DNA from: an archaeon
GTDB lineage: Archaea > Thermoproteota > Nitrososphaeria > Nitrososphaerales > UBA183
DNA length: 64,000 nucleotides
Assembly: GCA_021788415.1 (NCBI GenBank)
Contig: JAJYKR010000001.1
Location: 392,682-456,681, forward strand
Reading direction: 5' to 3'
The position numbers and the translations under genes are program-made. Shown one piece after another: positions 1-64,000 of this stretch. Positions within the stretch are counted from its first letter, which is position 1. Each line of letters begins with the position of its first letter. The notes beneath the pieces are model-generated. The model made no database searches, had not been told where the DNA came from, and saw nothing but the letters and a program-made list of their open reading frames with translations.

Positions 1-1
1 C

Positions 2-301
2 CTCTCTGACATATTCTCTGACGCGAAGGAGACAGGCGCCCTGGTCCTGGGGGGAGGGATCTCCAAGCACCACACGATCTGGTGGGCCCAATTCAGGGGG
101 GGCCTGGACTGGGCCTGCTACGTCTCGACCGCCCAGGAGACCGACGGCTCCCTCAGCGGCGCACGCATCAGGGAGGCCGTGTCCTGGGGGAAGGTGAAGG
201 TCAAGGCCAGGCAGGCGAGCATAGACGCCGAGGTGACCACCGTCCTCCCTTTCATCGTGTCCTACGGGCTGACCAGGCGCAAGAAGCCGCAGACTCCTTA
301 A
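2..301 (+). CDS. dys: Deoxyhypusine synthase, C-terminal part (5' end outside window)
   Basis: This is the last 99 residues of deoxyhypusine synthase, which transfers the aminobutyl group of spermidine to a lysine of aIF5A. The visible part carries the family's characteristic C-terminal segment [20 protein letters not shown], with the lysine that forms the covalent enzyme intermediate, followed by [19 protein letters not shown]. The frame is open from the first bases of the window to the TAA at 299-301, so the start lies upstream. The pyrophosphatase gene follows 36 nt later on the same strand. Identification is from motif recognition and is firm. Confidence 0.9.
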
Positions 302-337
302 TTCTTTTAAGGGGAACTTCAAAGGCGCACCGTTCGA

Positions 338-2506
338 TTGGCTTTCGACTACGGCTACCTCGCGGTCGGCGGCTCCGGGGTCGCGCTCCTCTACGCCCTC
401 TACCTGGTGTACTCGGTCAGGAAGCAGGACCAGGGGAACGCCAAGATGGTCGAGATATCCACCGCCGTGAGGCAGGGGGCCGACGAGTTCCTCAGGAGGG
501 AGTACAGGGTGATAACCCCCATCGCCGCGGTCATCGCCGTTCTGATCTTCGTCTTCATCGACATCCCGCTGAAGACCAACGGGGCCACGGCCGCGGGGTT
601 CCTGGTCGGGGCGTTCCTCTCGGCGCTGGCTGGGTACGTGGGCATGGCGATGACCGTCCGCACCAGCTCCAGGACCGCCGAGGCCGCACGGAAGGGGCTG
701 GGGAGCGCGCTGACCGTCGCCTTCAGGGGAGGGGGGGTCATGGGGATGGCGGTGGTGGGGTTCGGGCTGCTCGGGGTCTCGCTCTTCTACATAGTCTTCC
801 AGGGGGTCATAGTCACCACCCCGGCGATCCTGGCCGGGCTCGGGTTCGGCGCTTCTCTGATCGCCATGTTCATGAGGGTCTCCGGAGGCATCTACACGAA
901 GGCGGCCGACGTCGGGGCCGACCTGGTGGGGAAGACCGAGGCGGGGATCCCAGAGGACGACCCGCGCAACCCGGCTGTCATCGCTGACAACGTGGGGGAC
1001 AACGTAGGTGACTGCGCCGGCATGGGGGCCGACATCTACGAGTCCTTCGTCGTGATCTCCGTCGCGGCCCTCATCCTCGCGGCCCTCATCACATCTGGGA
1101 GCTCGGCCTTCGGCTCCCTCGCTTCGCTCATGACGGCCGACCAGCTCTTCGTCTTCCCGCTCCTCCTCGGCGCTTCGGGGATCGTCGGGTCGATCCTCGG
1201 GGGGCTCTACATCAGGAAGAGCATCTCGAAGAACCCCATGGGCGCGCTCAACACGTCCCTGCTGATCTCCGCCGTGATCGCCGTGGCCATAGACGCCGTG
1301 GCCAGCGAGTACGTCTTCAAGGGGAGCTCGCTGGGGTGGTCCCTGCTGGCCAGCTCGATAGTGGGCATCGTCGTCGTGGTGGCCATCGAGAGGGTGGCCG
1401 ACTACTTCACGTCCTACAACTACAAGCCGGTGAAGTTCGTGGCCGAGGCCAGCCAGACCGGGGCCGCGACCAACTTCCTCGCGGGCTTCTCCACGGGGCT
1501 CCAGAGCACGGCGCCCTCTGCCGTGGTCCTTGTGCTCGCGATACTCATTTCCTATTTCATAGGGTACTACGCCACCCCCTCGACCGTGGCCGAGTCGTCG
1601 AGGATACTCGTCGGGGTCTACAGCACGGCGGTGGCGGCCATGGCCGAGCTCTCGCTCACCGGCGTGATAATGTCGATAGACTCCTTCGGCCCGATCACCG
1701 ACAACGCCAACGGCATCGTCGAGATGGCGGGGCTGGAGGCGGGGGTGAGGGAGGTGACCGACGAGCTCGACGCGGTCGGGAACACCACCAAGGCGACCAC
1801 CAAGGCCTTCGCGGTGATGTCCGCGGCCCTGGCCGCGGTGGCCCTCTTCTTCGCCTTCCAGGACGAGGCTAACACGCTCATCGCGCAGCACGACCTCTTC
1901 GCGAAGTACGGCCTCGCCCAGGGGGCGACCCTCACCTTCGCCCTGAGCGACCCGAGGGTGGTGATAGGCATCTTCATAGGAGCCCTGCTGCCGTTCTACT
2001 TCTCGAGCTTCCTGATCCAGGCCGTCGGCCGGGCGGCCATCAAGATGGTGAACGAGGTAAGGCGCCAGTTCAAGGAGATACCCGGGATCATGGAGGGGAC
2101 GGCGAAGCCTGACTACGCCAGGTGCGTCGGCATCAGCACCACGGCCGCGCTGAGGGAGCTCGCAAAGCCCGCCCTCCTCGCAGTGGCCACGCCGCTGGTG
2201 GTAGGGTTCATCCTCGGCCCGCTGGCCCTCGGCGGCCTCCTCATCGGCAGCGTCGCGTCCGGGGTCTTCCTGGCCTTCATGATGACCAACGGCGGGGCTG
2301 CCTGGGACAACGCGAAGAAGTACATCGAGCTCGGGAACTACGGCGGGAAGAAGACCCCGGTCCACGCCGCGGCCGTGATGGGGGACACGGTGGGCGACCC
2401 GTTCAAGGACACCGCCGGCCCGGCCATCAACTCGCTGATCAAGGTCCTGAACACCATCTCCATAGTGTTCATCTCCGCCATAGTCCTCTTCGCCCTGTTC
2501 GTGTAG
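338..2506 (+). CDS. hppA: Membrane-bound proton-pumping pyrophosphatase, K+-independent type
   Basis: A 722-residue integral membrane pyrophosphatase with about 16 hydrophobic segments, which couples PPi hydrolysis to ion pumping. The catalytic loop DVGADLVGKTEAGIPEDD and the following NVGDNVGDCAGMGADIYES are intact, as is the C-terminal DTVGDPFKDTAGPA. In the segment GNTTKATTKAF the diagnostic position is Lys, with Thr three residues later. In characterised homologues Lys replaces the Ala of K+-dependent enzymes, so this one should be K+-independent and pump H+. The start is TTG at 338, 31 nt after a TATA-like CTTTTAAGG. Length is typical for the family. The proton-pumping assignment is inference from that residue pair. 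Confidence 0.95.
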   Translation: MAFDYGYLAVGGSGVALLYALYLVYSVRKQDQGNAKMVEISTAVRQGADEFLRREYRVITPIAAVIAVLIFVFIDIPLKTNGATAAGFLVGAFLSALAGYVGMAMTVRTSSRTAEAARKGLGSALTVAFRGGGVMGMAVVGFGLLGVSLFYIVFQGVIVTTPAILAGLGFGASLIAMFMRVSGGIYTKAADVGADLVGKTEAGIPEDDPRNPAVIADNVGDNVGDCAGMGADIYESFVVISVAALILAALITSGSSAFGSLASLMTADQLFVFPLLLGASGIVGSILGGLYIRKSISKNPMGALNTSLLISAVIAVAIDAVASEYVFKGSSLGWSLLASSIVGIVVVVAIERVADYFTSYNYKPVKFVAEASQTGAATNFLAGFSTGLQSTAPSAVVLVLAILISYFIGYYATPSTVAESSRILVGVYSTAVAAMAELSLTGVIMSIDSFGPITDNANGIVEMAGLEAGVREVTDELDAVGNTTKATTKAFAVMSAALAAVALFFAFQDEANTLIAQHDLFAKYGLAQGATLTFALSDPRVVIGIFIGALLPFYFSSFLIQAVGRAAIKMVNEVRRQFKEIPGIMEGTAKPDYARCVGISTTAALRELAKPALLAVATPLVVGFILGPLALGGLLIGSVASGVFLAFMMTNGGAAWDNAKKYIELGNYGGKKTPVHAAAVMGDTVGDPFKDTAGPAINSLIKVLNTISIVFISAIVLFALFV

Positions 2507-2861
2507 GGACGAGTGGGCGGCGGCGAAGGCGCGGCCGTCCGCCTCGCACTGTCAGCCGTCGGTTCGATGGGGACATGCTGGCGGGGTCCGAGGGAGGGTG
2601 GGAGTCACTCCTTCCCAGCGACCCCCTCGGCCAGGGTTCCTATTCCAAATCAGAAGGTGGGGATGGGACTCACGGCGGCACCGCCGCTTTCGGACCCATG
2701 TGAATGCGCTCACTGACGGCCGTCACTGCAGGCGCACGCGTAACCGCTCCGCCACCCCACCGCGAGGGCGCCTCGCCGTTGACGATAATTATGCGTTGCA
2801 CGGGGCGCCCGGGGACCCCCCAAGGCAAGAGTAATAGCGCGGCCCGGCCCCCCGTAGGGCC
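2507..2861. other. Intergenic region, 355 nt
   Basis: No credible gene was found on either strand. A short GC-rich hairpin (GGCGGCACCGCCGC) lies near 2677. The TATA-like box GAGTAATAGC at about 2827-2836 lies 30 nt before the ATG of the next gene. I looked for a tRNA around GGTTCGATGG (2560s), but the flanking stems do not pair. A non-coding RNA cannot be excluded by eye. Confidence 0.4.
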
Positions 2862-3845
2862 ATGAGCACCGACGAAGGGAACGTCTTCCCGGGGAACTGG
2901 GACGTCGTCTCCGAGACCCTCCTGAGGACCTACGACCTCTGGTTCCCCCAGAACTGGGCCCCGGCCGACCTCCCCTGGGACGAGTGCGACGCCAAGAACT
3001 TCTCCTCGGACGAGGGGGTGGCCCAGGCATACTGGCTCTCCAAGCTCGCGCTCTTCGAGAAGTCGGGGATAGGAGCCTTCGGGGCCGCGGCCGTCCAGGC
3101 CGCCACGCACCAGTTCGAGGACCCGACCAAGAAGTTCCTGTCCGCCGTGGCCTTCGACGAATGCAGGCACGACGAGGTGTGCCGCAGGGCCTGCGCCCGG
3201 GTCTGCCCCAACTTCCCCTACAGGTTCAAGCCCAAGTCCCAGCTCGAGGAAAAGGCACACCGGAACATCATGGCCCTCTACGAGAACGGCGCCCGCTACT
3301 GGAGCGCCTTCAACCAGGCCTGGGGGAAGTACCCGCTGGAGCTGATATTCTCGAGCTTCTTCTTCGCCGAGATCGGCGCCCAGCTCATCTTCAAGGAGGT
3401 GGGGGAGAGGTCCACCAACAAGGTCTACGCGACCGCGTTCAAGAGCATCACCAGGGACGAGTCCCGCCACCTCACGGGCACCCTGGCCATGCTCGAGCGG
3501 CTCGCGGAGAGGATGAGCAAGGACGACAAGTCGAAGATCTCCAGGCAGCTCAAGCACGGCTTCATCTACCTCTCCCCGCTGCTCTTCAAGCCGATGAGCG
3601 ACTTCTGGAAGCTCCCCGAGGACTTCTTCGAGTACGACCAGAAGCTCGAGGAGCTGGCCGCCAGGTCCGGGCTGGGCGTCCCCAAAGTGGAGGACAGGTC
3701 CGACGCCTGGCTGAAGGCCATATCACGCCACAGGTCGAAGATAGAGGAGCTGGGGATACCCGTCCCGGAGATCAAGGAGATAGGCCTGGCGGGGCTCGAA
3801 GTGAGCGTGAACAAGGGCGACGAGATAATCGCTACGCCGCTCTAG
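2862..3845 (+). CDS. Ferritin-like di-iron protein (R2/monooxygenase-like fold)
   Basis: A soluble, all-helical protein of 327 residues with two E-x-x-H motifs, FDECRHDEV (about residue 98) and RDESRHLTG (about residue 200). A glutamate in FFFAEIGAQ (about residue 170) and acidic residues near residue 50 could complete a carboxylate-bridged di-iron site, as in ribonucleotide reductase R2, AurF-type N-oxygenases and related oxygenases. No reductase or ferredoxin subunit is adjacent, so the substrate cannot be guessed. The ATG at 2862 is 30 nt after a TATA-like box. The gene converges on the MFS gene and their 3' ends overlap by 14 nt. The fold assignment is reasonable; the function is unknown. 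Confidence 0.7.
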   Translation: MSTDEGNVFPGNWDVVSETLLRTYDLWFPQNWAPADLPWDECDAKNFSSDEGVAQAYWLSKLALFEKSGIGAFGAAAVQAATHQFEDPTKKFLSAVAFDECRHDEVCRRACARVCPNFPYRFKPKSQLEEKAHRNIMALYENGARYWSAFNQAWGKYPLELIFSSFFFAEIGAQLIFKEVGERSTNKVYATAFKSITRDESRHLTGTLAMLERLAERMSKDDKSKISRQLKHGFIYLSPLLFKPMSDFWKLPEDFFEYDQKLEELAARSGLGVPKVEDRSDAWLKAISRHRSKIEELGIPVPEIKEIGLAGLEVSVNKGDEIIATPL

Positions 3846-5013
3846 GCCGCCAGCTCTCCACCATGAGCAGGACAGGCACCACGAACACCAGGGTGAGCGC
3901 CCCGCTCCAGAGCCATCCCGCCTGGTAGCCGTACCCGTCGACCAGGTAGGAGAAGAATATCGGGGGGAAGAACGACCCGGTCAGGGACAGGCTGTTGACC
4001 CAGGCCACCGCCAGGCTCTCGTACTCCTTCCCCGCCCTGTTGAGCTCCCTCGCCCCCGCGAAGGCGAAGGTGTAGCCGATCCCGGACACCAGGCCCCCCA
4101 GCCCCGAGCAGACGGCTGCGGCCGGCACCGACGGGTAGGCGGCCAGGGCGAGGGCGGCGGCGCTCCCCGCCAGGGACGCGACCATCACCATCCTGTGCTT
4201 CGAGAGGACGTCGAAGGCGCGCCCTCCCCAGAGCGAAGTGAAGATGGGGACGACGTAGACCAGGGACGTCACCCCGCTGGCGAGGGCCCCTGAAGCGGAG
4301 AGCGACTTCACACCGTAGAGGGTCATGAACCCGGCGATGTCCGTGGCCGCCACCCCGAACCCCACCGTCCCCAGCCCAAGGAGGATCAGCTGCCTGTCGC
4401 GGATCACAGCTCGGAGCGCCTTCCTGTCCACCCTGGGGACCTTCCCCACGGCCGCCCCGGGGACGAAGAGAGCCACGAGGACCCCGGTCGCCAACCCCAT
4501 GACCCCAGCCAGCAGCAGGCTCGGCCTCCAGCCGGTCACCGTCGCGAGGACCACCCAGCCGAATATGCCTGCGATTCCCCCGATATCGAAGGCGGAGTTC
4601 ATCACCCCGACCCCCATCCCGGACTTGCCTCCGCGGAGCAGCCCCGCGATTATGATGACAGAAGGTGCGAACACGAAGGCCATCCCCGACCCGACGACGA
4701 ACCTGAGGACAGCGACTTCGACGACGCCCGCGGCGACGGACGTGGCGAGGACCGCGGACGAGGAGAGGAATATCCCGACCACCACGACCCTCTTTGGTCC
4801 CCACCTGGCTGCGAGCAACCCGCCCGGGACCTGCAGCAGCCCGAGGCCAAGGTAGAACGTCGCGGTGACGAGCCCGAGCCCCGTCACCCCCGCCCTGAGG
4901 TCCGGCCCCATCAGGTAGAAGATCGCGCCGACGTTGACCCAGTTGATCGCGTAGATGGCCCGGGCGACGACCAGCGACCCGAGGGCACGCCGGCTCTGCA
5001 TGGAGCGGATCAA
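3832..5013 (-). CDS. Major facilitator superfamily transporter
   Basis: A protein of about 393 residues with some 12 hydrophobic segments and the MFS loop signature GGLLAARWGPKRVVVVG (about residue 70) between TM2 and TM3. It should be a secondary transporter; the substrate is unknown. A TATA-like ATTATAGG on the minus strand (plus positions about 5041-5048) favours the in-frame TTG at 5013; the ATG four codons later (5001) is an alternative. Longer in-frame extensions upstream lie before the promoter and were not used. The 3' end overlaps the convergent ferritin-like gene by 14 nt. Confidence 0.85.
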   Translation of the reverse strand: MIRSMQSRRALGSLVVARAIYAINWVNVGAIFYLMGPDLRAGVTGLGLVTATFYLGLGLLQVPGGLLAARWGPKRVVVVGIFLSSSAVLATSVAAGVVEVAVLRFVVGSGMAFVFAPSVIIIAGLLRGGKSGMGVGVMNSAFDIGGIAGIFGWVVLATVTGWRPSLLLAGVMGLATGVLVALFVPGAAVGKVPRVDRKALRAVIRDRQLILLGLGTVGFGVAATDIAGFMTLYGVKSLSASGALASGVTSLVYVVPIFTSLWGGRAFDVLSKHRMVMVASLAGSAAALALAAYPSVPAAAVCSGLGGLVSGIGYTFAFAGARELNRAGKEYESLAVAWVNSLSLTGSFFPPIFFSYLVDGYGYQAGWLWSGALTLVFVVPVLLMVESWRPRAA

Positions 5014-5379
5014 TCGCGGGACGCCCCCGGCCCCCGTCGCCCTATAATCGAATCGTAGGGTGTGGAATCTTGCTCCTCCAGAGCTGCGAGCCAAGAATAT
5101 GGTTCCTTGGTTGTAAATCGGCCCGCGGCCAAGGCTGCGCCAGGCGACTCGCTCCCACGGGCCGCGCCGCGATTGTCGAAATCAGAAATGCGAGACGGTA
5201 GGAGATGCCCGAAGCCGCCGAATCTCGAAGATTCTGGAACTCTTCTGCTTCGGTACCTAGGCGTTAGAATCCCAATTCGCCCCCAAAACCGCCCCAGAAC
5301 CGAAAAAACCTCAATTTGAGCCCCGTTGGCTCAGGTTTATATAGCAAACTGCTCGGATTGGCTGCCGAGGCAAATCGCA
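5014..5379. other. Intergenic region with divergent promoters
   Basis: 366 nt between the MFS gene (minus) and the small zinc-ribbon gene (plus). It contains a TATA-like box for the MFS gene at about 5041-5048 and another, GGTTTATATAGC, at about 5333-5345 serving the plus-strand gene. I saw no other coding or RNA structure. Confidence 0.5.
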
Positions 5380-5529
5380 GTGGTAACCGGATACTGCGTG
5401 TACGAGAAGAAGAAAAATCGGGAGATCAAGAATCCCAAGCAAATCAAACTGAAGAACGGCCGCCCCGCGATCAAGGGCATCTGCGCCTCGTGCGGCAAGG
5501 CCATCTTCAGGATTGGTAAGCTGAAGTAG
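5380..5529 (+). CDS. Small zinc-ribbon-like protein (DUF5679-type)
   Basis: A 49-residue protein from a GTG at 5380, about 40 nt after the TATA box TTTATATA. The body, KNPKQIKLKNGRPAIKG followed by CASCGKAIFRIG, matches the short DUF5679 proteins common in archaea and some bacteria, which usually carry two CxxC knuckles. Here the first knuckle reads YCVYEK, so its second cysteine is missing while the second knuckle CASC is intact. Metal binding may therefore be altered. An upstream in-frame TTG/ATG-type extension would precede the promoter and is unlikely. The function of the family is unknown. Confidence 0.7.
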   Translation: MVTGYCVYEKKKNREIKNPKQIKLKNGRPAIKGICASCGKAIFRIGKLK

Positions 5530-5717
5530 ATTCCAATCTCCCGTTCCTTTTATTTCGCCGACCCGAGCGCCGACTCTCTCCACAGGCTCTCCCGCACCAG
5601 CCGACTCCCTCCAGGCTCGAGCTTCGCCACGCGTCGACGCCGCGTTAGGGTTCGACGGTGCGCGGTTCCCGAACAGGTTCGGGAAGGCTTATCTCCTCGG
5701 GAACGCGCGCCCTGCCC

Positions 5718-7265
5718 GTGCGCACGGAGCGGTGCGTCGTACCTTCTATGGCGGTCATCCTTCTCCTCCTCGTCGGCGCAGCCGCTGCGCCCCTGGTGCT
5801 GCTCACCCCGGCGGCCCACGCTGCGAACGTTATCTCGATCACCACGTCCGACGGTTCGACGGTGTGCCCCGGCTCCCTCGGGGGGACCTGGAGCGGCTCG
5901 ACCTGCACCATGCCTGAGGCCACCATCCCGTCAGGAACCACCTTAGATGTGGGTGCCGGGGTTGATGTCACTGCCACCAACAACTACATCGGCATCTCCA
6001 ACAGCGGCATCATCAACAACTACGGGACGATAAGCGGCACCGCCGGCACCGACGGCATCCTCAACGCCGCCACCATCAACAACCACGGGACGATGGACGG
6101 CATCGGCGTCAACGGCATCGGGATCCGCAACAACGGCGGCGCCATCAACAACGACGGGACGATGACCGGCGCCGTCTCTGGCCTCATCGCCGGCACCGGC
6201 ATCTACAACACCGGCACCATCAACAACGACGGGGCGATGGACAGCACCGCCAGCGGCGGTGCCATCGACCTCGGCTTATACAACGGCGGCACCATCAACG
6301 ACTACTGCGGCGTCACGCCATCATCCCCGGCATTTTCGGGCAACTCCCTCAACGCCATCGCCTGCTATACCGTCACCTTCGACCAGAGCGGCATCCCCAC
6401 CACCGGCGTGACTTGGGGGGTCACGGTGACCTGGCCCTTCGGCGCGACCGACCACACAGGCACAGGGGGAAGCATAGCAGTCCCCAGTCTCGGGGGCTCT
6501 CTCACCTACTCCTTGGACACTCCGGTGACGGGCTCGGTCGCGACCTACGTCTGCATCACCGGATGCACCGGGACGCCCACGGTGTCGGCCGCTGTGACCT
6601 TCCTTGCCGCCTACGTCGCCGAGACCACTACATCCGTCTTCGTGTCCCCGACCTCCGTCAGCAATGGGACGTCCGTCACCTACTCCGCCACGGTCTCCCC
6701 CAGCACCGCGACCGGGACCGTGGCCTTCACCGTAGGGTCCACGGCCCTGTGCACGGCGACGCTCTCGGGAGGCGCTGGGAATTGTGCTTCCACCAAAGCC
6801 CCGGTGGGATCTGACACGGTGACGGGGACCTATTCGGGGGACACAACCGACGCGGTCTCCTCTGGGGCGGCGAGCCTCGACGTGTCCTCGTTGCCTTCAC
6901 CACCACCTCCCATCCCCTCCTACGCCATGCCGCCTGTGCTCAACCTCACCACCTACGGGAACCTTTCCTTAACCGCGCATAAGGTCGGGATGATCGGCGG
7001 AGGCCAGGTCATCTACAACATCCCCTCCATCAACCAGACCCTCCTGAACGGGGAGCTGACCCAGGGGAACTTCGACCTCTTCCCGAACGCCATGAGCGTC
7101 TGCTCCACCCAGCTCTACGGCCAGACTTACATCAGGGTCAGCGGCTTCTCCGCGATGTCCTGGGGGGCGGGGCTCACCAACTCCACGGAGTTCGTCTTCG
7201 GCTCCTACGTGTCCTACCTGACAGGGGCCCAGGGGTGGCCGGCCGAGCCTGCCTGCGTCAGCTGA
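5718..7265 (+). CDS. Secreted or cell-surface protein with beta-helix-like repeats and an Ig-like domain
   Basis: A 515-residue exported protein. It has an N-terminal signal peptide (positively charged start, then VILLLLVGAAAAPLVLL, cleavage near AHA). Residues about 90-215 hold six or so degenerate repeats of the form (A/G)xINNxGTM(D/T)G, which look like a right-handed beta-helix as in filamentous adhesins. A bacterial Ig-like domain (TTTSVFVSPTSVSNGTSVTY onward) and a Pro-rich linker follow, then a C-terminal domain of unknown type. No C-terminal membrane anchor is visible. The GTG start at 5718 lies 27 nt after the TATA-like CTTATCT; the ATG at 5748 is an alternative. Role in attachment or the cell envelope is inference. 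Confidence 0.7.
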   Translation: MRTERCVVPSMAVILLLLVGAAAAPLVLLTPAAHAANVISITTSDGSTVCPGSLGGTWSGSTCTMPEATIPSGTTLDVGAGVDVTATNNYIGISNSGIINNYGTISGTAGTDGILNAATINNHGTMDGIGVNGIGIRNNGGAINNDGTMTGAVSGLIAGTGIYNTGTINNDGAMDSTASGGAIDLGLYNGGTINDYCGVTPSSPAFSGNSLNAIACYTVTFDQSGIPTTGVTWGVTVTWPFGATDHTGTGGSIAVPSLGGSLTYSLDTPVTGSVATYVCITGCTGTPTVSAAVTFLAAYVAETTTSVFVSPTSVSNGTSVTYSATVSPSTATGTVAFTVGSTALCTATLSGGAGNCASTKAPVGSDTVTGTYSGDTTDAVSSGAASLDVSSLPSPPPPIPSYAMPPVLNLTTYGNLSLTAHKVGMIGGGQVIYNIPSINQTLLNGELTQGNFDLFPNAMSVCSTQLYGQTYIRVSGFSAMSWGAGLTNSTEFVFGSYVSYLTGAQGWPAEPACVS

Positions 7266-7491
7266 GGATGGCGCAGTCCGCACTTTCCGTGGCCGCGTCT
7301 CTGCCGTCCCTGTTCGCCGGCTCTTGCCCTGATGGACAGAAACCATCGCGGCGCCTCCAGATGGCCGCTCCAGGGACCCAGATTGGACGCGTCCTGCAGG
7401 TTCGGCGGTCGGACCCGGGCCTCGGCCCCAGCCTTGCCGCTCTCCCGCACCCACTCCCCTTTTATCAGAACGGGCCGAAGCCCCCGGGACC

Positions 7492-8913
7492 TTGCTCAAG
7501 CTCTTCAACAGCCTCGGCCGGGAGCTGCAGGAGTTCAAGCCGATCAGGGAGGGGGAGGTCAGGGTCTACAACTGCGGCCCCACCGTGTGGAACTACGCCC
7601 ACATAGGGAACTTCCGGACCTTCGTCTTCTACGACGTGCTGAGGCGTCACCTGAAGTTCAAGGGGTACAGGGTCACGTCGGTGATGAACATCACGGACGT
7701 GGAGGACAAGATAATCAAGGGGATCAGGCAGACGGGCAGGTCCCTGAAGGAGCTCACCGACTTCTACGCGGGGGCCTTCCTCGAAGACCTGGCGTCCCTG
7801 AACATCGAGGGGATAGACGTCCTCCCGAGGGCGACGGCGCACCTTGAGGAGATGCTCGGGCTCATGCACAAGCTGGTGGAGAAGGGGTACGCGTACACGG
7901 CGCCCGACGGGTCCCTCTACTTCGACGTCTCGAAGTTCAAGGCCTACGGGGCCCTCTCCGGGGTCAAGCTGGACGCCCTGAGGCCGGCGGGGCGGGTCGC
8001 CAGCGACCACTACGAGGAGAAGAGGGAGGCCGCCGACTTCGCCCTCTGGAAGGCCTGGGACCCAGACGACGGCGACGTCTTCTGGGAGACCGACCTGGGC
8101 AAGGGGCGCCCCGGGTGGAGCGTCGAGTGCTCCGCGATGTCGATGAAGTACCTCGGCGAGACCTTCGACATCCACACAGGGGGGATGGACCTGAAGTTCC
8201 CTCACCACGAGAACGAGATAGCCCAGTCGGAGGCTGCCACGGGGAGGAAGTTCGTCAACTACTGGCTCCACTCCGAGTTCCTCAACGTACGCGGCGAGGA
8301 GATGCACAAGTCCAGGGGGAACTTCGTCACCCTGAGGGACCTGAAGGAGCAGGGTTGGGACCCCCTGACCATACGCGCCTTCCTGGTCTCCGCGAGGTAC
8401 AGGGACCAGATGGACCTGACCTCGGCCGCGCTCTCCCAGGCGAAGTCGCAGAGGGGGCGCCTGCAGGAGCTGGTGGCCAGGCTGAGGGGGGTCAAGGGAG
8501 GGACGCCTCGGGTCCCGGGAGCCGTCGGCGCCTTCCTCTCCGAGTTCGAGTCAGCCATGGACGACGACCTGAACACCCCACGGGCCCTGGCAGCCGCGCT
8601 GACGTTCACCAAGGACGCGAACGCCATGATCGACTCGGGGGAGATGGGGGGGCAGGGGGCGAGGGCCGCCCTGGACGCCCTGGCTAGGGCGGACTCGGTC
8701 CTCGGCATAATCGACTTCGGGGAGGAGGAGCTGGAGCCGGAGCTCGCGGGCCTGGTGAGGGAGAGGGAGGAAGCCAGGAAGAGGAAGGACTTCGTGGAGT
8801 CCGACAGGCTGCGCGCGAGGCTCCTGGACGCGGGGGTGGTGGTCGAGGACACCCCGGGGGGGACCAGGTGGAAGAAAGTTAACGGAAGGTCTCCTCCAGC
8901 TCAAATACAGTAA
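7492..8913 (+). CDS. cysS: Cysteinyl-tRNA synthetase
   Basis: Class I synthetase of 473 residues that charges tRNA-Cys. The HIGH motif appears as HIGN (YAHIGNFRTFVFYD, about residue 37) and KMSKS as HKSRGNFVT (about residue 270). Zinc-ligand positions are recognisable: Cys in YNCGPTVW, Cys in SVECSAMS, and HHENEIAQSE. The C-terminal DALR-like helical domain (LNTPRALAAALTF) is present. The start is TTG at 7492, 29 nt downstream of the TATA-like CTTTTATCA. The glycosidase-like gene follows after 39 nt with its own TATA box. Confidence 0.95.
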   Translation: MLKLFNSLGRELQEFKPIREGEVRVYNCGPTVWNYAHIGNFRTFVFYDVLRRHLKFKGYRVTSVMNITDVEDKIIKGIRQTGRSLKELTDFYAGAFLEDLASLNIEGIDVLPRATAHLEEMLGLMHKLVEKGYAYTAPDGSLYFDVSKFKAYGALSGVKLDALRPAGRVASDHYEEKREAADFALWKAWDPDDGDVFWETDLGKGRPGWSVECSAMSMKYLGETFDIHTGGMDLKFPHHENEIAQSEAATGRKFVNYWLHSEFLNVRGEEMHKSRGNFVTLRDLKEQGWDPLTIRAFLVSARYRDQMDLTSAALSQAKSQRGRLQELVARLRGVKGGTPRVPGAVGAFLSEFESAMDDDLNTPRALAAALTFTKDANAMIDSGEMGGQGARAALDALARADSVLGIIDFGEEELEPELAGLVREREEARKRKDFVESDRLRARLLDAGVVVEDTPGGTRWKKVNGRSPPAQIQ

Positions 8914-8952
8914 ATCCTCCACATATTATCCGCCACGCGCCCACTCTCCGGC

Positions 8953-11259
8953 GTGGCCGCCGCAGCCGAGTCTGTCTCCAGGTCCGACGGCTTCAGGTCC
9001 TCCGCCCTGAAGCGCCCCCTGTCCCTCTACTCCGGGGGGTGCAGGCTGCAGGTGGACCCCGACGGGGCTGTCAGGTCCCTCGAGTCGCAGCGGGAGAAGA
9101 GGGCGCTCTTCGGCCTCGAGCAGGTGTGGTTCTACAAGGTCCAGGCTGGGATAGTGGTCCCGGGGCAGAGGCCCGACTGGCTGGTGAAGCTGGCCCCGGA
9201 GGAGGCGAGGCTCCTGGGGAGGGTCTTCGACGTCGAAGTGGCCCAGTCCATCGAGTTCTTCCCCGGCGCGTCTCCGGGGTTCGTCAGGCGGATAGCCCTG
9301 AGGAACGCGGGCCGCTCCCAGCTGAGACTCAGGGTCCTCGAGGTCACCGACGTGGCGGGAGCGCACTTCGAGACCCACGCCCGCTGGGGCTCCCTCGGCG
9401 TCAACGCCTTCAACAGGGAGAGCCACGTCGCCATGGACGAGGTGTCCGACCCGCCTGCCTCCCGGGTGGTGGGCGCGTCCCCGCCGCCGTCGAGATACCA
9501 CCTGACGACCAGCAAGCCACGCGCCCTCGAAGCCGTCGCCACCGGCGAGGTCCCCGAAGGGACCGCCGGGATGTCCGGCCAGGTGCTCACCATCTCGGCC
9601 CACGAGCTCGACCTCCCCCCCGGAGAGTCCAGGGACATCGCCTTCGCGTCGATCTACACCCCGGGGAAGCTCGAGGAGGCCCTGGCCGAGTTCGGCCGGC
9701 TCCGCACCGCCGGAGGCCGTCCCCCTCCCCCGTCCCCCGAGCTCGCCTGCTCCGACCCGTCGGTCGCCGAGGCGGCGGCCTGGGCCCTGGAGGCGGTCAG
9801 GTCCGCGCCCTACGCCGACGACCTCCTCGACAGGCTCGAGTCCCTGAAGGCGCTCATCTACTTCGAGCCGAAGCTCGCCTCGGCGGTCCAGTCGGAGGCC
9901 AGGACCCTGGCGCGCAGGGACGGGGCCCTCCCGCACTCCCTCGACAGGTCCCGGCCGGGGATCCTCGAGACCGCCGTCCTCCTCCAGGCCGCGTCGTCCG
10001 CCCTGCTGCTCGGCCAGGACAAGAAAGCGTCCAGGGCGTCCTACCCCTTCGTCAAGAAGCTCGGGGCGTTCCTCATGGCGTCGTCGAAGGACGCCACGGT
10101 CGCCACCGACCCGGCCCTCCCCCAGGGGTGGCGGAGGCGCCTGGGGAGGGGATACCCCACCCACGAGATCCCCGAGGTCTCGCTGGCCGTCGCCGGGGGG
10201 CTCGAAGGCGCCTCGCTCGTGGCCCGGGCCATGTCGAGGCACGACGACGCCGGGAGGTTCCTCGAGCGCTCGAAGCTGATATCCGAGCGGGTGAGGAAGA
10301 AGCTGCTCGACGAAAGGGGGTTCCTCTCCCTCTGCCGCGACTCCGCCGGCCGCCTGCGCACCGACGAGACAGCTGACATGGCCGTGGCGGCGTTCCGCCA
10401 CCCGTTCATGGCCTCGGCAGAGCAGGCCGCGGCCCACAGGCTCCTCGAAAGGGACTTCGACACCCCCTACGGACCCCGGTCCGTCCCGACCTCGAACCTG
10501 ATGTACTTCAACGGCTCCTACGGCGACGGCCAGCTCGGCGGCGTCTGGACCAGGGCCGCCCTCGCCTACGCCCTCCTCTGCTACAGGACGGGGCTGGCCG
10601 GGGTCGGGGGGCTCGCTCTGGCCAAGGCCGCCAGGGTGGTCGCCGACGACTCCCTCAGGCTAGGAGCTCCTCCCGGCTTCTTCCCGTCCTGGGTCGACGT
10701 CGAAGCCAGGGAAGCCCACGGCGACGGCCCCGACCCCGTGGCCGCCGCCAGGTTCCTCCAGTGCCTCCTCGAGGGGGAGCTGGGGCTCCCCCAGGGGGCG
10801 GAGAGGGGGTCCATCGCCCCGGCCGCCTCGTCTAACTTCGAATGGGTCCTCGCCGCGGGCTTCTGGGCCGGAGGGGACTCGGCCGCCTTCGTCGGGAGGG
10901 GGGGAGGCAGGGCGCGGCTGTTCTACAGCGGGACGAAGCTCGAGTCGAGGGGGAGCGCGCGCTTCGCCGGCTGGGAGCGGGTCGACACGGGGGTCCGCTC
11001 GGTCCGCGGAATCTCATTCCACACGCCGGGGCAGGTGGTCTGCCTGGGGAACTCGTCCCCCGGGCCCGTCAGGCTGAACGTCGCCTTCCCGCCGAGGGCG
11101 GCGGAGCTGGCGAGGCGGCTCAGCACGAACCTCGAGGAGTTCGACCCGGCCGCCGGCTCCTGGACCAAGCTGGGGACGGTCAGGGTCTCCACCTCGATGG
11201 GCTTCGAAGCCGCCGTCGGCCCCGCGGGCTGGAAGGCGTACAGGGTCTCTACACCTTAA
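8953..11259 (+). CDS. Six-hairpin glycosidase-like protein (amylo-1,6-glucosidase / GH15-63 type fold)
   Basis: A 768-residue cytoplasmic protein without a signal peptide. The N-terminal half is beta-rich and resembles the supersandwich domain of bacterial glycoside hydrolases. The middle (residues about 270-640) is a long run of helices with the spacing of an (alpha/alpha)6 barrel, including RSVPTSNLMYFNGSYGDGQ and GGVWTRAALAYALLCY. A short beta domain closes the protein. This arrangement is typical of glycogen-debranching and related enzymes, but I could not place the catalytic acids with certainty, so the family number is left open. The GTG start at 8953 is 27 nt after the TATA-like ATATTATC. 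Confidence 0.6.
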   Translation: MAAAAESVSRSDGFRSSALKRPLSLYSGGCRLQVDPDGAVRSLESQREKRALFGLEQVWFYKVQAGIVVPGQRPDWLVKLAPEEARLLGRVFDVEVAQSIEFFPGASPGFVRRIALRNAGRSQLRLRVLEVTDVAGAHFETHARWGSLGVNAFNRESHVAMDEVSDPPASRVVGASPPPSRYHLTTSKPRALEAVATGEVPEGTAGMSGQVLTISAHELDLPPGESRDIAFASIYTPGKLEEALAEFGRLRTAGGRPPPPSPELACSDPSVAEAAAWALEAVRSAPYADDLLDRLESLKALIYFEPKLASAVQSEARTLARRDGALPHSLDRSRPGILETAVLLQAASSALLLGQDKKASRASYPFVKKLGAFLMASSKDATVATDPALPQGWRRRLGRGYPTHEIPEVSLAVAGGLEGASLVARAMSRHDDAGRFLERSKLISERVRKKLLDERGFLSLCRDSAGRLRTDETADMAVAAFRHPFMASAEQAAAHRLLERDFDTPYGPRSVPTSNLMYFNGSYGDGQLGGVWTRAALAYALLCYRTGLAGVGGLALAKAARVVADDSLRLGAPPGFFPSWVDVEAREAHGDGPDPVAAARFLQCLLEGELGLPQGAERGSIAPAASSNFEWVLAAGFWAGGDSAAFVGRGGGRARLFYSGTKLESRGSARFAGWERVDTGVRSVRGISFHTPGQVVCLGNSSPGPVRLNVAFPPRAAELARRLSTNLEEFDPAAGSWTKLGTVRVSTSMGFEAAVGPAGWKAYRVSTP

Positions 11260-11288
11260 ATCCCGCCCGCGCGGTCAGGGCTCGCATC

Positions 11289-12278
11289 TTGGGGGGCGCC
11301 TCTGTCACCGCCAACGGCGGCATCCTTGTAGACCTGGGGGAGACCCGCTACGCCCTCGACCCGCACTCCCACGTCAGGGCCGACTACACCTTCGTATCCC
11401 ACGCCCACATCGACCACATGCACGCCCCGTCGAAGACCGAGAAGGTCATCGCGTCGTCGGTCACCGGGGAGCTGGCCAAGGCGAGGGGGTACGACCTGGG
11501 GCGCACCACCGAGGAGGTCGAGGGGGTCGAGCTCCTGGACTCGGGGCACATCCTCGGCTCCAGGGCGATACGCATCGCCGACGAGGTCTACTACACCGGG
11601 GACGCGTCCGGGAGGACCAGGGCCTTCCTCGGCAAGTGCAGGACCAGGCAGGCGCGGATACTGGTGATGGAGACGACCTACGGGACCCCGGAGTATGTCT
11701 TCCCGCCGACAGCGAAGCTGGTGAAGGAAGTCAACTCGGTGATCGCCTCCGCCTACGACAGGGGGAACCCCGTGGTCCTGATGGGGTACCCGCTGGGGAA
11801 GGCCCAGCTCCTCTCCTACTTCTTCTCCAGCTGGGAGCCGATGATCTACCACGAGAAGGTCGCGACGATGAACAGGATACACATCGAGCACGGCGTCCCC
11901 CTCAAGCGCGGGACGACCTTCGACCCCTCCAAGGGCCTTGACGACCTCCCCAGCGGCCCCTGGCTGATGGTCAGCCCCATGGCCAGCGGGAAGAGCAGGG
12001 TGATGTCCCACCTGAAGAAGAAGTACGGGGCCATCCTGGTCGCCTTCAGCGGCTGGGCCCTGGGCCAGGGGTACAAGTTCACCATGGGGGCGGACTACTC
12101 CTTCCCCCTGAGCGACCACTGCGACTACCAGGAGCTCCTAAGCCTGGTCAGGGCCGTGTCCCCGGAGACGGTGTACACCGTCCACGGCTTCGCCTCCGAG
12201 TTCGCCCAGGACCTCAGGAAGCTCGGCTTCTCCGCCAGGCCCCTGGCCCCCTACCAGTCCTCCATCTCTGACTTTTGA
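11289..12278 (+). CDS. Metallo-beta-lactamase-fold nuclease-like protein (YSH1/CPSF-related)
   Basis: A 329-residue metallo-beta-lactamase-fold protein with motif 2 SHAHIDHMHA (HxHxDH), the metal ligands in LDSGHILGSRA, YTGDAS, and the later LSDHCDYQEL and TVHG, the order seen in RNA-processing members (mRNA 3'-end processing factor group, COG1236). It probably acts on RNA or DNA ends. The start is TTG at 11289, about 30 nt after CCTTAAATC. An upstream in-frame extension exists but lies inside the preceding gene in another frame and before the promoter. GtrA follows 69 nt later. The fold is secure; the substrate is not. Confidence 0.8.
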   Translation: MGGASVTANGGILVDLGETRYALDPHSHVRADYTFVSHAHIDHMHAPSKTEKVIASSVTGELAKARGYDLGRTTEEVEGVELLDSGHILGSRAIRIADEVYYTGDASGRTRAFLGKCRTRQARILVMETTYGTPEYVFPPTAKLVKEVNSVIASAYDRGNPVVLMGYPLGKAQLLSYFFSSWEPMIYHEKVATMNRIHIEHGVPLKRGTTFDPSKGLDDLPSGPWLMVSPMASGKSRVMSHLKKKYGAILVAFSGWALGQGYKFTMGADYSFPLSDHCDYQELLSLVRAVSPETVYTVHGFASEFAQDLRKLGFSARPLAPYQSSISDF

Positions 12279-12347
12279 CTCCCGGCCCGTTAAATAGCCC
12301 CGGCTTTCGGCCCGTCTCATTGCCCCGGACGAGGCAGAGTTGACGCA

Positions 12348-12779
12348 TTGGACCTCAAGAAGACCCTTAGGCTGAGCTACTGGCTGAGCTTCATCAAGTT
12401 CAACGTGGTGGGGCTCTCGGGGGTCATGGTCAACGAGGGGCTCCTCCTCGCCCTGGTCTACGCGAGGGTCTACCTCCTCCACGCCGACGCCGTCGCCATC
12501 GAGGCCTCCATCCTCTCGAACTTCTTCCTCAACGACTACTGGACCTTCAGGGACAGGCGCCACGGCCACATCGCGGTGCGCCTCGTGAAGTTCAACGCCC
12601 TGATGATCATCGGCCTCGTGGTCAACCTGAGCATCCTCTACAGCCTCACCACCTACCTGGGGATCAACTACGCTGTCTCGAACCTGTTCGGCATAGCCGC
12701 GGCCTTCCTCCTCCGCTACTGGCTCAGCGTGCGCTTCACCTGGATAAAGAGGGAGGAGGCGTCGACCGCGCCCGGCTAG
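12348..12779 (+). CDS. GtrA-family membrane protein
   Basis: A 143-residue protein with four hydrophobic segments and the GtrA signature: an N-terminal FIKFNVVGLSGVMVNEGLL, the central NFFLNDYWTFRDRR and the C-terminal RYWLSVRFTW. GtrA proteins are thought to help move lipid-linked sugars across membranes or modify cell-surface polysaccharide. The start is TTG at 12348 with a TATA-like GTTAAATAG about 50 nt upstream, so a short leader is likely. The 3' end overlaps the convergent IleRS gene by 4 nt. No glycosyltransferase partner is adjacent. Confidence 0.85.
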   Translation: MDLKKTLRLSYWLSFIKFNVVGLSGVMVNEGLLLALVYARVYLLHADAVAIEASILSNFFLNDYWTFRDRRHGHIAVRLVKFNALMIIGLVVNLSILYSLTTYLGINYAVSNLFGIAAAFLLRYWLSVRFTWIKREEASTAPG

Positions 12780-15700
12780 CCGACCCTGAGGTAGACGGGC
12801 TTCCCGTCCAGCTCCGCCTCGGACCACCCTTTCCCGGCCTTCTCCGTCGACAGGCTCACCCGCTTCACCCTCACCAGGTAGGCGAGCTCGTCCTTCAGCG
12901 GCTCCACGAACTCCACGTCCTCGGCCTCCAGGCCAGCCACCGAGGCTGACCCGAGCATCGCCGTCGGGACGAAGCCCTTCTCCTTCCTGAGGGCCTGCAG
13001 CCTCCTGGCCAGGTCCCTGACCAGCCCCTCGGCCACCAGCTTCCTGTCCCTCTCCCTGGGGAGGGCGACGAAAACCCCTCCCTTCTCCGCAACCTCGAAG
13101 CCCTCCCCGGGGACGACCGAGAGCTCGTAGACCGAAAGGGGGACGTCGAAGGACCCGGCCCTGACGGGCTTCCCTGAGAAGTACGCCTCCAGCGCCGCCC
13201 TCCCTTCCAGGGGCCTGATCGCCGCGAGGACCTCCCTGGTCCTCTCCTTGAACAGGGCGCCCACCCTCGACGTGTTAGCCCGGAGGGCGAAGGCAGCAGG
13301 GAACCCCTCGGGCTCGGTCCGCACCCCGACCCCCCTCACGTTGCAGAGCAGCGACACCGTCTTCTTCGCCCTGCCTGCGACCCCCTCCGCCGGGGGCTGC
13401 ACCAGGAGCTCCACCCTCCTGAGGGGCCACCGCCGCTTGAGCTTCGCCCTGGCCCTCGCAGAGTTGCACGCGTCCTCCACCCTGAGCGAGAAGTCGACCA
13501 CCTCCTCGGCCCCGGCCGAGCTGTGGCCCGTCCCCTTCCACATCCCCTTCGAGATGATGGGGGCCGTCCACCCCCCCGCCTCGAAGACCTCCTGGTAGAG
13601 GTACTCGGTGGCGAAGGGGGCTATGGGGTGCAGCAGCTGGTCGGCCCTCCTGAGGGCGTGCCCCAGCACGGCGTAGATCGCCAGGCGGCGCCCCCTCCCC
13701 CTGGGGTCGTCGTCCCAGAGCTCGCTCCTCACCAGCCTGACGTAGGTCTGGCTGAGGTGCGCGATCACAAGCTCCTCCAGGCTCTTCGCTGCCTCGTTGT
13801 ACCTCCCGGTCGAGTACCCCCGCTCCACGTCCCGCTCCGCCCGGGCCAGCTTCCGCAGCGCCCACCTGTCCACGGTGGTGAGGGCGCCCCTCTTCGCCGC
13901 CCAGGCCAGGCCGTGCCTCGCCGGGGAGTAGCCGTCCACGGCCCCGTTCTGCTGCAGGTACAGGTGCAGGTGGTAGAGGGTGTTCATCACCTGGTAGGCC
14001 CTCCCGGACATCTCCTTCGGGTCGAAGTTGACCGAGTCCTCGGGGGACGCCTTGGCGAGGACGTAGAACCTGGCGACGTCCACCGGGTTGTTGCGGAGGA
14101 GGTCCAGCCCCTGGACCACGTTCCCGAGCCTCTTGCTCATCTTCTGCCCGTTCTCGTCCAGGACGTGCCCCTGGAACAGGAACGCCCTGTAGGGGGCGAC
14201 CGGCTTCCCCGTCCTGATGACGTTCAGCAGGAGCAGGGTGTAGGCCCAACCCCTGGTCTGGTCTATGGCCTCGGTGAGGAACTCGACGGGGACGAGGGCC
14301 GAGAACTCCCTGTCGCTGAACGACGAGTAGGGGGCGGCCCCGCTGTTGTGCCAGGTGTCCAGGACGAAGGGCTCCCGCTTCGCCCTCCCGCCGCACTTCC
14401 TGCACCTGAGGACCACCCTGTCCACCCAGGGCCTGTGGAGCTCGAACCTCGGCCCGTCGGGGAGCTCCAGCGCCTGGGCGACCACCGCCTTCCTGGAGAA
14501 CGCCCCGGTCTTCTCGCCGCAGGACTCGCAGACCCATATGGGGAGGGGTGTCCCCCAGACCCTCTCCCTGGTCACGCACCACGGAGGGGACTCTGCCAGC
14601 CCGGCCAGGAACCTGTTCTTCGGCCCGTCGAAGTAGTATTCGACCTTCTCTGCCGCCCTGACCACGTCCGCCCTGATCCTGTCGACCCAGTAGAAGTACT
14701 CCCGCCTGGCGAGCCAGACCAGCCTGTCGTCTGACCTCCAGCAGACGGGGTAGTCGTGGACGATCCTCCCGGCGCCGACGGCGGCCCCCCTCCCCTTCAG
14801 CTCGTCGACGACCGCCTGGTCCGCGTCCCTGGCGAAGAGCCCCGCGAACCTCCCCGCCTCCTGGGTGAACCTCACCCTGTCGTCGAAGGGGGCGAAGACC
14901 GGGACCCCCCTCCTCTGGGCCACCGCGAAGTCCTCCTCCCCGTTGGCCGGGGACATGTGCACCAGCCCGGTCCCGGTGGTGACGTCCACGTACTCCTCGG
15001 CCACCACCCTGTGCACCTTCCCGCCCAGGGCCGCCTTCCTGAGCCCGGGTATCAGGTCCAGGAGCGGGTGCTGGTACCTCAGCCCCTCCAGCGCCTCCCC
15101 CTTCACCCGCTTCCTGGTCTCGCCGAACTGCACCCCCAGCTCCTTGGCCAGGGCCTCCTTCCTCCCGGAGTTCACCACCCAGACCTCGTCTCCGGCTTCG
15201 ACGTACTCGTAGTCCGCCCCGGGCTTCACCCCCACGAGCTCGTCTGTCACCACGGTGAACGGCATGGTCGTCCAGACCACGAGGTAGGCCCCGTCCTCGG
15301 CCTTCGCCTTGTAGTAGAGGCTGGGGTCCTCGAGCTTCTCGTAGCCGCCGAGGCTGACCTCGCCGGCGCTCAGCGCCGTCTGGCACTTTGGGCAGTAGGG
15401 GACCACCTTGAACCCCTCCCCCAGCAGCCCCCTCTTCCAGGCCGTCTCCAGGTAGGACCACTCCCGCTCTATGTACTCGTCGCGGTAGGTCATGTAGGCC
15501 CGGCTGTGGTCCAGCATCAGCCCCAGGAGCCCGTCCGCCTCCTCCCAGTCCTTCCTGTAGGTCCCGATGATGCGCTTGCACTCCGCCACCAGCTTGTCGA
15601 CCCCCACCTTCTCCAGGTCCTCCCACTTGTTCCCCGAGAGCCCCAGCTCCTTCTCCGCCTGCAGCTCCACCGGGAGCCCCTGGGTGTCCCACCCGCCCCG

Positions 15701-15973
15701 GAAGACTATGTTCTCCCCGTGGATGGTCCGATGCCTGTACCAGAGGTCCTTCATCATCCTCCCCCTCACGTGGCCGACGTGGGGCTGGTTGTTCAGGGTC
15801 GGGGGCCCCTCGACGTAGCCGACCGGCCTGCTCCCTGACACCGCCTTCGCTATCCTGGCCTTGGCCCCGGGGGAGGCATAGAACCTCCTGGCCTTCGCTT
15901 CGATCTTCTTCCAGTCGTAGTCTTGGCTGAGTGCTGGGCGCCTTCTAGAACGTCGGGCTAATTTTGTAACCAC
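12776..15973 (-). CDS. ileS: Isoleucyl-tRNA synthetase
   Basis: A class I synthetase of 1065 residues. The HIGH motif is PTLNNQPHVGHVRGR (about residue 65) and KMSKS is GQKMSKRLGNVV. The editing (CP1) domain lies between them, and WCVTRERVWGTPLPIW together with paired Cys motifs (CPKC, CESC, CRKC) identifies IleRS rather than ValRS or LeuRS. The GTG start at 15973 is about 32 nt after the minus-strand TATA-like CTAAAATAG. Length matches archaeal IleRS. The phosphoesterase gene is next upstream on the same strand. Confidence 0.95.
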   Translation of the reverse strand: MVTKLARRSRRRPALSQDYDWKKIEAKARRFYASPGAKARIAKAVSGSRPVGYVEGPPTLNNQPHVGHVRGRMMKDLWYRHRTIHGENIVFRGGWDTQGLPVELQAEKELGLSGNKWEDLEKVGVDKLVAECKRIIGTYRKDWEEADGLLGLMLDHSRAYMTYRDEYIEREWSYLETAWKRGLLGEGFKVVPYCPKCQTALSAGEVSLGGYEKLEDPSLYYKAKAEDGAYLVVWTTMPFTVVTDELVGVKPGADYEYVEAGDEVWVVNSGRKEALAKELGVQFGETRKRVKGEALEGLRYQHPLLDLIPGLRKAALGGKVHRVVAEEYVDVTTGTGLVHMSPANGEEDFAVAQRRGVPVFAPFDDRVRFTQEAGRFAGLFARDADQAVVDELKGRGAAVGAGRIVHDYPVCWRSDDRLVWLARREYFYWVDRIRADVVRAAEKVEYYFDGPKNRFLAGLAESPPWCVTRERVWGTPLPIWVCESCGEKTGAFSRKAVVAQALELPDGPRFELHRPWVDRVVLRCRKCGGRAKREPFVLDTWHNSGAAPYSSFSDREFSALVPVEFLTEAIDQTRGWAYTLLLLNVIRTGKPVAPYRAFLFQGHVLDENGQKMSKRLGNVVQGLDLLRNNPVDVARFYVLAKASPEDSVNFDPKEMSGRAYQVMNTLYHLHLYLQQNGAVDGYSPARHGLAWAAKRGALTTVDRWALRKLARAERDVERGYSTGRYNEAAKSLEELVIAHLSQTYVRLVRSELWDDDPRGRGRRLAIYAVLGHALRRADQLLHPIAPFATEYLYQEVFEAGGWTAPIISKGMWKGTGHSSAGAEEVVDFSLRVEDACNSARARAKLKRRWPLRRVELLVQPPAEGVAGRAKKTVSLLCNVRGVGVRTEPEGFPAAFALRANTSRVGALFKERTREVLAAIRPLEGRAALEAYFSGKPVRAGSFDVPLSVYELSVVPGEGFEVAEKGGVFVALPRERDRKLVAEGLVRDLARRLQALRKEKGFVPTAMLGSASVAGLEAEDVEFVEPLKDELAYLVRVKRVSLSTEKAGKGWSEAELDGKPVYLRVG

Positions 15974-16059
15974 TCAAGCCACCAATCGGTCAATCGGGGG
16001 GCTATTTTAGCTTCCGGCGCCCTCCGCGCTCCCCCGGGCGAGACCTGCATCTTCGGGGT

Positions 16060-16746
16060 TCATGTCCCCGTCCGCAGCCGCCTCGAGAAGTACTCCGGGA
16101 GCCCGGCGTCCAGTATCTTCCTCGCGGCCCCCTCGACGTCGTACTTCACCCTCCTCTCCTCCACCTCCACCCTGCCACCGTCGAAGCTCACCAGGGCGAA
16201 GCCGGCCCTCCAGTCTCCGTCCCTGGGCTGCCCCACCGAGCCAGGGTTGAACACCATCCCATCCCCCTCCTTCCAGGCGTAGGGGACGTGGGTGTGCCCC
16301 AGGCCGATGGCCCTGGCTTTCACCCTTCCCAGGTAGTATCCGAACAGGTTCGAGTGGGTCCGCGGGTCGACGTACTCCCACAGCCTGTCGTCCGGGCTGC
16401 CGTGGGCGAAGTAGGCCCTGGTCCCCCCGATGTCGAGGCTGAGCTCCTGGGGGAGCCCCCTGAGGTAGGCCGCGCTCTCCTGGGTGATGTGCTTCGCGGT
16501 CCAGACCGAGGACATGGCGGCCCTGGCGTTGAACCCCGAGGTGTCCCCGTCCAGGGCGGCGACGTCGTGGTTGCCGACCACGCTCTTGGCCCCGCGGTCC
16601 CTCAGCGCCTCTATGACCTCGTTGGGCTGGGCCCCGTAGTCGACGAAGTCCCCGAGGCAGTAGACGTCCAGCCCCTCGGCCTCCCCGAGGACCGCGCCCA
16701 GCGCCTCGAGGTTCCCGTGCACGTCGGAGAGGACGGCGACCTTCAC
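16060..16746 (-). CDS. Calcineurin-like metallophosphoesterase (YfcE/MJ0936-type)
   Basis: A 228-residue phosphodiesterase-type enzyme with all metal-binding blocks of the small calcineurin-like family: LSDVHGNLEAL (block I), CLGDFVDYGAQPNEV (II), VVGNHDVAAL (III), YFAHGSPDD (IV) and GLGHTHVPY (V), followed by FNPGSVGQPRDGD. Relatives hydrolyse bis-p-nitrophenyl phosphate in vitro; natural substrates are mostly unknown. The GTG at 16746 was chosen because the motif-bearing sequence begins there (VKVAVLSDVHG) and an AT-rich box (GGTTTTTC) lies about 27 nt upstream; a long N-terminal extension has no family support. Confidence 0.88.
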   Translation of the reverse strand: MKVAVLSDVHGNLEALGAVLGEAEGLDVYCLGDFVDYGAQPNEVIEALRDRGAKSVVGNHDVAALDGDTSGFNARAAMSSVWTAKHITQESAAYLRGLPQELSLDIGGTRAYFAHGSPDDRLWEYVDPRTHSNLFGYYLGRVKARAIGLGHTHVPYAWKEGDGMVFNPGSVGQPRDGDWRAGFALVSFDGGRVEVEERRVKYDVEGAARKILDAGLPEYFSRRLRTGT

Positions 16747-16888
16747 CCCCCTGGTCCCCTCCGGGGGCCAGAAAAACCTCGGCCCGGGCCGCGTGTCAAC
16801 AAAAAGAACAATAGTTAATGCGTTGGTGAAGCAGATTATACTACACCCCACATAGAGAATTTGGCCGCGTGATTGCTCGAAGCTACCT

Positions 16889-17542
16889 ATGTCTACGTTC
16901 GCAGGTAAATGGGAAAAGCAAAACACCCAGAGTTTCGGAACTCGGGTAAAGGATTCCGTGAGGAATCCCGGACCCCTGAAGCCGAGGCTCGACCTCGCAG
17001 TCCGACAAATCCAAGTCCAAGTAGCCAAACTCGACTCCACATCCACCAAACTCAGAGAGAGGGACAACTCGATCTTCGCAAAGGTCGTGAGCTCTCTACA
17101 GAAGCACGACACTCAGCACGCATCCGTCTTCGCGAACGAGCTGGCCGAGATCAGAAAGATGAACAAGATGGTCACGCAGGCCAAGCTCGCTCTGGAGCAG
17201 ATAGTGCTCAGACTCAACACAATCACGGAACTGGGCGACATCGTCGTCACCCTGACCCCGGCCATGTCGGTGATACGCAACGTCAAGCAAGGCTTGGTGG
17301 GCGTCCTCCCCGAGGCCGAGAGCGAGATCGGCGAGATCTCTGGGCTGCTAAGTAGCATCCTGGTGGACGCAGGAACGGTCGGTGGGTACTCCCTGAACTT
17401 CGAAGCCGCCAACGAGGACGCCGAGAAAATCTTGGCCGAGGCCTCAGCGGTGGCTGAGACGCGCATGCGCGAGAAGTTCCCGGACATCCCGTCGTCTCTC
17501 CCGTCTGCCGAAGCTACCTCTACCGAGGGCACCTCCTACTAA
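16889..17542 (+). CDS. cdvB: ESCRT-III-like cell division protein, CdvB paralogue
   Basis: A 217-residue Snf7/ESCRT-III fold protein: a basic N-terminal helix (GTRVKDSVRNPGPLKPRLDL) followed by long amphipathic helices (QIQVQVAKLDSTSTKLRERD, FANELAEIRKMNKMVTQAKL). In Cdv-type archaea these proteins polymerise on membranes for cytokinesis. The C-terminal tail is short and lacks the winged-helix domain seen in the next gene, so it is likely a paralogue assembling with it. The ATG at 16889 (MSTFAGKWEK) fits the typical family start. G+C is a little lower than the neighbours. It lies 217 nt upstream of the second cdvB. Confidence 0.87.
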   Translation: MSTFAGKWEKQNTQSFGTRVKDSVRNPGPLKPRLDLAVRQIQVQVAKLDSTSTKLRERDNSIFAKVVSSLQKHDTQHASVFANELAEIRKMNKMVTQAKLALEQIVLRLNTITELGDIVVTLTPAMSVIRNVKQGLVGVLPEAESEIGEISGLLSSILVDAGTVGGYSLNFEAANEDAEKILAEASAVAETRMREKFPDIPSSLPSAEATSTEGTSY

Positions 17543-17759
17543 GAAGGGGCCCTCGCTCCTTTCTTTTCTCCGAGCCCCAGTGGGCACCATGCCCCTCGCA
17601 GGAACCTGACCCGCCCCACCACAGCCGCGGCCGCACCCCTCGGGAGGAGCCGAGCGCCGCAACCGCCGCGCAACGCAGTTCGAACAAACTTTCACCATAT
17701 TGTATCGCTTTTGTTGACCAACCCCGTGATTATGGGGGGCGACCCGTGAAGCGGCGTAT

Positions 17760-18620
17760 TTGTCCGCCCGTGCACCTCTGAGGCTACTAGGCATAGGCCG
17801 AGAGGACGCCATAAAGCCGAAGATCACGTCCACGATCAAAGAGATAGAGTACCACCGCAAGGAGCTGGAGAACATCCGGATGAGGCTCGAGCAGAGGAGG
17901 AAGGCCCTCTTCGACACCACAGTCAGGGCCATTAAGACCAAGGACCAGTCCAAGGCCAACGTCTACGCCAACGAGTGGGCGGAGCTAAGGAAGGTGGGGA
18001 AGGTCGTCTACGCCAGCGAGCTCGCCCTGACCCAGGTCGTCCTCAGGCTCGAGAGCATAGCTGAGGTCGGGGACGTGATGTCCCACATGAGCAGCGCCTT
18101 CAGGGTCCTCCGCAAGGTCAACAAGACAGTCCAGGGGATGGCCCCCTCCCTGGACCAGGCCTCGGACGAGATCAGCAGCGCCCTCAGCGAGACCATGGCC
18201 GGCATGGGGAACGTCACCCCGGGGATACAGCTCAACATCCAGACGGACAGCGGCGAGGAGCTCATCGAGCAGGCCAGGAAGCTGGCCGAGGAGAGGGCCG
18301 AGGAGATGAAGCGGACGCTCATGGTCTCCCCGAGGGTCCTCCAGCGCGAGGCCCCGGAGCTCCAGGAGCGGACGCCCCTCTTGGCTGCGGGGGACGACGA
18401 CGAGGAGGACTCCCAGGTCCTGGGCGCCCTCTACGCGCCCCACCCCCGGGACCAGGCCGAGGAGCAGGTGCTGCAGTACGCAGCCATCCACGACGGCAAC
18501 GTCGACATAACGGACGCTTCCTCTGTGCTTAAGATGCCCTCCGACGAGGTGGAGCAGGCGATGCTCACGCTGATGGCCCAGGGGAAGGTCAAGCTAGGCG
18601 ACGGAGGCTCTGGGAACTGA
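17760..18620 (+). CDS. cdvB: ESCRT-III-like cell division protein CdvB with C-terminal winged helix
   Basis: A 286-residue protein with an ESCRT-III core (residues about 20-180; ANEWAELRKVGKVVYASELA and NKTVQGMAPSLDQASDEISS), an acidic and Pro-containing linker (about 185-230), and a C-terminal winged-helix segment (VLQYAAIHDGNVDITDASSV onward). In crenarchaeal CdvB the winged helix binds CdvA and the linker carries the Vps4-binding motif. The TTG at 17760 lies about 27 nt after GATTATG, so it is probably leaderless. The cdvC gene begins 2 nt after its stop, so the two are almost surely cotranscribed. Confidence 0.9.
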   Translation: MSARAPLRLLGIGREDAIKPKITSTIKEIEYHRKELENIRMRLEQRRKALFDTTVRAIKTKDQSKANVYANEWAELRKVGKVVYASELALTQVVLRLESIAEVGDVMSHMSSAFRVLRKVNKTVQGMAPSLDQASDEISSALSETMAGMGNVTPGIQLNIQTDSGEELIEQARKLAEERAEEMKRTLMVSPRVLQREAPELQERTPLLAAGDDDEEDSQVLGALYAPHPRDQAEEQVLQYAAIHDGNVDITDASSVLKMPSDEVEQAMLTLMAQGKVKLGDGGSGN

Positions 18621-18622
18621 GC

Positions 18623-20938
18623 GTGGTCGCGGCCAAGGAGCTGGAGGACGACGCGAAGAAGTACGCCTCCGAGGCGATCAGGCTCGACTCACAGGGGGCC
18701 CACGGCATGGCCATCCAGATGTACCAGAAGGCCATCTCCACCCTGGTGAAGCTGGTCCACCTCTACCCCGACTACAGGCTCAACAAGCAGTACACGGAGA
18801 GGGCCATGGCCTATCAGGAGAGGGTCAAGGCCATCCAGGCGGCCCACGGGCTGCTCCCTCCGGACTCGTCACAGGAGCCCGGCTGGACCCCGGGGACCGT
18901 GGTCGGGAAGCCCGGCTCGGGGGCACCGCCGACTTCGAGCCCCAACTCCCCTGCCGGCCCCCAGGTCGTGCAGCAGCTGAAGGCGTCCTTCAACGAGCTC
19001 GTGGTCACCGAGAAGCCTGACGTGAAGTGGGACGACGTCATCGGCCTGGAAGACTGCAAGCAGGCGATACGCGAGTCCATCGTATTCCCCTACCTGCGCC
19101 CAGACCTCTTCAAGCTCGGGTGGCCCAGGGGCATCCTCCTCTACGGCCCGCCAGGATGCTTTGACGAACAGACGGAGATCCTTACCAAGCGGGGATGGAA
19201 GAAATACACCGAACTGGCCGATGACGAGGTCGTGGCCACGCTCAACCCCGGCACGAACGAACTCGAGTACCACCCGATTGTACGAAAGATCCAATATCAT
19301 TACGAAGGAAAGATGTACCGCCTGGAGTCCACCCAGGTCAGCCTGATGGTCACGCCCGACCATCAGCTCTGGGTAGGGAAGAAGGCTCAGCAGGGCAAGG
19401 TGAAGTACGATTTTGCCCATCCAGGTGATGTGTTCGGAAGGAGCAACGGCGGCACTTACCCCTACTACAAGAAAGATGCCAAGTGGCGCGGCATCGACAG
19501 GGAATTCGTTCTTCTGCCCCAGCGCGAATCAGGGAGCGGGCCAAAACATGAGGAGATCAGGATACCCATGTCCGAATGGGCCCCGTTCTTCGGGCTTTGG
19601 CTTGCCGAGGGTTATACCGCCTACTGGGGAGGCAATTACCACGTCGGGATAAGGAACCTGGACCAGGACCTCCTCGACTTCGCATACGATAGCCTCAAGA
19701 AGTGGGGGCTCAACCCACATTACTCTTCAGACGGGCGCGTAACGGTCCTCAACAAGCAACTGTACGAGCTCCTCCGGCCGATCGGCGACAAATACACCAA
19801 GTACATTCCGGATGAAATCAAGGACCTGTCCCCCGCCCTCCTGCGGAGCATCCTGGAGTACTACGCGCGGGGCGATGGGACGCACGAGGTGGACGAAGCC
19901 GAGGTTGGCGCCACCAGGGTGCGTTGCCAAACTTCCTCGCCGCGCTTGCGGGACGACCTGATGGAAATCACCCTCAAGGCGGGCATGGCGTGCAACTATG
20001 TGGTCCACACGGATGCCGGTTCCACGGCCGCCATCGTAGGGGCGGATGGAAAGGAGAGGACGATAACTCGGACGACGGCCAACTACAGGCTGAGTATCCT
20101 ATATCGCAGAGGCGAAACGCGAGTCGACAAGCCCAGCATAGAGCAGTGGGAGGACTACTCGGGCATGGTCTGGGACGTGACTGTCCAGAACCACGTCATC
20201 TACGTCAGGCGCAACGGCAAGGCCGTATGGAGCGGCAACTGCGGGAAGACCATGGTCGCAGCTGCCACGGCCGCCGAGATCGACGGCTACTTCATCTCTG
20301 TCGACGCGGCCTCCATCATGAGCAAGTGGCTGGGGGAGGGGGAGAAGAACGTGGCCAAGCTCTTCGCCAACGCCAGGAAGATGCTGGGCGACAACAAGCC
20401 TGTCATAGTCTTCGTCGACGAGATCGACTCGCTCCTCGGGACCAGGGGCCAGGAGGTGGGGGGCGAGGTGAGGGTCAGGGACCAGTTCCTGAAGGAGACC
20501 GACGGCATCAACGACAAGGGGAAGAACCTCCACTTGTACGTCATCGGAGCCACCAACAAGCCGTGGTCCCTCGACCCTCCTTTCCTTCGCAGGTTCTCCA
20601 AGAGGATCCTGGTCCCCCTCCCGGACAACGACGCCCGCATGGCGCAGTTCAAGCTCTACACCGCGCCGCTCACCCTCGCGGAAGACGTCGAGCTTCCAAC
20701 CCTGGCCAAGCTCAGCGAAGGGTATTCGGGGAGCGACATCAAGGACATCTGCCAGGGGGTCCAGTTGAGGGTGGTCAGGGAGCTGTTCAAGTCCGGCAAC
20801 GCCCTCGACAAGGAGTCGTCCCCGCGCCCCATCGACCTGAGCGACTTCAAGGAGATAATGAGGACGAGGAAGCCTTCGGTGTCCCCCGACATGCTCCGGG
20901 CCTACCAGCAGTGGACGAACAATTTCAGCGCCCTCTAG
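18623..20938 (+). CDS. cdvC: Vps4-like AAA+ ATPase CdvC, interrupted in frame by an intein
   Basis: 771 codons that should give a 410-residue Vps4-type ATPase after protein splicing. The N-terminal MIT domain (residues 1-75) binds ESCRT-III tails; a Pro/Ser linker follows, then the AAA+ module starting at about residue 130 (WDDVIGLEDCKQAIRESIVF). The Walker A motif GPPG/CGKT is split between Gly178 and Cys540 by the intein. Walker B is VIVFVDEIDSLLG, and the sensor and second-region-of-homology segments (IGATNKPWSLDPPFLRRF) follow. The C-terminal Vps4 helix is present. The GTG at 18623 follows cdvB by 2 nt. It disassembles ESCRT-III filaments during division. Splicing must occur for any ATPase activity. 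Confidence 0.93.
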   Translation: MVAAKELEDDAKKYASEAIRLDSQGAHGMAIQMYQKAISTLVKLVHLYPDYRLNKQYTERAMAYQERVKAIQAAHGLLPPDSSQEPGWTPGTVVGKPGSGAPPTSSPNSPAGPQVVQQLKASFNELVVTEKPDVKWDDVIGLEDCKQAIRESIVFPYLRPDLFKLGWPRGILLYGPPGCFDEQTEILTKRGWKKYTELADDEVVATLNPGTNELEYHPIVRKIQYHYEGKMYRLESTQVSLMVTPDHQLWVGKKAQQGKVKYDFAHPGDVFGRSNGGTYPYYKKDAKWRGIDREFVLLPQRESGSGPKHEEIRIPMSEWAPFFGLWLAEGYTAYWGGNYHVGIRNLDQDLLDFAYDSLKKWGLNPHYSSDGRVTVLNKQLYELLRPIGDKYTKYIPDEIKDLSPALLRSILEYYARGDGTHEVDEAEVGATRVRCQTSSPRLRDDLMEITLKAGMACNYVVHTDAGSTAAIVGADGKERTITRTTANYRLSILYRRGETRVDKPSIEQWEDYSGMVWDVTVQNHVIYVRRNGKAVWSGNCGKTMVAAATAAEIDGYFISVDAASIMSKWLGEGEKNVAKLFANARKMLGDNKPVIVFVDEIDSLLGTRGQEVGGEVRVRDQFLKETDGINDKGKNLHLYVIGATNKPWSLDPPFLRRFSKRILVPLPDNDARMAQFKLYTAPLTLAEDVELPTLAKLSEGYSGSDIKDICQGVQLRVVRELFKSGNALDKESSPRPIDLSDFKEIMRTRKPSVSPDMLRAYQQWTNNFSAL
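19157..20239 (+). mobile_element. Intein with LAGLIDADG homing endonuclease inserted in CdvC P-loop
   Basis: A 361-residue insertion from Cys179 to Asn539 of the host frame. N-terminal splicing block A begins CFDEQTEILTKRGWKKYTEL; block B is LMVTPDHQLWV, with the conserved TxxH. Dodecapeptide endonuclease motifs are GLWLAEGYTAYW and ILEYYARGDGTH. The C-terminal splicing region is WDVTVQNHVIYVRRNGKAVW, then SGN, with Cys as the +1 extein residue. The penultimate residue is Gly rather than the usual His; other inteins with that change still splice. The DNA is visibly less G+C-rich and uses more A/T-ending codons than the flanking exteins, which suggests recent acquisition. Confidence 0.92.
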
Positions 20939-21142
20939 GCCGAGGACGCCCCGGGCCGCGGGCGGGTCACAGGAGGAAAAGCGGCCGGCTCTGGTTCGCT
21001 GCGGCTCCACACTCGGGGGTCGGCGTCGTCCCAGCGGCTGACGCCGGGGTCCGCATCGAGAGGGGCCCGCCGGCGGTATTATGGGTCAGGCATCCATAGG
21101 GCTTATAAGCAAACCCCGAACGCCGCCGACCCATAGAGTCAT

Positions 21143-21502
21143 ATGGAGTTCGAGAAACTAACCCTTGAAGTGGGCGCCGCCAAGGCGGGGCTCAAGCCGG
21201 TCACCCCTCGCACCGTCCAGGGGGAGTCAGGGGTAGTCCACTCCTTCAACCTCCTCTTCTCCGACGGGCGCCGGCTGTACGCCTTCGACATCTACGACTC
21301 GGTCACAGACATCGAGGCTGTAAAGTCCTACGCCAAGAAGCTGGACACCGGGTGCTCTGTCAGCATCGTCTGCCCGGCGGACAGGGTGACGGCCGAGGCG
21401 GGCCAGCTCGCGCTGAGCTACGGCCTCAGGGTCCTCACCCCCGAAGTCGCGGGCGCGTTCTTCTCCCTGGAGAGGCCCGCCCCCAGAAGCGCGCTGGGCT
21501 AG
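21143..21502 (+). CDS. Conserved-looking hypothetical protein, 119 residues
   Basis: I do not recognise this family with confidence. The product is a small soluble alpha/beta protein: a beta hairpin (VVHSFNLLFSDGRRLYAFDI), a helix (DIEAVKSYAKKLDTG), a strand (SVSIVCPADRV) and a last helix-strand unit (AGQLALSYGLRVLTPEVAGAF). The layout recalls restriction-endonuclease-like sensor folds, but no catalytic D-(E/Q)xK is evident. The ATG at 21143 is about 37 nt after TATA-like CTTATAAGC. The AspRS-like gene follows 42 nt later on the same strand. A short ATP- or nucleic-acid-related role is only a guess. Confidence 0.6.
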   Translation: MEFEKLTLEVGAAKAGLKPVTPRTVQGESGVVHSFNLLFSDGRRLYAFDIYDSVTDIEAVKSYAKKLDTGCSVSIVCPADRVTAEAGQLALSYGLRVLTPEVAGAFFSLERPAPRSALG

Positions 21503-21544
21503 GCCCATCGAATCTATTTCTACCGCCGCGACGAGCCCCTGCCA

Positions 21545-22858
21545 TTGCAAGAGCCGTTCTCCCCCGCTGACCTCAAGGCCAGGATAGGAAGGCAGGTGCG
21601 CCTCGAAGGCTGGGTCCACGACGTCCGGGCCCTCGGGGGGATCAGCTTCGTCCTGATCCGCAACTCCAGGGGGGTGGTCCAGCTCGCGGTCCCGAAGAAG
21701 GCTGTCCCCCCAGAGCTCTTCGCCCTGGTCGCCGGGCTCCGCCAGGAGGACGTCATCTCGTGCCTGGGCGAGGTGAAGGAGAGCAAGGCGGCGCGCCTGG
21801 GCTTCGAGATACTCCCGTCGTCGGTCGAGGTCATCGCCCGGTCCGCGGCCCCGCTCCCCCTGGACCCCAGGGGGGTCACCCCGGCGTCCCTGGACACCCG
21901 CCTCGAGTGGAGGTCCCTGGAGCTCCGCAGGCCCGAGACGGCCGCGGTCTTCATCATACAGAACGCCCTGGTGCAGGGGTTCGAGGACTACCTCCAGGGG
22001 CGGGGCTTCATCCGCGCCTTCACCCCGAGCATAATCGGGGGGGTGTCCGAAGGGGGGTCGGAGGTCTTCAAGCTCGACTACTACGGCAGGGAGGCCTTCC
22101 TAAGGCAGGACCCGCAGCTTCACAGGCAGCTCACCATAGCCGGGGGCTTCGACCGCGTCTACGACCTGGGGACCAACTGGAGGGCCGAGCTGTCCCACAC
22201 CCCGCGCCACCTGAGCGAGCACAGGACCATAGCCCCGGAGATGGGGTTCATCGCCGATGAGAGGGATGTGATGCGCCTCGAGGAGGAGATGCTGGTCCAC
22301 GGCATAGAGAACGCGCTGAAGCGCTGTCCCGACGAGCTGGCCGTCCTGAAGAAGGACCTGACGCTGCCGAAGATCCCCTTCCCAGAGATCGACTTCCCCG
22401 ACGTCTACGGGATACTGGAATCCAAGGGGAAGAAGCTCCCCAGGGGGGAGGACCTCGACGAAGAGTCCAAGGACCTCCTCGCATCCTACGCCAGGGACGA
22501 GCTGGGCTCCGAGTACTACTTCGTCAACCGCTTCCCCTCGGAGCCCAAGCCATTCTACATCATGAGGTACGACGACGACCCGAATTTCGCCCGGTCCACA
22601 GACTTCTTCCTCGGGAGCCTGGAGCTCTCCTCCGGGGGGCAACGGGAGCACCGCCACGAGAAGGTCATGGCCCAGCTCAGGGAGAAGGGGATGGACGCAA
22701 AGTCCCTCGAATGGTTCACCGAGCCGTTCCGCTACGGTGTCCCGCCCCACGGCGGCTTCTCCTTCGGCATCGAGCGGTTCACCGCGAAGCTCCTGGGGAT
22801 CGAGAACGTCAAGGAGGCTGTCCTCTTCCCGAGGGACCCGGAAAGGCTGCAGCCCTAG
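21545..22858 (+). CDS. aspS: Aspartyl-tRNA synthetase-like class IIb enzyme (divergent active site)
   Basis: 437 residues: an N-terminal OB-fold anticodon-binding domain (LEGWVHDVRALGGISFVLIR) and a class II core with motif 2 (NWRAELSHTPRHLSEH) and motif 3 (YGVPPHGGFSFGIERF, ending AVLFPRDPERLQP). Overall order and length match archaeal AspRS. Several positions differ from what I expect: FLRQDPQLHRQ in place of the usual AQSPQLYKQ block that contacts the amino acid, and GFSFGIERF instead of GLGLERL. It may be a divergent AspRS, a non-discriminating form, or an Asn-related paralogue. The start is TTG at 21545. Confidence 0.75.
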   Translation: MQEPFSPADLKARIGRQVRLEGWVHDVRALGGISFVLIRNSRGVVQLAVPKKAVPPELFALVAGLRQEDVISCLGEVKESKAARLGFEILPSSVEVIARSAAPLPLDPRGVTPASLDTRLEWRSLELRRPETAAVFIIQNALVQGFEDYLQGRGFIRAFTPSIIGGVSEGGSEVFKLDYYGREAFLRQDPQLHRQLTIAGGFDRVYDLGTNWRAELSHTPRHLSEHRTIAPEMGFIADERDVMRLEEEMLVHGIENALKRCPDELAVLKKDLTLPKIPFPEIDFPDVYGILESKGKKLPRGEDLDEESKDLLASYARDELGSEYYFVNRFPSEPKPFYIMRYDDDPNFARSTDFFLGSLELSSGGQREHRHEKVMAQLREKGMDAKSLEWFTEPFRYGVPPHGGFSFGIERFTAKLLGIENVKEAVLFPRDPERLQP

Positions 22859-22918
22859 GCGCCCAGCCCAGGAAGGACGCTCCCTCCCCAGGCGTCGACG
22901 GCGAACGCTGACCGCCGG

Positions 22919-23455
22919 TCACGAATAGAGGCTGGCCGCGACCTCGCGCTCCGTCTCCACCAGCAGGTCTATCCCCCTGGCGCGCTTGACCGCGTCCCTG
23001 AGCTTGTCGAAGTCCCCGATCCTCCTCTCGCTCCTCTTGGCAGGGACCACCACCTTCGTCTTCTTCTCCCCGTCCGGGAGCCAGACGGTGTTGACCGTGA
23101 GCACCTTGGCCGGGTAGAATATCTCCTCCAGGAACTGCCTGTCGCTCACCCCCGCTCCGACGAGGTAGGCCTTCCCCTTCAGCGCCCCCTCCAGCTCCTC
23201 GTGAAGCCGGGGGTTCGACCTCAGGGCCGCCATGTCCGACTGCTCGAACTCCATCACGTAGGACCCCTTCGCTTCCGAGGCGCGCTTCAGGGTGACCTTG
23301 GCGAGCTCCGGGAACCGGTCCGCCAGCCCCGCCACCGCCTTGGAAGCTTCGACGTCCGCCTTCGATATCTCCCCCTTCGCCAGCCTCGACTCGCAGTTCC
23401 CGCAGAGTATCCCTGTCTTAGCGTCGAAAGCGCAGATGGGGAGCTTCGGCTGCAT
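22919..23455 (-). CDS. NusA-like / KH-domain RNA-binding protein with N-terminal Cys motif
   Basis: A 178-residue protein that begins with a short Cys-containing module (CAFDAKTGILCGNCESRL, residues 8-25). A helix-rich stretch and an alpha/beta core follow (YLVGAGVSDRQFLEEIFYPA, then VLTVNTVWLPDG) of the sort annotated as NusA-like transcription factor in Thaumarchaeota. The C-terminus is helical. The ATG at 23455 is 29 nt after the minus-strand TATA box TTTTTTATG, so the mRNA is probably leaderless. Alba lies next upstream on the same strand but has its own promoter. The RNA-binding role is inferred from the family resemblance. Confidence 0.65.
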   Translation of the reverse strand: MQPKLPICAFDAKTGILCGNCESRLAKGEISKADVEASKAVAGLADRFPELAKVTLKRASEAKGSYVMEFEQSDMAALRSNPRLHEELEGALKGKAYLVGAGVSDRQFLEEIFYPAKVLTVNTVWLPDGEKKTKVVVPAKRSERRIGDFDKLRDAVKRARGIDLLVETEREVAASLYS

Positions 23456-23598
23456 CTCTGAGAATGCTCCGCTATGCGCGCATAAAAAATGTTCGGAGGC
23501 CGGTCATCTGGGGCGCCTTCCTGGCGCCTCGGCGGCCTCACAGCTCCCGCTGGCTCACGGGCCTGTAGCGGGGCTTCCCCTCGCCGTCTCCTGGGCTT

Positions 23599-23940
23599 CT
23601 ACTTCGCGAGCTTGATCTCTATGGAGGAGACGTTGCTCATGCCACCGGTCATGGTGCTCTTGACCTGCTCCGTGTTGATGGCGATGTTCTGCACACGGAC
23701 GTCTGTGGCGAACCTCTTCGTCAGCACCTGGGCCACGTCGACCGCCCGCGAGATCGCTCTTCCTCGAGCTTTCACGGTGACCGGGTTGGACCCATTGTTG
23801 ATCTGCGTCAGGACGGCAAGAACGTAGTTCAAGCCACCGAACGAAGGGTGTACCTTCTATTCGTTTGTGGGCTTCTTGCCGACGTAGATCGTGTTTGGTT
23901 CGCGTGGTTGCATTTCTTCGTGTTCTGGTTGGTTGGCCAT
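23599..23940 (-). CDS. alba: Alba chromatin protein, interrupted by a 33-nt intron-like insertion
   Basis: Alba binds DNA and RNA as a dimer and is a major archaeal chromatin protein. The gene reads from ATG at 23940: 25 codons ending GKKPT, then AAC GAA TAG, an in-frame stop. The rest of Alba resumes at NYVLAVLTQINNG (23829 down), with KARGRAISRAVDVAQVL and the C-terminal VSSIEIKLAK. If 23832-23864 is removed, the joined sequence reads GKKPTMNYVLAVLTQ, the expected Alba core, giving 102 residues. The promoter (GATAAATAG, plus 23963-23971) lies 27 nt before the ATG, so transcription begins at the true start. TTG at 23832 could start a 77-residue N-truncated form, but that would lack strand 1. 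Confidence 0.9.
23832..23864 (-). other. Probable archaeal bulge-helix-bulge (BHB) intron in alba mRNA, 33 nt
   Basis: In mRNA sense the region folds as CCAC-AAA-CGAA ... UUCG-GUGG-CUU. The 4-bp central helix CCAC/GUGG is flanked by a 3-nt bulge AAA on the 5' strand and a 3-nt bulge CUU on the 3' strand. The intron-side helix CGAA/UUCG continues into GAAGG/CCUUC. This is the geometry cut by archaeal splicing endonuclease, after the second bulge base on each side. Those cuts give exon 1 ending ACA-A and exon 2 starting TG-AAC, which rebuilds ACA ATG AAC. Farther out, exon bases GGCAAGAA and UUCUUGCC can pair (8 bp), although an asymmetric internal loop separates them from the core. Splicing itself is inferred. 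Confidence 0.85.
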
Positions 23941-23962
23941 TGGACTCGATGTCTTTCACGGC

Positions 23963-23971
23963 CTATTTATC
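23963..23971 (-). promoter_or_regulatory. TATA box of alba
   Basis: GATAAATAG on the minus strand, centred 27 nt before the alba ATG at 23940, which implies a leaderless transcript starting at or next to that ATG. This matters because it places transcription upstream of the interruption and shows that the 5' exon belongs to the expressed gene. Confidence 0.7.
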
Positions 23972-24131
23972 CGCTATGAATGAAAGGTCTATCTCAAGCC
24001 CCGGCGTCGACCCGAAGCCGGGATCAGGCTCCGCCCTGGCCCGGGAGGGGGTGAGCCCGGGGCCGGCCTCCGCCCCGTCGGACGAGGGTCCCGGCGCTAA
24101 GTTTAATCCCCATGTCATCGGCGCGCCTGCT

Positions 24132-25229
24132 ATGCGCCTATACGAGTATCAGGCGAAGGAGCTCTTCAGGGAGTACGGCCTCCCGGTCCCCCTGTCCGTC
24201 CTTGCCAGGGACCCGGCCGAGGTGAAGGGGGCCTTCGCGTCGCTAAAGCCCCCGGTCGCCGTGAAGTCGCAGGTCCTGGCGGGGGGGAGGGGGAAGGCAG
24301 GGGGCATCGCACTGGTGGACGGGCCGGACAAGGCCGAGGCCGAGGCGAAGAGGATCTTCGCGCTCCCCATCGGAGGGGAGAGGCCCGCCGCGCTGCTGGT
24401 CGAGGAAGCTTACCCTCACGACTCTGAGATGTACCTCTCGGTGACCCTCGACAGGGGGGAGAGGTCCTTCGTGGCCATCGCGGCCAGCGCGGGAGGGATC
24501 GAGGTGGAGTCCCTCTCCGGCAAGGTGGTGCGCAGGGTCCCGGTCGACGGCATCGACGAGAAGTTCGCGAAGGACGTCGCCTCGGAGCTGAAGCTCCAGG
24601 GTGCCCAGGCCGCCCAGTTCGCCAAGATACTGCTTTCGCTCGAGCGCCTCGCGAGGGAGAAGGAGTGCGAGCTCGCCGAGATCAACCCCGTCGCCGTGGG
24701 GAAGGACGGGACCCTCCTCCCACTGGACGCCAAGGTGATCGTCGACGACAACGCCCTCTTCCGCCACCCAGAGTTCTCCAAGCTCCACCCCGAGGACGAG
24801 TTCGAGGGGGAGGCGTCGCGCCAGGGCTTCGCCTTCGTCAGGCTGGACGGGGACGTCGCCGTGGTGGGGAACGGGGCCGGGCTGGTCCTTTCGACCCTCG
24901 ACCTGGTCGGGGACGCGGGAGGGAAGCCCGCATGCTTCCTGGACCTGGGCGGGGGGGCACAGCAGGACAGGGTCGAGGCGGCGATCCGACTGGTCAACAG
25001 GCTCCCAGGGGCGAGCAGGATACTGGTCAACATCTACGGGGGGATCACCCGCAGCACCGACGTCGCCGCCGGGATCAAGGCCGTGATATCCGAGGGGGGG
25101 ATGAAGCCCATCTACGCCAGGGTCAGCGGCGCCGAGGAGGAGGCAGCCCGCCAGATGCTGGCGGGGACGGCGGTCAGGATGTACAAGACCGCCCCGGAGG
25201 CGGTGGCAGCGGTGGTGAAAGGGGCATGA
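24132..25229 (+). CDS. sucC: Succinyl-CoA synthetase beta subunit (ADP-forming type)
   Basis: 365 residues. ATP-grasp N-terminal domain (LYEYQAKELFREYGLPVP, KSQVLAGGRGKAGGI) and the CoA-ligase-like C-terminal domain (FLDLGGGAQQDRV, LVNIYGGITRSTDVA) are both complete. With the alpha subunit it interconverts succinyl-CoA and succinate with substrate-level phosphorylation, in the TCA or a related cycle. The ATG at 24132 is exactly 27 nt after TATA-like GTTTAATC, so the longer upstream reading is discarded. The stop overlaps the sucD start (ATGA), which indicates translational coupling. Confidence 0.95.
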   Translation: MRLYEYQAKELFREYGLPVPLSVLARDPAEVKGAFASLKPPVAVKSQVLAGGRGKAGGIALVDGPDKAEAEAKRIFALPIGGERPAALLVEEAYPHDSEMYLSVTLDRGERSFVAIAASAGGIEVESLSGKVVRRVPVDGIDEKFAKDVASELKLQGAQAAQFAKILLSLERLAREKECELAEINPVAVGKDGTLLPLDAKVIVDDNALFRHPEFSKLHPEDEFEGEASRQGFAFVRLDGDVAVVGNGAGLVLSTLDLVGDAGGKPACFLDLGGGAQQDRVEAAIRLVNRLPGASRILVNIYGGITRSTDVAAGIKAVISEGGMKPIYARVSGAEEEAARQMLAGTAVRMYKTAPEAVAAVVKGA

Positions 25230-26098
25230 TTCTCCCCAGGAAAGGAGACCCAGTCGTCGTGCAGAACATGCCCGGGAGGTACGGGCGGCTCCACACCAGG
25301 CTGATGCTCGACTACGGGACCAACGTCGCCGCGGGGGCGGCTCCGGGGAAGGGGGGCCAGTCGGTGGAAGGGGTCCCGGTCTACGACACCGTGGCCGAGG
25401 CCGTGGCCAAGACAGGCGCGAAGGCGTCCATCTGCTTCGTCCCGGCCGAGTACACCCTGGCGGCGGGGAAGGAGGCCCTCGACGCCGGCATCAAGCTGCT
25501 CGTGATAATCACGGAGCACGTCCCTGTCAGGGACGAGCTCAGGCTGGTCCAGCTGGCCCAGGGCAAGGGGGCGTCCATCATAGGGCCCAACTGCCCCGGG
25601 ATCATCATCCCCTCGCAGAAGGCCAAGCTCGGGATCATGCCAGCCCCGTCCTTCTCGCCGGGGAACGTCGCCCTCTACTCCAGGAGCGGCACCCTCACCT
25701 ACGAGATCGCCGGGCAGCTGACGGCCGCCGGCTACGGCCAGTCCCTGGCGGTGGGGATCGGGGGGGACCCGGTCAACGGGACCACCTCCATCGAGTGGAT
25801 GGACCACGTCCAGGGGATGGACGACACCGAGGCGGTGGTGATAGTGGGGGAGATAGGCGGGGACGCGGAGGAGCGCCTCGCCAGGCACATACAGAAGTCG
25901 GGGTACAAGAAGCCCATAGTCGGGTACATCGCCGGGAGGCACGCCCCCAAGGAGAAGAAGATGGGGCACGCCGGGGCGATAATCTACGGCGACTACGGCA
26001 CCGCCGACTCGAAGATACGGGCGCTGACCGCGGCCGGGGTGAAGGTGGCGAAGACCCCCATGGAGGTCCCGGGGCTCGTCAGCCAGGCCCTGGGCTGA
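25226..26098 (+). CDS. sucD: Succinyl-CoA synthetase alpha subunit
   Basis: 290 residues with the CoA-binding Rossmann domain near the N-terminus (GRYGRLHTRLMLDYGTNVAA), the ligase signature (IIGPNCPGIIIP) and the phosphohistidine site KMGHAGAIIYG; the His is transiently phosphorylated during catalysis. SIEWMDHVQGMDDTEAV is also typical of the family. The ATG overlaps the sucC stop by 3 nt, so the two subunits are made from one message. Length is normal. The eL40 gene follows 55 nt later with its own TATA-like box. Confidence 0.95.
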   Translation: MILPRKGDPVVVQNMPGRYGRLHTRLMLDYGTNVAAGAAPGKGGQSVEGVPVYDTVAEAVAKTGAKASICFVPAEYTLAAGKEALDAGIKLLVIITEHVPVRDELRLVQLAQGKGASIIGPNCPGIIIPSQKAKLGIMPAPSFSPGNVALYSRSGTLTYEIAGQLTAAGYGQSLAVGIGGDPVNGTTSIEWMDHVQGMDDTEAVVIVGEIGGDAEERLARHIQKSGYKKPIVGYIAGRHAPKEKKMGHAGAIIYGDYGTADSKIRALTAAGVKVAKTPMEVPGLVSQALG

Positions 26099-26153
26099 GC
26101 GGCCGCCCACCGAAAACTTATAGTCGGGACTCGGAAGGCGGAGCGAAGTCGCC

Positions 26154-26321
26154 ATGCCCATAGCAGACGCCGCCAAGAAGCAGATAGCCCAGAAGAGGAG
26201 GCTCTTCCTCCAGGTCTGCCTGAGGTGCGGCGCCCGGAACCCCCTCAACGCCGACAGGTGCAGGAAGTGCAAGTCCTCGGACCTCAGGCTGAAGAACAGG
26301 TCCGTGGGGCTGAAGAAGTAG
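26154..26321 (+). CDS. rpl40e: Large-subunit ribosomal protein eL40
   Basis: A 55-residue basic protein: MPIADAAKKQIAQKRRLFLQ, then a four-Cys zinc ribbon VCLRCGARNPLNADRCRKCK, and a tail ending RSVGLKK. This is the archaeal form of eL40, without the ubiquitin fusion found in eukaryotes. It binds the large subunit near the GTPase-associated region. The ATG at 26154 is about 34 nt after AACTTATAG, so a short leader is possible. The 230 nt between its stop and the next gene show no other feature apart from the next gene's TATA-like box. Confidence 0.93.
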   Translation: MPIADAAKKQIAQKRRLFLQVCLRCGARNPLNADRCRKCKSSDLRLKNRSVGLKK

Positions 26322-26551
26322 CCGCGGCCCTCCGAGACACCGGCCGTCCCAAGGGTCCCCCCGGGGCAGCGTCCCCTCCATCGTCTCACCAGCGGCTGTG
26401 TCGCGTGTTTCACACCCCCCTCCGTCGCCAGGGTCGCCTGGGGCCGAGGATGGCCGCCCAGACCCTCCCCAGTGGCTAGGGTCGGCTCCAGCCTGGAGCG
26501 GGAGGGCGCTTCAAGGCCTTAAATGGCGTCCCCCTTCGGCGGAACTCGTCT

Positions 26552-27808
26552 TTGGCCGATATCATACTGGTGTTCGGCGTGGTCGCAGCCATAGTCTTCA
26601 TGGGCTTCCTGGGGGAGCTCCTGTTCAGAAGGACCGGGGTCCCCTCGTTCCTCTTCCTCATACTCATAGGGGTCGTCCTGGGGCCAGGGTTCCACGTCTT
26701 CTCCGGGGCGGAGCTGAGCCCCGTCCTGGGGCTCTTCGCAGAGCTGACCCTGATGATGATACTCTTCTACAGCGGCATCCAGCTGAGGCTCAAGAGCCTG
26801 GCCCAGGGGGGCGGGAGGGGGGTGGCGCTGGTGGTCCTCTACTTCACCCTGGCCATGACGGGGATCACAGCCTTCGGGTTCTACATCATGCGGTGGGACC
26901 TGGTGGAGGCGATGATATTCGGTTCGATCATAGCCGGGCAGACGAGCACCCCGGTGGTGGTCCCTCTGGCGAGGTCCCTCAAGCTCCCGGCCGACACCGT
27001 CGCCCTGGTGACCACGGAGTCGGTGCTGAACTCCATCGTGGGGATCATCACTTTCCTCGCCCTGGTCCAGCTGTACGCCTCCCCGGTGGTGAGCTTCGCC
27101 ATATCGCTGACCAAGATCGCCTCCACCTTCTCCATAGGGATAGTCCCCGCCGTGGCCTTCTCCTTCGTCTGGCTCTTCATCCTCGAGAGGGTCAAGGACC
27201 AGAGGTACACCTACGTCCTGATGCTCGGCATGATACTCGCGACCTACGCCGGGACCGAGGCTCTGGGCGGGAGCGGGGAGCTGGCCGTCTTCATCTTCGG
27301 GCTGATATTCGGCAACTACAAGGTCCTGAACCTCCTCAGGACAAAGCAGGTGGACATCGACCCCCTGATGTCCAAGGTCTCGGGGATCCAGGAGGAGATA
27401 TCGTTCCTGCTCAACACCCTCTTCTTCGTCTTCCTCGGGCTGAACTTCGACCTCGGCTTCCACAGCGTCTTCATGGGGGTCACGGTCGGGGTCCTCCTCA
27501 CCACCGGGCTCCTGGGGGCGAGGTCGATCTCGGTGGTCGCGGCCACGGCCGGGGCGGAGACGTCCAAGAACAGGGCCGAGGTGATACTCCTGTCCGCCCA
27601 GGGGGTGACCCAGGCGACCCTGGCCATCCTCACCCTGAGCTACGGCCTCCCACTGGGGACCACCTTCCTGGGGCTGGTCTCCTACGTGATCATCTTCACC
27701 AACGTGGTCACGGTCATCGGGGCGGCGTGGATCAGGCACAGGTCCTCCTTCGGGTTCAGGGACTTCATGGCCTCGCTGCAGGCGGAGCCTCCGGGCCCGA
27801 CCGGCTGA
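26552..27808 (+). CDS. Cation:proton antiporter, CPA1/CPA2 family
   Basis: A 418-residue membrane protein with 12-13 hydrophobic segments. The pattern FLGELLFRRTGVPSFLFLIL at the N-terminus, followed by GVVLGPG, is the usual start of Na+(K+)/H+ antiporters of the KefB/NhaP/NapA type, and GSIIAGQTSTPVVVPLA sits where the ion-binding TM segment is expected. There is no C-terminal RCK/TrkA domain. It probably exchanges Na+ or K+ for protons. The TTG at 26552 is about 31 nt after CCTTAAATG. The tRNA gene follows 37 nt after the stop. Confidence 0.85.
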   Translation: MADIILVFGVVAAIVFMGFLGELLFRRTGVPSFLFLILIGVVLGPGFHVFSGAELSPVLGLFAELTLMMILFYSGIQLRLKSLAQGGGRGVALVVLYFTLAMTGITAFGFYIMRWDLVEAMIFGSIIAGQTSTPVVVPLARSLKLPADTVALVTTESVLNSIVGIITFLALVQLYASPVVSFAISLTKIASTFSIGIVPAVAFSFVWLFILERVKDQRYTYVLMLGMILATYAGTEALGGSGELAVFIFGLIFGNYKVLNLLRTKQVDIDPLMSKVSGIQEEISFLLNTLFFVFLGLNFDLGFHSVFMGVTVGVLLTTGLLGARSISVVAATAGAETSKNRAEVILLSAQGVTQATLAILTLSYGLPLGTTFLGLVSYVIIFTNVVTVIGAAWIRHRSSFGFRDFMASLQAEPPGPTG

Positions 27809-27845
27809 AGCAAAGGCAAATATCGGGTTCAGGGGCGGCACCGCC

Positions 27846-27920
27846 GGGCCCGTGGTCTAGTCTGGTTATGACGCCGCCCTCACATGGCGGAAATCCCCGG
27901 TCCGAGTCCGGGCGGGCCCA
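27846..27920 (+). tRNA. tRNA-Val (anticodon CAC), CCA encoded
   Basis: The acceptor stem GGGCCCG pairs with CGGGCCC (27913-27919), with discriminator A at 27920. The anticodon arm CCGCC-CTCACAT-GGCGG places CAC at the anticodon, reading Val codon GTG. The T arm is CCCGG-TCCGAGT-CCGGG. CCA follows directly at 27921-27923, so the 3' end is encoded. No intron. An upstream TATA-like CAAATATC is centred about 28 nt before the gene. Confidence 0.95.
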
Positions 27921-27944
27921 CCAGCCCCAGAGCGTCTCCGGTGG

Positions 27945-29705
27945 TCAGGCTGCCATGCTCGGGGGCGCCGGCCTCCGCATCCGCCAGACCAGCAGCGCCC
28001 CCGCCGCCAGGGCCAGGGCCGCGGCCACGGCCAAGAGCGCGTCGTAGTTGTACCCGAAGTGCGCCTCCGCGGCAGCCGGGGCGGTCAGCCGCAGGGTCTC
28101 CGAGGCCCCCTTCCCTCCTCCCCCCCACCCGGAGAACACGAAGAGGAGGGACGACGGGCGGGCGGTGAGGGTCACCTCGGTCCCCACCGGCGCGTAGATC
28201 GTCGCCGAGCCCGAGGCGACGGTCCCTGCGCTCCCTCCGTAGGAGTAGACGACCGTCCCCCCTCGGTCGGCTGTCACCGTCAGCCCCGGGTAGAACAGGG
28301 CTGTTTCGTTCACCGGGCCTTCCAGGGTCAGGGACGCGGAGGGGGCGCTCCCCGAGTAGGCCCCGGCCCCGGACCCAGACCACCCCTCGAACTCCCAGCC
28401 AGGGCTCGCCGTGGCCAGGAGGACCACGGTCCCCCCGGCGGGGAACCACCCGGGGGCCGGGCCTGCCGTCCCGCCGACCCCCTCGGTGCCGACGAAGTAT
28501 TGCCGGTGGTAGACGAAGCTGAGGGTCTGCGAGGCCGCCGCCACGCCGCTGGTCGCGTTCCCCGTGACCCACCTCTCCCCGGCCACCGCGCCCGAGAGGG
28601 CCCCGGTGACGTTCCAAGCGCTCCCCAGGTCGACCAGGTAGGTGGAGCCTGCGGTGGTGAGGTTCGCGGTGAAGACGGACCCGCCCTGGACGTAGCTGAA
28701 GGCAGGGGGGGAGGGGAGGCCGCCTCCAAGGTAGGAGTATCCCACGGTCAGCTCCACCGTGGGCTGGCTCAGGGACCCCGTGACGAACGAGTAGGCGTCG
28801 CTGACCTCGACCGCCCCGTGGGATGTGAACCGGACGAGGGTGCTGGGGTCGGCGTAGAAGACAGGGCCGAAGGTGGCCGCATTGAAGAGGGTCGCCCGGG
28901 TGGAGCAGTTGGAGTCGGTGCACGCGAACTCGTCGATCCACATCCAGGCCGACTTCTGCGGGAGGGTCGTCGAGTAGGAGGTCGCCTGCTGGTTCTGGTA
29001 GTAGGGGCTCCCGTGGTACCACTCGGTCATCAGCCCGGTGAAGTAGCCGTTGGAGTTCGCGGTACTCGACGGGGGCTGCACGAAGCTCGTCGCCCCCTCG
29101 GCGCTGTAGGTCTCCTGGGCGTAGGCGTGGGTGCTGTTGTCTACAGCCACCATCACCACCTCACCGGACTTGAAGTAGAGGTTGAGGGAGACCGAGTCGC
29201 CGGGGTGGACGGGGCCGCTGAACTTCTGGATCCCGCTCCCGGCCGCCGAGGGGTAGACCGACGCCCCGGAGGGGCCGTAGACCTCGTAGTTCATCCCGAA
29301 CCCCTCCCCGGGGCTCCAGTCCCACGACACACCGACCTGGTACCAGTAGCCGGACGACGTGAGCCCGTTGAGGAGGTAGGCTGGGCCGGTCCCAGACACA
29401 GGGTCGACCTGGGGGACTGCGGTCACGTTGTAGAGCATCGAGTAGAACCCGGTGGTGAAGGTGAGGCCTAGCTGCTCGTCGTAGAGGGCCGAGGAAGAGG
29501 AAGGCGATGCGGGGAGGGCTGGCGCAGGGGAGAGGGGGGCGGAAGCTGCGGCCGGGGCCGGGGCGCCCCCGGGGGCCGGGGCCGTGGGGACCAGGGGAGG
29601 GGGGTGGGGCCGCGGCGCGACGCGGAGGGGGACGGCCGAGGGGGTGACCAGCAGGGCGGCGAGGGCCAGGACCAGGGCCGCGCTGCGGCCGGTGTCTCTC
29701 CGCAA
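27945..29705 (-). CDS. Secreted, membrane-anchored protein with InlB-type repeats
   Basis: A 586-residue exported protein: signal peptide (basic start, then SAALVLALAALLVTPSAV), a Pro/Ala-rich linker, and a large beta-rich domain (residues about 70-300, GLTFTTGFYSMLYNVTAVP, QKSAWMWIDEFACTDSNCS) that may be a concanavalin-like sandwich. Two repeats of the GW-containing type (PGWEFEGWSGSGAGAY and LFVFSGWGGGGKG) follow, then a C-terminal TM helix (LLAVAAALALAAGALLVW) with a basic tail. The TTG start at 29705 fits a minus-strand TATA-like ACTTATCA about 30 nt upstream. No catalytic motif was recognised; a surface-binding role is likely. Confidence 0.65.
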   Translation of the reverse strand: MRRDTGRSAALVLALAALLVTPSAVPLRVAPRPHPPPLVPTAPAPGGAPAPAAASAPLSPAPALPASPSSSSALYDEQLGLTFTTGFYSMLYNVTAVPQVDPVSGTGPAYLLNGLTSSGYWYQVGVSWDWSPGEGFGMNYEVYGPSGASVYPSAAGSGIQKFSGPVHPGDSVSLNLYFKSGEVVMVAVDNSTHAYAQETYSAEGATSFVQPPSSTANSNGYFTGLMTEWYHGSPYYQNQQATSYSTTLPQKSAWMWIDEFACTDSNCSTRATLFNAATFGPVFYADPSTLVRFTSHGAVEVSDAYSFVTGSLSQPTVELTVGYSYLGGGLPSPPAFSYVQGGSVFTANLTTAGSTYLVDLGSAWNVTGALSGAVAGERWVTGNATSGVAAASQTLSFVYHRQYFVGTEGVGGTAGPAPGWFPAGGTVVLLATASPGWEFEGWSGSGAGAYSGSAPSASLTLEGPVNETALFYPGLTVTADRGGTVVYSYGGSAGTVASGSATIYAPVGTEVTLTARPSSLLFVFSGWGGGGKGASETLRLTAPAAAEAHFGYNYDALLAVAAALALAAGALLVWRMRRPAPPSMAA

Positions 29706-29746
29706 TCCAGCTTCACCGGGGATGACGCGCTGATAAGTGTGCGAGG

Positions 29747-30172
29747 CTATCTCGAAGCCTCGTCCCCGCGGGCCCGCTCGTAGGCTACCCGGGTCAGCAG
29801 GTCCGCCTCCCTGTTCTGCTCCCTCGGTATCCACTCGAACCTCACCGACCCGAACCCCCTCAGCAGGTCAGTGGCTTCCTTCAGCTTGCCGACGTACATC
29901 CCTCCCTTGACCTTCCACCCCTCGGCCATCTGGCCGACCAGGAGCTTCGAGTCGGACCTGACCAGCACGTCCCCGGCGAGCCCCAGCGCCTTCAGCCTCT
30001 TCAGGGCCTCGGCGAGGGCCGTGTACTCCGCGAAGTTGCTGGTCACGCCGCGGCCGGCGAGCCCCGAGCCCTCCCCCAGCTTCTTCCCCCCGTCGTAGAT
30101 GAGGTAGCCGTAGGTCCCTGTCCCCGGGTTCCTTGGTTCGGCGAGCCCGTCGACGTACACCGTGACCGTCAA
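29747..30172 (-). CDS. rnhA: Ribonuclease HI
   Basis: A 141-residue type 1 RNase H that cleaves the RNA strand of RNA/DNA hybrids. The four catalytic carboxylates are visible: Asp in VYVDGLAEP, Glu in SNFAEYTAL, Asp in VRSDSKLLVGQ and Asp in NREADLLTR. The basic protrusion of the E. coli enzyme is absent, as in Sulfolobus-type archaeal RNase HI. The start is TTG at 30172 (MTVTVYVDG). It lies 9 nt after the stop of the CBS gene on the same strand, so the two are probably cotranscribed. Confidence 0.92.
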   Translation of the reverse strand: MTVTVYVDGLAEPRNPGTGTYGYLIYDGGKKLGEGSGLAGRGVTSNFAEYTALAEALKRLKALGLAGDVLVRSDSKLLVGQMAEGWKVKGGMYVGKLKEATDLLRGFGSVRFEWIPREQNREADLLTRVAYERARGDEASR

Positions 30173-30181
30173 CGGCCCACC

Positions 30182-30610
30182 TCAGAACCAGGGGGCCTGG
30201 AGGAGGCTTATCTGGGAAGAGACCTTGTCGACGTAGTCGTTCATGCGGGCCAGCATGGTCCTCGACGTGATGTAGCCTATCACCTGGTCGTGCTCCTTCA
30301 CCAGGAGGCGCCTCACCCCGTGCTCGGACATCAGCTGCGACACGGCGGCCAGCCCCGCCCCTCCGTCGATGCTCAGCAGGTCCCTGGTCATCACATCGCC
30401 GAGGGTGACCTTCACCGGGTCGAGCCCCTCGGAGACCACCTTGGAGAGGATGTCCCACTCCGTCACTATCCCCCGGGGGCTGGCGGCGGATCCCACCAGG
30501 ACGAAGCCGCGCTTCCTCGCCTTCATGGCCTTGGCCGCGTCCATGACTGTGCTCTCCTCTGTGAGCGACAGGAACTCCTTCTCCACTATGTCCCTGGCGT
30601 ATAGAACCAT
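30182..30610 (-). CDS. CBS-domain pair protein
   Basis: A 142-residue stand-alone CBS pair. The two CBS repeats read LTEESTVMDAAKAMKARKRG ... GIVTEWDIL and LLSIDGGAGLAAVSQLMSEH ... GYITSRTML. Such modules bind adenosine nucleotides and act as sensors or regulatory partners. The ATG at 30610 is 27 nt after the minus-strand TATA-like GCTTAATCG, so the mRNA is probably leaderless. RNase HI lies immediately downstream, but no functional link is known. Confidence 0.9.
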   Translation of the reverse strand: MVLYARDIVEKEFLSLTEESTVMDAAKAMKARKRGFVLVGSAASPRGIVTEWDILSKVVSEGLDPVKVTLGDVMTRDLLSIDGGAGLAAVSQLMSEHGVRRLLVKEHDQVIGYITSRTMLARMNDYVDKVSSQISLLQAPWF

Positions 30611-30803
30611 GCGTCCTCGACGGCCGGCGGCTCGATTAAGCCTTTGCCCTATCCGGGAGGACGGCCCAGGCGGGGGCGGCCCGGCGCACCCTCCGCGGGG
30701 TCACCCCGTGCGGGTGCCGAGCCTGGAGGAAATCAAAAATCAAAGCGGAGCGGCCGTCGTTGAAGACGAGCCGCCAATCCGGGACGAAGGCCCTTGGCGG
30801 ACC

Positions 30804-31137
30804 TTACTCTCCCTGCTCTTCGCTCGCGCTTGTGGAGGCCTGGCCTTCAGCGCCAGACATGCCCTCAGACCCGCCAACGACCGCGCCGGTGGCGAACCTG
30901 TTGGCTACCTGGGTCACCTTGACCTTGCCCTGCCAGCCCTGCTTAGCGCCGGCCACGAAGATGACAAAACCGTCGATCTTCGCGATGCCGTCACCGCGTC
31001 TGCTGATTTCGGAAATAGTAACGTCGTACTCCTTCCCGACCTCAACAGGCTTTGGCTTGAAGGACCTGAAGCCGCCGCCGCTTCCGCCGCTGCTGCTTCG
31101 CCCATAGCCTCCTCGTCCGAAACTCGTCTTTTCACAT
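30804..31137 (-). CDS. TRAM-domain RNA-binding protein; start codon one base out of frame
   Basis: The coding frame gives a Gly/Arg-rich start (KTSFGRGGYGRSSSGGSGGG) and a complete TRAM domain (FKPKPVEVGKEYDVTISEIS, then GDGIAKIDGFVIFVAGAK and KVTQVANRFA) with a Ser/Glu tail; TAA at 30804. Small archaeal TRAM proteins bind RNA and some act as RNA chaperones. No ATG, GTG or TTG occurs in this frame upstream. An ATG at 31137 precedes GAA AAG ACG by one extra base (31134). Deleting that base would give MEKTSFGRGGYG. A TATA-like CTTAATAAC at plus 31181-31190 supports transcription from just upstream. An indel in the assembly or an unusual start is possible. Confidence 0.75.
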
Positions 31138-31332
31138 CCTAGCTGCGTTCGGTGCCGCTGAAAACTTGCTCCCTTTGGCGAGTTATTAAGGATGACTGCC
31201 TCGGATGTCAGGTTCGCGGCTGTCCCTCCGGGGGCGAACAGCGCCGGGCTGATTTGCCCCTCCCCCTGTGGGGATGGGAGACTTTCGCGTGCTCCCCCAC
31301 ATATCTGACTGAGCCTAGGAAAACAGAGGGTG

Positions 31333-31351
31333 GGAGGGCCTAGGGCCCTCC
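31333..31351 (-). terminator. Perfect hairpin downstream of the sedolisin gene
   Basis: GGAGGGCC-TAG-GGCCCTCC forms an 8-bp GC stem with a 3-nt loop, 11 nt past the sedolisin stop. On the minus strand it is followed by CACCCTCTGTTTTCC. It could end the transcript or protect the 3' end; archaeal termination usually depends on U-runs, so this is tentative. Confidence 0.45.
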
Positions 31352-31362
31352 TCTCGAATCTG

Positions 31363-32724
31363 TTATGGTGGACTGACTAGGTATGGTATCAGGTTCGCGA
31401 CGTTGGGCGTCCCCCAGCCTGAAGCGTCGTCCCAGCCGGGTCCCGCGAAGTATCCGTAGTTCGTACCGAATAGGGTGTTGTTGCCGGCGACGATGTCGTG
31501 GAAGGAGCTTGGGTAGGCTGACGGGCTGTTGCCGATCTCGTAGATCGAGGGGTTGAGGTCGCCGAGAGGTTTGCCCGCTGCCTGGTCCGCCAGGGCTGCG
31601 ATGGCAGCCCACTGCGGAGACCCTGCGCTGGTCCCTCCGACTATGAAGAAGACCGGGCCGGTGGCTCCGATGCACGACGGACAGGCGCTCCAGACGACGA
31701 GGACTCCGCCGTTGACTGCCGCATTGTAGGACACGTCGGGGGTGGTCCTGGCGCTGAGGCCGAGTCCTGACTGGAAGCTCGGGACCGTGGTGAAGATGAG
31801 GCTCGGCGCTCCGCCGCTTGCCGCACCGTATGTGTGCTCGTTCCAGACCGACTCACCTCCGTAGCCTGACGGGCTACAGCCTCCGGTGGGGGGGCAGGAG
31901 CCTGCGGCCAGGCCGCCGGGGTACGGGTTGCCCTGGGTGCCGCCTACCGCCGTCACGAGCGGGTCCGAAGATGGGAAGAGGGCGTTGGGGGTCGCGATGC
32001 CGTTGGTGGCGCCGGAGTCGCCTGCGGAGGCGAAGACGGTCCATCCAAGCGCGTTCGCTTCTGCGTAGTTCTGTTCCGCTTGTAGCACCTGCGCGTTGTT
32101 GTTGTGGATCAGGTATTCAGGGACCCCGAAGCTCTGGGACATGATCGCCCCGGGGAACATGGGGATGACCCTGCTCTCGGCGACGTTGATTGCGTTGCCA
32201 CTGGGCGACGATGCGACGTCGAGGACGATGTTGGCCCCCGGCGCCATGGCGTGGGCGTACTCTACGTCAAGGCTGGTCTCGATGGACCACCCGAACGCCC
32301 CGAGGGGGTTGAGGGAGGTATAGCTCGGGGTCGGGCATCCGCCGGGCGGGCAGATTATGGCGAACGAGGGCGGCGCGGCTATGCCGAAGGTCTTGTCGAA
32401 CAGGGCGAGGTCGCTCGCTATGGTTGGGCTGCCGTAGGCATCGACTATGACTATGGTCTGCCCTGAGCCGTCGAGGTTACCCGGGTAGTTGTAGGCCGAC
32501 CTTATGTACGCTGGGCTGTAGCAGACGAGGCCGACAGCTGAACAGGACGTCAGGGGGTTGAAACTTGGCGTGACGGTGACCGTTTTCGTGCTGGCGAGTT
32601 GGTAGATGATCATGGGGTTATAATTGAAGTCGCTGTTGCTGCTCGCCGGCGCTGCCAGCGCGAGCGGGCTTGCGACTAGGATGAAAGAGAACGCTAGTGT
32701 TGTCAATAACAGACTTTTCTTCAT
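31363..32724 (-). CDS. Secreted sedolisin (S53) serine-carboxyl protease
   Basis: A 453-residue exported peptidase with a clear signal peptide (MKKSLLLTTLAFSFILVASP). The S53 catalytic set is present: Glu and Asp in WSIETSLDVEYAHAMAP, the oxyanion region in FASAGDSGAT and the nucleophile in VGGTSAGSPQW. The C-terminal calcium site is WDDASGWGTPN. The usual long N-terminal pro-domain is not seen, because the catalytic domain begins soon after residue 65. These enzymes work at acidic pH. The ATG at 32724 is 26 nt after GTTAAATAATC. G+C is lower than in the neighbours. Confidence 0.9.
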   Translation of the reverse strand: MKKSLLLTTLAFSFILVASPLALAAPASSNSDFNYNPMIIYQLASTKTVTVTPSFNPLTSCSAVGLVCYSPAYIRSAYNYPGNLDGSGQTIVIVDAYGSPTIASDLALFDKTFGIAAPPSFAIICPPGGCPTPSYTSLNPLGAFGWSIETSLDVEYAHAMAPGANIVLDVASSPSGNAINVAESRVIPMFPGAIMSQSFGVPEYLIHNNNAQVLQAEQNYAEANALGWTVFASAGDSGATNGIATPNALFPSSDPLVTAVGGTQGNPYPGGLAAGSCPPTGGCSPSGYGGESVWNEHTYGAASGGAPSLIFTTVPSFQSGLGLSARTTPDVSYNAAVNGGVLVVWSACPSCIGATGPVFFIVGGTSAGSPQWAAIAALADQAAGKPLGDLNPSIYEIGNSPSAYPSSFHDIVAGNNTLFGTNYGYFAGPGWDDASGWGTPNVANLIPYLVSPP

Positions 32725-32814
32725 CGCATTTTGTGCGAAATCTGATTATTTAACGGTATTCGGGGCCGCGCGAGGCCGCTAGTGTTCATAAGCGCCCCGC
32801 GTGGGGGTGCCTAC

Positions 32815-33009
32815 GTGCCCAAGGAAATCACCGACAAGGAACAGTTCACGAAGCTGCTCGCGGACGCGACCGAGGTCCGCGTGGCCCGCCAGGGGGACAG
32901 CGCCAAGGTCAAGCTGAGGACCAGGGACGCCCTCTACACCCTCAGGACCACGTCCGAGGAAGCCGACGCCCTCGTCAAGGGCATCAAGAAGCCTGTCGTA
33001 GAGTTCTAG
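32815..33009 (+). CDS. rpl38e: Large-subunit ribosomal protein eL38
   Basis: A 64-residue basic protein starting at GTG 32815: VPKEITDKEQFTKLLADATE, then KVKLRTRDALYTLRTTSEEA and a C-terminal helix ending VKGIKKPVVEF. This matches the small eL38 fold (one helix, three strands, one helix) found in eukaryotes and some archaea. The GTG is 27 nt after TTCATAAGC, consistent with a leaderless message. Its stop overlaps that of the convergent presenilin-like gene. Confidence 0.8.
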   Translation: MPKEITDKEQFTKLLADATEVRVARQGDSAKVKLRTRDALYTLRTTSEEADALVKGIKKPVVEF

Positions 33010-33887
33010 ACCAGGAACCTCAGGATCACCAGGACCCCCAGGAGCATGGGGATGGGGAGCCCGGGGAGGATCCTCCTCCTCGAGAGGAGGAAGAGGGTGA
33101 TGACCATCCCGACGTCGATGGCCGCGATGGTGAGCACGGCCGGGAGGGCCCCGAAGGCATCGTAGAACTGGAAGAGCGCCAGCGACGGGAGGAGCGTGTA
33201 GAAGACCACGTCCCCGAGCCCGAGGGTGAACTCCCCCGCCTTGATCGACATCCCCACCAGCGCGATCCCCTGGCCCGTCCCGACCAGCGCCTTGAGGGGA
33301 CCCTTGAACACCGCGTAGATGTCGTAGACTGCGAACGCGATGGGGAGCGCCAGGGCCGTCCACGTCGGGAGTGTCTCGGCGAAGAAGCTCCCGACCTCGG
33401 CGCCGACGAAGGCAAGTATTATCGTCGCCAGCCAGTTGACGTTCTTCACGAATATGGTGTATGCGATGAGGGCCACCACGACGACGGGGACCCCGAAGGC
33501 CACCGGGTCCACGAGGCTGGCCGGCAGGTAGTTGAACGCGAACTGCCCCGCCGTCACCAGGGTCAGTATGAATGCGGAGAAGGCCACCGACCCGAAGACG
33601 AACACCTTGAACGGGAGGACCAGCTTCCTCCTCAGGAGCCAGACCAGGACCAGGGTGAGCGCGAAGGCGAAGCCCACGAGCAGCGCGGCGTTCAGGGCGG
33701 ACCCTGCGAGGGAGGTCCCCGCCGGGGCGTAGCTCGGGCCCGTCGTCTCCACCACGCTGACGTAGACCGGGAGGTTCTGGCTGGTGATCAGCAGGGCGAC
33801 GACCTGGGTCGCTATGACCACCGCTGCGGCCACGAGGAGGTTGACGGGGGTTACCCGCTTCCCATCCGGCTGCTGTTGGTCGCTCAT
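33006..33887 (-). CDS. Presenilin / signal-peptide-peptidase-like intramembrane aspartyl protease
   Basis: A 293-residue membrane protein with about nine hydrophobic segments and the three A22 motifs: YD in FAVYDIYAVFKG (TM6), GxGD in LGLGDVVFYT (TM7) and the PAL-type element near the C-terminus, here LPIPMLLG. The two Asp residues are the expected catalytic pair. Archaeal homologues cleave within membrane helices, possibly of signal peptides or regulatory proteins. The ATG at 33887 gives a short polar N-terminus (MSDQQQPDGK). The gene lies 27 nt from the nuclease gene on the same strand. Confidence 0.88.
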   Translation of the reverse strand: MSDQQQPDGKRVTPVNLLVAAAVVIATQVVALLITSQNLPVYVSVVETTGPSYAPAGTSLAGSALNAALLVGFAFALTLVLVWLLRRKLVLPFKVFVFGSVAFSAFILTLVTAGQFAFNYLPASLVDPVAFGVPVVVVALIAYTIFVKNVNWLATIILAFVGAEVGSFFAETLPTWTALALPIAFAVYDIYAVFKGPLKALVGTGQGIALVGMSIKAGEFTLGLGDVVFYTLLPSLALFQFYDAFGALPAVLTIAAIDVGMVITLFLLSRRRILPGLPIPMLLGVLVILRFLV

Positions 33888-33914
33888 TTCCGGAGGGGCG
33901 ACCTCAAACGCCGC

Positions 33915-35171
33915 CTAGACGGTGAATTCCTGTCCGGGCATCGCCGCAGTGGCCTCGGCGCCGAAGCCGTCGTGGAGCTCCTTGGCCAGGGCCAGGCATG
34001 ACTCCTCCTCGCCGTGGACCGTGAGGAACTTCGGGTTCCCCTGGACCCCCTTGAGGTCGCTGAGCAGGGTCGACCTGCCAGAGTGAGACGAGAAGTCGAA
34101 GCGCCTCACCTCGGCCTTCACCTTGGTGGGCTTGCCCCGGTATATCGTCAGCCCCTTGTCGATCAGGGTCCTCCCGGGGGTCCCCGGGACCTGGAAGCTG
34201 ACTATCCCTATGCCGTTCTTCTCGTCCATCGAGAGGTGCTCGTTGTAGAATATGGAAGAGCCGCCCACCAGCATCCCCGCCGGGGAGACGATGACCCCTG
34301 GCCTCTTCACCAGGCGCCTCCTCTGGGTCCAGCTTGTGACCTCCTCGATGGTCTCGAGCATCTTGCGGAGGGCCGCCGGGTCCCGGAGGAACTCCTGGTA
34401 CCGCAGCAGTATCCCGTTGACCTTCAGCGCCATGCCGTCCATGGCTATGGGGTGATTGAACCCGTTCTTCACCAGCGTCATGGCCACCTCCTGTGCCCTC
34501 CCGACAGAGAAGGCAGGGATGAGGAAGACGCCCCCCCTCTCCACCACCGTCCGCGCGAACTCGACCAGCTCCTGCTCGGCCTTGTGCCTCCCGGGGTGGT
34601 CGGCCTGGGCGTAGGTGCTCTCCGTGATGACCATGTCAGCCTCCCCCAGGTTCTTCCAGGACCCGGGCATGAGGTTGGTCTCGTCGCCGTTGATGTCCCC
34701 GGTGTAGATGAGGCGCTTGTTCCCGGCCTCCACCGCGATGATGGCCGAGCCGGGGATGTGCCCCGCGTCGTAAAACTGGATGGTGAAGTCTCCGACCTGG
34801 AACGGCTCCATGTAGCCGTGGTGCACCGTGTTGGAGTTCATGGCCATCAGGTCGAGGAACTCGAAGGGGAGGTACTGGCCTGAGATCTTGATGAAGTCCT
34901 GGATGAGGAGGTTGGCCAGCTCTGATGTGATAGGGGTGGAGTGGAGCTTCATGCTCCCGCTGAGGAAATTAAGCGGCGCCGCGCCCGAATGGTCCAGGTG
35001 CGCGTGAGAAAGGACGATCGCCTTGATGTCCTTGGGGGGGACGTGCATGGGGAAACCAGGCACTTTCGTCGTCATGGCCCCGTAGTCCAGCAGGATCTTG
35101 CTGTCTTTGTGCGTCAGAAGAAATGCGGAGCGGCCGACCTGCCTGGCGGCTCCCAGAACCTTCACTTCCAT
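33915..35171 (-). CDS. Beta-CASP metallo-beta-lactamase RNase (aCPSF2-type)
   Basis: A 418-residue member of the beta-CASP group. Metallo-beta-lactamase motifs: LSHAHLDHSGA (HxHxDH), YDAGHIPGSA and YTGDINGDETN. Beta-CASP part: ITESTYAQADHPGRHKAE (motif A), PAFSVGRAQE, VIVSPAGMLVGGSS, FSSHSGRSTL (motif B) and FLTVHGEEESC (motif C). There are no N-terminal KH domains, so this is the CPSF2-like class rather than aCPSF1. Such enzymes degrade or process RNA in the 5'-3' direction or at ends. The ATG at 35171 begins MEVKVLGAARQVG, typical of the family. Confidence 0.9.
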   Translation of the reverse strand: MEVKVLGAARQVGRSAFLLTHKDSKILLDYGAMTTKVPGFPMHVPPKDIKAIVLSHAHLDHSGAAPLNFLSGSMKLHSTPITSELANLLIQDFIKISGQYLPFEFLDLMAMNSNTVHHGYMEPFQVGDFTIQFYDAGHIPGSAIIAVEAGNKRLIYTGDINGDETNLMPGSWKNLGEADMVITESTYAQADHPGRHKAEQELVEFARTVVERGGVFLIPAFSVGRAQEVAMTLVKNGFNHPIAMDGMALKVNGILLRYQEFLRDPAALRKMLETIEEVTSWTQRRRLVKRPGVIVSPAGMLVGGSSIFYNEHLSMDEKNGIGIVSFQVPGTPGRTLIDKGLTIYRGKPTKVKAEVRRFDFSSHSGRSTLLSDLKGVQGNPKFLTVHGEEESCLALAKELHDGFGAEATAAMPGQEFTV

Positions 35172-35327
35172 CTGTTCGTAAACTCTTGATACTGCGGATT
35201 TTTTCTCTCTAGTTAAGCCTTTCTCCGCCCACGGTAAATTATCTCGGGGGTCGATGGGGGAGGGGCCGAGCAGGTTCTCGAAAGGACCCTCTCCGTAGAG
35301 AAGTTCCGAGGGAGGCCTATGACACGT

Positions 35328-36245
35328 TCAGACCGGGTCGCCGCGCGCTCCGCCGAGATCCCTCAGTCCCTCGGAGAGGACCCTGGCAACATAGGCGGCG
35401 TATCTTCCGTCCGGGTCGAGGTCCGGGTCAAAGATGGTGGCGTCAGCCCCCATCGCGCCCGGGGCCAGGGCACCTATCAGCTCGATGAGCTGCTTCCCGT
35501 CAAAGCCTCCGTCATCGGGGCTGTCGACGGCAGGCATCACGCTGGGGTCCAGGACGTCCAGGTCGACATGGAGCCAATAGGGCGTCCCTCCAGAATCCTT
35601 CAGTGCCTTTACGATGCGCCTGGCTGTCCTCGCCATTCCGTCCGCCATCGCGTCGCTCGCAGGAACCACCAGCCTGAGCTTCTCCGACGCTTCAGACAGA
35701 TGCTCATCCTCGTCCCTGCATCCGCAGTGCACCGCCTTTCCTGGCTCAAAGTAAGGCCCCAGACCGTCTATGTCGGATATCCTCGGATAGTGGAGCCCCA
35801 CCGCTGCGGCCAGGTCCTCGCCGGCGAGGCTCGCGCATTCGCTGGAATTACCCGGATGGCGGAAGTCGGTGTGGCCGTCGATGTGGACGAGCCCGTAGCT
35901 ACCTCGCTTCTTGAGCGACAGCCCCACCGGGAGCAGGACGCTGCAGTCTCCGCCGACGACCAGGGGCGCATCTCCATCCTCCAGGATCGTCGCGATCCGC
36001 TCTTCCATCTTCTTGGAGTAGCTTATGATCTCGTCTTCGTTTCGTATCTTTCCCGGAGAGACCTTGGCCGAGTACCTGCCGGGGATCATCGCCCCCGCGT
36101 CTATCCCTCCCGTTTCGACGAAGGACCGGAAGAGCCCCGCCCTCCTCAGCGCTTCAGGAGCCTTCGAACACCCTGGCGCGGCGGAGGGTCGGGGTGGACG
36201 CAACCCGAGATTTGTCGGCGCGGACAACACGACTATCCTTCCCAC
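35328..36245 (-). CDS. Arginase/agmatinase-family ureohydrolase
   Basis: A 305-residue enzyme with the dimanganese blocks GGDCSVLLPVGL, HIDGHTDFRHPG and LHVDLDVLDPSVMPAVDSP. The first block normally reads GGDHS; here Cys replaces the His that ligates one Mn, a variation I also associate with some bacterial arginase-family proteins. The substrate could be arginine, agmatine or another guanidino compound; arginine versus agmatine cannot be decided by eye. The GTG start at 36245 is 26 nt after minus-strand AGTATATCAG, so it is probably leaderless. No polyamine genes are next to it, although deoxyhypusine synthase lies elsewhere in the window. Confidence 0.8.
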   Translation of the reverse strand: MGRIVVLSAPTNLGLRPPRPSAAPGCSKAPEALRRAGLFRSFVETGGIDAGAMIPGRYSAKVSPGKIRNEDEIISYSKKMEERIATILEDGDAPLVVGGDCSVLLPVGLSLKKRGSYGLVHIDGHTDFRHPGNSSECASLAGEDLAAAVGLHYPRISDIDGLGPYFEPGKAVHCGCRDEDEHLSEASEKLRLVVPASDAMADGMARTARRIVKALKDSGGTPYWLHVDLDVLDPSVMPAVDSPDDGGFDGKQLIELIGALAPGAMGADATIFDPDLDPDGRYAAYVARVLSEGLRDLGGARGDPV

Positions 36246-36497
36246 AGGCGAGTCCTCCGTTCGGGCCTGATATACTAGGCTCTTCTGCTTTTCACGCGGG
36301 CGATTCCAGCCGACATGGAAGTCACACTGTTGGGCTGAATGTCAGAACGCGGTTGGCCGGATGGGAACGGACGGCTCCTCCGGCTACCGCGGCCGTGCCC
36401 CCCAGACGTCCGCTCTGCCGGTGCCCTCCGCTGGGCCCTGGGAGGCCCGGGCCTCCCGCGGATTACCTTATATTTCGGACGTCCACAGCTTTCTTCG

Positions 36498-39400
36498 TTG
36501 AATTTTTCCGGGGGGCGAAGACTGCTTCCGGCCGCCGCCCTCGCCTTGCTCACGCTCATGGTTCTCCAGCCGGTCCCCGCCATCGCGGCCGCCTCCCCGA
36601 GGGCTTCACAGGCCGGTGCACCGCCCGCCGCGCCCGCTCCGGCGGCACCCACGGGAGCGCCTAGCTTCAGCCCCCACTACGAGATACTCGGGAAGCTGAA
36701 GGGGACCCAGGTGGTCCAGTCGCAGCTCCCGAACTCCGTCCCCCTCGCCCAGGGGATGCAGTATGCAGCCACCTTCTACACCCCCAAGGAGATCCAGTCG
36801 GCCTACAACATGACGGGCCTCATCTCGCAGGGGTACGGCGGGAAGGGAGAGACGATCGCGATAATCGACGCCTACGGTGACCCGACCATCTACCAGGACG
36901 TGGCGTCCTTCGACAAGCAGTTCGGGCTGCCGCCGGTGAACCTCACTGTCATACCCGTGGGCCCCTACCAGCCCGCCAACGGGATCACCTTCGGCTGGGA
37001 CGCCGAGGTCGCCCTGGACGTCGAAGCCGCCCACCTCGCCGCCCCCTACGCCCACATCAACCTCCTGGTGGCCTCCAACGCCAGCAACGCTCTCTTCCAG
37101 GCGGTGAAGATGGCCGTCAACAAGCACCTGGGGAACGTCGTGACCATGAGCTGGGGGCTCGGGGAGAACTCCTTCGGGGAGTCGGGCTTCTCCGTCGCCG
37201 GTTTCCTGAACTACGCTTACCTCGACTACTACTTCCAGAAGGGCGCGGCCGAGGGGATCTCGTTCTTCGCGTCCTCCGGGGACAACGGCGCCTTCGACGG
37301 GACGACCACGGTGACAGCCGACTTCCCCTCCACCTCGCCCTTCGTCACCGGCGTGGGCGGGACGACCCTGTACCTGTCCCCCGCCTCCGGCTCGCCCCTG
37401 TCCCCCAACGCCACGGCGACCTACCAGGGAGAGACAGCCTGGAGCGTCTCCCCGCAGTACGTGGGGGCCCAGGGTGTAAGCTCCGGAGGGGGCTACAGCA
37501 CCATCTTCGCCAGGCCCTACTACCAGTCCGGGGTGGTTTCGTCGGCGACCAGGGCGTCCCCTGACGTGTCCGCCGTGGCCAACCCCTACACCGGCCTGGT
37601 GATCGTCCTCGAGGGGGTGGACTACGCCATAGGCGGGACCAGCCTCGCCTCACCGCTGTGGGCAGGGATGACCGCGGACATGAACCAGTACGTCGGGCGG
37701 GACCTCGGCCTCCTCAACCCGTACCTTTACTCTATCTACTCCAACAAGGCGGAGTACGCCAGCGCCTTCAACCAGGTCACCTTCGGCTTCAACGGCGAGT
37801 ATCAGGCGGGCCCCGGCTACAACACCGTGACGGGGCTGGGGTCGCCGAACCTCCCCAACCTGGCCGCCGCCATCAAGGGCCAGGCCCAGGGGATCCAGAT
37901 CACCGTGAGCACGACCAGGGGGACGTCCTCCTCGGCCCCGGCCCAGTACGAGTACGGCGGGAGCTTCACCGTCTCGGCGGTGGCGACCGGGCCCGGGGGG
38001 ACCCCGGTGACGTCCGGGGAGTTCAACGCCAACCTCCTGGCGCCGAGCGGCCTCGTGGCCTCGGTGCCTCTGACGTTCAACGGCAACACCTGGACCGGGT
38101 CCTACACGGTCGGGTCGGCCGACCCTCCTGGGTCCTGGACGGTCCAGGTCTACGGGAGCTCGGGGACTTCGACGGGCTACGGCATCGCTGACGTCTCCGT
38201 CGGCGACAGCCTGGGCATCGCCACCCCGGTCCCCTACCCGTTCGGGAGCGCGGTGCAGCCCGGCGTCCCGTTCACTATCACCGCCGTGGCCCAGCTCCCC
38301 AACGGGACATCCCTCAACAGCCTGGACCTCCAGGCCAACCTCATCTACGAGGGGACAGTGGTCCAGAACGTCAACCTGACCGCGGACGGCGCGGGGACGT
38401 ACTCGGGGACGACGACGCTCACGACCTCACAGCCCCAGGGGTCCTATTCCCTGGTCGTCGAGAGCCCCGGGGCCGGGAGCGTGTCCACCTACCTCTACGT
38501 CGGGGAGGAGGTGACCGGGGTGATGCTGACCCCCCTGGACACGGCCATCCCCTCGGCGGCGCCTGGGCAGCAGGTGGTCCTACTGGCCAGCACCCAGACG
38601 GCCCAGGGGACCGGCGTCTACACCTCCAACGTCACCGCGAAGATCTACAGCCTGTCGGGGACCCTGATGGCCTCCGTGGACCTGGCGCCGGCCCCCAACA
38701 GCGCCCAGTACGGCGTCTTCAACTTCTTCAGGTACAACCAGGCGAACTACACCATACCGACCGCCTTCTCCCAGGGGTTCTACAAGATCCAGTTCATCTC
38801 CTCCTACGAAGCCAACCAGACTTCGGGGACACAGCAGGGGAACTACACCACCGGGTTCTACGTCTCGGCGCCGACCCTCGCCTACAACGTCTCGGCCCCG
38901 GCTGCGGTGTACGAGGGCCAGACCGTCAGGGTCCTCGCCCGGGTCACCAACTCCACCGGGAGCCAGGTCACCTCCGGGGTGTTCTTCGCGACGGCCATCC
39001 CGTCGGGGTACACCTTCGAGTCGTACGTGACCGACGCCCTGGGGCTCACCGGGACCCCGATGCAGTACAACTCATCCATCGGCGAGTGGGAGGGGGACAT
39101 CCAGGTCCCGTCGGCCCTGACATCCTACAACTCGTTCATCGGTAACACCCCTGCCCTGGCCGCGGGGCCATGGACGATCTTCGTCAGCGGCCAGTCGGCG
39201 TCGGCTGCCAGCGTGGTCCCCGTCGAGTCCTACGTCGACGTCCTACCGTACACCTACTACACCAACGACACCCTGGGCCCCTCCAACATAGCGAGCGCGC
39301 CATTGGTGGCGGCCAGCGGCGGAGGGTACACCCTCTCGGGCATCCGCGCCAACAGCCTGACCGTGACCGGGATCAACCTCACCCTGTCCGGTGTCTCCAT

Positions 39401-39689
39401 CGGCGACCTGACGATCAACCACGCCACCGTCACCCTGGTCGGTTCCCAGGTGTCCAAGGTCACGGCCACGGGATCCAAGCTCTCCCTGCTCCAGGGGACC
39501 GACGTCGGCGTGCTCACGCTGTCGTCCACCTCGCTCACCACCTCCGGCTCGTTCTACGGCTCCCAGACCTCGACCCTGCCGCAGTCAGACCTGGTCTACG
39601 CGGTTGCGGCCGTGGCCTTCGTCGCCCTGGTGGTGGCCGTCTTCGCCTACAGGAAGAAGGGCGGGCTGACCCAGCCACCGCAGGTTTAA
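36498..39689 (+). CDS. Large cell-surface sedolisin (S53) with Ig-like stalk and C-terminal anchor
   Basis: A 1063-residue exported protease. Signal peptide LLPAAALALLTLMVLQPVPA; catalytic domain at about residues 85-460 with Glu/Asp in FGWDAEVALDVEAAHLA, the oxyanion region FASSGDNGAFD and the nucleophile in IGGTSLASPLWAG. Calcium-binding region near GPGYNTVTGLGSPN. The rest is a chain of beta-sandwich domains (about 480-930), then short beta-helix-like repeats (GINLTLSGVSIGDLTINHAT) and a final TM helix (VYAVAAVAFVALVVAVFAY) with RKK. The TTG at 36498 is exactly 27 nt after CTTATATT and gives a better signal peptide than any upstream start. The protease is probably displayed on a stalk. Confidence 0.9.
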   Translation: MNFSGGRRLLPAAALALLTLMVLQPVPAIAAASPRASQAGAPPAAPAPAAPTGAPSFSPHYEILGKLKGTQVVQSQLPNSVPLAQGMQYAATFYTPKEIQSAYNMTGLISQGYGGKGETIAIIDAYGDPTIYQDVASFDKQFGLPPVNLTVIPVGPYQPANGITFGWDAEVALDVEAAHLAAPYAHINLLVASNASNALFQAVKMAVNKHLGNVVTMSWGLGENSFGESGFSVAGFLNYAYLDYYFQKGAAEGISFFASSGDNGAFDGTTTVTADFPSTSPFVTGVGGTTLYLSPASGSPLSPNATATYQGETAWSVSPQYVGAQGVSSGGGYSTIFARPYYQSGVVSSATRASPDVSAVANPYTGLVIVLEGVDYAIGGTSLASPLWAGMTADMNQYVGRDLGLLNPYLYSIYSNKAEYASAFNQVTFGFNGEYQAGPGYNTVTGLGSPNLPNLAAAIKGQAQGIQITVSTTRGTSSSAPAQYEYGGSFTVSAVATGPGGTPVTSGEFNANLLAPSGLVASVPLTFNGNTWTGSYTVGSADPPGSWTVQVYGSSGTSTGYGIADVSVGDSLGIATPVPYPFGSAVQPGVPFTITAVAQLPNGTSLNSLDLQANLIYEGTVVQNVNLTADGAGTYSGTTTLTTSQPQGSYSLVVESPGAGSVSTYLYVGEEVTGVMLTPLDTAIPSAAPGQQVVLLASTQTAQGTGVYTSNVTAKIYSLSGTLMASVDLAPAPNSAQYGVFNFFRYNQANYTIPTAFSQGFYKIQFISSYEANQTSGTQQGNYTTGFYVSAPTLAYNVSAPAAVYEGQTVRVLARVTNSTGSQVTSGVFFATAIPSGYTFESYVTDALGLTGTPMQYNSSIGEWEGDIQVPSALTSYNSFIGNTPALAAGPWTIFVSGQSASAASVVPVESYVDVLPYTYYTNDTLGPSNIASAPLVAASGGGYTLSGIRANSLTVTGINLTLSGVSIGDLTINHATVTLVGSQVSKVTATGSKLSLLQGTDVGVLTLSSTSLTTSGSFYGSQTSTLPQSDLVYAVAAVAFVALVVAVFAYRKKGGLTQPPQV

Positions 39690-39720
39690 GACCGGTTCCG
39701 GCCGGGCCGACCCGAAGGCT

Positions 39721-40416
39721 TTGAAGATCGTACCGCAGGGAAGCAGGCTTGACGGCACCTCGCTGATAGCGGGGTTCCACGGCATAGGGGCCACGGGCTA
39801 CTGGACGGTGAAGTTCCTCGTCACGGAGCTGAAGGCGCAGCGCAAGTGCTTCATCGACTACGAGCACTCCCCCGCCGTGGCGTCCCAGGCCGAGGGGAGG
39901 ATCGCGACCCCCTACGAGGTCTACTCCGCCGGGTCCCTGTCCCTCCTGAAGGCCGAGGTCTCCCCCGTCAGGGAGAAGGAGAACGAGTTCTATCACCAGC
40001 TGGCCGAGTGGATAGTCTCCTCGGGGGCGAAGGAGGTCGCCCTGGTGGGGGGGCTGGACGAGTCCCTGAAGACCGACGGCGGGACCTACAGGGTGGCGAT
40101 GACCGGGGCCATGTCGGCCCAGGGCGGCCTACCGGGGGAGCCCGTCTTCGAGGAGGACAGGATGATAGTCGGGCCGGTGGCCTCGCTCCTCAACGCCTTC
40201 GAGATGAACTCCTTCCCAGCCTACGCTGTCCTCGCCTACTCGAACACCGAGAGGGTGGACCCCAGGGCCTCCGCCGTCGCCGTCGAGTTCCTCTCCAAGA
40301 GATACGGGTTCACGGCCAACACCGCCCCGCTGATCAAGGGGGCGGAGGTCATCGAGACCGAGCTGAAGATGATCGAGGAGAAGGAGAACCGCCCCGCCGG
40401 CTCCGTCTACTCCTGA
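39721..40416 (+). CDS. PAC2-family proteasome assembly chaperone-like protein
   Basis: A 231-residue protein of the PAC2 fold: SLIAGFHGIGATGYWTVKFL at the N-terminus, FIDYEHSPAVASQAEG, the central strand-helix ALVGGLDESL, and FEMNSFPAYAVLAYSN. Archaeal members (PbaB group) act as proteasome assembly or interacting factors. The start is TTG at 39721, about 34 nt after GTTTAAG. The 3' end runs 68 nt into the convergent tgtA as read here; see tgtA for a likely one-base problem. Confidence 0.85.
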   Translation: MKIVPQGSRLDGTSLIAGFHGIGATGYWTVKFLVTELKAQRKCFIDYEHSPAVASQAEGRIATPYEVYSAGSLSLLKAEVSPVREKENEFYHQLAEWIVSSGAKEVALVGGLDESLKTDGGTYRVAMTGAMSAQGGLPGEPVFEEDRMIVGPVASLLNAFEMNSFPAYAVLAYSNTERVDPRASAVAVEFLSKRYGFTANTAPLIKGAEVIETELKMIEEKENRPAGSVYS

Positions 40417-41815
40417 CCTTCCCCCCAGCCGACACGGACGAGTAGCCGAGCTCCCTCAGCCTCCGCTTCGCCCCGGCCGCGTCCCCGGCTCCCTGGGCAA
40501 GGGCCGCCTCGGTCTGGCTGAACGGGTACTGGAAGGAGAGCTCCGCCGGGACAGGCCCCAGCTGCGGGTGGACGACGTAGGCGTCCGCGTCCCTCTTTGG
40601 GGAGCCCAGGCCATGCCCTTCCACGATCACGGCCTTCTTCGACGACCTCCGCGCCGCCCCCGCCAGCCTCCGGGCCGCCATGGCCAGCTCGGGCCTCCTC
40701 AGGTCGAGGTCGCTCCGGACGAAGAGCCCCCTCTCCTTCATGGCCGGGGTCCCGGCCTCCAGGTCCTCGGAGTACTCCGCCAGCCTGGCGAAGGCGTCCC
40801 TCAGCCTGGGGTGGGTCATGGACCTCTCCTCCACCAGGTCCCACAGCCTCCCCTCCACGATCGCCTCCTTGCAACCCTCCAGCTCCTCCCTGAGGACGTG
40901 GAGGTTGTGAAGCGACAGGGCCCTGGTCCTCCCCGGGTGGTCGAGCTCGAGGAGCTCCTTCACGCTTGTCTTGGAGCAGACGGCGCAGCTGCAGGGGAGG
41001 TGCTTCATCGACTGCAGGGTCAGGATCCCGCTCCTGGACATGTACCTCCCTGTCCTGGCGAAGAGGACGTAGCTGGCCGAGTCGAAAGTGTCGCACCCCA
41101 GGGCCACGGCCAGGGGCATGGTCAGCGGGTGCCCGGCCCCGAAGAGGTGCAGGGGGACCGAGTAGGGGATGGCCCGCCTCGCCGCTATCACCATGTCGAC
41201 CAGGTCCGCGAACATGTAGTTCTCCATCACCTGGACCGGGCTCCCCAGGGCGAGGATGCCGAACCCCGCCGCGACCAGGGCCTTCGCCGACCTCTTCACC
41301 AGGTCCTGGTAGAGCCCCCCCTGGATGGGGCCGACCCATGCCGTCGGCCTATCACCGAACTCGGCCAGGGTCCCCCGGGCGTTCTTCAGGCTGTACTCCA
41401 CCGTCTCCCTGGCCACCGGCCTCCTCTGGGGGTACCCGGTCGGCCTGTCGAGGGTGACCGCGAGCTCGGTCCCTATGGCGGCCTGGAACTCGGCCACGTC
41501 TCTGTAGCCGACGTCGAGGTCGCCGTACTCGAGCACCTGGTACCCCCCGGAGTCGGTGATGAACATCCCGTCGAACTCGAGGAGCCGGTGGATCCCTTTC
41601 TCCAGCGCCTCGTCCCTCCGCCTCTTCCTGAGGATGTAGGAGTTGGTCATGAGCCCCCTGAACCCCATGGACAGGAGCTCCGAAGGGTGGATCAGCTGGT
41701 TCACCGGGTGGATGACAGGGAACATGTAGGGGGTCTCGAGGGTCTTGCCCCCGACCTGCAGCGTCCCTATCCTCCCCAGCAGGTCCGACTCCTTTACCTC
41801 GAAGGACAGCCCCAA
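40349..41815 (-). CDS. tgtA: Archaeosine tRNA-guanine transglycosylase
   Basis: A 488-residue enzyme that puts preQ0 into position 15 of tRNA. The nucleophile region is FITDSGGYQVLEYGDLDV, followed by GPIQGGLYQDLVKRSA, HLFGAGHPLTMPLAVALGCD and FDSASYVLFA. The zinc site is HLPCSCAVCS with His in LHNLHVL. The C-terminal part is short, without an obvious PUA domain. The last 20 residues are Arg/Ser-rich and lie antisense to the PAC2 gene. One more G in the G6 run at plus 40421-40426 would end the protein at 40407 with SAGGEGQE, so the tail may be an artefact. The start is TTG at 41815. Confidence 0.92.
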   Translation of the reverse strand: MGLSFEVKESDLLGRIGTLQVGGKTLETPYMFPVIHPVNQLIHPSELLSMGFRGLMTNSYILRKRRRDEALEKGIHRLLEFDGMFITDSGGYQVLEYGDLDVGYRDVAEFQAAIGTELAVTLDRPTGYPQRRPVARETVEYSLKNARGTLAEFGDRPTAWVGPIQGGLYQDLVKRSAKALVAAGFGILALGSPVQVMENYMFADLVDMVIAARRAIPYSVPLHLFGAGHPLTMPLAVALGCDTFDSASYVLFARTGRYMSRSGILTLQSMKHLPCSCAVCSKTSVKELLELDHPGRTRALSLHNLHVLREELEGCKEAIVEGRLWDLVEERSMTHPRLRDAFARLAEYSEDLEAGTPAMKERGLFVRSDLDLRRPELAMAARRLAGAARRSSKKAVIVEGHGLGSPKRDADAYVVHPQLGPVPAELSFQYPFSQTEAALAQGAGDAAGAKRRLRELGYSSVSAGGKVRSRRSRRGGSPSPRSSSARSR

Positions 41816-41936
41816 ACTCTGCGCCGCAGGGAGAAGGGGCGCTATAAGCTCTGGGAGAGTCCTTCGCCCCCGAGGATGGCGGATGCACCTGTCGGCCCCG
41901 GCAACCCTTTAGTCGTCCCCCCCGCCGTGAGCGCCC

Positions 41937-42333
41937 GTGGACCACGGGGAGTTAGTCGAAGGCGGCGGGCGCTGTCAAGCCGCACCGGATCGAGGACCGC
42001 GTCATCGGCAACGTGGCCGCGGTCATAGTCACCGACAAGGGGAACGAGTACACCGGCGTCTGCATCGACACGCCGTCGGGGACCGGGTTCTGCGCCGAAG
42101 CCTCGGCCATCGGGGCCATGGTGACCGCTGGGGAATACAGGATAAGGAAGGTCGTCGCCGTGTCCAGGCACGAAGACGGGACGCTCTACGTCCTCCCTCC
42201 ATGCGGCCGGTGCCGGGAGTTCATGAGGCAGGTGGACGAAGGGAACCTGGAGGCCGAGGTGGTGCTCGGGCGCAAGGAGTCGGCGAAGCTCAGGGACCTC
42301 CTCCCCCGCCACGAGTGGCCCGCTCCGCTCTGA
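41937..42333 (+). CDS. cdd: Cytidine deaminase, with an apparent one-base frameshift near the start
   Basis: A Zn-dependent deaminase of the small tetrameric cytidine deaminase family. From 41995 on the frame gives DRVIGNVAAVIVTDKGNEYT, the active-site GFCAEASAIGAM and the zinc knuckle VLPPCGRCREF. The promoter (CCTTTAG, about 41905-41912) lies 27 nt before a GTG at 41937 that reads VDHGELVEG in another frame. Dropping one G at 41960-41963 (GAAGGCGG to GAAGCGG) would give VDHGELVEAAGAVKPHRIED, which fits the family. Without it only a shortened protein from GTG 42013 is possible. This is either an assembly error or a real frameshift. The next gene is a PRTase-type regulator. Confidence 0.82.
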
Positions 42334-42410
42334 GCCTCCGCGGAGAATAAATGCGAAAACATGTACCATAGGGACAAGACTAATCTACACACCCCTGCCA
42401 ACTCTCCACC

Positions 42411-43151
42411 ATGAGCAGGGTTGCGGACGTGAAGACCCGCATCTCCTCGGTGGAGCTCCTCGCGACGCTGAAGAAGAGCTACAGCTACAGGGAGCTCTCC
42501 GCGGTCCTGGGGCTCTCGGCCCCGATACTGAGCAGGTACGTCCGGGGGCACGTCCTCCCGAGCGCGGCCCGCTCCGAGAAGTTCATCGCGACATTCAGGG
42601 AGAAGCTGCTCCGGAAGATGGTCATGGACTCGGTCAAGATCTCCCAGGACGGGTCCTACGACATCAGCGAGGTGGTGAACAACGTCGGCCTCCTGAGGCA
42701 GATAGCGAAGGTGGTCTACAGCGAGTTCAGCGTGGCGACCGTGGACAGGGTGGTGACCATGGAGGTGGACGGCATCCCTCTTGCCACCGAAGTCGCCGGG
42801 GAGTTCAACGTGAGGCTGGCGGTCGCAAGGTCCGAGAGGGAGCTGGGGGTGGAGGAGTTCGTCGAGCAGAAGGCAGTGTACTCCCCCTCGTCGGTGAAGT
42901 ACCTCTACCTCCCCAAGACGTCCATGAAGAGGGGGGAGCACCTCCTGGTGGTCGACGACCTGGTCCGGTCAGGGACGACCATCGAGGCGCTGACCAGGAT
43001 GGCGGAGAAGGGGAGGGCAAAGATAGTCGGGGTCTTCGCCATAGCCTCGGTGGACCAGTCCATGCAGAAGCTGAAGGAGAGGCTCGGCCTCACCTGCCCC
43101 ATCGAGTCCCTGGTCACGCTGGAGCAGAAGCAGAGGCGCTACAGCTACTAG
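42411..43151 (+). CDS. gfcR: HTH-phosphoribosyltransferase transcription regulator (GfcR/PurR-like)
   Basis: A 246-residue protein with an N-terminal helix-turn-helix (SYRELSAVLGLSAPILSRYV, residues about 26-45) and a type I phosphoribosyltransferase domain whose PRPP loop is VVDDLVRSGTT (about residue 183). Archaeal members of this architecture are regulators of sugar or nucleotide metabolism that sense PRPP or a related ligand. It follows cytidine deaminase by 77 nt on the same strand, which suits pyrimidine salvage. The ATG at 42411 is about 27 nt after GACTAATC. The next gene begins within 10 nt of its stop. Confidence 0.87.
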   Translation: MSRVADVKTRISSVELLATLKKSYSYRELSAVLGLSAPILSRYVRGHVLPSAARSEKFIATFREKLLRKMVMDSVKISQDGSYDISEVVNNVGLLRQIAKVVYSEFSVATVDRVVTMEVDGIPLATEVAGEFNVRLAVARSERELGVEEFVEQKAVYSPSSVKYLYLPKTSMKRGEHLLVVDDLVRSGTTIEALTRMAEKGRAKIVGVFAIASVDQSMQKLKERLGLTCPIESLVTLEQKQRRYSY

Positions 43152-43159
43152 TGGGACCA

Positions 43160-44017
43160 ATGAGCATCACAATAGACTCGGACTTCGTCGCCAGGGCCAT
43201 CCCCCCGAGGAGGAGGGACGCCCACAAGAGGATGAACGGGACGGTCTGCGTTGTCGGGGGGAGCAGGCTCTACCACGGGGCGCCGTTCCTCTGCGCCAGC
43301 GGGGCCATGCGTGCCGGGGTGGACCTGGTGTTCCTCGCCGTCCCGGCCCAGATCGCGGGCTCGGTCAGGGCCCTGTCCCCGGACTTCATCGTCGTCCCCC
43401 TCCCAGACTCAAAGCTCACCCGGGGGAACGTGTCGAAGCTCCTGTCCTGGGTCCGCGACCCGGACGTGTTCGCAGTGGGGCCCGGCCTCGGCCCCCAGAA
43501 GCCGGAGTCGGTGGCCCAGGCGCTCAACCAGATGAAGGGCGAGGGTAGGTCGCTGGTGGTGGACGCCGACGCCCTCAGGGAGCAGGTGATCCCTTCCATC
43601 AGGGGGACGGGCTCGGTGGTCACCCCCCACGCCAGGGAGTTCGAGCGGCTGTTCGGCGTCACCCTCCCAGACGACAGGGAGGGGAGGGCCGAGGTGGTCG
43701 CCGCCCAGGCCAAGAGAGGGGGTGTCACTGTCCTCCTCAAGGGGCCCACGGACATCGTCTCCGACGGGGACAGGGTCGCCTTCAACGAGACCCACTCCCC
43801 CGCCATGACGGTCGGGGGGACCGGGGACGTCCTCACAGGGATAACGGCCGGGCTCCTGGCGAAGAAGGTCCCGCCCTTCGAGGCGGCCTGCGCCGCGGCC
43901 TACGTCAACGGCGCGGCGGGGCTGGAGGCCGTGAAGAGGCTCGGCCTGCACATCACCGCCTCCGACGTTGCAAACGAGGTCGCAAACGCTCTGAAACCGT
44001 TCGATAGGCTGTCATGA
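43160..44017 (+). CDS. nnrD: ADP-dependent NAD(P)H-hydrate dehydratase
   Basis: A 285-residue ribokinase-like enzyme that repairs hydrated NAD(P)H. Motifs: TVCVVGGSRLYHGAPFLCAS (nucleotide/phosphate loop), FAVGPGLGPQ, LVVDADALRE, VVTPHAREFERL and the anion hole/catalytic GGTGDVLTGI. The epimerase domain often fused at the N-terminus is absent, so NnrE would be encoded elsewhere. ATG 43160 was chosen; a GTG at 43151 overlapping the previous stop is an alternative. Its stop overlaps the next gene's ATG (ATGA). Confidence 0.9.
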   Translation: MSITIDSDFVARAIPPRRRDAHKRMNGTVCVVGGSRLYHGAPFLCASGAMRAGVDLVFLAVPAQIAGSVRALSPDFIVVPLPDSKLTRGNVSKLLSWVRDPDVFAVGPGLGPQKPESVAQALNQMKGEGRSLVVDADALREQVIPSIRGTGSVVTPHAREFERLFGVTLPDDREGRAEVVAAQAKRGGVTVLLKGPTDIVSDGDRVAFNETHSPAMTVGGTGDVLTGITAGLLAKKVPPFEAACAAAYVNGAAGLEAVKRLGLHITASDVANEVANALKPFDRLS

Positions 44018-45024
44018 CCAAGGCCTCGGGGGGGCTCCAGGCGGCCCTGACCCGGTACTGCGGGAAGGCCCGGGCGAGGGTGGGGGTCGGATACATGTCC
44101 CTCGTCGGCGGAGAGAGCGCCTGGGTGGACCCAGGCTCAAAGTTCGCTACCGCCAGCGTCTTCAAGGTCTTCGTCCTCGCCGACCTGCTGCGCCGCTTCG
44201 ACGAGGGGCGCCTCGACCCGGCGGCCAGGGTCGAGCTCAAGGACTCGGACAGGGCGACGGGGTCGGGGGTGCTGCAGTACGTCGGGGAGGGGGCCCCCCT
44301 CAGGCTCAGGGACTACGCCCGGCTGATGATGATCATCAGCGACAACACAGCCGCCGACGTCCTCTTCGGATACCTCGGCCCCGACAGCATAGCCGACACC
44401 GTGTCCTGGCTCGGCCTGAGGGACACCTCCGTCAGGTCGACCTGCAAGGACATCCTTGCCTACGAGCTGAGGACCGACGAGGTGAGGGGCTACCTGCGCA
44501 TATTGGGGCTCGACCCCGGGGGGACGAAGGACGAGGCCTTCGGCCTGCTGCGGAGGAACATCCACAGGCTCTCGGGGGTCCACCCGCTGGGGGAGCTCGG
44601 CGCCCTCCTCAAAGAGGAGGAGCGCAAGCGGCCGGGGGGGCAGAAGGGCCCCACGGACGACGACGTCACCTCCCCCCGGGACCTGGTCGCGACCTTCCGG
44701 CGGGTGTACTCGGAGAGGGCCCTGGGGAAGTTCAGCGACGAGTTCCTCGAGATCATGGCCGCCTGCGAGACCGGGGCCAACAGGATACGGAGGGGGATCC
44801 CCAAGGACGCCGTCCTCGCCCACAAGACGGGGACCCTCAGAGGGGTGGTGAACGACGCGGGGATCGTGATGAGGGGGGAGGACGCCTACGCCCTCGCTGT
44901 CCTGGTGAACGACATCCCTACCGCGGGGAACGTCAGGTACACCAGGAGGGGGGAGAAGATAATCTCAGACGTTTCGGGGATGGTGTGGAGGGCCCGCTCG
45001 ACCCCCTCCAGGTCCTCGGCCTAG
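44014..45024 (+). CDS. Class A beta-lactamase-like serine hydrolase (cytoplasmic)
   Basis: A 336-residue protein with the serine beta-lactamase/penicillin-binding motifs in order: S48-V-F-K51 (ATASVFKVFVLADLL), S109-D-N111 (MMIISDNTAADVL) and K-T-G in LAHKTGTLRG. VTSPRDLVATFRRV also matches class A enzymes. The usual Glu of the omega loop (ExxLN) cannot be placed, and there is a charged insertion at about residues 150-215. No signal peptide is present, so it works in the cytoplasm. Archaea lack murein, so the substrate is unknown. It overlaps nnrD by 4 nt and is cotranscribed with it. Confidence 0.82.
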   Translation: MTKASGGLQAALTRYCGKARARVGVGYMSLVGGESAWVDPGSKFATASVFKVFVLADLLRRFDEGRLDPAARVELKDSDRATGSGVLQYVGEGAPLRLRDYARLMMIISDNTAADVLFGYLGPDSIADTVSWLGLRDTSVRSTCKDILAYELRTDEVRGYLRILGLDPGGTKDEAFGLLRRNIHRLSGVHPLGELGALLKEEERKRPGGQKGPTDDDVTSPRDLVATFRRVYSERALGKFSDEFLEIMAACETGANRIRRGIPKDAVLAHKTGTLRGVVNDAGIVMRGEDAYALAVLVNDIPTAGNVRYTRRGEKIISDVSGMVWRARSTPSRSSA

Positions 45025-45060
45025 ACCGCGAGCCCAGGGCCCGACCGCACCCCCGTCCCC

Positions 45061-45291
45061 TCAGTACTTTGGGTGCCCCGCCCAGGCGTAGGCCTTCACG
45101 ACGTCCACGGACACTGTCCTGTCTTCCCTCCCCTGGGCGACGGTCATGTCCATCTTCGTCGTGGTGGAGAGGACTATCTCGTCCCCCATCGTCCGCACCT
45201 TCAGCCTCGTCTCAGGCCTCAGGTCGAGCTTGGTCCTCACCTCCTCCGGGACCAAGATCCTTCCTTTCTTGTCCACGATTGCGTCATCCAT
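45061..45291 (-). CDS. AbrB/SpoVT-type swapped-hairpin DNA-binding protein
   Basis: A 76-residue protein starting MDDAIVDKKGRILVPEEVRT, the classic AbrB/MazE-type N-terminus, followed by LDLRPETRLKVRTMGDEIVL. The C-terminal half (about residues 45-76) is not typical and ends AYAWAGHPKY. Such proteins are transition-state regulators or antitoxins; no toxin gene is adjacent. ATG 45291 was chosen because the domain begins there and a minus-strand TATA-like GCTTATGTG lies about 40 nt upstream; a longer in-frame version would precede the promoter. Confidence 0.82.
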   Translation of the reverse strand: MDDAIVDKKGRILVPEEVRTKLDLRPETRLKVRTMGDEIVLSTTTKMDMTVAQGREDRTVSVDVVKAYAWAGHPKY

Positions 45292-45428
45292 CTTGGCTCG
45301 TCCCCGAACTTCCGCAGCTTGCACATAAGCCTGGCGAGAAAAATCGGAAGGTCGGGGGGCCCTTTCCTGAAACTCTGGCCGAAGGCCGACCGGAAGTTTG
45401 AAAACCGCGGCGCTCACGGACGAGACCG

Positions 45429-46127
45429 TTGAAGAGCAGGCGCCCGGGGCTCCAGGGGAAGTGGGCCTACGTGGTCAACTCCCTCCAGGAGATAGTTCCG
45501 TCCTACGAGGCCGCCTCCAGCAGGATCTCCCTCTTCCAGGACGGGAGGATGCGCGCCGAGGCCGCCTCCTTCGCCGCCCGGCGGGGGGACCTCGTCCTGG
45601 ACCTCGGGGCCGGGCCCGGGACAATGTCCAGGGTTGTGGAGAAGGCGGGGGGCGAGCCCGTCCTCCTCGACGCGTCCAGGGCGATGCTCAGGGCTTCGGG
45701 GTACACCAACGCCGTCCAGGCTGTCTTCGAGCGGCTCCCGTTCAGGGACGGCGCCTTCGACGGCGCGGTCTCGGGTTTCGCGGTCAGGGACGCCCACGAC
45801 CTCCCGGCTGCCATGGCGCAGCTGAGGCGGGTCCTAAAGCCCGGGGGGAGGTTCGCCTTCTGCGACCTCGGCAAGCCCGACAACCCCGTCCGGGCGCTGG
45901 CCCTGGCGCTCTACATCAGGGTCGTCCCCAGCGTCATAGGCCTCGCGTCCACCGGCAGGTCGGGGCTGAGGTACGGCTCGCTTTTCGACACCTACAACCT
46001 GCTCCTGCACAACTCGGAGCTCACGGCCCTCCTCGGCCGCTGCATCGGCGAGACGAGCATCCACGAGATGCAGATGGGCGGAGCGGTGGTCGCGAAGTGC
46101 GTCAGCGGCGCCAGGGGCGCGGCCTAG
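45429..46127 (+). CDS. UbiE/MenG-like SAM-dependent methyltransferase
   Basis: A 232-residue class I methyltransferase: the SAM-binding loop VLDLGAGPGTMSRVV (about residue 55), VLLDASRAML, the post-II segment FDGAVSGFAVRDAHDLPAAM and the strand LKPGGRFAFCDLGKPDN. This fits the quinone C-methyltransferase group (ubiquinone/menaquinone biosynthesis), consistent with the UbiA prenyltransferase later in the window. The start is TTG at 45429, about 32 nt after AAGTTTGAAAA. Its stop overlaps the convergent DHH gene by 4 nt. Confidence 0.82.
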   Translation: MKSRRPGLQGKWAYVVNSLQEIVPSYEAASSRISLFQDGRMRAEAASFAARRGDLVLDLGAGPGTMSRVVEKAGGEPVLLDASRAMLRASGYTNAVQAVFERLPFRDGAFDGAVSGFAVRDAHDLPAAMAQLRRVLKPGGRFAFCDLGKPDNPVRALALALYIRVVPSVIGLASTGRSGLRYGSLFDTYNLLLHNSELTALLGRCIGETSIHEMQMGGAVVAKCVSGARGAA

Positions 46128-47080
46128 ACCTTCTTCGCCAGGGCAGCGATCATCTCGTCGACCTTGGACGCGGGGACCCTGCACCCCGCCGCCTTCTGGT
46201 GCCCCCCTCCGCTCCCACCGAGGCCCGCGGCGATCTTCGAGATGGTCCTCCCCAGATGGGCCTTGGACCTGCTGGTCCCCCTCAGGCTGACCTCGTACCA
46301 CCCTGGCTGCTTCTGCTTCATCGCCACCCCCACCGGGACGTCGAAGGCGCCTATCAGGACCTTGGCCACGTTCCCCGTGGAGTGCTCCGAGGTGACCATG
46401 TACGCCAGCCTCCCCTCCTTCTTCCCACCCGCCTTCACCAGGTCCTCCAGGCTCGCCTCCTTCTCCAGCTGGCGGACCGCGGCCTCGGGGACCCCAGGCA
46501 TCTCGTGGGGCTTCTTCATCTTGATCATCTCGGCCACCAGAGACTCCGGGTATCCCTCCTCTGACCCCCTGTTGTCCAGGGCCAGGGCGAGCATCGTCGA
46601 CTCCGCGAGGACGAAGTGCCTGTCCATCTTCTCCATCATCTCCTTCCCCATGGGGGAGTCGTCCATGTAGTCCGTCACCGCGCCGCTCAGCGCCACCAGG
46701 GCCGCCCCGGCCGGGAGCTGGTCCCTGAACGTCTTGTAGGTGAGCATGGAGGCGCACTCGTTGACGTCGTGGACGAGGCGCACCCCCGTCTTCAGCACCT
46801 TCCTCCTGGCCGGCTCGGAGAGGTAGTGGTGGTCAATGTAGGTCACCTCGGCGTGCCTCGCCAGCCGCTTCAGCTCATCCAGGAACCCAGCGAAGTCGGC
46901 GCTGTCTGCCCCGAGGTCGCTTATCACAACCCTGTCGGCGTCGTCCGGGACCCTCCTCAGGCTCTCCAGCATGTCGTCGTAGTCGGTGAGTATGACCTTC
47001 CCCCCCGTGGCCGCGGCCGCCAGGGAGCCGGAGCCCAGGCCGTCGATGTCCTTCCTGTGAGAAACGCAGTACGCCTTCAA
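46124..47080 (-). CDS. DHH/DHHA1-family phosphoesterase
   Basis: A 318-residue phosphoesterase related to nanoRNases and RecJ. Motif I is VSHRKDIDGLGSGSL, II is VISDLGAD, the DHH motif is TYIDHHYLSEP, and the C-terminal DHHA1 substrate-binding block is GLGGSGGGHQKAAGCRVP. Likely substrates are short oligonucleotides, cyclic dinucleotides or pAp; sequence alone does not decide. The TTG at 47080 is 30 nt after minus-strand GTTAAAATC. The divergent cyclase gene shares the 102-nt promoter region. The second nucleotide-signalling type of protein next door may be meaningful or accidental. Confidence 0.87.
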   Translation of the reverse strand: MKAYCVSHRKDIDGLGSGSLAAAATGGKVILTDYDDMLESLRRVPDDADRVVISDLGADSADFAGFLDELKRLARHAEVTYIDHHYLSEPARRKVLKTGVRLVHDVNECASMLTYKTFRDQLPAGAALVALSGAVTDYMDDSPMGKEMMEKMDRHFVLAESTMLALALDNRGSEEGYPESLVAEMIKMKKPHEMPGVPEAAVRQLEKEASLEDLVKAGGKKEGRLAYMVTSEHSTGNVAKVLIGAFDVPVGVAMKQKQPGWYEVSLRGTSRSKAHLGRTISKIAAGLGGSGGGHQKAAGCRVPASKVDEMIAALAKKV

Positions 47081-47182
47081 CGACCCACCGGCCGCCCGGA
47101 GGGGATTTTAACAAATCTCCCCTTCCCGCCCGAATCCTCCCACAACGGATTTAACGCCAGCATCCGCCCAAGGCCCTGCGCC

Positions 47183-49096
47183 TTGTCCCAGACCCGGCGG
47201 CTCGCGGCGATCATGTTCACGGACATGGTCGGGTACACAGCCCTCGGGCAGAGGAACGAAGCCCTCTCCCTGGCCCTGGTCGACGAGCACCGCAAGGTGG
47301 TCAGGCCCATCCTCGCGCGCCACGGCGGGAGGGAGGTGAAGACGATAGGCGACGCTTTCATGGTTGAGTTCGGCAGCGCCCTGGACGCCGTCAGGTGCGC
47401 CTACGACATCCAGAGGGGGGTCCGCGAGTTCAACATCTCGCTCCCTGAAGACAGGAGGGTCCACCTGAGGATCGGGGTCCACCTCGGGGACGTGGTCGAG
47501 TCCCAGGGGGACATCTCGGGGGACGCGGTCAACGTCGCTTCGAGGATAGAGCCCCTGGCCCAGGACGGCGGGGTCTGCGTGACCCGCATGGTCTACGAGT
47601 CGGTTTCGAACAAGCTCGGCCTCCCCTTCGTGAGCGTCGGCGCGAGGGAGCTGAAGAACGTCTCCGGGGCGACCGAGGTCTACAGGATGGTGATGCCCTG
47701 GGAGAAGGAGGGCGGGGCAGAGGCGCCGGGGCTGAACCCCAGGCGGGTCGCTGTCCTCCCGTTCGTCAGCCTCAGCCCCGACCCCAACGACGAGTACTTC
47801 GCCGACGGCCTGACCGAGGAGCTGATCACGAGGCTCTCCTTCGTGAACGGGCTCGAAGTGATAGCGCGGACCTCGGCCATGAACTACAAGAAGGAGAGGA
47901 AGAACGCCGCGCTGATAGGGAGGGAGCTGAAGGTGGGGACCCTCCTCGAGGGGAGCGTCAGGAAGGCCGGGAACAGGATCAGGGTCACGGCCCAGCTGAT
48001 CAACGCCAACACCGAGGGGCACCTCTGGGCCGAGAACTACGACCGGACCCTCGACGACGTCTTCGAGGTACAGAGCTCGGTGGCCGAGAACGTGGCCGGC
48101 GCCCTGAAGCTCAAGCTGGTGGACGACGCAGCCGCCCTGGGGGAGCCGAAGGTGGGCTCCGAGGCCTACGTGCTGTACCTTCGGGGGCTGCACCGCCTGG
48201 GGGAGGGGAGCCCGGCCAACCTCAGGGAGGCGAGGTCACTCTTCGAGGCCGCGGTGAAGAAGGAGCCTTCGTTCGCCAGGGCCTACGCCTGCCTGGCGCG
48301 GACCTACTGGTTCCTTGCCTCGTCGGAGCAGGACCTCGCCGCCGCCGTCGCCAGCGCGGACGCTGCCGCGAAGAAGGCCCTGCAGCTGGCCCCCGACCTG
48401 GCCGAGGCCCACGCGGCCATGGCCGACGTCTACACCGCCTTCGACCGCTTCGACGAGTGCATGGCGGAGCTCGAGACTGCGATCAGGCTGAACCCCAACC
48501 TGGCCGTGGCCCACCACATCCTGGGGGTCAACTTGGCCACCCACGGGTCCCTCGAGGAGGGGATCGCGGCCAGCAGGAAGGCCCTCTCCCTGGACCCCCT
48601 CTCGGCCGGCATGGCGAACTCCCTCGGGACGATGCTGCGGATGGCTGGGAGGACGGACGAGGCCCTCCAGGTCTACGCCGCTCTGAAGGCCCTCAGCCCC
48701 AACTCCATCGTCGCCTACGCCGGGGCCGGGACCGTCTACCTGCAGCTCGGCGACATCGCGAAGGCGGAGGAGGCCTACGCCGCGGTCGAGGCCCTCGAGC
48801 CTGGAGACGCGCAGACAGTCGTCATCACGGGGGTGATCGCCGGGGTCAAGGGGGACACCAAGGGGGCCGAGGACGCCCTGGCGAAGCTCTCGGGGGCTCC
48901 CCCCAACATCCGGAGCACCGGGATGGTCCTGATCAACCAGGTCCTGGGGAGGATGGACGAGGCCTACGCCGCGCTGATGGAGCAGGCCGAGAGGCACTCC
49001 TGGTACGCCTTCGTCAAGGTCGACCCTCTCACCGAGCCCCTCCGCAGGGACCCGCGCTTCGCCGAGTTCTGCAGGAAGGTCGGGCTCCCGGCCTAG
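47183..49096 (+). CDS. Class III adenylate/guanylate cyclase fused to TolB-like and TPR domains
   Basis: 637 residues. N-terminal class III cyclase domain (residues about 5-180) with both metal-binding Asp residues (IMFTDMVGYTAL and KTIGDAFMVEF) and the transition-state Asn/Arg in GDAVNVASRIEP. Next a TolB-type N-terminal module (AVLPFVSLSPDPNDEYFADG, LLEGSVRKAGNRIRVTAQLI), then several TPR repeats (about 330-600; AFDRFDECMAELETAIRLNP). No membrane segment. This architecture is well known in proteobacteria and rarer in archaea. It probably makes cAMP or cGMP in response to protein-protein contacts. The TTG at 47183 is 31 nt after ATTTAAC. Confidence 0.88.
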   Translation: MSQTRRLAAIMFTDMVGYTALGQRNEALSLALVDEHRKVVRPILARHGGREVKTIGDAFMVEFGSALDAVRCAYDIQRGVREFNISLPEDRRVHLRIGVHLGDVVESQGDISGDAVNVASRIEPLAQDGGVCVTRMVYESVSNKLGLPFVSVGARELKNVSGATEVYRMVMPWEKEGGAEAPGLNPRRVAVLPFVSLSPDPNDEYFADGLTEELITRLSFVNGLEVIARTSAMNYKKERKNAALIGRELKVGTLLEGSVRKAGNRIRVTAQLINANTEGHLWAENYDRTLDDVFEVQSSVAENVAGALKLKLVDDAAALGEPKVGSEAYVLYLRGLHRLGEGSPANLREARSLFEAAVKKEPSFARAYACLARTYWFLASSEQDLAAAVASADAAAKKALQLAPDLAEAHAAMADVYTAFDRFDECMAELETAIRLNPNLAVAHHILGVNLATHGSLEEGIAASRKALSLDPLSAGMANSLGTMLRMAGRTDEALQVYAALKALSPNSIVAYAGAGTVYLQLGDIAKAEEAYAAVEALEPGDAQTVVITGVIAGVKGDTKGAEDALAKLSGAPPNIRSTGMVLINQVLGRMDEAYAALMEQAERHSWYAFVKVDPLTEPLRRDPRFAEFCRKVGLPA

Positions 49097-49539
49097 GCGG
49101 GCCCTTCCTCGACGGCCGCGCCCCTCCAGGCGAGATAGGACAAGGGGGCCCTCAGGGCCGCCCAAAGAGACGGGAGTATGAGGACGTACAGCATCAGCTG
49201 GAACTCCAGGCCGATGGTCGCCCCGGCCGCAGTGACGCGCATGTCCCCGCCGTTGGTGACCAGCCAGAGGTAGACGGCGCTGAGGATTGCGGCCCCGGAG
49301 AGGAACGGGACCGAGGCGGCCAACCCCTGGAGCAGGGCGGCGCCGACGTCGAGGACCGTGAACATGATGCCGAACTCGTAGACGAAGGTGGGGATGGCCA
49401 GGGGTATGCCCGGGACGTACCTCACCAGGAAGAAGCCGAGGTAGTAGGGGACAACTATCCAGAATATCACGTTGACGACCAGGGCCCAGGCCGCGCTGAG
49501 CACCCTCCTCCTCGTCGTGACCTGCCTGCCGAATGACAT
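49093..49539 (-). CDS. Four-TM membrane protein of unknown function
   Basis: A 148-residue integral membrane protein with a basic N-terminus (MSFGRQVTTRRRVLS) and four hydrophobic segments (about residues 16-36, 45-70, 72-92 and 108-132). I do not recognise a family. It starts with ATG at 49539, only 1 nt from the stop of the upstream single-TM protein, so the two are very likely one operon and may form a complex. Its 3' end overlaps the convergent cyclase gene by 4 nt. Confidence 0.65.
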   Translation of the reverse strand: MSFGRQVTTRRRVLSAAWALVVNVIFWIVVPYYLGFFLVRYVPGIPLAIPTFVYEFGIMFTVLDVGAALLQGLAASVPFLSGAAILSAVYLWLVTNGGDMRVTAAGATIGLEFQLMLYVLILPSLWAALRAPLSYLAWRGAAVEEGPA

Positions 49540-49540
49540 C

Positions 49541-50026
49541 TCAGGGACCCCCTGGAACCTGGATCAGCCCCGTGAAGTTCACCCCCACCGACAGCTCAGC
49601 GAACGGCTCCAGGGCCAGGTCCACGGTCCCGTTGACCTGGTGATTGCCGGAGGCGAGGAACTGCTGGACGTCGGACACGGTCATCTCGAAGCGGACGACC
49701 TGCTGCTGCCCCGGCGGGACCACCCCGCCCCCCGTCTGGCACTGCACGTCAGGGCTGGACGACGAGCAGGAGATCGTGACGTTCAGGGGGTAGAGCCCTC
49801 TGTTCGAGACGGTGACGTTGATGGACACGGTCTCCGCCCCGGTCGCCTGGTCGTAGAGGGCGGTCCCGGCTATGGGCCTGTTCCCCGACGCCAGCCCTGA
49901 CCTCAGGGCGCTGTAGTCCTCGTAGGCGGAGTAGGCGACGGAGCCGACGACCAGCAGGGCGACCAGGGCGACGGCAACGGTGACCCCTCGCAGGGCCCAG
50001 ACCCCCTTCGGCGTCCTTCGCTTCAA
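49541..50026 (-). CDS. Membrane-anchored protein with LEA2/CARDB-like beta domain
   Basis: A 161-residue protein with one N-terminal TM helix (VTVAVALVALLVVGSVAY) and an extracytoplasmic beta-sandwich (INVTVSNRGLYPLNVTISC, RFEMTVSDVQQFLASGNHQV) resembling LEA14 or CARDB domains. The start TTG at 50026 gives a basic stop-transfer N-terminus (KRRTPKG). It precedes the four-TM gene by 1 nt. Function unknown; a role in envelope assembly as a pair is inference. Confidence 0.62.
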   Translation of the reverse strand: MKRRTPKGVWALRGVTVAVALVALLVVGSVAYSAYEDYSALRSGLASGNRPIAGTALYDQATGAETVSINVTVSNRGLYPLNVTISCSSSSPDVQCQTGGGVVPPGQQQVVRFEMTVSDVQQFLASGNHQVNGTVDLALEPFAELSVGVNFTGLIQVPGGP

Positions 50027-50063
50027 ACGACCATCACCCTCTATGCTCGAGAGCCCTCTGCGC

Positions 50064-51032
50064 CTAGCGGTCCGGCCCGACGGTGGCGACGACCCTCCCC
50101 TTCACTTCGTCGAACCACGCCCTCCCCATGGCCTCGGTGTTGAAGGCCGCGCCGACCCTCCCCTTCAGGTCCACTGTGATTATGCCCGCGTTCCCCCTGC
50201 CGCGGACCCTGCTGATGCGGTCTATGGACCTGGCGGCCGCCCTCTGTGCTGTCCCCGCCTCCATGTACTCGCAGGCCCTCATGCAGAGCCCCACCCTGAT
50301 TATATCCTCCCCTGTCCCGGTGGCGCAGGCCGCCCCCAGCTTCGAGTCGGCGAAGAGGCCGGCCCCCAGTATGGCCGAGTCCCCCACCCTCCCCGGGAGC
50401 TTCATCCACCTCCCTCCGGTGCTGACCGCGGCCGCCGGGACCCCGTCCGAGCCCACGGCCACCGCGCCGACAGTGTCTCCAGTCTTGAACCTCCTGACGA
50501 GCCGGAGGGCCCCCCTATGCCTCGCCTCCTTGCTGATCGCCTCGAACCTGGCGGCCGACGCCTCCGACGGGGTCAGCTCCTCCACCTCCAGCCTGGCGAG
50601 CTTCACGTAGTCCCTGGTCCTCTCCCCCACGAGCAGGACGTGCTCGGTGTTGTCCATCACCCATCTCGCCAGGGCGACCGGCCGGTGCGTCGACGTCACG
50701 TTCCCCACCCCCGCCCCGGCGAGCCCGTCCCCGCTCATCACGGCCGCGTCGAGCTCGACCCGCCCCTCGGCCGTCAGGCAGGCCCCCCTGCCGCAGTTGA
50801 ACAGCCCTGAGTCTTCCATGCTCCCGACGGCCGCCACCGCGCCGTCGGTCCCTGACCCTTTCTTCATCGCCGCCAGCCCGGCCTCCACCGCCCCGACCAG
50901 GCCTGCGAACCTCGGGTCCTCCTCCCGATACCTGCCGCTCCCCGCCCCTCCATGCACTATGATTGATGGTTTCAGAAAGGTCTCTCCACCGGGCGGCGGC
51001 GATGGATTATGAAAAGGTTCACAGGCTGACAT
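50064..51032 (-). CDS. Isoaspartyl peptidase / L-asparaginase, plant-type Ntn hydrolase
   Basis: A 322-residue N-terminal-nucleophile hydrolase. The N-terminal part has IIVHGGAGSGRYRE and MEDSGLFNCGRGACLT. The autocleavage site is KTGDTVGAVAVGSDG; the Thr becomes the nucleophile after self-cleavage, giving alpha and beta chains. The beta chain carries WMKLPGRVGDSAILGAGLFA and CATGTGEDIIRVGL, which bind substrate. It hydrolyses isoaspartyl dipeptides and asparagine. The ATG at 51032 adds about 20 residues before the conserved start; a TATA-like TTTTCATAATCC at plus 51003-51012 hints that the real start may be further in, but no standard codon is available there. Confidence 0.88.
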   Translation of the reverse strand: MSACEPFHNPSPPPGGETFLKPSIIVHGGAGSGRYREEDPRFAGLVGAVEAGLAAMKKGSGTDGAVAAVGSMEDSGLFNCGRGACLTAEGRVELDAAVMSGDGLAGAGVGNVTSTHRPVALARWVMDNTEHVLLVGERTRDYVKLARLEVEELTPSEASAARFEAISKEARHRGALRLVRRFKTGDTVGAVAVGSDGVPAAAVSTGGRWMKLPGRVGDSAILGAGLFADSKLGAACATGTGEDIIRVGLCMRACEYMEAGTAQRAAARSIDRISRVRGRGNAGIITVDLKGRVGAAFNTEAMGRAWFDEVKGRVVATVGPDR

Positions 51033-51204
51033 GGCTTTAGAAACCTCCGATTGTCCTCCCTGTGGACGTGAGAGTGCAATCTGTGCGAGGAGGAGGCCGT
51101 CGACGGCGCGCCCTGGCTGAGGGCCTTCGCAGCGGAGGCGGACGCCTTGAGGCTGGTCATGCTCGCGGACGCTTTGGTCGACGGGGCCCAGGGTGCTACT
51201 CGCC

Positions 51205-51591
51205 ATGATAAGCGTCCCCAAGGGGGTCCTCAGGCTGGCAGCCCTCAAGATGCTCTCCGAGTCGTCCCTGTCCGGGACCGACCTCGCCAACCAGATACGC
51301 CGGGTCACAGGGGGGGAGTGGGCCCCGGGCCCAGGGTCGATCTATCTGATGCTCGGCGAGCTCCTGAAGAAGGGGCTGATCACCGAGCTCCCCAAGCGCG
51401 AGGGCAACGTCCGGAGGTACATCATCTCCGGCAGGGGGAAGGAGGAGCTGTCCCGGCTGACGAAGGAGACCGAGTCTGACGTCGCGCGCCAGCTGAGGCT
51501 CCTCGCCGTGTACTCGGCGCTGGCAGGGAGGCAGGAGCTGAAGGCGAAGGTCCAGGGGCTCGCCGGCTCCCTCGGGCTGGCGGGCAAGTAG
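51205..51591 (+). CDS. PadR-like winged-helix transcription regulator
   Basis: A 128-residue protein with a PadR-type winged helix: LRLAALKMLSESSLSGTDLA, the recognition region PGSIYLMLGELLKKGLITEL, and the wing GNVRRYIISGRGKEELSRLT. A C-terminal helix would form the dimer. The start is ATG at 51205; a GTG four codons earlier (51193) is an alternative. It is divergent from the asparaginase gene. Target genes are not known. Confidence 0.85.
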   Translation: MISVPKGVLRLAALKMLSESSLSGTDLANQIRRVTGGEWAPGPGSIYLMLGELLKKGLITELPKREGNVRRYIISGRGKEELSRLTKETESDVARQLRLLAVYSALAGRQELKAKVQGLAGSLGLAGK

Positions 51592-51692
51592 CCCGGCCCC
51601 CGCCGCTGAAACGTCGCCGGGGAGGTCCGCAGTAGCTGCCAGGCGCGCGGCGACGGCGCAGGCTTTTATCCCCACCCGGATGAGCCAGGCTC

Positions 51693-51959
51693 GTGTCTCA
51701 GGACACCAAGTTCAAGGTAGACATCTACCCCGCGGCCAAGGCCAAGAGGGTCCCCAAAGTCGTCTCCGACGAGCTGAAGGGGGCGGCCAGCGCCAAGGCC
51801 ATATCCCGCATGAAGAAGGAGAGCGTGGACTGCCCGGTGGTGAAGAAGGAGGTCGCCTTCCTCGTCTGCTTCGCCTGCCCGTCGTTCCTCCGCAGGGTGA
51901 GCGGGACCGTCGACTGCGCCGGGGTCCGGGGGCCGCCGGCCGAGTGGCTCCTGGGCTGA
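51693..51959 (+). CDS. Small conserved archaeal protein with Cys motif
   Basis: An 88-residue protein from GTG 51693, exactly 27 nt after CTTTTATCC, hence leaderless. The C-terminal half holds Cys residues in CPVVKKEVAFLVCFACPSFLRRV and GTVDCAGVRG, spaced like a zinc or iron-sulfur site of short thaumarchaeal proteins that I recognise only as conserved hypotheticals. The N-terminal half is basic and helical. No function assigned. Confidence 0.7.
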   Translation: MSQDTKFKVDIYPAAKAKRVPKVVSDELKGAASAKAISRMKKESVDCPVVKKEVAFLVCFACPSFLRRVSGTVDCAGVRGPPAEWLLG

Positions 51960-51986
51960 GCAGCCTTCTAGGAGCCCGTCCTGTCC

Positions 51987-52358
51987 TCAGCCTTTCAGGA
52001 GGCCTAGGGCCAGCCCGACTATGAACGTCAGCGAGGAGTAGGGGAGGTACCCAGCGACCCTGTCGGCGTAGGCGGTGATCGTCGCCTGCGTCGCCCCCGA
52101 CTTCACCAGCGCCGCCAGGGGGGCTATGACCTGGCTCGGGGTGATTATCCCGGCGGCGATGAGGAGGACCACCAGCACTGCCAGGGCGATGCCGACCTTC
52201 AGGGCGTTCCGGACGACCACTCCCACCACGAAGCCGATTATCAGGGGGAGTATCGCAGCTATGAGGAACGTCGTGGACAGGTCAGGCGGGAGTATCCCGG
52301 TCACGAGCTTGTTTGTCGGTGCGTCGTTTATGAAGCTACGCCCTTTCGAGGGGTCCAC
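51987..52358 (-). CDS. Small integral membrane protein
   Basis: A 123-residue protein with three hydrophobic segments (about residues 30-50, 53-73 and 103-122) and Gly-rich helix faces (LPLIIGFVVGVVVRNALKVG). It faintly resembles the FUN14 family, but this is weak. The GTG at 52358 was taken as start for want of a better one; an upstream promoter is not obvious. It is divergent from the thermopsin-like gene. Confidence 0.5.
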   Translation of the reverse strand: MDPSKGRSFINDAPTNKLVTGILPPDLSTTFLIAAILPLIIGFVVGVVVRNALKVGIALAVLVVLLIAAGIITPSQVIAPLAALVKSGATQATITAYADRVAGYLPYSSLTFIVGLALGLLKG

Positions 52359-52446
52359 GCTGCCTGGCGGACCCCCCCGACGACGCGGAATCCGCCCACC
52401 GCCGTGGAAAAATTAAATGTGCGAGAATCCGAGGTTCCTCCAGTAA

Positions 52447-53790
52447 TTGAGATTACAGAAGACCAGGGCGTCGGCGCTTGTCCTCGGACTCCTGCTTGTG
52501 GTCCAGGTCTGCGCGTTCTCCGCCGCCGCGGCGCCGGCCCACCCCCTCCAGTCCCCTGGCCGCCGACCAGGCGCCGTCAGGAGCCCTATCAACATCTACT
52601 ACGGCTACTCCGCGGAGCCGGTCCCCACGGGGATAGCCGACTACGGGATCCTCAACAGCTCCGGGACCCTGAGCTCGTACACCGAAAGGGCCACGGCTGT
52701 GACGGGGACCGCGGTGATAGGGAGCATGCAGTCCACCATAGCGAATCCGCCCCAGGGTTCGAGCCCCTACGGCGCCGGCCTCCAGCTCAACGTGGTAATG
52801 CAGGTGAACACCACGTCGGCGAGCTACGACTACTGGCTGCAGAACACCGTGACATTCTACACCAACAACGACACCTTCTACTACGTCTCCAACGTCTGGA
52901 ACTACTCCTCCTCCACCACCTCCACAATGAACTCGAACATCACCTCGGGCCTCGGGTCGGTGAGCAAGTCCGGGAACCAGTCGTTCTACGGCTACAGCAC
53001 CGCCGAGGCAGGCTACACCCTCCCTCTGTCGCTGGAGCTCCCGATCAACGTCTCGTCCTCCGGGGACGCGGTCCAGGTCTCGTTCAGCTACCTGCAGGCC
53101 ATGGGGGGCGCGCCCCTCAGCGGGACCCCGTCGGGCTACGACCTGGTCACGATAACCGAGCCCAAGGCGATCCAGTCCGCGGCGATACTCATCACGGGGA
53201 ACGCCTACACCCCGAGCGCCAACTACTTCGACAGCGAGCTTGACTTCGGCGGGGACGCCAACGGCGCCAACGCCACCTACACGGCCATGCACGCCGTCCT
53301 CAGCATGTCGTACCTCCTGACCAACGGCCAGTCGGCCCTCCCCCGCTCCCTCTACGAGTTCGGGAGCGACACCGCCGAGGCCGCGACCAACCTCCAGACC
53401 AGCCTGGTCAACGGCCAGTTCGTGGTCACCCTCGGGACGGTGAACTTCGGGACGAGCTTCGTCCCCGCGGCGGTGTCCACCACATCCACGTCGTCGACCA
53501 CCAGTGCGACGGAGACCTCCACCGCGGCGTCGACCATCTCTACCTACACGCCGACCACGTCCACGACATCCTCCGCGACCTCACAGTCTACCACGACCCC
53601 CACCACAGCTCAGCCGACGACGACCGCCAGCTCCTCGGCGATCACCTCCTCGGCTTCCTCCGCAGGGAGCGGCGGGGTCCCCGAGTTCCCGTTCAGCGCG
53701 CTGGGGGTCGGCGTCCTGACTGCGGTCCTGGCCGGCTCCTATCTGCTGGCGCGCCGTCGCCTCACGGCGGGCCCGGGCACTCGAGCCTGA
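52447..53790 (+). CDS. Thermopsin-like secreted acid protease (peptidase A5), PEF-type C-terminus
   Basis: 447 residues. Signal peptide (ASALVLGLLLVVQVCAFSAA), then the thermopsin domain: INIYYGYSAEPVPTGIADYG, LQLNVVMQVNTTSASYDYWL and YYVSNVWNYSSST are hallmark segments. A Ser/Thr-rich linker (about residues 340-410) leads to VPEFPFSALGVGVLTAVLAG, a TM helix and a basic tail, the layout of archaeal PEF-CTERM/surface-anchored proteins. Thermopsin acts at low pH. The TTG at 52447 is 31 nt after AATTAAATG. Like the sedolisins, it points to acid protein breakdown outside the cell. Confidence 0.87.
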   Translation: MRLQKTRASALVLGLLLVVQVCAFSAAAAPAHPLQSPGRRPGAVRSPINIYYGYSAEPVPTGIADYGILNSSGTLSSYTERATAVTGTAVIGSMQSTIANPPQGSSPYGAGLQLNVVMQVNTTSASYDYWLQNTVTFYTNNDTFYYVSNVWNYSSSTTSTMNSNITSGLGSVSKSGNQSFYGYSTAEAGYTLPLSLELPINVSSSGDAVQVSFSYLQAMGGAPLSGTPSGYDLVTITEPKAIQSAAILITGNAYTPSANYFDSELDFGGDANGANATYTAMHAVLSMSYLLTNGQSALPRSLYEFGSDTAEAATNLQTSLVNGQFVVTLGTVNFGTSFVPAAVSTTSTSSTTSATETSTAASTISTYTPTTSTTSSATSQSTTTPTTAQPTTTASSSAITSSASSAGSGGVPEFPFSALGVGVLTAVLAGSYLLARRRLTAGPGTRA

Positions 53791-53831
53791 CCCGAGCCAA
53801 CCGATTTAAGGCGCGAATGAGCCCGGCCACC

Positions 53832-55088
53832 ATGGACCACCGGACCGCCGTCTGGGGGGCCGTGGCGTCTTCGGTCGCGGCCATACTCCTCAGCACCTTC
53901 CTGCACTCCAGCTTCGCGATCCCGTCCCTCTACAGCGACATCGCCTCGTTCTGGGGCCGGGGCTGGGTTGCCGCCGGCCGGGTCCCCTACTCCTCCCCCG
54001 GAACCTTCCTCGAGTACCCCCCGATGTCCGGGCTCTTCCTCTATGCGGCGAGGGTGCTGGGCGGGGAGTTCGCAGGGGCCGCCGGCGGTCTATACGCAGG
54101 TTATTACGATTCCTTCAGCGCCCTCAGCCTGGTCGCCGCCGCGGTGATGGGATGGTCCACCTGGCGCCTCGCGAAGGCCCTCGGCGTCCAGCTCAACCCG
54201 GTCTACTTCTTCCTCCCGAGCATGATAATCTACGGGGTCTACAACTTCGACCTCTTCGACGCCCTCTTCGTGGTCCTCTGCCTGCAGTTCTTCGTGGAGA
54301 AGAGGCCCGGGTGGTCGGCCCTCTTCCTCGGCCTGGCGATAGCGACGAAGGGGATAGCCGTGGTCCTCCTCCCGGTCCTCCTCCTGGAGCTGGCCGGCGG
54401 GAGGGCGAAGGGAAAGTACCTGGCCGTGTCCCTCGCGGTCGCCGGGGCCACCCTGGTCCCCATCGCCATCTTCAACTTCGGCTTCTTCGGCCAGTTCGTC
54501 TCCTTCTTCGCCAACTGGGGGCTGGAGGACGCCTGGTACATCTGGATCTTCGGGAACCCGTTCTCCCACGCGGCGAAGTTCTTCGGCTACGCCGTCATGG
54601 GGCTGCTCCTCCTCAGGGTCTACACCCTGAAGATGCCCCTGGTCCCCAGGAGCTTCCTGGCCCTCACGGCCTACCTCCTCGGGACCTACATCTACGCCCC
54701 GCAGTTCAACGTCACCCTCATCCCCCTGCTCGCCGTGATGGTGGTGAGCACCCCGGCGCTCTACTTCTTCGACGTCTTCAACGCCCTGATCATCATCACC
54801 TGGTTCACGGTCCCGGCCACCCCGACCGGGGGGCCGACCTACGCCTGGACCCTCCCGCAGGCCATGGCCCTCCTCCGCTCAGGGTGCCTCGCCCTGCTCG
54901 GTCTCTCCGTGGCGGGGGGGACGGGGCACTCGCTCGTGAAGTGGCTGGCCTCCGCGCTGGGGAGGGGAGGCCCCCCGTGGACGTCACGGCGCCCGCCGAC
55001 CCGGCAGTCTAGGCCCCACCTCTACTGGATTTCTCGAACACGGGAGCCTGCCCGGACCGGCTATGCTGGCCGGACCCAGACGACGTAG
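53832..55088 (+). CDS. GT-C-type membrane glycosyltransferase (DUF2029/GT87-like)
   Basis: A 418-residue protein with about ten TM segments. After TM1 there is an extracytoplasmic loop SDIASFWGRGWVAAGRVPYS and LEYPPMSGLFLY, the layout of polyprenol-phosphate-mannose-dependent GT-C enzymes (GT87). Catalytic Asp would be in the SD pair. The ATG at 53832 is 25 nt after GATTTAAG; an ATG 15 nt earlier would sit only 10 nt from that box. The last 40 residues look random and overlap ubiA by 28 nt. One more C in the C6 run near 54972 would end the gene at 55012 (VDVTAPADPAV), so an assembly slip is likely. Confidence 0.75.
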   Translation: MDHRTAVWGAVASSVAAILLSTFLHSSFAIPSLYSDIASFWGRGWVAAGRVPYSSPGTFLEYPPMSGLFLYAARVLGGEFAGAAGGLYAGYYDSFSALSLVAAAVMGWSTWRLAKALGVQLNPVYFFLPSMIIYGVYNFDLFDALFVVLCLQFFVEKRPGWSALFLGLAIATKGIAVVLLPVLLLELAGGRAKGKYLAVSLAVAGATLVPIAIFNFGFFGQFVSFFANWGLEDAWYIWIFGNPFSHAAKFFGYAVMGLLLLRVYTLKMPLVPRSFLALTAYLLGTYIYAPQFNVTLIPLLAVMVVSTPALYFFDVFNALIIITWFTVPATPTGGPTYAWTLPQAMALLRSGCLALLGLSVAGGTGHSLVKWLASALGRGGPPWTSRRPPTRQSRPHLYWISRTREPARTGYAGRTQTT

Positions 55089-55912
55089 AGGGCCATGGCG
55101 GCCAGGGCGAGCAGCACCCCCCTGAGCCTCACCGCGCTGATGACCTCCCCCGCCCCCTCTGTCCCGGCCCTCAGCCTGAGCAGGGGGGAGACGAGGAGCA
55201 ATGAGCATGGGACCAGGGCGGCCATGACCGGCGGCAGGGACCCGGACGCCACGGCGGCGATGTACAGCGCCACGCCGGAGGCGAGGAGCGCGAGGGACAG
55301 GTCGACGGAGCGCCCCTTCCCCAGGGCCAGCGCCGTGGTCCTCCTGTGGGCCGCGTCCTTCCCCATGTCCCTGACACCCTGGAGGACCCCGGACATGGCT
55401 GCCATGCAGAAGACGACCCCCGCGAGCAGGACGGCTCCCAGGTCTGGCGGGGCGTAGAGGGCGCTCCCCATGAAGACGAAGAGGGCCGGGACGGCGCCGT
55501 GGACGGCCACGTCGACCCAGGGCCGCGCCTTGAAGCCGGGCCCCCAGCTGTACCCCCAGTAGAGGCCGTAGACCAGGGGCGCCGCGTAGAGCGCAGGCGC
55601 AGAGACGAAGCGGAGGGCGACGAGGGAGCCAGCGGCAAGGAGCGCGAACAGCGCGACCCCCGCCGCCTTCCCTATCTCCCCCCTGGCGATGGGGTTCCTG
55701 GATTCTGCGGATCCGGCGTCCTCCTCCCGGTCGGCGACGTCGTTGAGGACGAAGGCCGACGACGAGAAGAGCGCGATGAAGCAGAGGAGGCCTGCCAGGC
55801 CGAGAGGCTCCCCCGCCCCGGCGTAGAGCGCACCCGCGAGGCCGCAGAGGAGGAAAAGGGGGCCGTACTCGTGGAACCTGAAGAGGGCTAGCCACGGGCG
55901 GGCCTGGCTCAA
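55061..55912 (-). CDS. ubiA: UbiA-family membrane prenyltransferase
   Basis: A 283-residue prenyltransferase with nine hydrophobic segments and the two Asp-rich motifs: NDVADREEDAGSAESRNP (first, NDxxDxxxD) and GVRDMGKDAAHRRTTALA (second). Members attach prenyl chains to quinone rings, or to glycerol phosphate in archaeal lipid synthesis; HisPNP positions do not settle which. The TTG at 55912 is about 31 nt after minus-strand CCTTAATTC. The UbiE-like methyltransferase at 45429 could act in the same quinone pathway. Confidence 0.87.
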   Translation of the reverse strand: MSQARPWLALFRFHEYGPLFLLCGLAGALYAGAGEPLGLAGLLCFIALFSSSAFVLNDVADREEDAGSAESRNPIARGEIGKAAGVALFALLAAGSLVALRFVSAPALYAAPLVYGLYWGYSWGPGFKARPWVDVAVHGAVPALFVFMGSALYAPPDLGAVLLAGVVFCMAAMSGVLQGVRDMGKDAAHRRTTALALGKGRSVDLSLALLASGVALYIAAVASGSLPPVMAALVPCSLLLVSPLLRLRAGTEGAGEVISAVRLRGVLLALAAMALYVVWVRPA

Positions 55913-56180
55913 GGGCAGCTGTTGCGGCCCATGCTGGAATTAAGGTTTGGCCGGGCCATGGAGGGCGCTGTCCGACGAACGGCGATCCTCGGCCCCGCCC
56001 TCTGCCGGGGTCTGCCGCCAGGGCCGCGGGGGAAAGTCCCGGCGGATCGTCGACCCTCCGCGACGGGGCCCACGCTCTCCCACCCCCTGGGCCGCAACTC
56101 ATCGGACGGCCCGGAGCGAGGCGTTAGGTGGTTGTGAAATTCATAATTCTTTTTACCTCGTGCTATGAGATGTAGCAGCG

Positions 56181-56423
56181 TTGTCAGGCTCCGGTCATGC
56201 GCCCCTGACGAGGCCGAGGGCCAAGAAGGTCCGGATGGGGGTCTCCTTCGACCCAGAGATCGTGGACGCGCTGGACCGGGGTTCTGATGCCTTCAAGGAG
56301 CTCAGCGTGACCAGGAGCGAGGTCGTCAACGCCATACTCGCAGACTTCTTCGACGCCGACGCCTCCAACGAGGCCGTGTGGGAGGCGGTGAGCCGGCGGC
56401 GCATCAAGAAGCGGGCCCCCTGA
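56181..56423 (+). CDS. Ribbon-helix-helix (CopG-like) DNA-binding protein
   Basis: 80 residues from TTG 56181, about 29 nt after CTTTTTACC. The RHH fold is seen as RMGVSFDPEIVDALDRGSDA (strand and helix A) and VTRSEVVNAILADFFD (helix B). The tail ends RRRIKKRAP. It could be a regulator or an orphan antitoxin; no toxin gene follows. ATG 56235 would remove the basic N-terminus but keep the fold. This gene opens the accessory island. Confidence 0.75.
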   Translation: MSGSGHAPLTRPRAKKVRMGVSFDPEIVDALDRGSDAFKELSVTRSEVVNAILADFFDADASNEAVWEAVSRRRIKKRAP

Positions 56424-56870
56424 GGTCCTACCTGTCCTCCTTTGCAACACCCGTGGGGCGACCCTTCGCTCCCTTCGTCTTCACCGCCTATGCTCCGTGG
56501 TGACGAGGTTCGCGACAACGACGTCATCTACGACCATGTGCCTCGGGACAAATCCGGCCCGAAAAGGGCGCGGTGAGCCTCCGACCCGCGGCACCTCACC
56601 CCTTGCGGACATCTCGGCCAGCGAAGCGGTTTCGGCTCTTGCTTACTGGCGGATTGTGGCTGGAGTTGCCCAAGCAACCCCTTGGCCTGCGGGCCTTCGC
56701 CCGTCGCATCAGCGCAGAGGTTCCCTGCCATCAGGTAAGCGAAGGAGGTAACCTGTCTGTCTATCTGCCCCGGCGGCGCGAGTCGAATTGAAACGGAAGG
56801 CGCCTGGGTCGCGATCGTCTAGGTCGCCAGCGCCTCCGCTACCTTTCGAAGCTCGGCGATCTTAGCTGCT
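56424..56870. other. Intergenic region, 447 nt, with repeat copy A
   Basis: No intact gene was found. It contains one copy of the dispersed repeat (56541-56595). A possible short reading on the minus strand (MVVDDVVVANLVTT) recalls the start of a PIN domain but stops after 18 codons. The rest shows nothing I can name. Confidence 0.4.
56541..56595. repeat. Dispersed repeat, copy A
   Basis: Shares the block TCCGACCCGCGGCACC and a preceding TCCGGCC-GAA segment with copies at 59389-59438 and 60297-60349. The three copies match over about 50 nt with a variable G-rich middle. No open frame or terminal inverted repeat is common to all. All copies lie in the accessory island. Confidence 0.7.
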
Positions 56871-57524
56871 TCACGCTCTAGGTTTAAGCAGGGCAAGCTC
56901 CTCTCTCACCTTCAGGATGTCTTCGGATCTGAAGACCCCTCTCACCCTAGGGTCCAGCCTATCCGCGTACAGCGCCTCGATTGCGATGGCGTCGAGGGCG
57001 CTTCTCCCCCCGTAGGCGAGGCAGTCAAGATATACCCGTTGGAGCTCGTTTTGAATCGGCCCTGCTCGTGGCAGAAGGGCTACTCGTCCCCGCGTGCCTT
57101 CCCAAAACCCGTGGCTCTTCAGCGTCGCCGCGGCTCTGCCCAGGTCCCCTAGGTAGAGGAAGAGCGAATGCGGCTGTTGAAACCCCGTGAGCTCATACGC
57201 GCGGTAGTCCAGGGTGACCATCCCGTCAAGGGCTCGGCGGGCGAATTTCACGTCGTTCTCGTTGTAGGAGCGGCCGAAGTATCGGGCCTGCTGAAATGCT
57301 CGCAGAGACGGTAGAAAGTGCTGCCAGAGGTAGAACGGCTGAAAGAGGCTCGAACGGATGGTGAAATAGCCCTCCTTGATCTGTTCGGCGAATCCGGCCT
57401 TCCGCAGCTCCCGCAGGGTCCTGTAGGCGGTGGCCCGCGACCCCATGACGCTCATCAGTTCGTCCAGGCGGTACGCTGGCTTCTCCCCCATGGTCTGCGC
57501 GATTGAGAGCTCCGGTCTGATCAT
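56871..57524 (-). CDS. Winged-helix regulator/antitoxin-like protein
   Basis: A 217-residue protein with an N-terminal winged helix (YRLDELMSVMGSRATAYRTL, then LRKAGFAEQIKEGYFTIRSS) and a C-terminal domain that I do not recognise (YLGDLGRAAATLKSHGFWEG; YLDCLAYGGRSALDAIAIEA). The layout resembles AbiEi-type antitoxins or transcription regulators, but this is tentative. ATG 57524 is exactly 27 nt after the minus-strand TATA box CATATATAG (plus about 57547-57556). Two palindromes lie just upstream and suggest autoregulation. Confidence 0.65.
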   Translation of the reverse strand: MIRPELSIAQTMGEKPAYRLDELMSVMGSRATAYRTLRELRKAGFAEQIKEGYFTIRSSLFQPFYLWQHFLPSLRAFQQARYFGRSYNENDVKFARRALDGMVTLDYRAYELTGFQQPHSLFLYLGDLGRAAATLKSHGFWEGTRGRVALLPRAGPIQNELQRVYLDCLAYGGRSALDAIAIEALYADRLDPRVRGVFRSEDILKVREELALLKPRA

Positions 57525-57558
57525 TGCGACTCTGGGCAGTTTGTGTCTATATATGCAT

Positions 57559-57574
57559 GTCTCAATTCTGAGAC
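57559..57574. promoter_or_regulatory. Palindrome next to the regulator's TATA box
   Basis: GTCTCA-ATTC-TGAGAC, a perfect 6-bp inverted repeat, with outer GCAT/ATGC arms at 57555 and 57579. It abuts the TATA box of the winged-helix gene on its upstream side, a good place for a repressor or activator. Confidence 0.6.
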
Positions 57575-57582
57575 TCTGATGC

Positions 57583-57605
57583 ACGATGACCAAATAAGTC
57601 ATCGT
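57583..57605. promoter_or_regulatory. Operator-like inverted repeat around a TATA-like box
   Basis: ACGATGAC-CAAATAA-GTCATCGT: an 8-bp perfect inverted repeat whose 7-nt spacer is a plausible TATA element for plus-strand transcription, about 27-29 nt before an ATG at 57622. A dimer bound here would block that promoter. Confidence 0.6.
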
Positions 57606-57621
57606 CCGCTCTCCACCAGGC

Positions 57622-57696
57622 ATGAGCGAAGAAGGAAGCTGCCTCCTCGTTCTTCCGAATCTGCCTGAGGGCTACCTGGCCAGGCTACGGGGCTGA
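57622..57696 (+). CDS. Possible 24-residue leaderless peptide
   Basis: A small reading frame MSEEGSCLLVLPNLPEGYLA followed by RLRG and a TGA, placed about 29 nt after CAAATAA, which lies inside an inverted repeat. No family is recognisable and codon evidence is slight. It is listed because promoter spacing matches the other leaderless genes of the window. The remaining 149 nt before the nucleotidyltransferase gene show nothing else. Confidence 0.3.
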   Translation: MSEEGSCLLVLPNLPEGYLARLRG

Positions 57697-57845
57697 ACTG
57701 GAACTAATTCGCTTTAGCCTCTCTCATGCCCTCAAGGCCGGGAGCCTCTGGCGGCGTGGACGAGGTCCAGCTGCAGGTTTGAGTGCGGCATGTTCTCTGG
57801 GGCCTCCTCTTCGGCATAGTGGACGACAATGGCGTCCCTGGATGC

Positions 57846-58433
57846 TTAACCGCGGCCTGCCGCCGGCGGGGCTCCCTCCTTCCTGAGCGCGCGCCTCAGC
57901 TTCCGAAGGTAGTCCGAGGTCAGGTCGCGCTCCGCCTCCATCGACACGTAGGCCCAGTCGATCCTGTCGTAGTGCGCCTTCGCCAGGAGGTAGGCCTGCT
58001 CCATGTCAGCCGGGTACCTCCAATGCTTCGCAGACGCCAACCGCCTGAGGATGAGGTCTTCGACCCCCGCGACCCTCACGGGGCCATAGCTGGTGGTGAT
58101 CGTGGTCGTCCTATCCAGCGACCCGGTGTAGTCCGCCCCCACGATGTCCACGGCGAGGCCGAGCTCCTCGTTGGTCCAGGCCCTCAGCCCTCCAAGCTCG
58201 AACCTCCAGCCACGGAGCGCCTTCTCGAGGGCCTTCATGTCGTGCACGACGTCCATGTCCCCGGTCCTCAGCATGCCGTCGAGGTACACCTCTATGGCCG
58301 AGCCGCCGACGAGGATGGGCCCCCTGGGCTGCTTGGGAAGGCCCGACGTCAGGAGCGCCATGAACCTGATCTTCCTCTCGGTCGGGTCCTCTGTCTGCAG
58401 GACGACCCTCCTCACAGTGCTATAGGCGGGCAA
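57846..58433 (-). CDS. Nucleotidyltransferase (AbiEii/DUF6036-like)
   Basis: A 195-residue protein with the minimal nucleotidyltransferase core: ILVGGSAIEVYLDGMLRTGD followed by MDVVHD, giving the GGSA loop and a D-x-D-type pair (the Asp residues of GDMDVV), and a later AVDIVGAD third acidic site. Helical C-terminus (ILRRLASAKHWRYPADMEQA). It is similar to toxins of AbiE/MenT-like systems. It starts with TTG at 58433 and overlaps the stop of the HTH gene by 14 nt, so the two proteins are made together. A toxin-antitoxin or defence role is inference. Confidence 0.72.
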   Translation of the reverse strand: MPAYSTVRRVVLQTEDPTERKIRFMALLTSGLPKQPRGPILVGGSAIEVYLDGMLRTGDMDVVHDMKALEKALRGWRFELGGLRAWTNEELGLAVDIVGADYTGSLDRTTTITTSYGPVRVAGVEDLILRRLASAKHWRYPADMEQAYLLAKAHYDRIDWAYVSMEAERDLTSDYLRKLRRALRKEGAPPAAGRG

Positions 58434-58893
58434 AAGCCCTCTCCCCGACCCTGCGGTACTTTGCGTCGAACCTCTTCCGCCCCATCTCGGCCAGGCCGTC
58501 GAGCTCCCCCTCCTGCCTCGACGCCTTCGCCCAGGTGGCCTCCTCTCCCCCCTCCAGGCCGAAGCCGGGGACCGCCTGCATCCCCATCATGAACCTCGAA
58601 GCCTTCGAGGGGGGGCTCTTCCAGCGCTCCAGAGGAACCACACGCTGAGACAGCCTGAGGGAGAGGCGCCTCAGGTCTTCGTCCACGAGCACGTACTCCG
58701 TCCCCCTTCCTCCCCTCACCCCCTCGACCACGCCGAGGGCGGCGAGTCTCTTCATCTCAGAGTAGGTCTTGGCCACGTTCATGCCGAACATCTTCGCCAC
58801 CCTGTAGGGGCCGAGCGGCTCGCCTGACTGGGCGAGGGCCCGGATGATGTTCGCCCTCGTAGCGCTCCCCAGGAGGACCGCCAGGCTGGACAT
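58420..58893 (-). CDS. Winged-helix partner of the nucleotidyltransferase
   Basis: 157 residues. The N-terminal ArsR-like winged helix is SSLAVLLGSATRANIIRALA, PYRVAKMFGMNVAKTYSEMK, RLAALGVVEGVRGGRGTEYV. The C-terminal half is helical and charged (ASRQEGELDGLAEMGRKRFD). ATG 58893 is about 27 nt after minus-strand CTTTTATCG (plus 58915-58923), so it is leaderless; GTG 58902 is an alternative. It overlaps the nucleotidyltransferase gene, which fits the regulator/antitoxin of the pair. Confidence 0.75.
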   Translation of the reverse strand: MSSLAVLLGSATRANIIRALAQSGEPLGPYRVAKMFGMNVAKTYSEMKRLAALGVVEGVRGGRGTEYVLVDEDLRRLSLRLSQRVVPLERWKSPPSKASRFMMGMQAVPGFGLEGGEEATWAKASRQEGELDGLAEMGRKRFDAKYRRVGERAFARL

Positions 58894-58979
58894 GGAACCC
58901 ACAGGCCCCCAGGGCGATAAAAGCTTATCCTATAGGGATAAGAAAATCTGTGGGTTGGACGCGAAAGGACGCGGCGGCG

Positions 58980-59330
58980 GCGGGGGGGTTCCACAGGACT
59001 ACGGCATGTGGGACCTGCTGGTTCAGGAGCAGGTGCACCAGGAACAAACTGGGGCGGGTGATAGCCAGGTCGGAGCACCAGGATGTCATCGGCAGGCCCA
59101 GGGCGAGGCCGCGCGGAGCCGAGGGGCTCGAAGAGCACAGCAGGAGGAAGGAGACCGTCGAGCACCCGTTCGACACGATGAAGAGGGCGTCCAACCAGGG
59201 ATGCCTGCTGCTCGAGGGCATGAGGAATGTGAACGGGGAGGTCGGCTTCACGATGCTGGCCTACGACATGCGGCGGGCGGTCAACGTCCTGGGAGCGAAG
59301 AGACTGATGGGCTCGGTTGGGGTCGCATGA
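58980..59330 (+). pseudogene. C-terminal remnant of an IS1182-type DDE transposase
   Basis: About 115 codons match the end of IS1182-family transposases: the Cys region TTACGTCWFRSRCTRNKLGR, then VIARSEHQDV, RRKETVEHPFDTMKRASNQG and GEVGFTMLAYDMRRAVNVLG, ending at TGA 59328-59330. The block around VEHPF...K normally holds the catalytic Glu. The N-terminal two-thirds, with the first catalytic Asp residues, is missing; the upstream sequence is the promoter of the HTH-nucleotidyltransferase pair. No terminal inverted repeats were found. Confidence 0.8.
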
Positions 59331-59388
59331 CAGAGCCAGAGTAGTCTACAGCGCGAACTGCAGAGTCGAGTTCTTGCACAATCTGACA

Positions 59389-59438
59389 TGTCGGTTCAGA
59401 TCCGGCCAGAAGTCGGGGAGCGTCCGACCCGCGGCACC
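59389..59438. repeat. Dispersed repeat, copy B
   Basis: Second copy of the block ending TCCGACCCGCGGCACC, starting GTCGGTTCAGATCCGGCCAG. It lies 59 nt after the transposase remnant and before the first toxin-antitoxin pair. Confidence 0.7.
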
Positions 59439-59505
59439 CACATTACAAGTGGGAGTTTCATTGCATCATCCAGGGCTGCCTCTCCTGGCACTCGGACGCT
59501 CACTT

Positions 59506-59529
59506 TAACTATGGCTATAGCCATAGTTA
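59506..59529. promoter_or_regulatory. 24-bp perfect palindrome at the toxin-antitoxin promoter
   Basis: Half-site TAACTATGGCTA followed by its exact reverse complement. It overlaps the end of the TATA-like ACTTTAACT (59502-59510) and reaches to 6 nt before the ATG at 59535. This is the position of an operator for autorepression by the antitoxin or the toxin-antitoxin complex. Confidence 0.75.
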
Positions 59530-59534
59530 CCTCG

Positions 59535-59735
59535 ATGAGCACCACGATTCAGACCAGGAAGAGGACGGCCAATCTGCTCAAGGAGTTGATGAAGAAGACC
59601 GGGGCGAAGAGCTACGACGAGGTCATCGCCGCTCTGGCGAAGGAGAAGCTGAAGGTCCCCAAGTCGATGTTCGGCTCGAATCCCAGTCTCAAGCCGTTCA
59701 CCGAGGAAGAAGAGTCGCAGTTCCATGAATTCTGA
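59535..59735 (+). CDS. Antitoxin of a PIN-type toxin-antitoxin pair
   Basis: 66 residues: MSTTIQTRKRTANLLKELMK, then SYDEVIAALAKEKLKVPKSM and a C-terminal tail SLKPFTEEEESQFHEF that probably wraps the toxin. The N-terminal half looks like a ribbon-helix-helix or short helical DNA-binding unit. ATG 59535 is about 29 nt after the TATA-like box; an in-frame ATG at 59511 lies within the palindrome and before the transcription start. It overlaps the toxin gene by 11 nt. Confidence 0.8.
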   Translation: MSTTIQTRKRTANLLKELMKKTGAKSYDEVIAALAKEKLKVPKSMFGSNPSLKPFTEEEESQFHEF

Positions 59736-60147
59736 CTTCGTGATAGACACCTACGCCTGGGTCGAGTACTTCGCCGGTAGCGACGCCGGGGGGAAGGTGA
59801 GAAGTTTCGTCGAAGGTCAGAACTGCGCGACGCCAACGATCGTTGTCGCAGAGCTGAGCAGAAAGCTTCTGAAAGAGATTCGCCACAGCCGAGAGACCGA
59901 GGAGGGAAGGCTGCAAAAGCTGACGTTTGTGGCGTCATCATCCGATGTGACGGCGCTTAACGGAGACCTGGCCACCAAGGCGGGCGAGCTCGACGTCGAG
60001 AGAAGACTGTTGGTGAAGGACTGGGGGTTGGCTGATTCGATTGTGCTCGCCACGGCGAGGGAATGCGGCGCCCGGGTGGTGACTGGGGATAGGCACTTCA
60101 GAGATCTGAAGGACGAGGTCATATTCGTGCCGGCGAGCCGCGCCTAG
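59725..60147 (+). CDS. PIN-domain ribonuclease toxin (VapC-like)
   Basis: A 140-residue PIN protein. Acidic residues of the active site: Asp in VIDTYAWVEYF, Glu in VVAELSRKLL, Asp in LADSIVLATA and Asp in VVTGDRHFRDL. VapC toxins cut tRNA or rRNA. ATG 59725 overlaps the antitoxin stop. Its last codons and stop (CCGCGCCTAGGG) resemble those of the second PIN gene at 61151, although the proteins differ. Confidence 0.9.
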   Translation: MNSDFVIDTYAWVEYFAGSDAGGKVRSFVEGQNCATPTIVVAELSRKLLKEIRHSRETEEGRLQKLTFVASSSDVTALNGDLATKAGELDVERRLLVKDWGLADSIVLATARECGARVVTGDRHFRDLKDEVIFVPASRA

Positions 60148-60150
60148 GGC

Positions 60151-60264
60151 TCATTGCGCTCCCACCCGCAATTGCTCCAGGATTATCTCGATGTGTCTTG
60201 CAGGGAAGGTTTGGCAGGTCCCGAATGCTCGACCCTGACGGCGAACGCCAGAAATTTACCACTC
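60151..60264. repeat. 115-nt repeat, copy 1
   Basis: Aligns without gaps to 61883-61996, with roughly nine of ten bases equal in the core from CAATTGCTCC to GCGAACGCCA. Both copies can be read in one open frame (SCREGLAGPECSTLTANAR here, SCRECLASPECLTLTANAR in copy 2), so it may be the relic of a gene or a small mobile element rather than a pure RNA. It begins right after the first PIN gene. Confidence 0.75.
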
Positions 60265-60296
60265 TTGGCGTTCGTGCCAAGATCTGCGCCAGTGCA

Positions 60297-60349
60297 CGTC
60301 GGGCCAAGTCCGACCCGAAGGGGAAGGGGAGTGTCCGACCCGCGGCACC
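60297..60349. repeat. Dispersed repeat, copy C
   Basis: Third copy, with TCCGACCCGAAGGGG at the left and TCCGACCCGCGGCACC at the right. It sits 32 nt after the 115-nt repeat. Confidence 0.7.
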
Positions 60350-60454
60350 CTTTGTCCCGTAGAGGTGGTCCTTGCACCTGTGCGCGAACGCCTCGGCCTG
60401 CGTTGGGCATGAGTAGCACAGGAGAGTTGGGCTCGAAGCCAGCTTGTTTAATAA

Positions 60455-60470
60455 TATGTGAATACACATA
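60455..60470. promoter_or_regulatory. Inverted repeat in the promoter of the second toxin-antitoxin pair
   Basis: TATGTG-AATA-CACATA, overlapping the AT-rich TTTAATAATATG (60447-60458) that serves as TATA element. A Shine-Dalgarno-like GGGAGAAGGAG lies just before the ATG at 60493, unusual in this largely leaderless genome and consistent with an acquired unit. Confidence 0.65.
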
Positions 60471-60492
60471 ACGCAAATACGGGAGAAGGAGC

Positions 60493-60735
60493 ATGGCAAA
60501 CGTGACCCTGGCAGTTCCGGAAGAACTCCGAAGGATCATGCGAAGTCATCCCGAGATAAAATGGAGCGAAGTAGCCAGGCAGGCCATGTGGGAGTATGCG
60601 AGCAAGCTTGAACTCATGGACGAAGTGACAAGGAGGAGCAGACTGACTGAGAAGGACGCCCTGGAAGTGGGGCGCAGGGTGAACGCGGCTCTGGCATCCC
60701 GATACAGGAAGAAAATGGAACGAAGAAGCGATTGA
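60493..60735 (+). CDS. Antitoxin (VapB-like ribbon-helix-helix)
   Basis: 80 residues: N-terminal strand [20 protein letters not shown] with helix [20 protein letters not shown], the RHH form common in archaeal VapB, and a basic C-terminal helix ([20 protein letters not shown]). It is preceded by a clear ribosome-binding site GGAGAAGGAG. The toxin start lies within the stop of this gene (TTGA), so translation is coupled. Confidence 0.88.
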
Positions 60736-61151
60736 AGTTCGTGCTCGACACGAACGTGTTCCTCAAGGCCCTGATCAAGAACTCGACCGTCAGAGGGATC
60801 ATCATGGGCTCGAACCATGAGTTCCTCGTCCCAGCCCATCTCATCGATGAAACCAGGGAACATCTGGACGAAGTGGAGGAGAAATCGGGCCTCTCAAGGA
60901 GTGAAATCGAGTCGGTCCTGGACGCCCTGCTCGGGCGGACTCGATTTGTCGAAGAGGGCCAGGTGCTTTCGCGGTGGAGAGAAGCCGAGAAGGCCATGAA
61001 CAAGGTGGACGAAAACGACGTCCCGTTTGTGGCCGCGGCCCTGGCTGCGCGCTGCGATGGGATATGGAGCGACGACAGGCACTTGAAACGCCAGAGCAAG
61101 GTCAGGGTCTGGACCACGAGAGAGGTTGTCAGGCTCGGTGGCCGCGCCTAG
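60732..61151 (+). CDS. PIN-domain ribonuclease toxin (VapC-like)
   Basis: A 139-residue PIN protein starting at TTG 60732: [14 protein letters not shown] (first Asp), then Glu residues in [14 protein letters not shown], Asp in [14 protein letters not shown] and Asp in [11 protein letters not shown]. It differs from the toxin at 59725 in sequence and length of helices, so this is an independent pair rather than a duplication. It is expected to cleave RNA when released from its antitoxin. Confidence 0.9.
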
Positions 61152-61174
61152 GGTTCATGCGTCCCCGCTGAGAG

Positions 61175-61843
61175 ATGGTTAAGAGAAGGCGTCCAGCCTC
61201 CGCTTCGATGCGAAACCTTCCGAAGGTCCTGGTAACCTACTCCAGAATCTACAATCGGGTGCTCAGCGGCTATGAAGAGCGCGAACTCACTGCTGATGGG
61301 ATTCGGAGGGGCAGAGAGCAGGCGGCAAGAATCCAACGGACCTGGGATGGGCACTCGAAGTGCCTCCTCTCACAGATGGCGAGAATCTCCGGCCTCGAAT
61401 GGAAGAGAAAGGAGATCAGGGCCTACGTCGTCTCCTCGGTCAGATATCCGTTCTCTGAGCCCCTGACCCTGTGGATAGGGGAGAAAGGGGAGAACCTAGA
61501 CGGACAGATAACCTCGCTCGTCCACGAGTTGGCCCACACGCTGTTCGACGACAACGACGGTGTGCTGAAAGGCTATTGGAAGAGGCTGAGGGAGTCCCTT
61601 GGAGGAGAGACCGAATCAACTATCGTTCATGTCCCGGTCCATGGACTGATGGTGGAGACGTTCAGGGCCGCCTTCGGGAAGGATTCGGAGCGATATCTCA
61701 AGCAGGAGAGGTGGTGGGAGTCGTCCAAGGCAAACCCAGGCATGAAGGACAGCTACGCAAGGTCATGGAACCTGGTCACAAGGGAAGGTGCGGCTTCGGT
61801 GGTGAAGAGGTTGTACGAAAGCCGTGCCCTTTCCAAGCGATGA
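61175..61843 (+). CDS. Zincin-like (HExxH) protein of unknown family
   Basis: 222 residues. A central LVHELAHTLFDDN (about residue 115) is a zinc-metallopeptidase HExxH helix, and VHVPVHGLMVETFRAAFG (about residue 152) could hold the third ligand. The N-terminus is basic; the C-terminal half is helical. No signal peptide, so it acts in the cytoplasm. Homology to a named peptidase family was not recognised. It lies 23 nt after the second PIN gene and just before repeat copy 2, so it may be island cargo. Confidence 0.6.
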   Translation: MVKRRRPASASMRNLPKVLVTYSRIYNRVLSGYEERELTADGIRRGREQAARIQRTWDGHSKCLLSQMARISGLEWKRKEIRAYVVSSVRYPFSEPLTLWIGEKGENLDGQITSLVHELAHTLFDDNDGVLKGYWKRLRESLGGETESTIVHVPVHGLMVETFRAAFGKDSERYLKQERWWESSKANPGMKDSYARSWNLVTREGAASVVKRLYESRALSKR

Positions 61844-62145
61844 CACCCCAAGAAGATGGACCGCTGAAACTGTACGGAGAGTTCATCGCGCCCTAATCTG
61901 CAATTGCTCCCGGACTGTCTCGAAATGTCTTGCAGGGAATGTTTGGCAAGTCCCGAATGCTTGACCCTGACGGCGAACGCCAGAAGTTCGCCACTTTGGC
62001 TGTTTACGCTAGGATTTGATATAACAGATGTGGCATCGAATCAGACCCTCGGCGCTCCTTCCCTCAAAGATCGCATGCGCCTCCACCGGAAATACATCAT
62101 CACGCGGTAGTCTAGGTTGGCCTAGCGCTTGAGCATTTTGCCGCA
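61844..62145. other. Intergenic region with the second 115-nt repeat
   Basis: 302 nt between the zincin-like gene and the DUF2341 gene, containing repeat copy 2 (61883-61996). The rest, about 150 nt, shows no gene or RNA that I can support. Confidence 0.5.
61883..61996. repeat. 115-nt repeat, copy 2
   Basis: Partner of 60151-60264. The hairpin at the right end is weaker here (AACGCCA ... TTGGCTG). The orientation is the same in both copies, so the two could recombine and delete the second toxin-antitoxin pair with the zincin-like gene. Confidence 0.75.
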
Positions 62146-63306
62146 TTAGCCGTGAAAATCTTCTAGAGTGCCGATAGATACGCTTGGCATGACGCCGTTA
62201 GGCGGAGCCCCCCTAACTCTGGCCCATTGGACAGATAGCGAGTTGCCGTAACCAGAACAGTTGGGGCCCCCTCCACAGTTGGCTATCTGGAACCCGACAT
62301 TGCTTGGATAGTTGGGCGCCTGGCCGCTAATCGGTTGAGTCGAAGAACCCATGGAGTAACCGACATACTGAATCGAGGAGCTGGCTGACAGAACGTCGAC
62401 CGAATAGACTCCCGTCACTCCTTCGCTCGGGAGGATGTACCCGAATCCCCCTCCGCCGCACCCGTTGACTTCGCCGGCGCTGAGCTGGTCAGGATAGGTC
62501 ACTCCGCAGGCCAACCTGATGAAAGCCCCTGACCATACGGCACCTCCAATCCCAAACCCTGGCTGGTTGACGTTGACATATCCTACATTATCGGTGTCAG
62601 CGATGTAAGTCATGGAAGCGTCGAAAGCTGTCCCAGGTCCATAGGTGGCGGTGGTGACGAAGTATTGGCCTGACGTTGCGAAGTTCACCGTTAGCCCATT
62701 GTTGATGGTGAACGATCCTCCTGGAAGGCTGTATGTCCACGATGAAAGGCTGGATGCAGTCGCGAAGTTGTCATAAAAGTTGAACACGCTTCTACCGTTG
62801 TCGTATTGTGCGTAGGTGGGGCTGAGTTCGGGTGCCTCTCCTACCAAACCTGAATGCATGTGTGAGGAGATGCTGAACAGGTTCACATTGACATCGGCGA
62901 ATCCCATGTACACGGTGACGCTGGAATCAGCGGGGATGCCGCCAGAGAGTTTGAGCCAATACACAGTTGCAGTCGCCGTGTTCGAGTTGCCGCTTTCTAG
63001 CCAGCTGGGAATCGCTGTCCCATTGGGATAGAGGAACTCGACGTTCTGAAGGTTCGGAGCCTCATGCGCCGCATAGGCGGCGCTGTCCACCACAATCATC
63101 TGCTGGAATGGAGCAGGAGTAGGCGAGGACTGGGAATTCGTAAGTGTGATCGGTACTACGTAAAGAACCCCAATCGACTGAGAACCGGCAACGGCAGACG
63201 AAAGCGCCGGCAATCCTGACAGACCGCTGTCTTTGCCTTGTGTCTTCCTACGAGCCTTTCGAATAGGTCCTTCGTCAGTCTTCGCTCGATTCTGTCGCTC
63301 TCTCAT
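62146..63306 (-). CDS. DUF2341-domain surface protein
   Basis: 386 residues. Residues about 45-135 form a DUF2341 domain (VVPITLTNSQSSPTPAPFQQ, NVEFLYPNGTAIPSWLESG, SSVTVYMGFADVNVNLFS), followed by a lectin-like beta sandwich (FYDNFATASSLSSWTYSLPG, YDLGT-like strands; SIQYVGYSMGSSTQP). The N-terminus is basic (RKARRKTQGKD) with only a weak hydrophobic stretch, so export is uncertain. The ATG at 63306 has no clear TATA box. Such proteins are common in archaeal surface or pilus-associated settings. G+C is about 50%, well below the core of the window. Confidence 0.7.
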   Translation of the reverse strand: MRERQNRAKTDEGPIRKARRKTQGKDSGLSGLPALSSAVAGSQSIGVLYVVPITLTNSQSSPTPAPFQQMIVVDSAAYAAHEAPNLQNVEFLYPNGTAIPSWLESGNSNTATATVYWLKLSGGIPADSSVTVYMGFADVNVNLFSISSHMHSGLVGEAPELSPTYAQYDNGRSVFNFYDNFATASSLSSWTYSLPGGSFTINNGLTVNFATSGQYFVTTATYGPGTAFDASMTYIADTDNVGYVNVNQPGFGIGGAVWSGAFIRLACGVTYPDQLSAGEVNGCGGGGFGYILPSEGVTGVYSVDVLSASSSIQYVGYSMGSSTQPISGQAPNYPSNVGFQIANCGGGPNCSGYGNSLSVQWARVRGAPPNGVMPSVSIGTLEDFHG

Positions 63307-63340
63307 GTCCTTATCACGTTGTAGGCGCCAAGTGATTCCG

Positions 63341-63565
63341 TTGCCTTCCGTTCGAACCGATCATGAAGAGTCAACAGAGGTGTGGAATGATATCGCTAAG
63401 CTGGCGGCCGAGCTTTGCGGGGCTGGTGAAAATACGCTAGAAGAGACAAGATGGTTCTTTGAATTCCAAGAGAAGGTGGAGCAGAGGAGACAAACTGGAA
63501 TTTCCTCGATCAATGGCCTGCACTACACCAGCAGCAAGAATATGGAAACAGGAATCTCCAAGTAG
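63341..63565 (+). CDS. Small hypothetical protein, possibly leaderless
   Basis: 74 residues from TTG 63341, 29 nt after the TATA-like CCTTATCAC (63309-63317). The sequence (TEVWNDIAKLAAELCGAGEN, LEETRWFFEFQEKVEQRRQT) has the composition of a real, mostly helical soluble protein. No family recognised. Its 3' end overlaps the convergent ATPase gene by 43 nt, which argues somewhat against both ends being right. Confidence 0.5.
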   Translation: MPSVRTDHEESTEVWNDIAKLAAELCGAGENTLEETRWFFEFQEKVEQRRQTGISSINGLHYTSSKNMETGISK

Positions 63566-64000
63566 CTTCTTCGGGATTCCAGTGAGTCCCTTGTAAGTAG
63601 TAAGCCGTTCGAGGCCTTACCTCCCTTTTGAAAGTCGATGATACCAAAACCATCCTCTTTCCGAACTTTTGCTTGATACTTAACCTCGACCGGCAGATAT
63701 CGAGTTGATTGTCTGACAGCGAAATCGAGTTCGCGTCTCTTCTTGCTTTGTGAAAAGAACAACAGGGTGGCATAGTCGAACTGAGTGGAAGGCGAGTAGC
63801 TAAAGAGTAGTCTCACGAGGTGATTCGCGACGACGCTCTCCGTTAGCTTCCCGATGTTCTCGGCTTTCTTGAGATAATCGAGAGCTTCCTCGTACGGTTC
63901 AACAGCTAGGGACCACGACCTTAGGGCGTGATACATGAACGGATCTTCGAAGTAGATCTTCCTCTCCCCCCTGTGGATGGGTGAGTCCTTGCTCTGGTCT
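63523..64000 (-). CDS. DUF4143 AAA-type ATPase, C-terminal part (5' end outside window)
   Basis: The last 158 residues of a DUF4143 protein, the group of archaeal/bacterial AAA ATPases with a nuclease-like C-terminus. Visible hallmarks: RKIYFEDPFMYHALRSW, VVANHLVRLLFSY, SQSKKRRELDFAV, then YLPVEVKYQAKVRKEDG and GLLLTRDSLES. The E/D-x(n)-ExK arrangement (ELDFAV and EVKY) is PD-(D/E)xK-like. The N-terminal ATPase lies beyond position 64000. The frame is open to the window edge. Function of the family is not settled. Confidence 0.85.
   Translation of the reverse strand, partial: DQSKDSPIHRGERKIYFEDPFMYHALRSWSLAVEPYEEALDYLKKAENIGKLTESVVANHLVRLLFSYSPSTQFDYATLLFFSQSKKRRELDFAVRQSTRYLPVEVKYQAKVRKEDGFGIIDFQKGGKASNGLLLTRDSLESRRSYLEIPVSIFLLLV

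Follow-up and report, generated by a model that had tools for sequence, protein, structure and literature searches.

A predicted bulge-helix-bulge intron interrupts the coding sequence of an archaeal alba gene

The alba locus and its insert

The window (the whole 64-kb stretch of DNA that was analysed) carries an alba gene on its minus strand. From the ATG at 23940, the unspliced frame reads MANQPEHEEMQPREPNTIYVGKKPTNE and then meets a TAG stop. Translation reproduced two observations of the sequence-only reading, namely that the Alba frame ends at a TAG after GKKPTNE and that the protein sequence is taken up again 33 nt past GKKPT. Removal of the 33-nt insert (Table 1) joins the two parts into a frame of 102 aa, the stop of which ends at 23599. 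The joining creates the GKKPTMNYVLA stretch that had been claimed, and the ATG so restored is the codon present at this site in 16 intronless orthologs. The joined protein scores 70.3 bits with the Pfam Alba model, versus 56.3 bits for the post-insert part alone. The genome to which the window belongs has three Alba matches; two start at the profile start and belong to uninterrupted genes, and that of the window starts at position 13. A promoter had been placed just upstream of the alba ATG, and a TATA-like ataaatag was indeed found there. Because this box sits 30-23 nt before the ATG, it suggests a leaderless alba message.

A bulge-helix-bulge (BHB) motif had been claimed at the borders of the insert, and it is there as described: the central helix CCAC/GUGG is flanked by the bulges AAA and CUU, the inner helix is CGAA(U)/(G)UUCG, and in each bulge the predicted cut follows base two. 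Strict BHB cores (4+3+4, Watson-Crick, loop 4-60) are, however, common in the DNA of the window, with 155 and 146 on the two strands (301, as a raw count). These 301 cores provide 188 frame-joining readings (101 + 87, the phases of one core being counted apart). A BHB core alone therefore proves nothing, and the motif was dropped as stand-alone evidence. What is far from chance, by the sequence comparisons described below, is the place of the insert together with its conservation and covariation. A group I or group II intron was rejected, given that no Rfam match was obtained at E up to 1 in 23500-24150 and that the insert is 33 nt long.

Table 1. Features of the alba gene, its insert and the predicted stem (window positions)
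Feature	Position	Strand	Basis
TATA-like box ataaatag	23963..23970	-	30-23 nt upstream of ATG, from sequence
alba exon 1, 76 nt, ATG 23940 to ..CCC ACA A	23865..23940	-	frame; few residue changes among intron-bearing alleles
33-nt insert ACGAATAGAAGGTACACCCTTCGTTCGGTGGCT, read as intron, TAG in exon-1 frame	23832..23864	-	frame, covariation, orthologs
alba exon 2, 233 nt, starts TG AAC TAC, includes stop	23599..23831	-	frame, Pfam Alba
Outer exonic stem, 5' strand GGCAAGAA	23873..23880	-	weakly supported
Central helix, 5' strand CCAC, in exon 1	23867..23870	-	pairing model
5' bulge AA^A, predicted cut at ^	23864..23866	-	frame + geometry
Inner helix, 5' strand CGAAU	23859..23863	-	pairing model
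Apical stem, 5' strand GAAGG	23853..23857	-	pairing model
Apical stem, 3' strand CCUUC	23843..23847	-	pairing model
Inner helix, 3' strand GUUCG	23838..23842	-	pairing model
Central helix, 3' strand GUGG, in intron	23834..23837	-	pairing model
3' bulge CU^U, predicted cut at ^	23831..23833	-	frame + geometry
Outer exonic stem, 3' strand UUCUUGCC	23815..23822	-	weakly supported

On the opposite (plus) strand, which is the sucC strand, the complement of the apical stem forms a terminator-like hairpin at 23843-23857 with a T-rich tail. A pattern scan returned this hairpin as its single match, 0.6 being expected by chance.

The window also encodes, at 18623-20938 on the plus strand, a CdvC/Vps4-like ATPase (MIT, AAA), which NF041006 matches in three stretches, below its cut-off. 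About 350 residues interrupt its AAA domain, starting with CFDEQTEIL after GPPG and ending with HVIYVRRNGKAVWSGN before CGKT. No intein model matched this insertion at 1e-5. By the motifs at its ends, this insertion in the Walker A motif looks like an intein.

Presence, absence and covariation among relatives

Alba matches were found in 58 of 61 genomes searched with the Alba protein family, and eight of these matches start at profile position 12 or 13, where the insert lies. When genomes of the window's taxonomic family were searched with the post-insert protein, 33 of 46 matched: 20 of the 31 genomes of the window's genus and 13 genomes of other genera, in which the site was inspected in G032, G033 and G035. 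Of 28 loci submitted to extraction, two did not fit the pattern (the G034 locus and a second, partial copy from G016), which left 26 sequences. The insert is present in 10 loci of eight genomes and absent from 16 orthologous sequences, always with reference to the same codon, so that the alignment of sister genomes that the sequence-only reading had called for supports it. Within the genus, seven of 20 genomes have the insert (one of these, G009, additionally having an intronless copy) and 13 of 20 are intronless only. A divergent sucC is the neighbour at eight of 10 loci with the intron and at 14 of 16 without it, hence the distribution is mostly one of presence and absence at a single locus; the remaining two intron-bearing loci start within 415 nt of the contig start.

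The insert is 32 nt long in G012 and G035, 33 nt in G004, G016, G027 and the window's genome (G000), and 34 nt in G023 and three G009 copies. In the 33-nt alleles the two coding halves share one frame with a TAG between them, whereas in the 32- and 34-nt alleles they lie in different frames. A single rule, excision, yields Alba in all 10 intron-bearing loci, and the split codon is identical in every one of them (ACA A^ ... ^TG AAY).

Over the tree built from all 26 sequences, the intron label changes five times, at least four of these on well-supported branches; nine of 500 shuffles were as low. Since the introns resemble each other, this suggests one gain of the intron followed by several losses. 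A search of the window's genome at up to 3 mismatches returned the alba copy only, with no further copies of the intron elsewhere. The G009 metagenome-assembled genome contains four alba alleles (L034, L035, L036 and L206): three have the 34-nt intron, one lacks it, and no fewer than three of the four adjoin a sucC copy. They could represent a mixture of strains or genuine paralogs; close to the site, the allele lacking the intron shows many synonymous differences. G035 belongs to another genus, and its alba (L207) matches the G012 gene almost exactly, including the intron, as contamination or gene transfer would both produce.

The coding halves have changed little at the residue level. In 12 chosen intron-bearing pairs (a selection, not every pair), the 13 codons compared in exon 1 differ by 0-1 residues and by 1-6 synonymous changes per pair. 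G035 was omitted from the Fisher test and from the pair count below because its site equals that of G012, which leaves nine distinct intron alleles. The codon before the site is ACA in all nine, as against one of 12 intronless Thr orthologs (Fisher 3e-5, kinship-naive), and this retention fits the need of the 5' bulge for AA.

In a 13-pair model of the stem (three central, five inner and five apical pairs), 94.0% of 116 cells are paired across the nine alleles, compared with 30-44% in slid controls. Changes on both sides occur in seven pairs, a number reached by eight of 500 shuffles, and in 19 cells, which none of 500 shuffles reached; the number of further pair types was not raised (10, versus a shuffled mean of 11.8, with 497 of 500 shuffles reaching 10). 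One covarying pair crosses the exon-intron border, joining the wobble base of a Pro codon in exon 1 to a base near the 3' end of the intron; it is GC in five alleles, CG in four and broken in none. RNAalifold recovers much the same stem. The outer exonic stem has 6-8 of 8 pairs in intron-bearing and 4-8 of 8 in intronless sequences (p 0.0005, kinship-naive); as extra evidence it was set aside as weak, since two intronless orthologs also have the full 8 pairs.

Strict geometry, that is four central pairs at the canonical distance to the 3' cut, is found only in G000 and G004 (two of the nine distinct alleles), and in these two, cuts after the second bulge base rebuild the product. The motif is relaxed in the other seven: G009a has four central pairs with one extra base on the 3' side, and G016, G027, G012, G023, G009b and G009c have three of the four, the last three also with the extra 3' base. 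For the 34-nt alleles to rebuild it, the 3' cut would have to move on by one base, or one base would have to bulge out of the central helix. Shifted pairs of cuts keep the frame too, with L, V or K where M would stand. In G000 the BHB fold is less stable than the best fold by 0.4 kcal/mol, and the best fold there pairs the last intron bases; the gap is 8.7 kcal/mol in G016 and 11.1 in G027. The relaxed geometry and these gaps in fold energy are the weakest points of the splicing reading.

Splicing enzymes and known archaeal introns

The window's genome encodes two paralogs of EndA (PF01974). Paralog 1 aligns over its length with the endonuclease chain 3p1z_B and has the motif GPGIDHAP, at the His of which chain 3ajv_B has Ala; both entries are from Aeropyrum pernix. 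Paralog 2 has Pro in place of the catalytic His, according to an alignment to 1a79. A catalytic and a His-lacking EndA together are, by gene sequence, the composition expected of the (alpha-beta)2 type. This type is assigned to Thaumarchaeota and linked with non-canonical introns in a review (PMC4090602). An enzyme that tolerates relaxed motifs is likely to be at hand, because the EndA pair of this genome matches the type tied to such introns. RtcB is encoded as well. ARAGORN places introns at no fewer than 13 of the 30 tRNA loci scanned. Many of these loci (L171-L200) are intron-bearing, and in some the intron perhaps lies off the usual anticodon-loop site.

Few archaeal mRNA introns are available for comparison. 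According to PMC7714728 (2020), the cbf5 intron is the only one reported before, besides the case of the HVO_1309 5' UTR, and in the open papers searched cbf5 is the single gene for which splicing of an archaeal pre-mRNA counts as confirmed (PMC7714728, PMC2738675). The cbf5 intron of Crenarchaeota (Sulfolobales and Desulfurococcales), for which gain, losses and a relaxed motif are described in PMC2738675, resembles the alba insert in being short, in residing in a protein gene, in having a BHB-like and often relaxed motif, in its association with a hetero-oligomeric EndA (for alba, a predicted one) and in its patchy distribution among relatives. It differs in gene and in archaeal group, and the alba insert is 32-34 nt long and a predicted intron. 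Membership of the cbf5 intron lineage, or a link to the cbf5 intron, was rejected, as cbf5 of G000 is uninterrupted (model positions 5-322 of 322, in a single open frame of 341 aa).

Archaeal tRNA BHB introns share with the alba insert the motif and the expected enzymes, and relaxed hBH and HBh' forms of them are known (PMC4090602 and PMC6379350). Unlike in these, the substrate in alba would be a coding message, in which the exons form the flanking helices. The BHB sites of HVO_1309 in Haloferax volcanii are an instance of an mRNA cut by archaeal EndA (PMC7714728), which for alba is a prediction; these sites lie in a 5' UTR, whereas the alba insert splits a coding sequence. PMC2738675 also mentions unconfirmed intron predictions in other archaeal or archaeal-virus protein genes, likewise of the BHB type and outside cbf5. 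No description of an alba intron was found, by title or abstract start, among the matches listed from the open literature searched. The alba insert would extend pre-mRNA introns of the BHB type to a further gene and a further archaeal group.

Excision and the competing explanations

We propose, with a probability of about 0.9, that the 33-nt insert in alba is a pre-mRNA intron, the excision of which by the archaeal tRNA-splicing endonuclease is predicted. The alleles carry a BHB motif, strict or relaxed, the genome has genes for an endonuclease and a ligase, and the coding sequence interrupted is a conserved one with intronless orthologs. Presence and absence at one codon, covariation across the splice border, a conserved exon 1 and the complement of enzymes all favour the BHB-type intron put forward by the sequence-only reading. 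Transcription would start at or near the alba ATG, the exons and the intron would fold into the stem, EndA would cut after AA and before UG, RtcB would seal the exons, and the ribosome would read an Alba message of 102 codons. A ribosome arriving first would make a 27-residue fragment from the unspliced allele of the window. That the intron acts as a switch is a speculative and rather doubtful extension. A leaderless message would have only 76 nt before the intron, so that the endonuclease would have to beat the first ribosome and alba output would be set by a race between splicing and translation; and since an Alba-family protein is able to unwind RNA (PMC7498313), Alba could conceivably melt its own splice motif and thereby limit its own level.

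Were the message not spliced, internal initiation at the TTG or GTG at the end of the insert would provide a 77-aa Alba without its first strand, and exon 1 would be a leader or a relic. Such a codon, in frame with NYVLA, is present in all 10 intron-bearing loci, the genome has its two uninterrupted Alba genes, and short proteins of this kind are called in public annotations (for instance P0075, P0096 and P0098, 77 aa). The fact that exon 1 retains the Alba residues REPNTIYVGKKPT despite synonymous change, that the stem covaries over the splice border and that ACA is kept in nine of nine distinct alleles makes internal initiation improbable; moreover, the 14 nt before the NTG share no ribosome-binding stretch recognisable by eye, and the product would miss 11 positions at the start of the Pfam model. 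The same two intact Alba genes, along with the patchy gains and losses, would also suit decay, in which the insert disrupted a redundant alba copy, by now a pseudogene. Decay is very unlikely, however, considering that the insert has been kept in eight genomes with few residue changes on both sides and that its stem covaries.

A ribosome hop over the insert, assisted by the stem, would cover 32, 33 and 34 nt alike, and the hairpin could help it. In translational bypass, the take-off and landing codons match as a rule; the codons at the alba site, ACA versus TTG or GTG, do not, and the exon-intron pairing and the split ATG seem to be features of splicing and not of a hop, which leaves bypass very little credence. 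Stop readthrough or an assembly error could be entertained for the window's allele by itself, where the halves on either side of the 33-nt insert stay in frame and one TAG separates them. Readthrough cannot explain the allele set, because the 32- and 34-nt alleles place the halves in different frames, and an assembly error is at odds with the occurrence of the insert in separate assemblies, eight named records among them. Both were rejected as contradicted by the relatives and are hardly conceivable.

If the splicing reading is true, Alba is one of very few archaeal proteins encoded by a gene with an intron, and protein genes have been colonised by BHB introns on more than one occasion. The 26 sequences offer ready material for studying how the intron was gained and lost and which rules govern relaxed cutting.

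Among the best 120 of 2927 database matches, none was an identical full-length protein that could stem from a spliced cDNA, and in 15 of these 120 the start lies beyond the intron site or the N-terminus is in a wrong frame. Such mis-started Alba annotations show a blind spot of gene calling. In P0088, P0089, P0093, P0095, P0102 and P0110, the Alba N-terminus looks like exon 1 and the intron read in the wrong frame; that of P0095 was checked against the DNA of G035.
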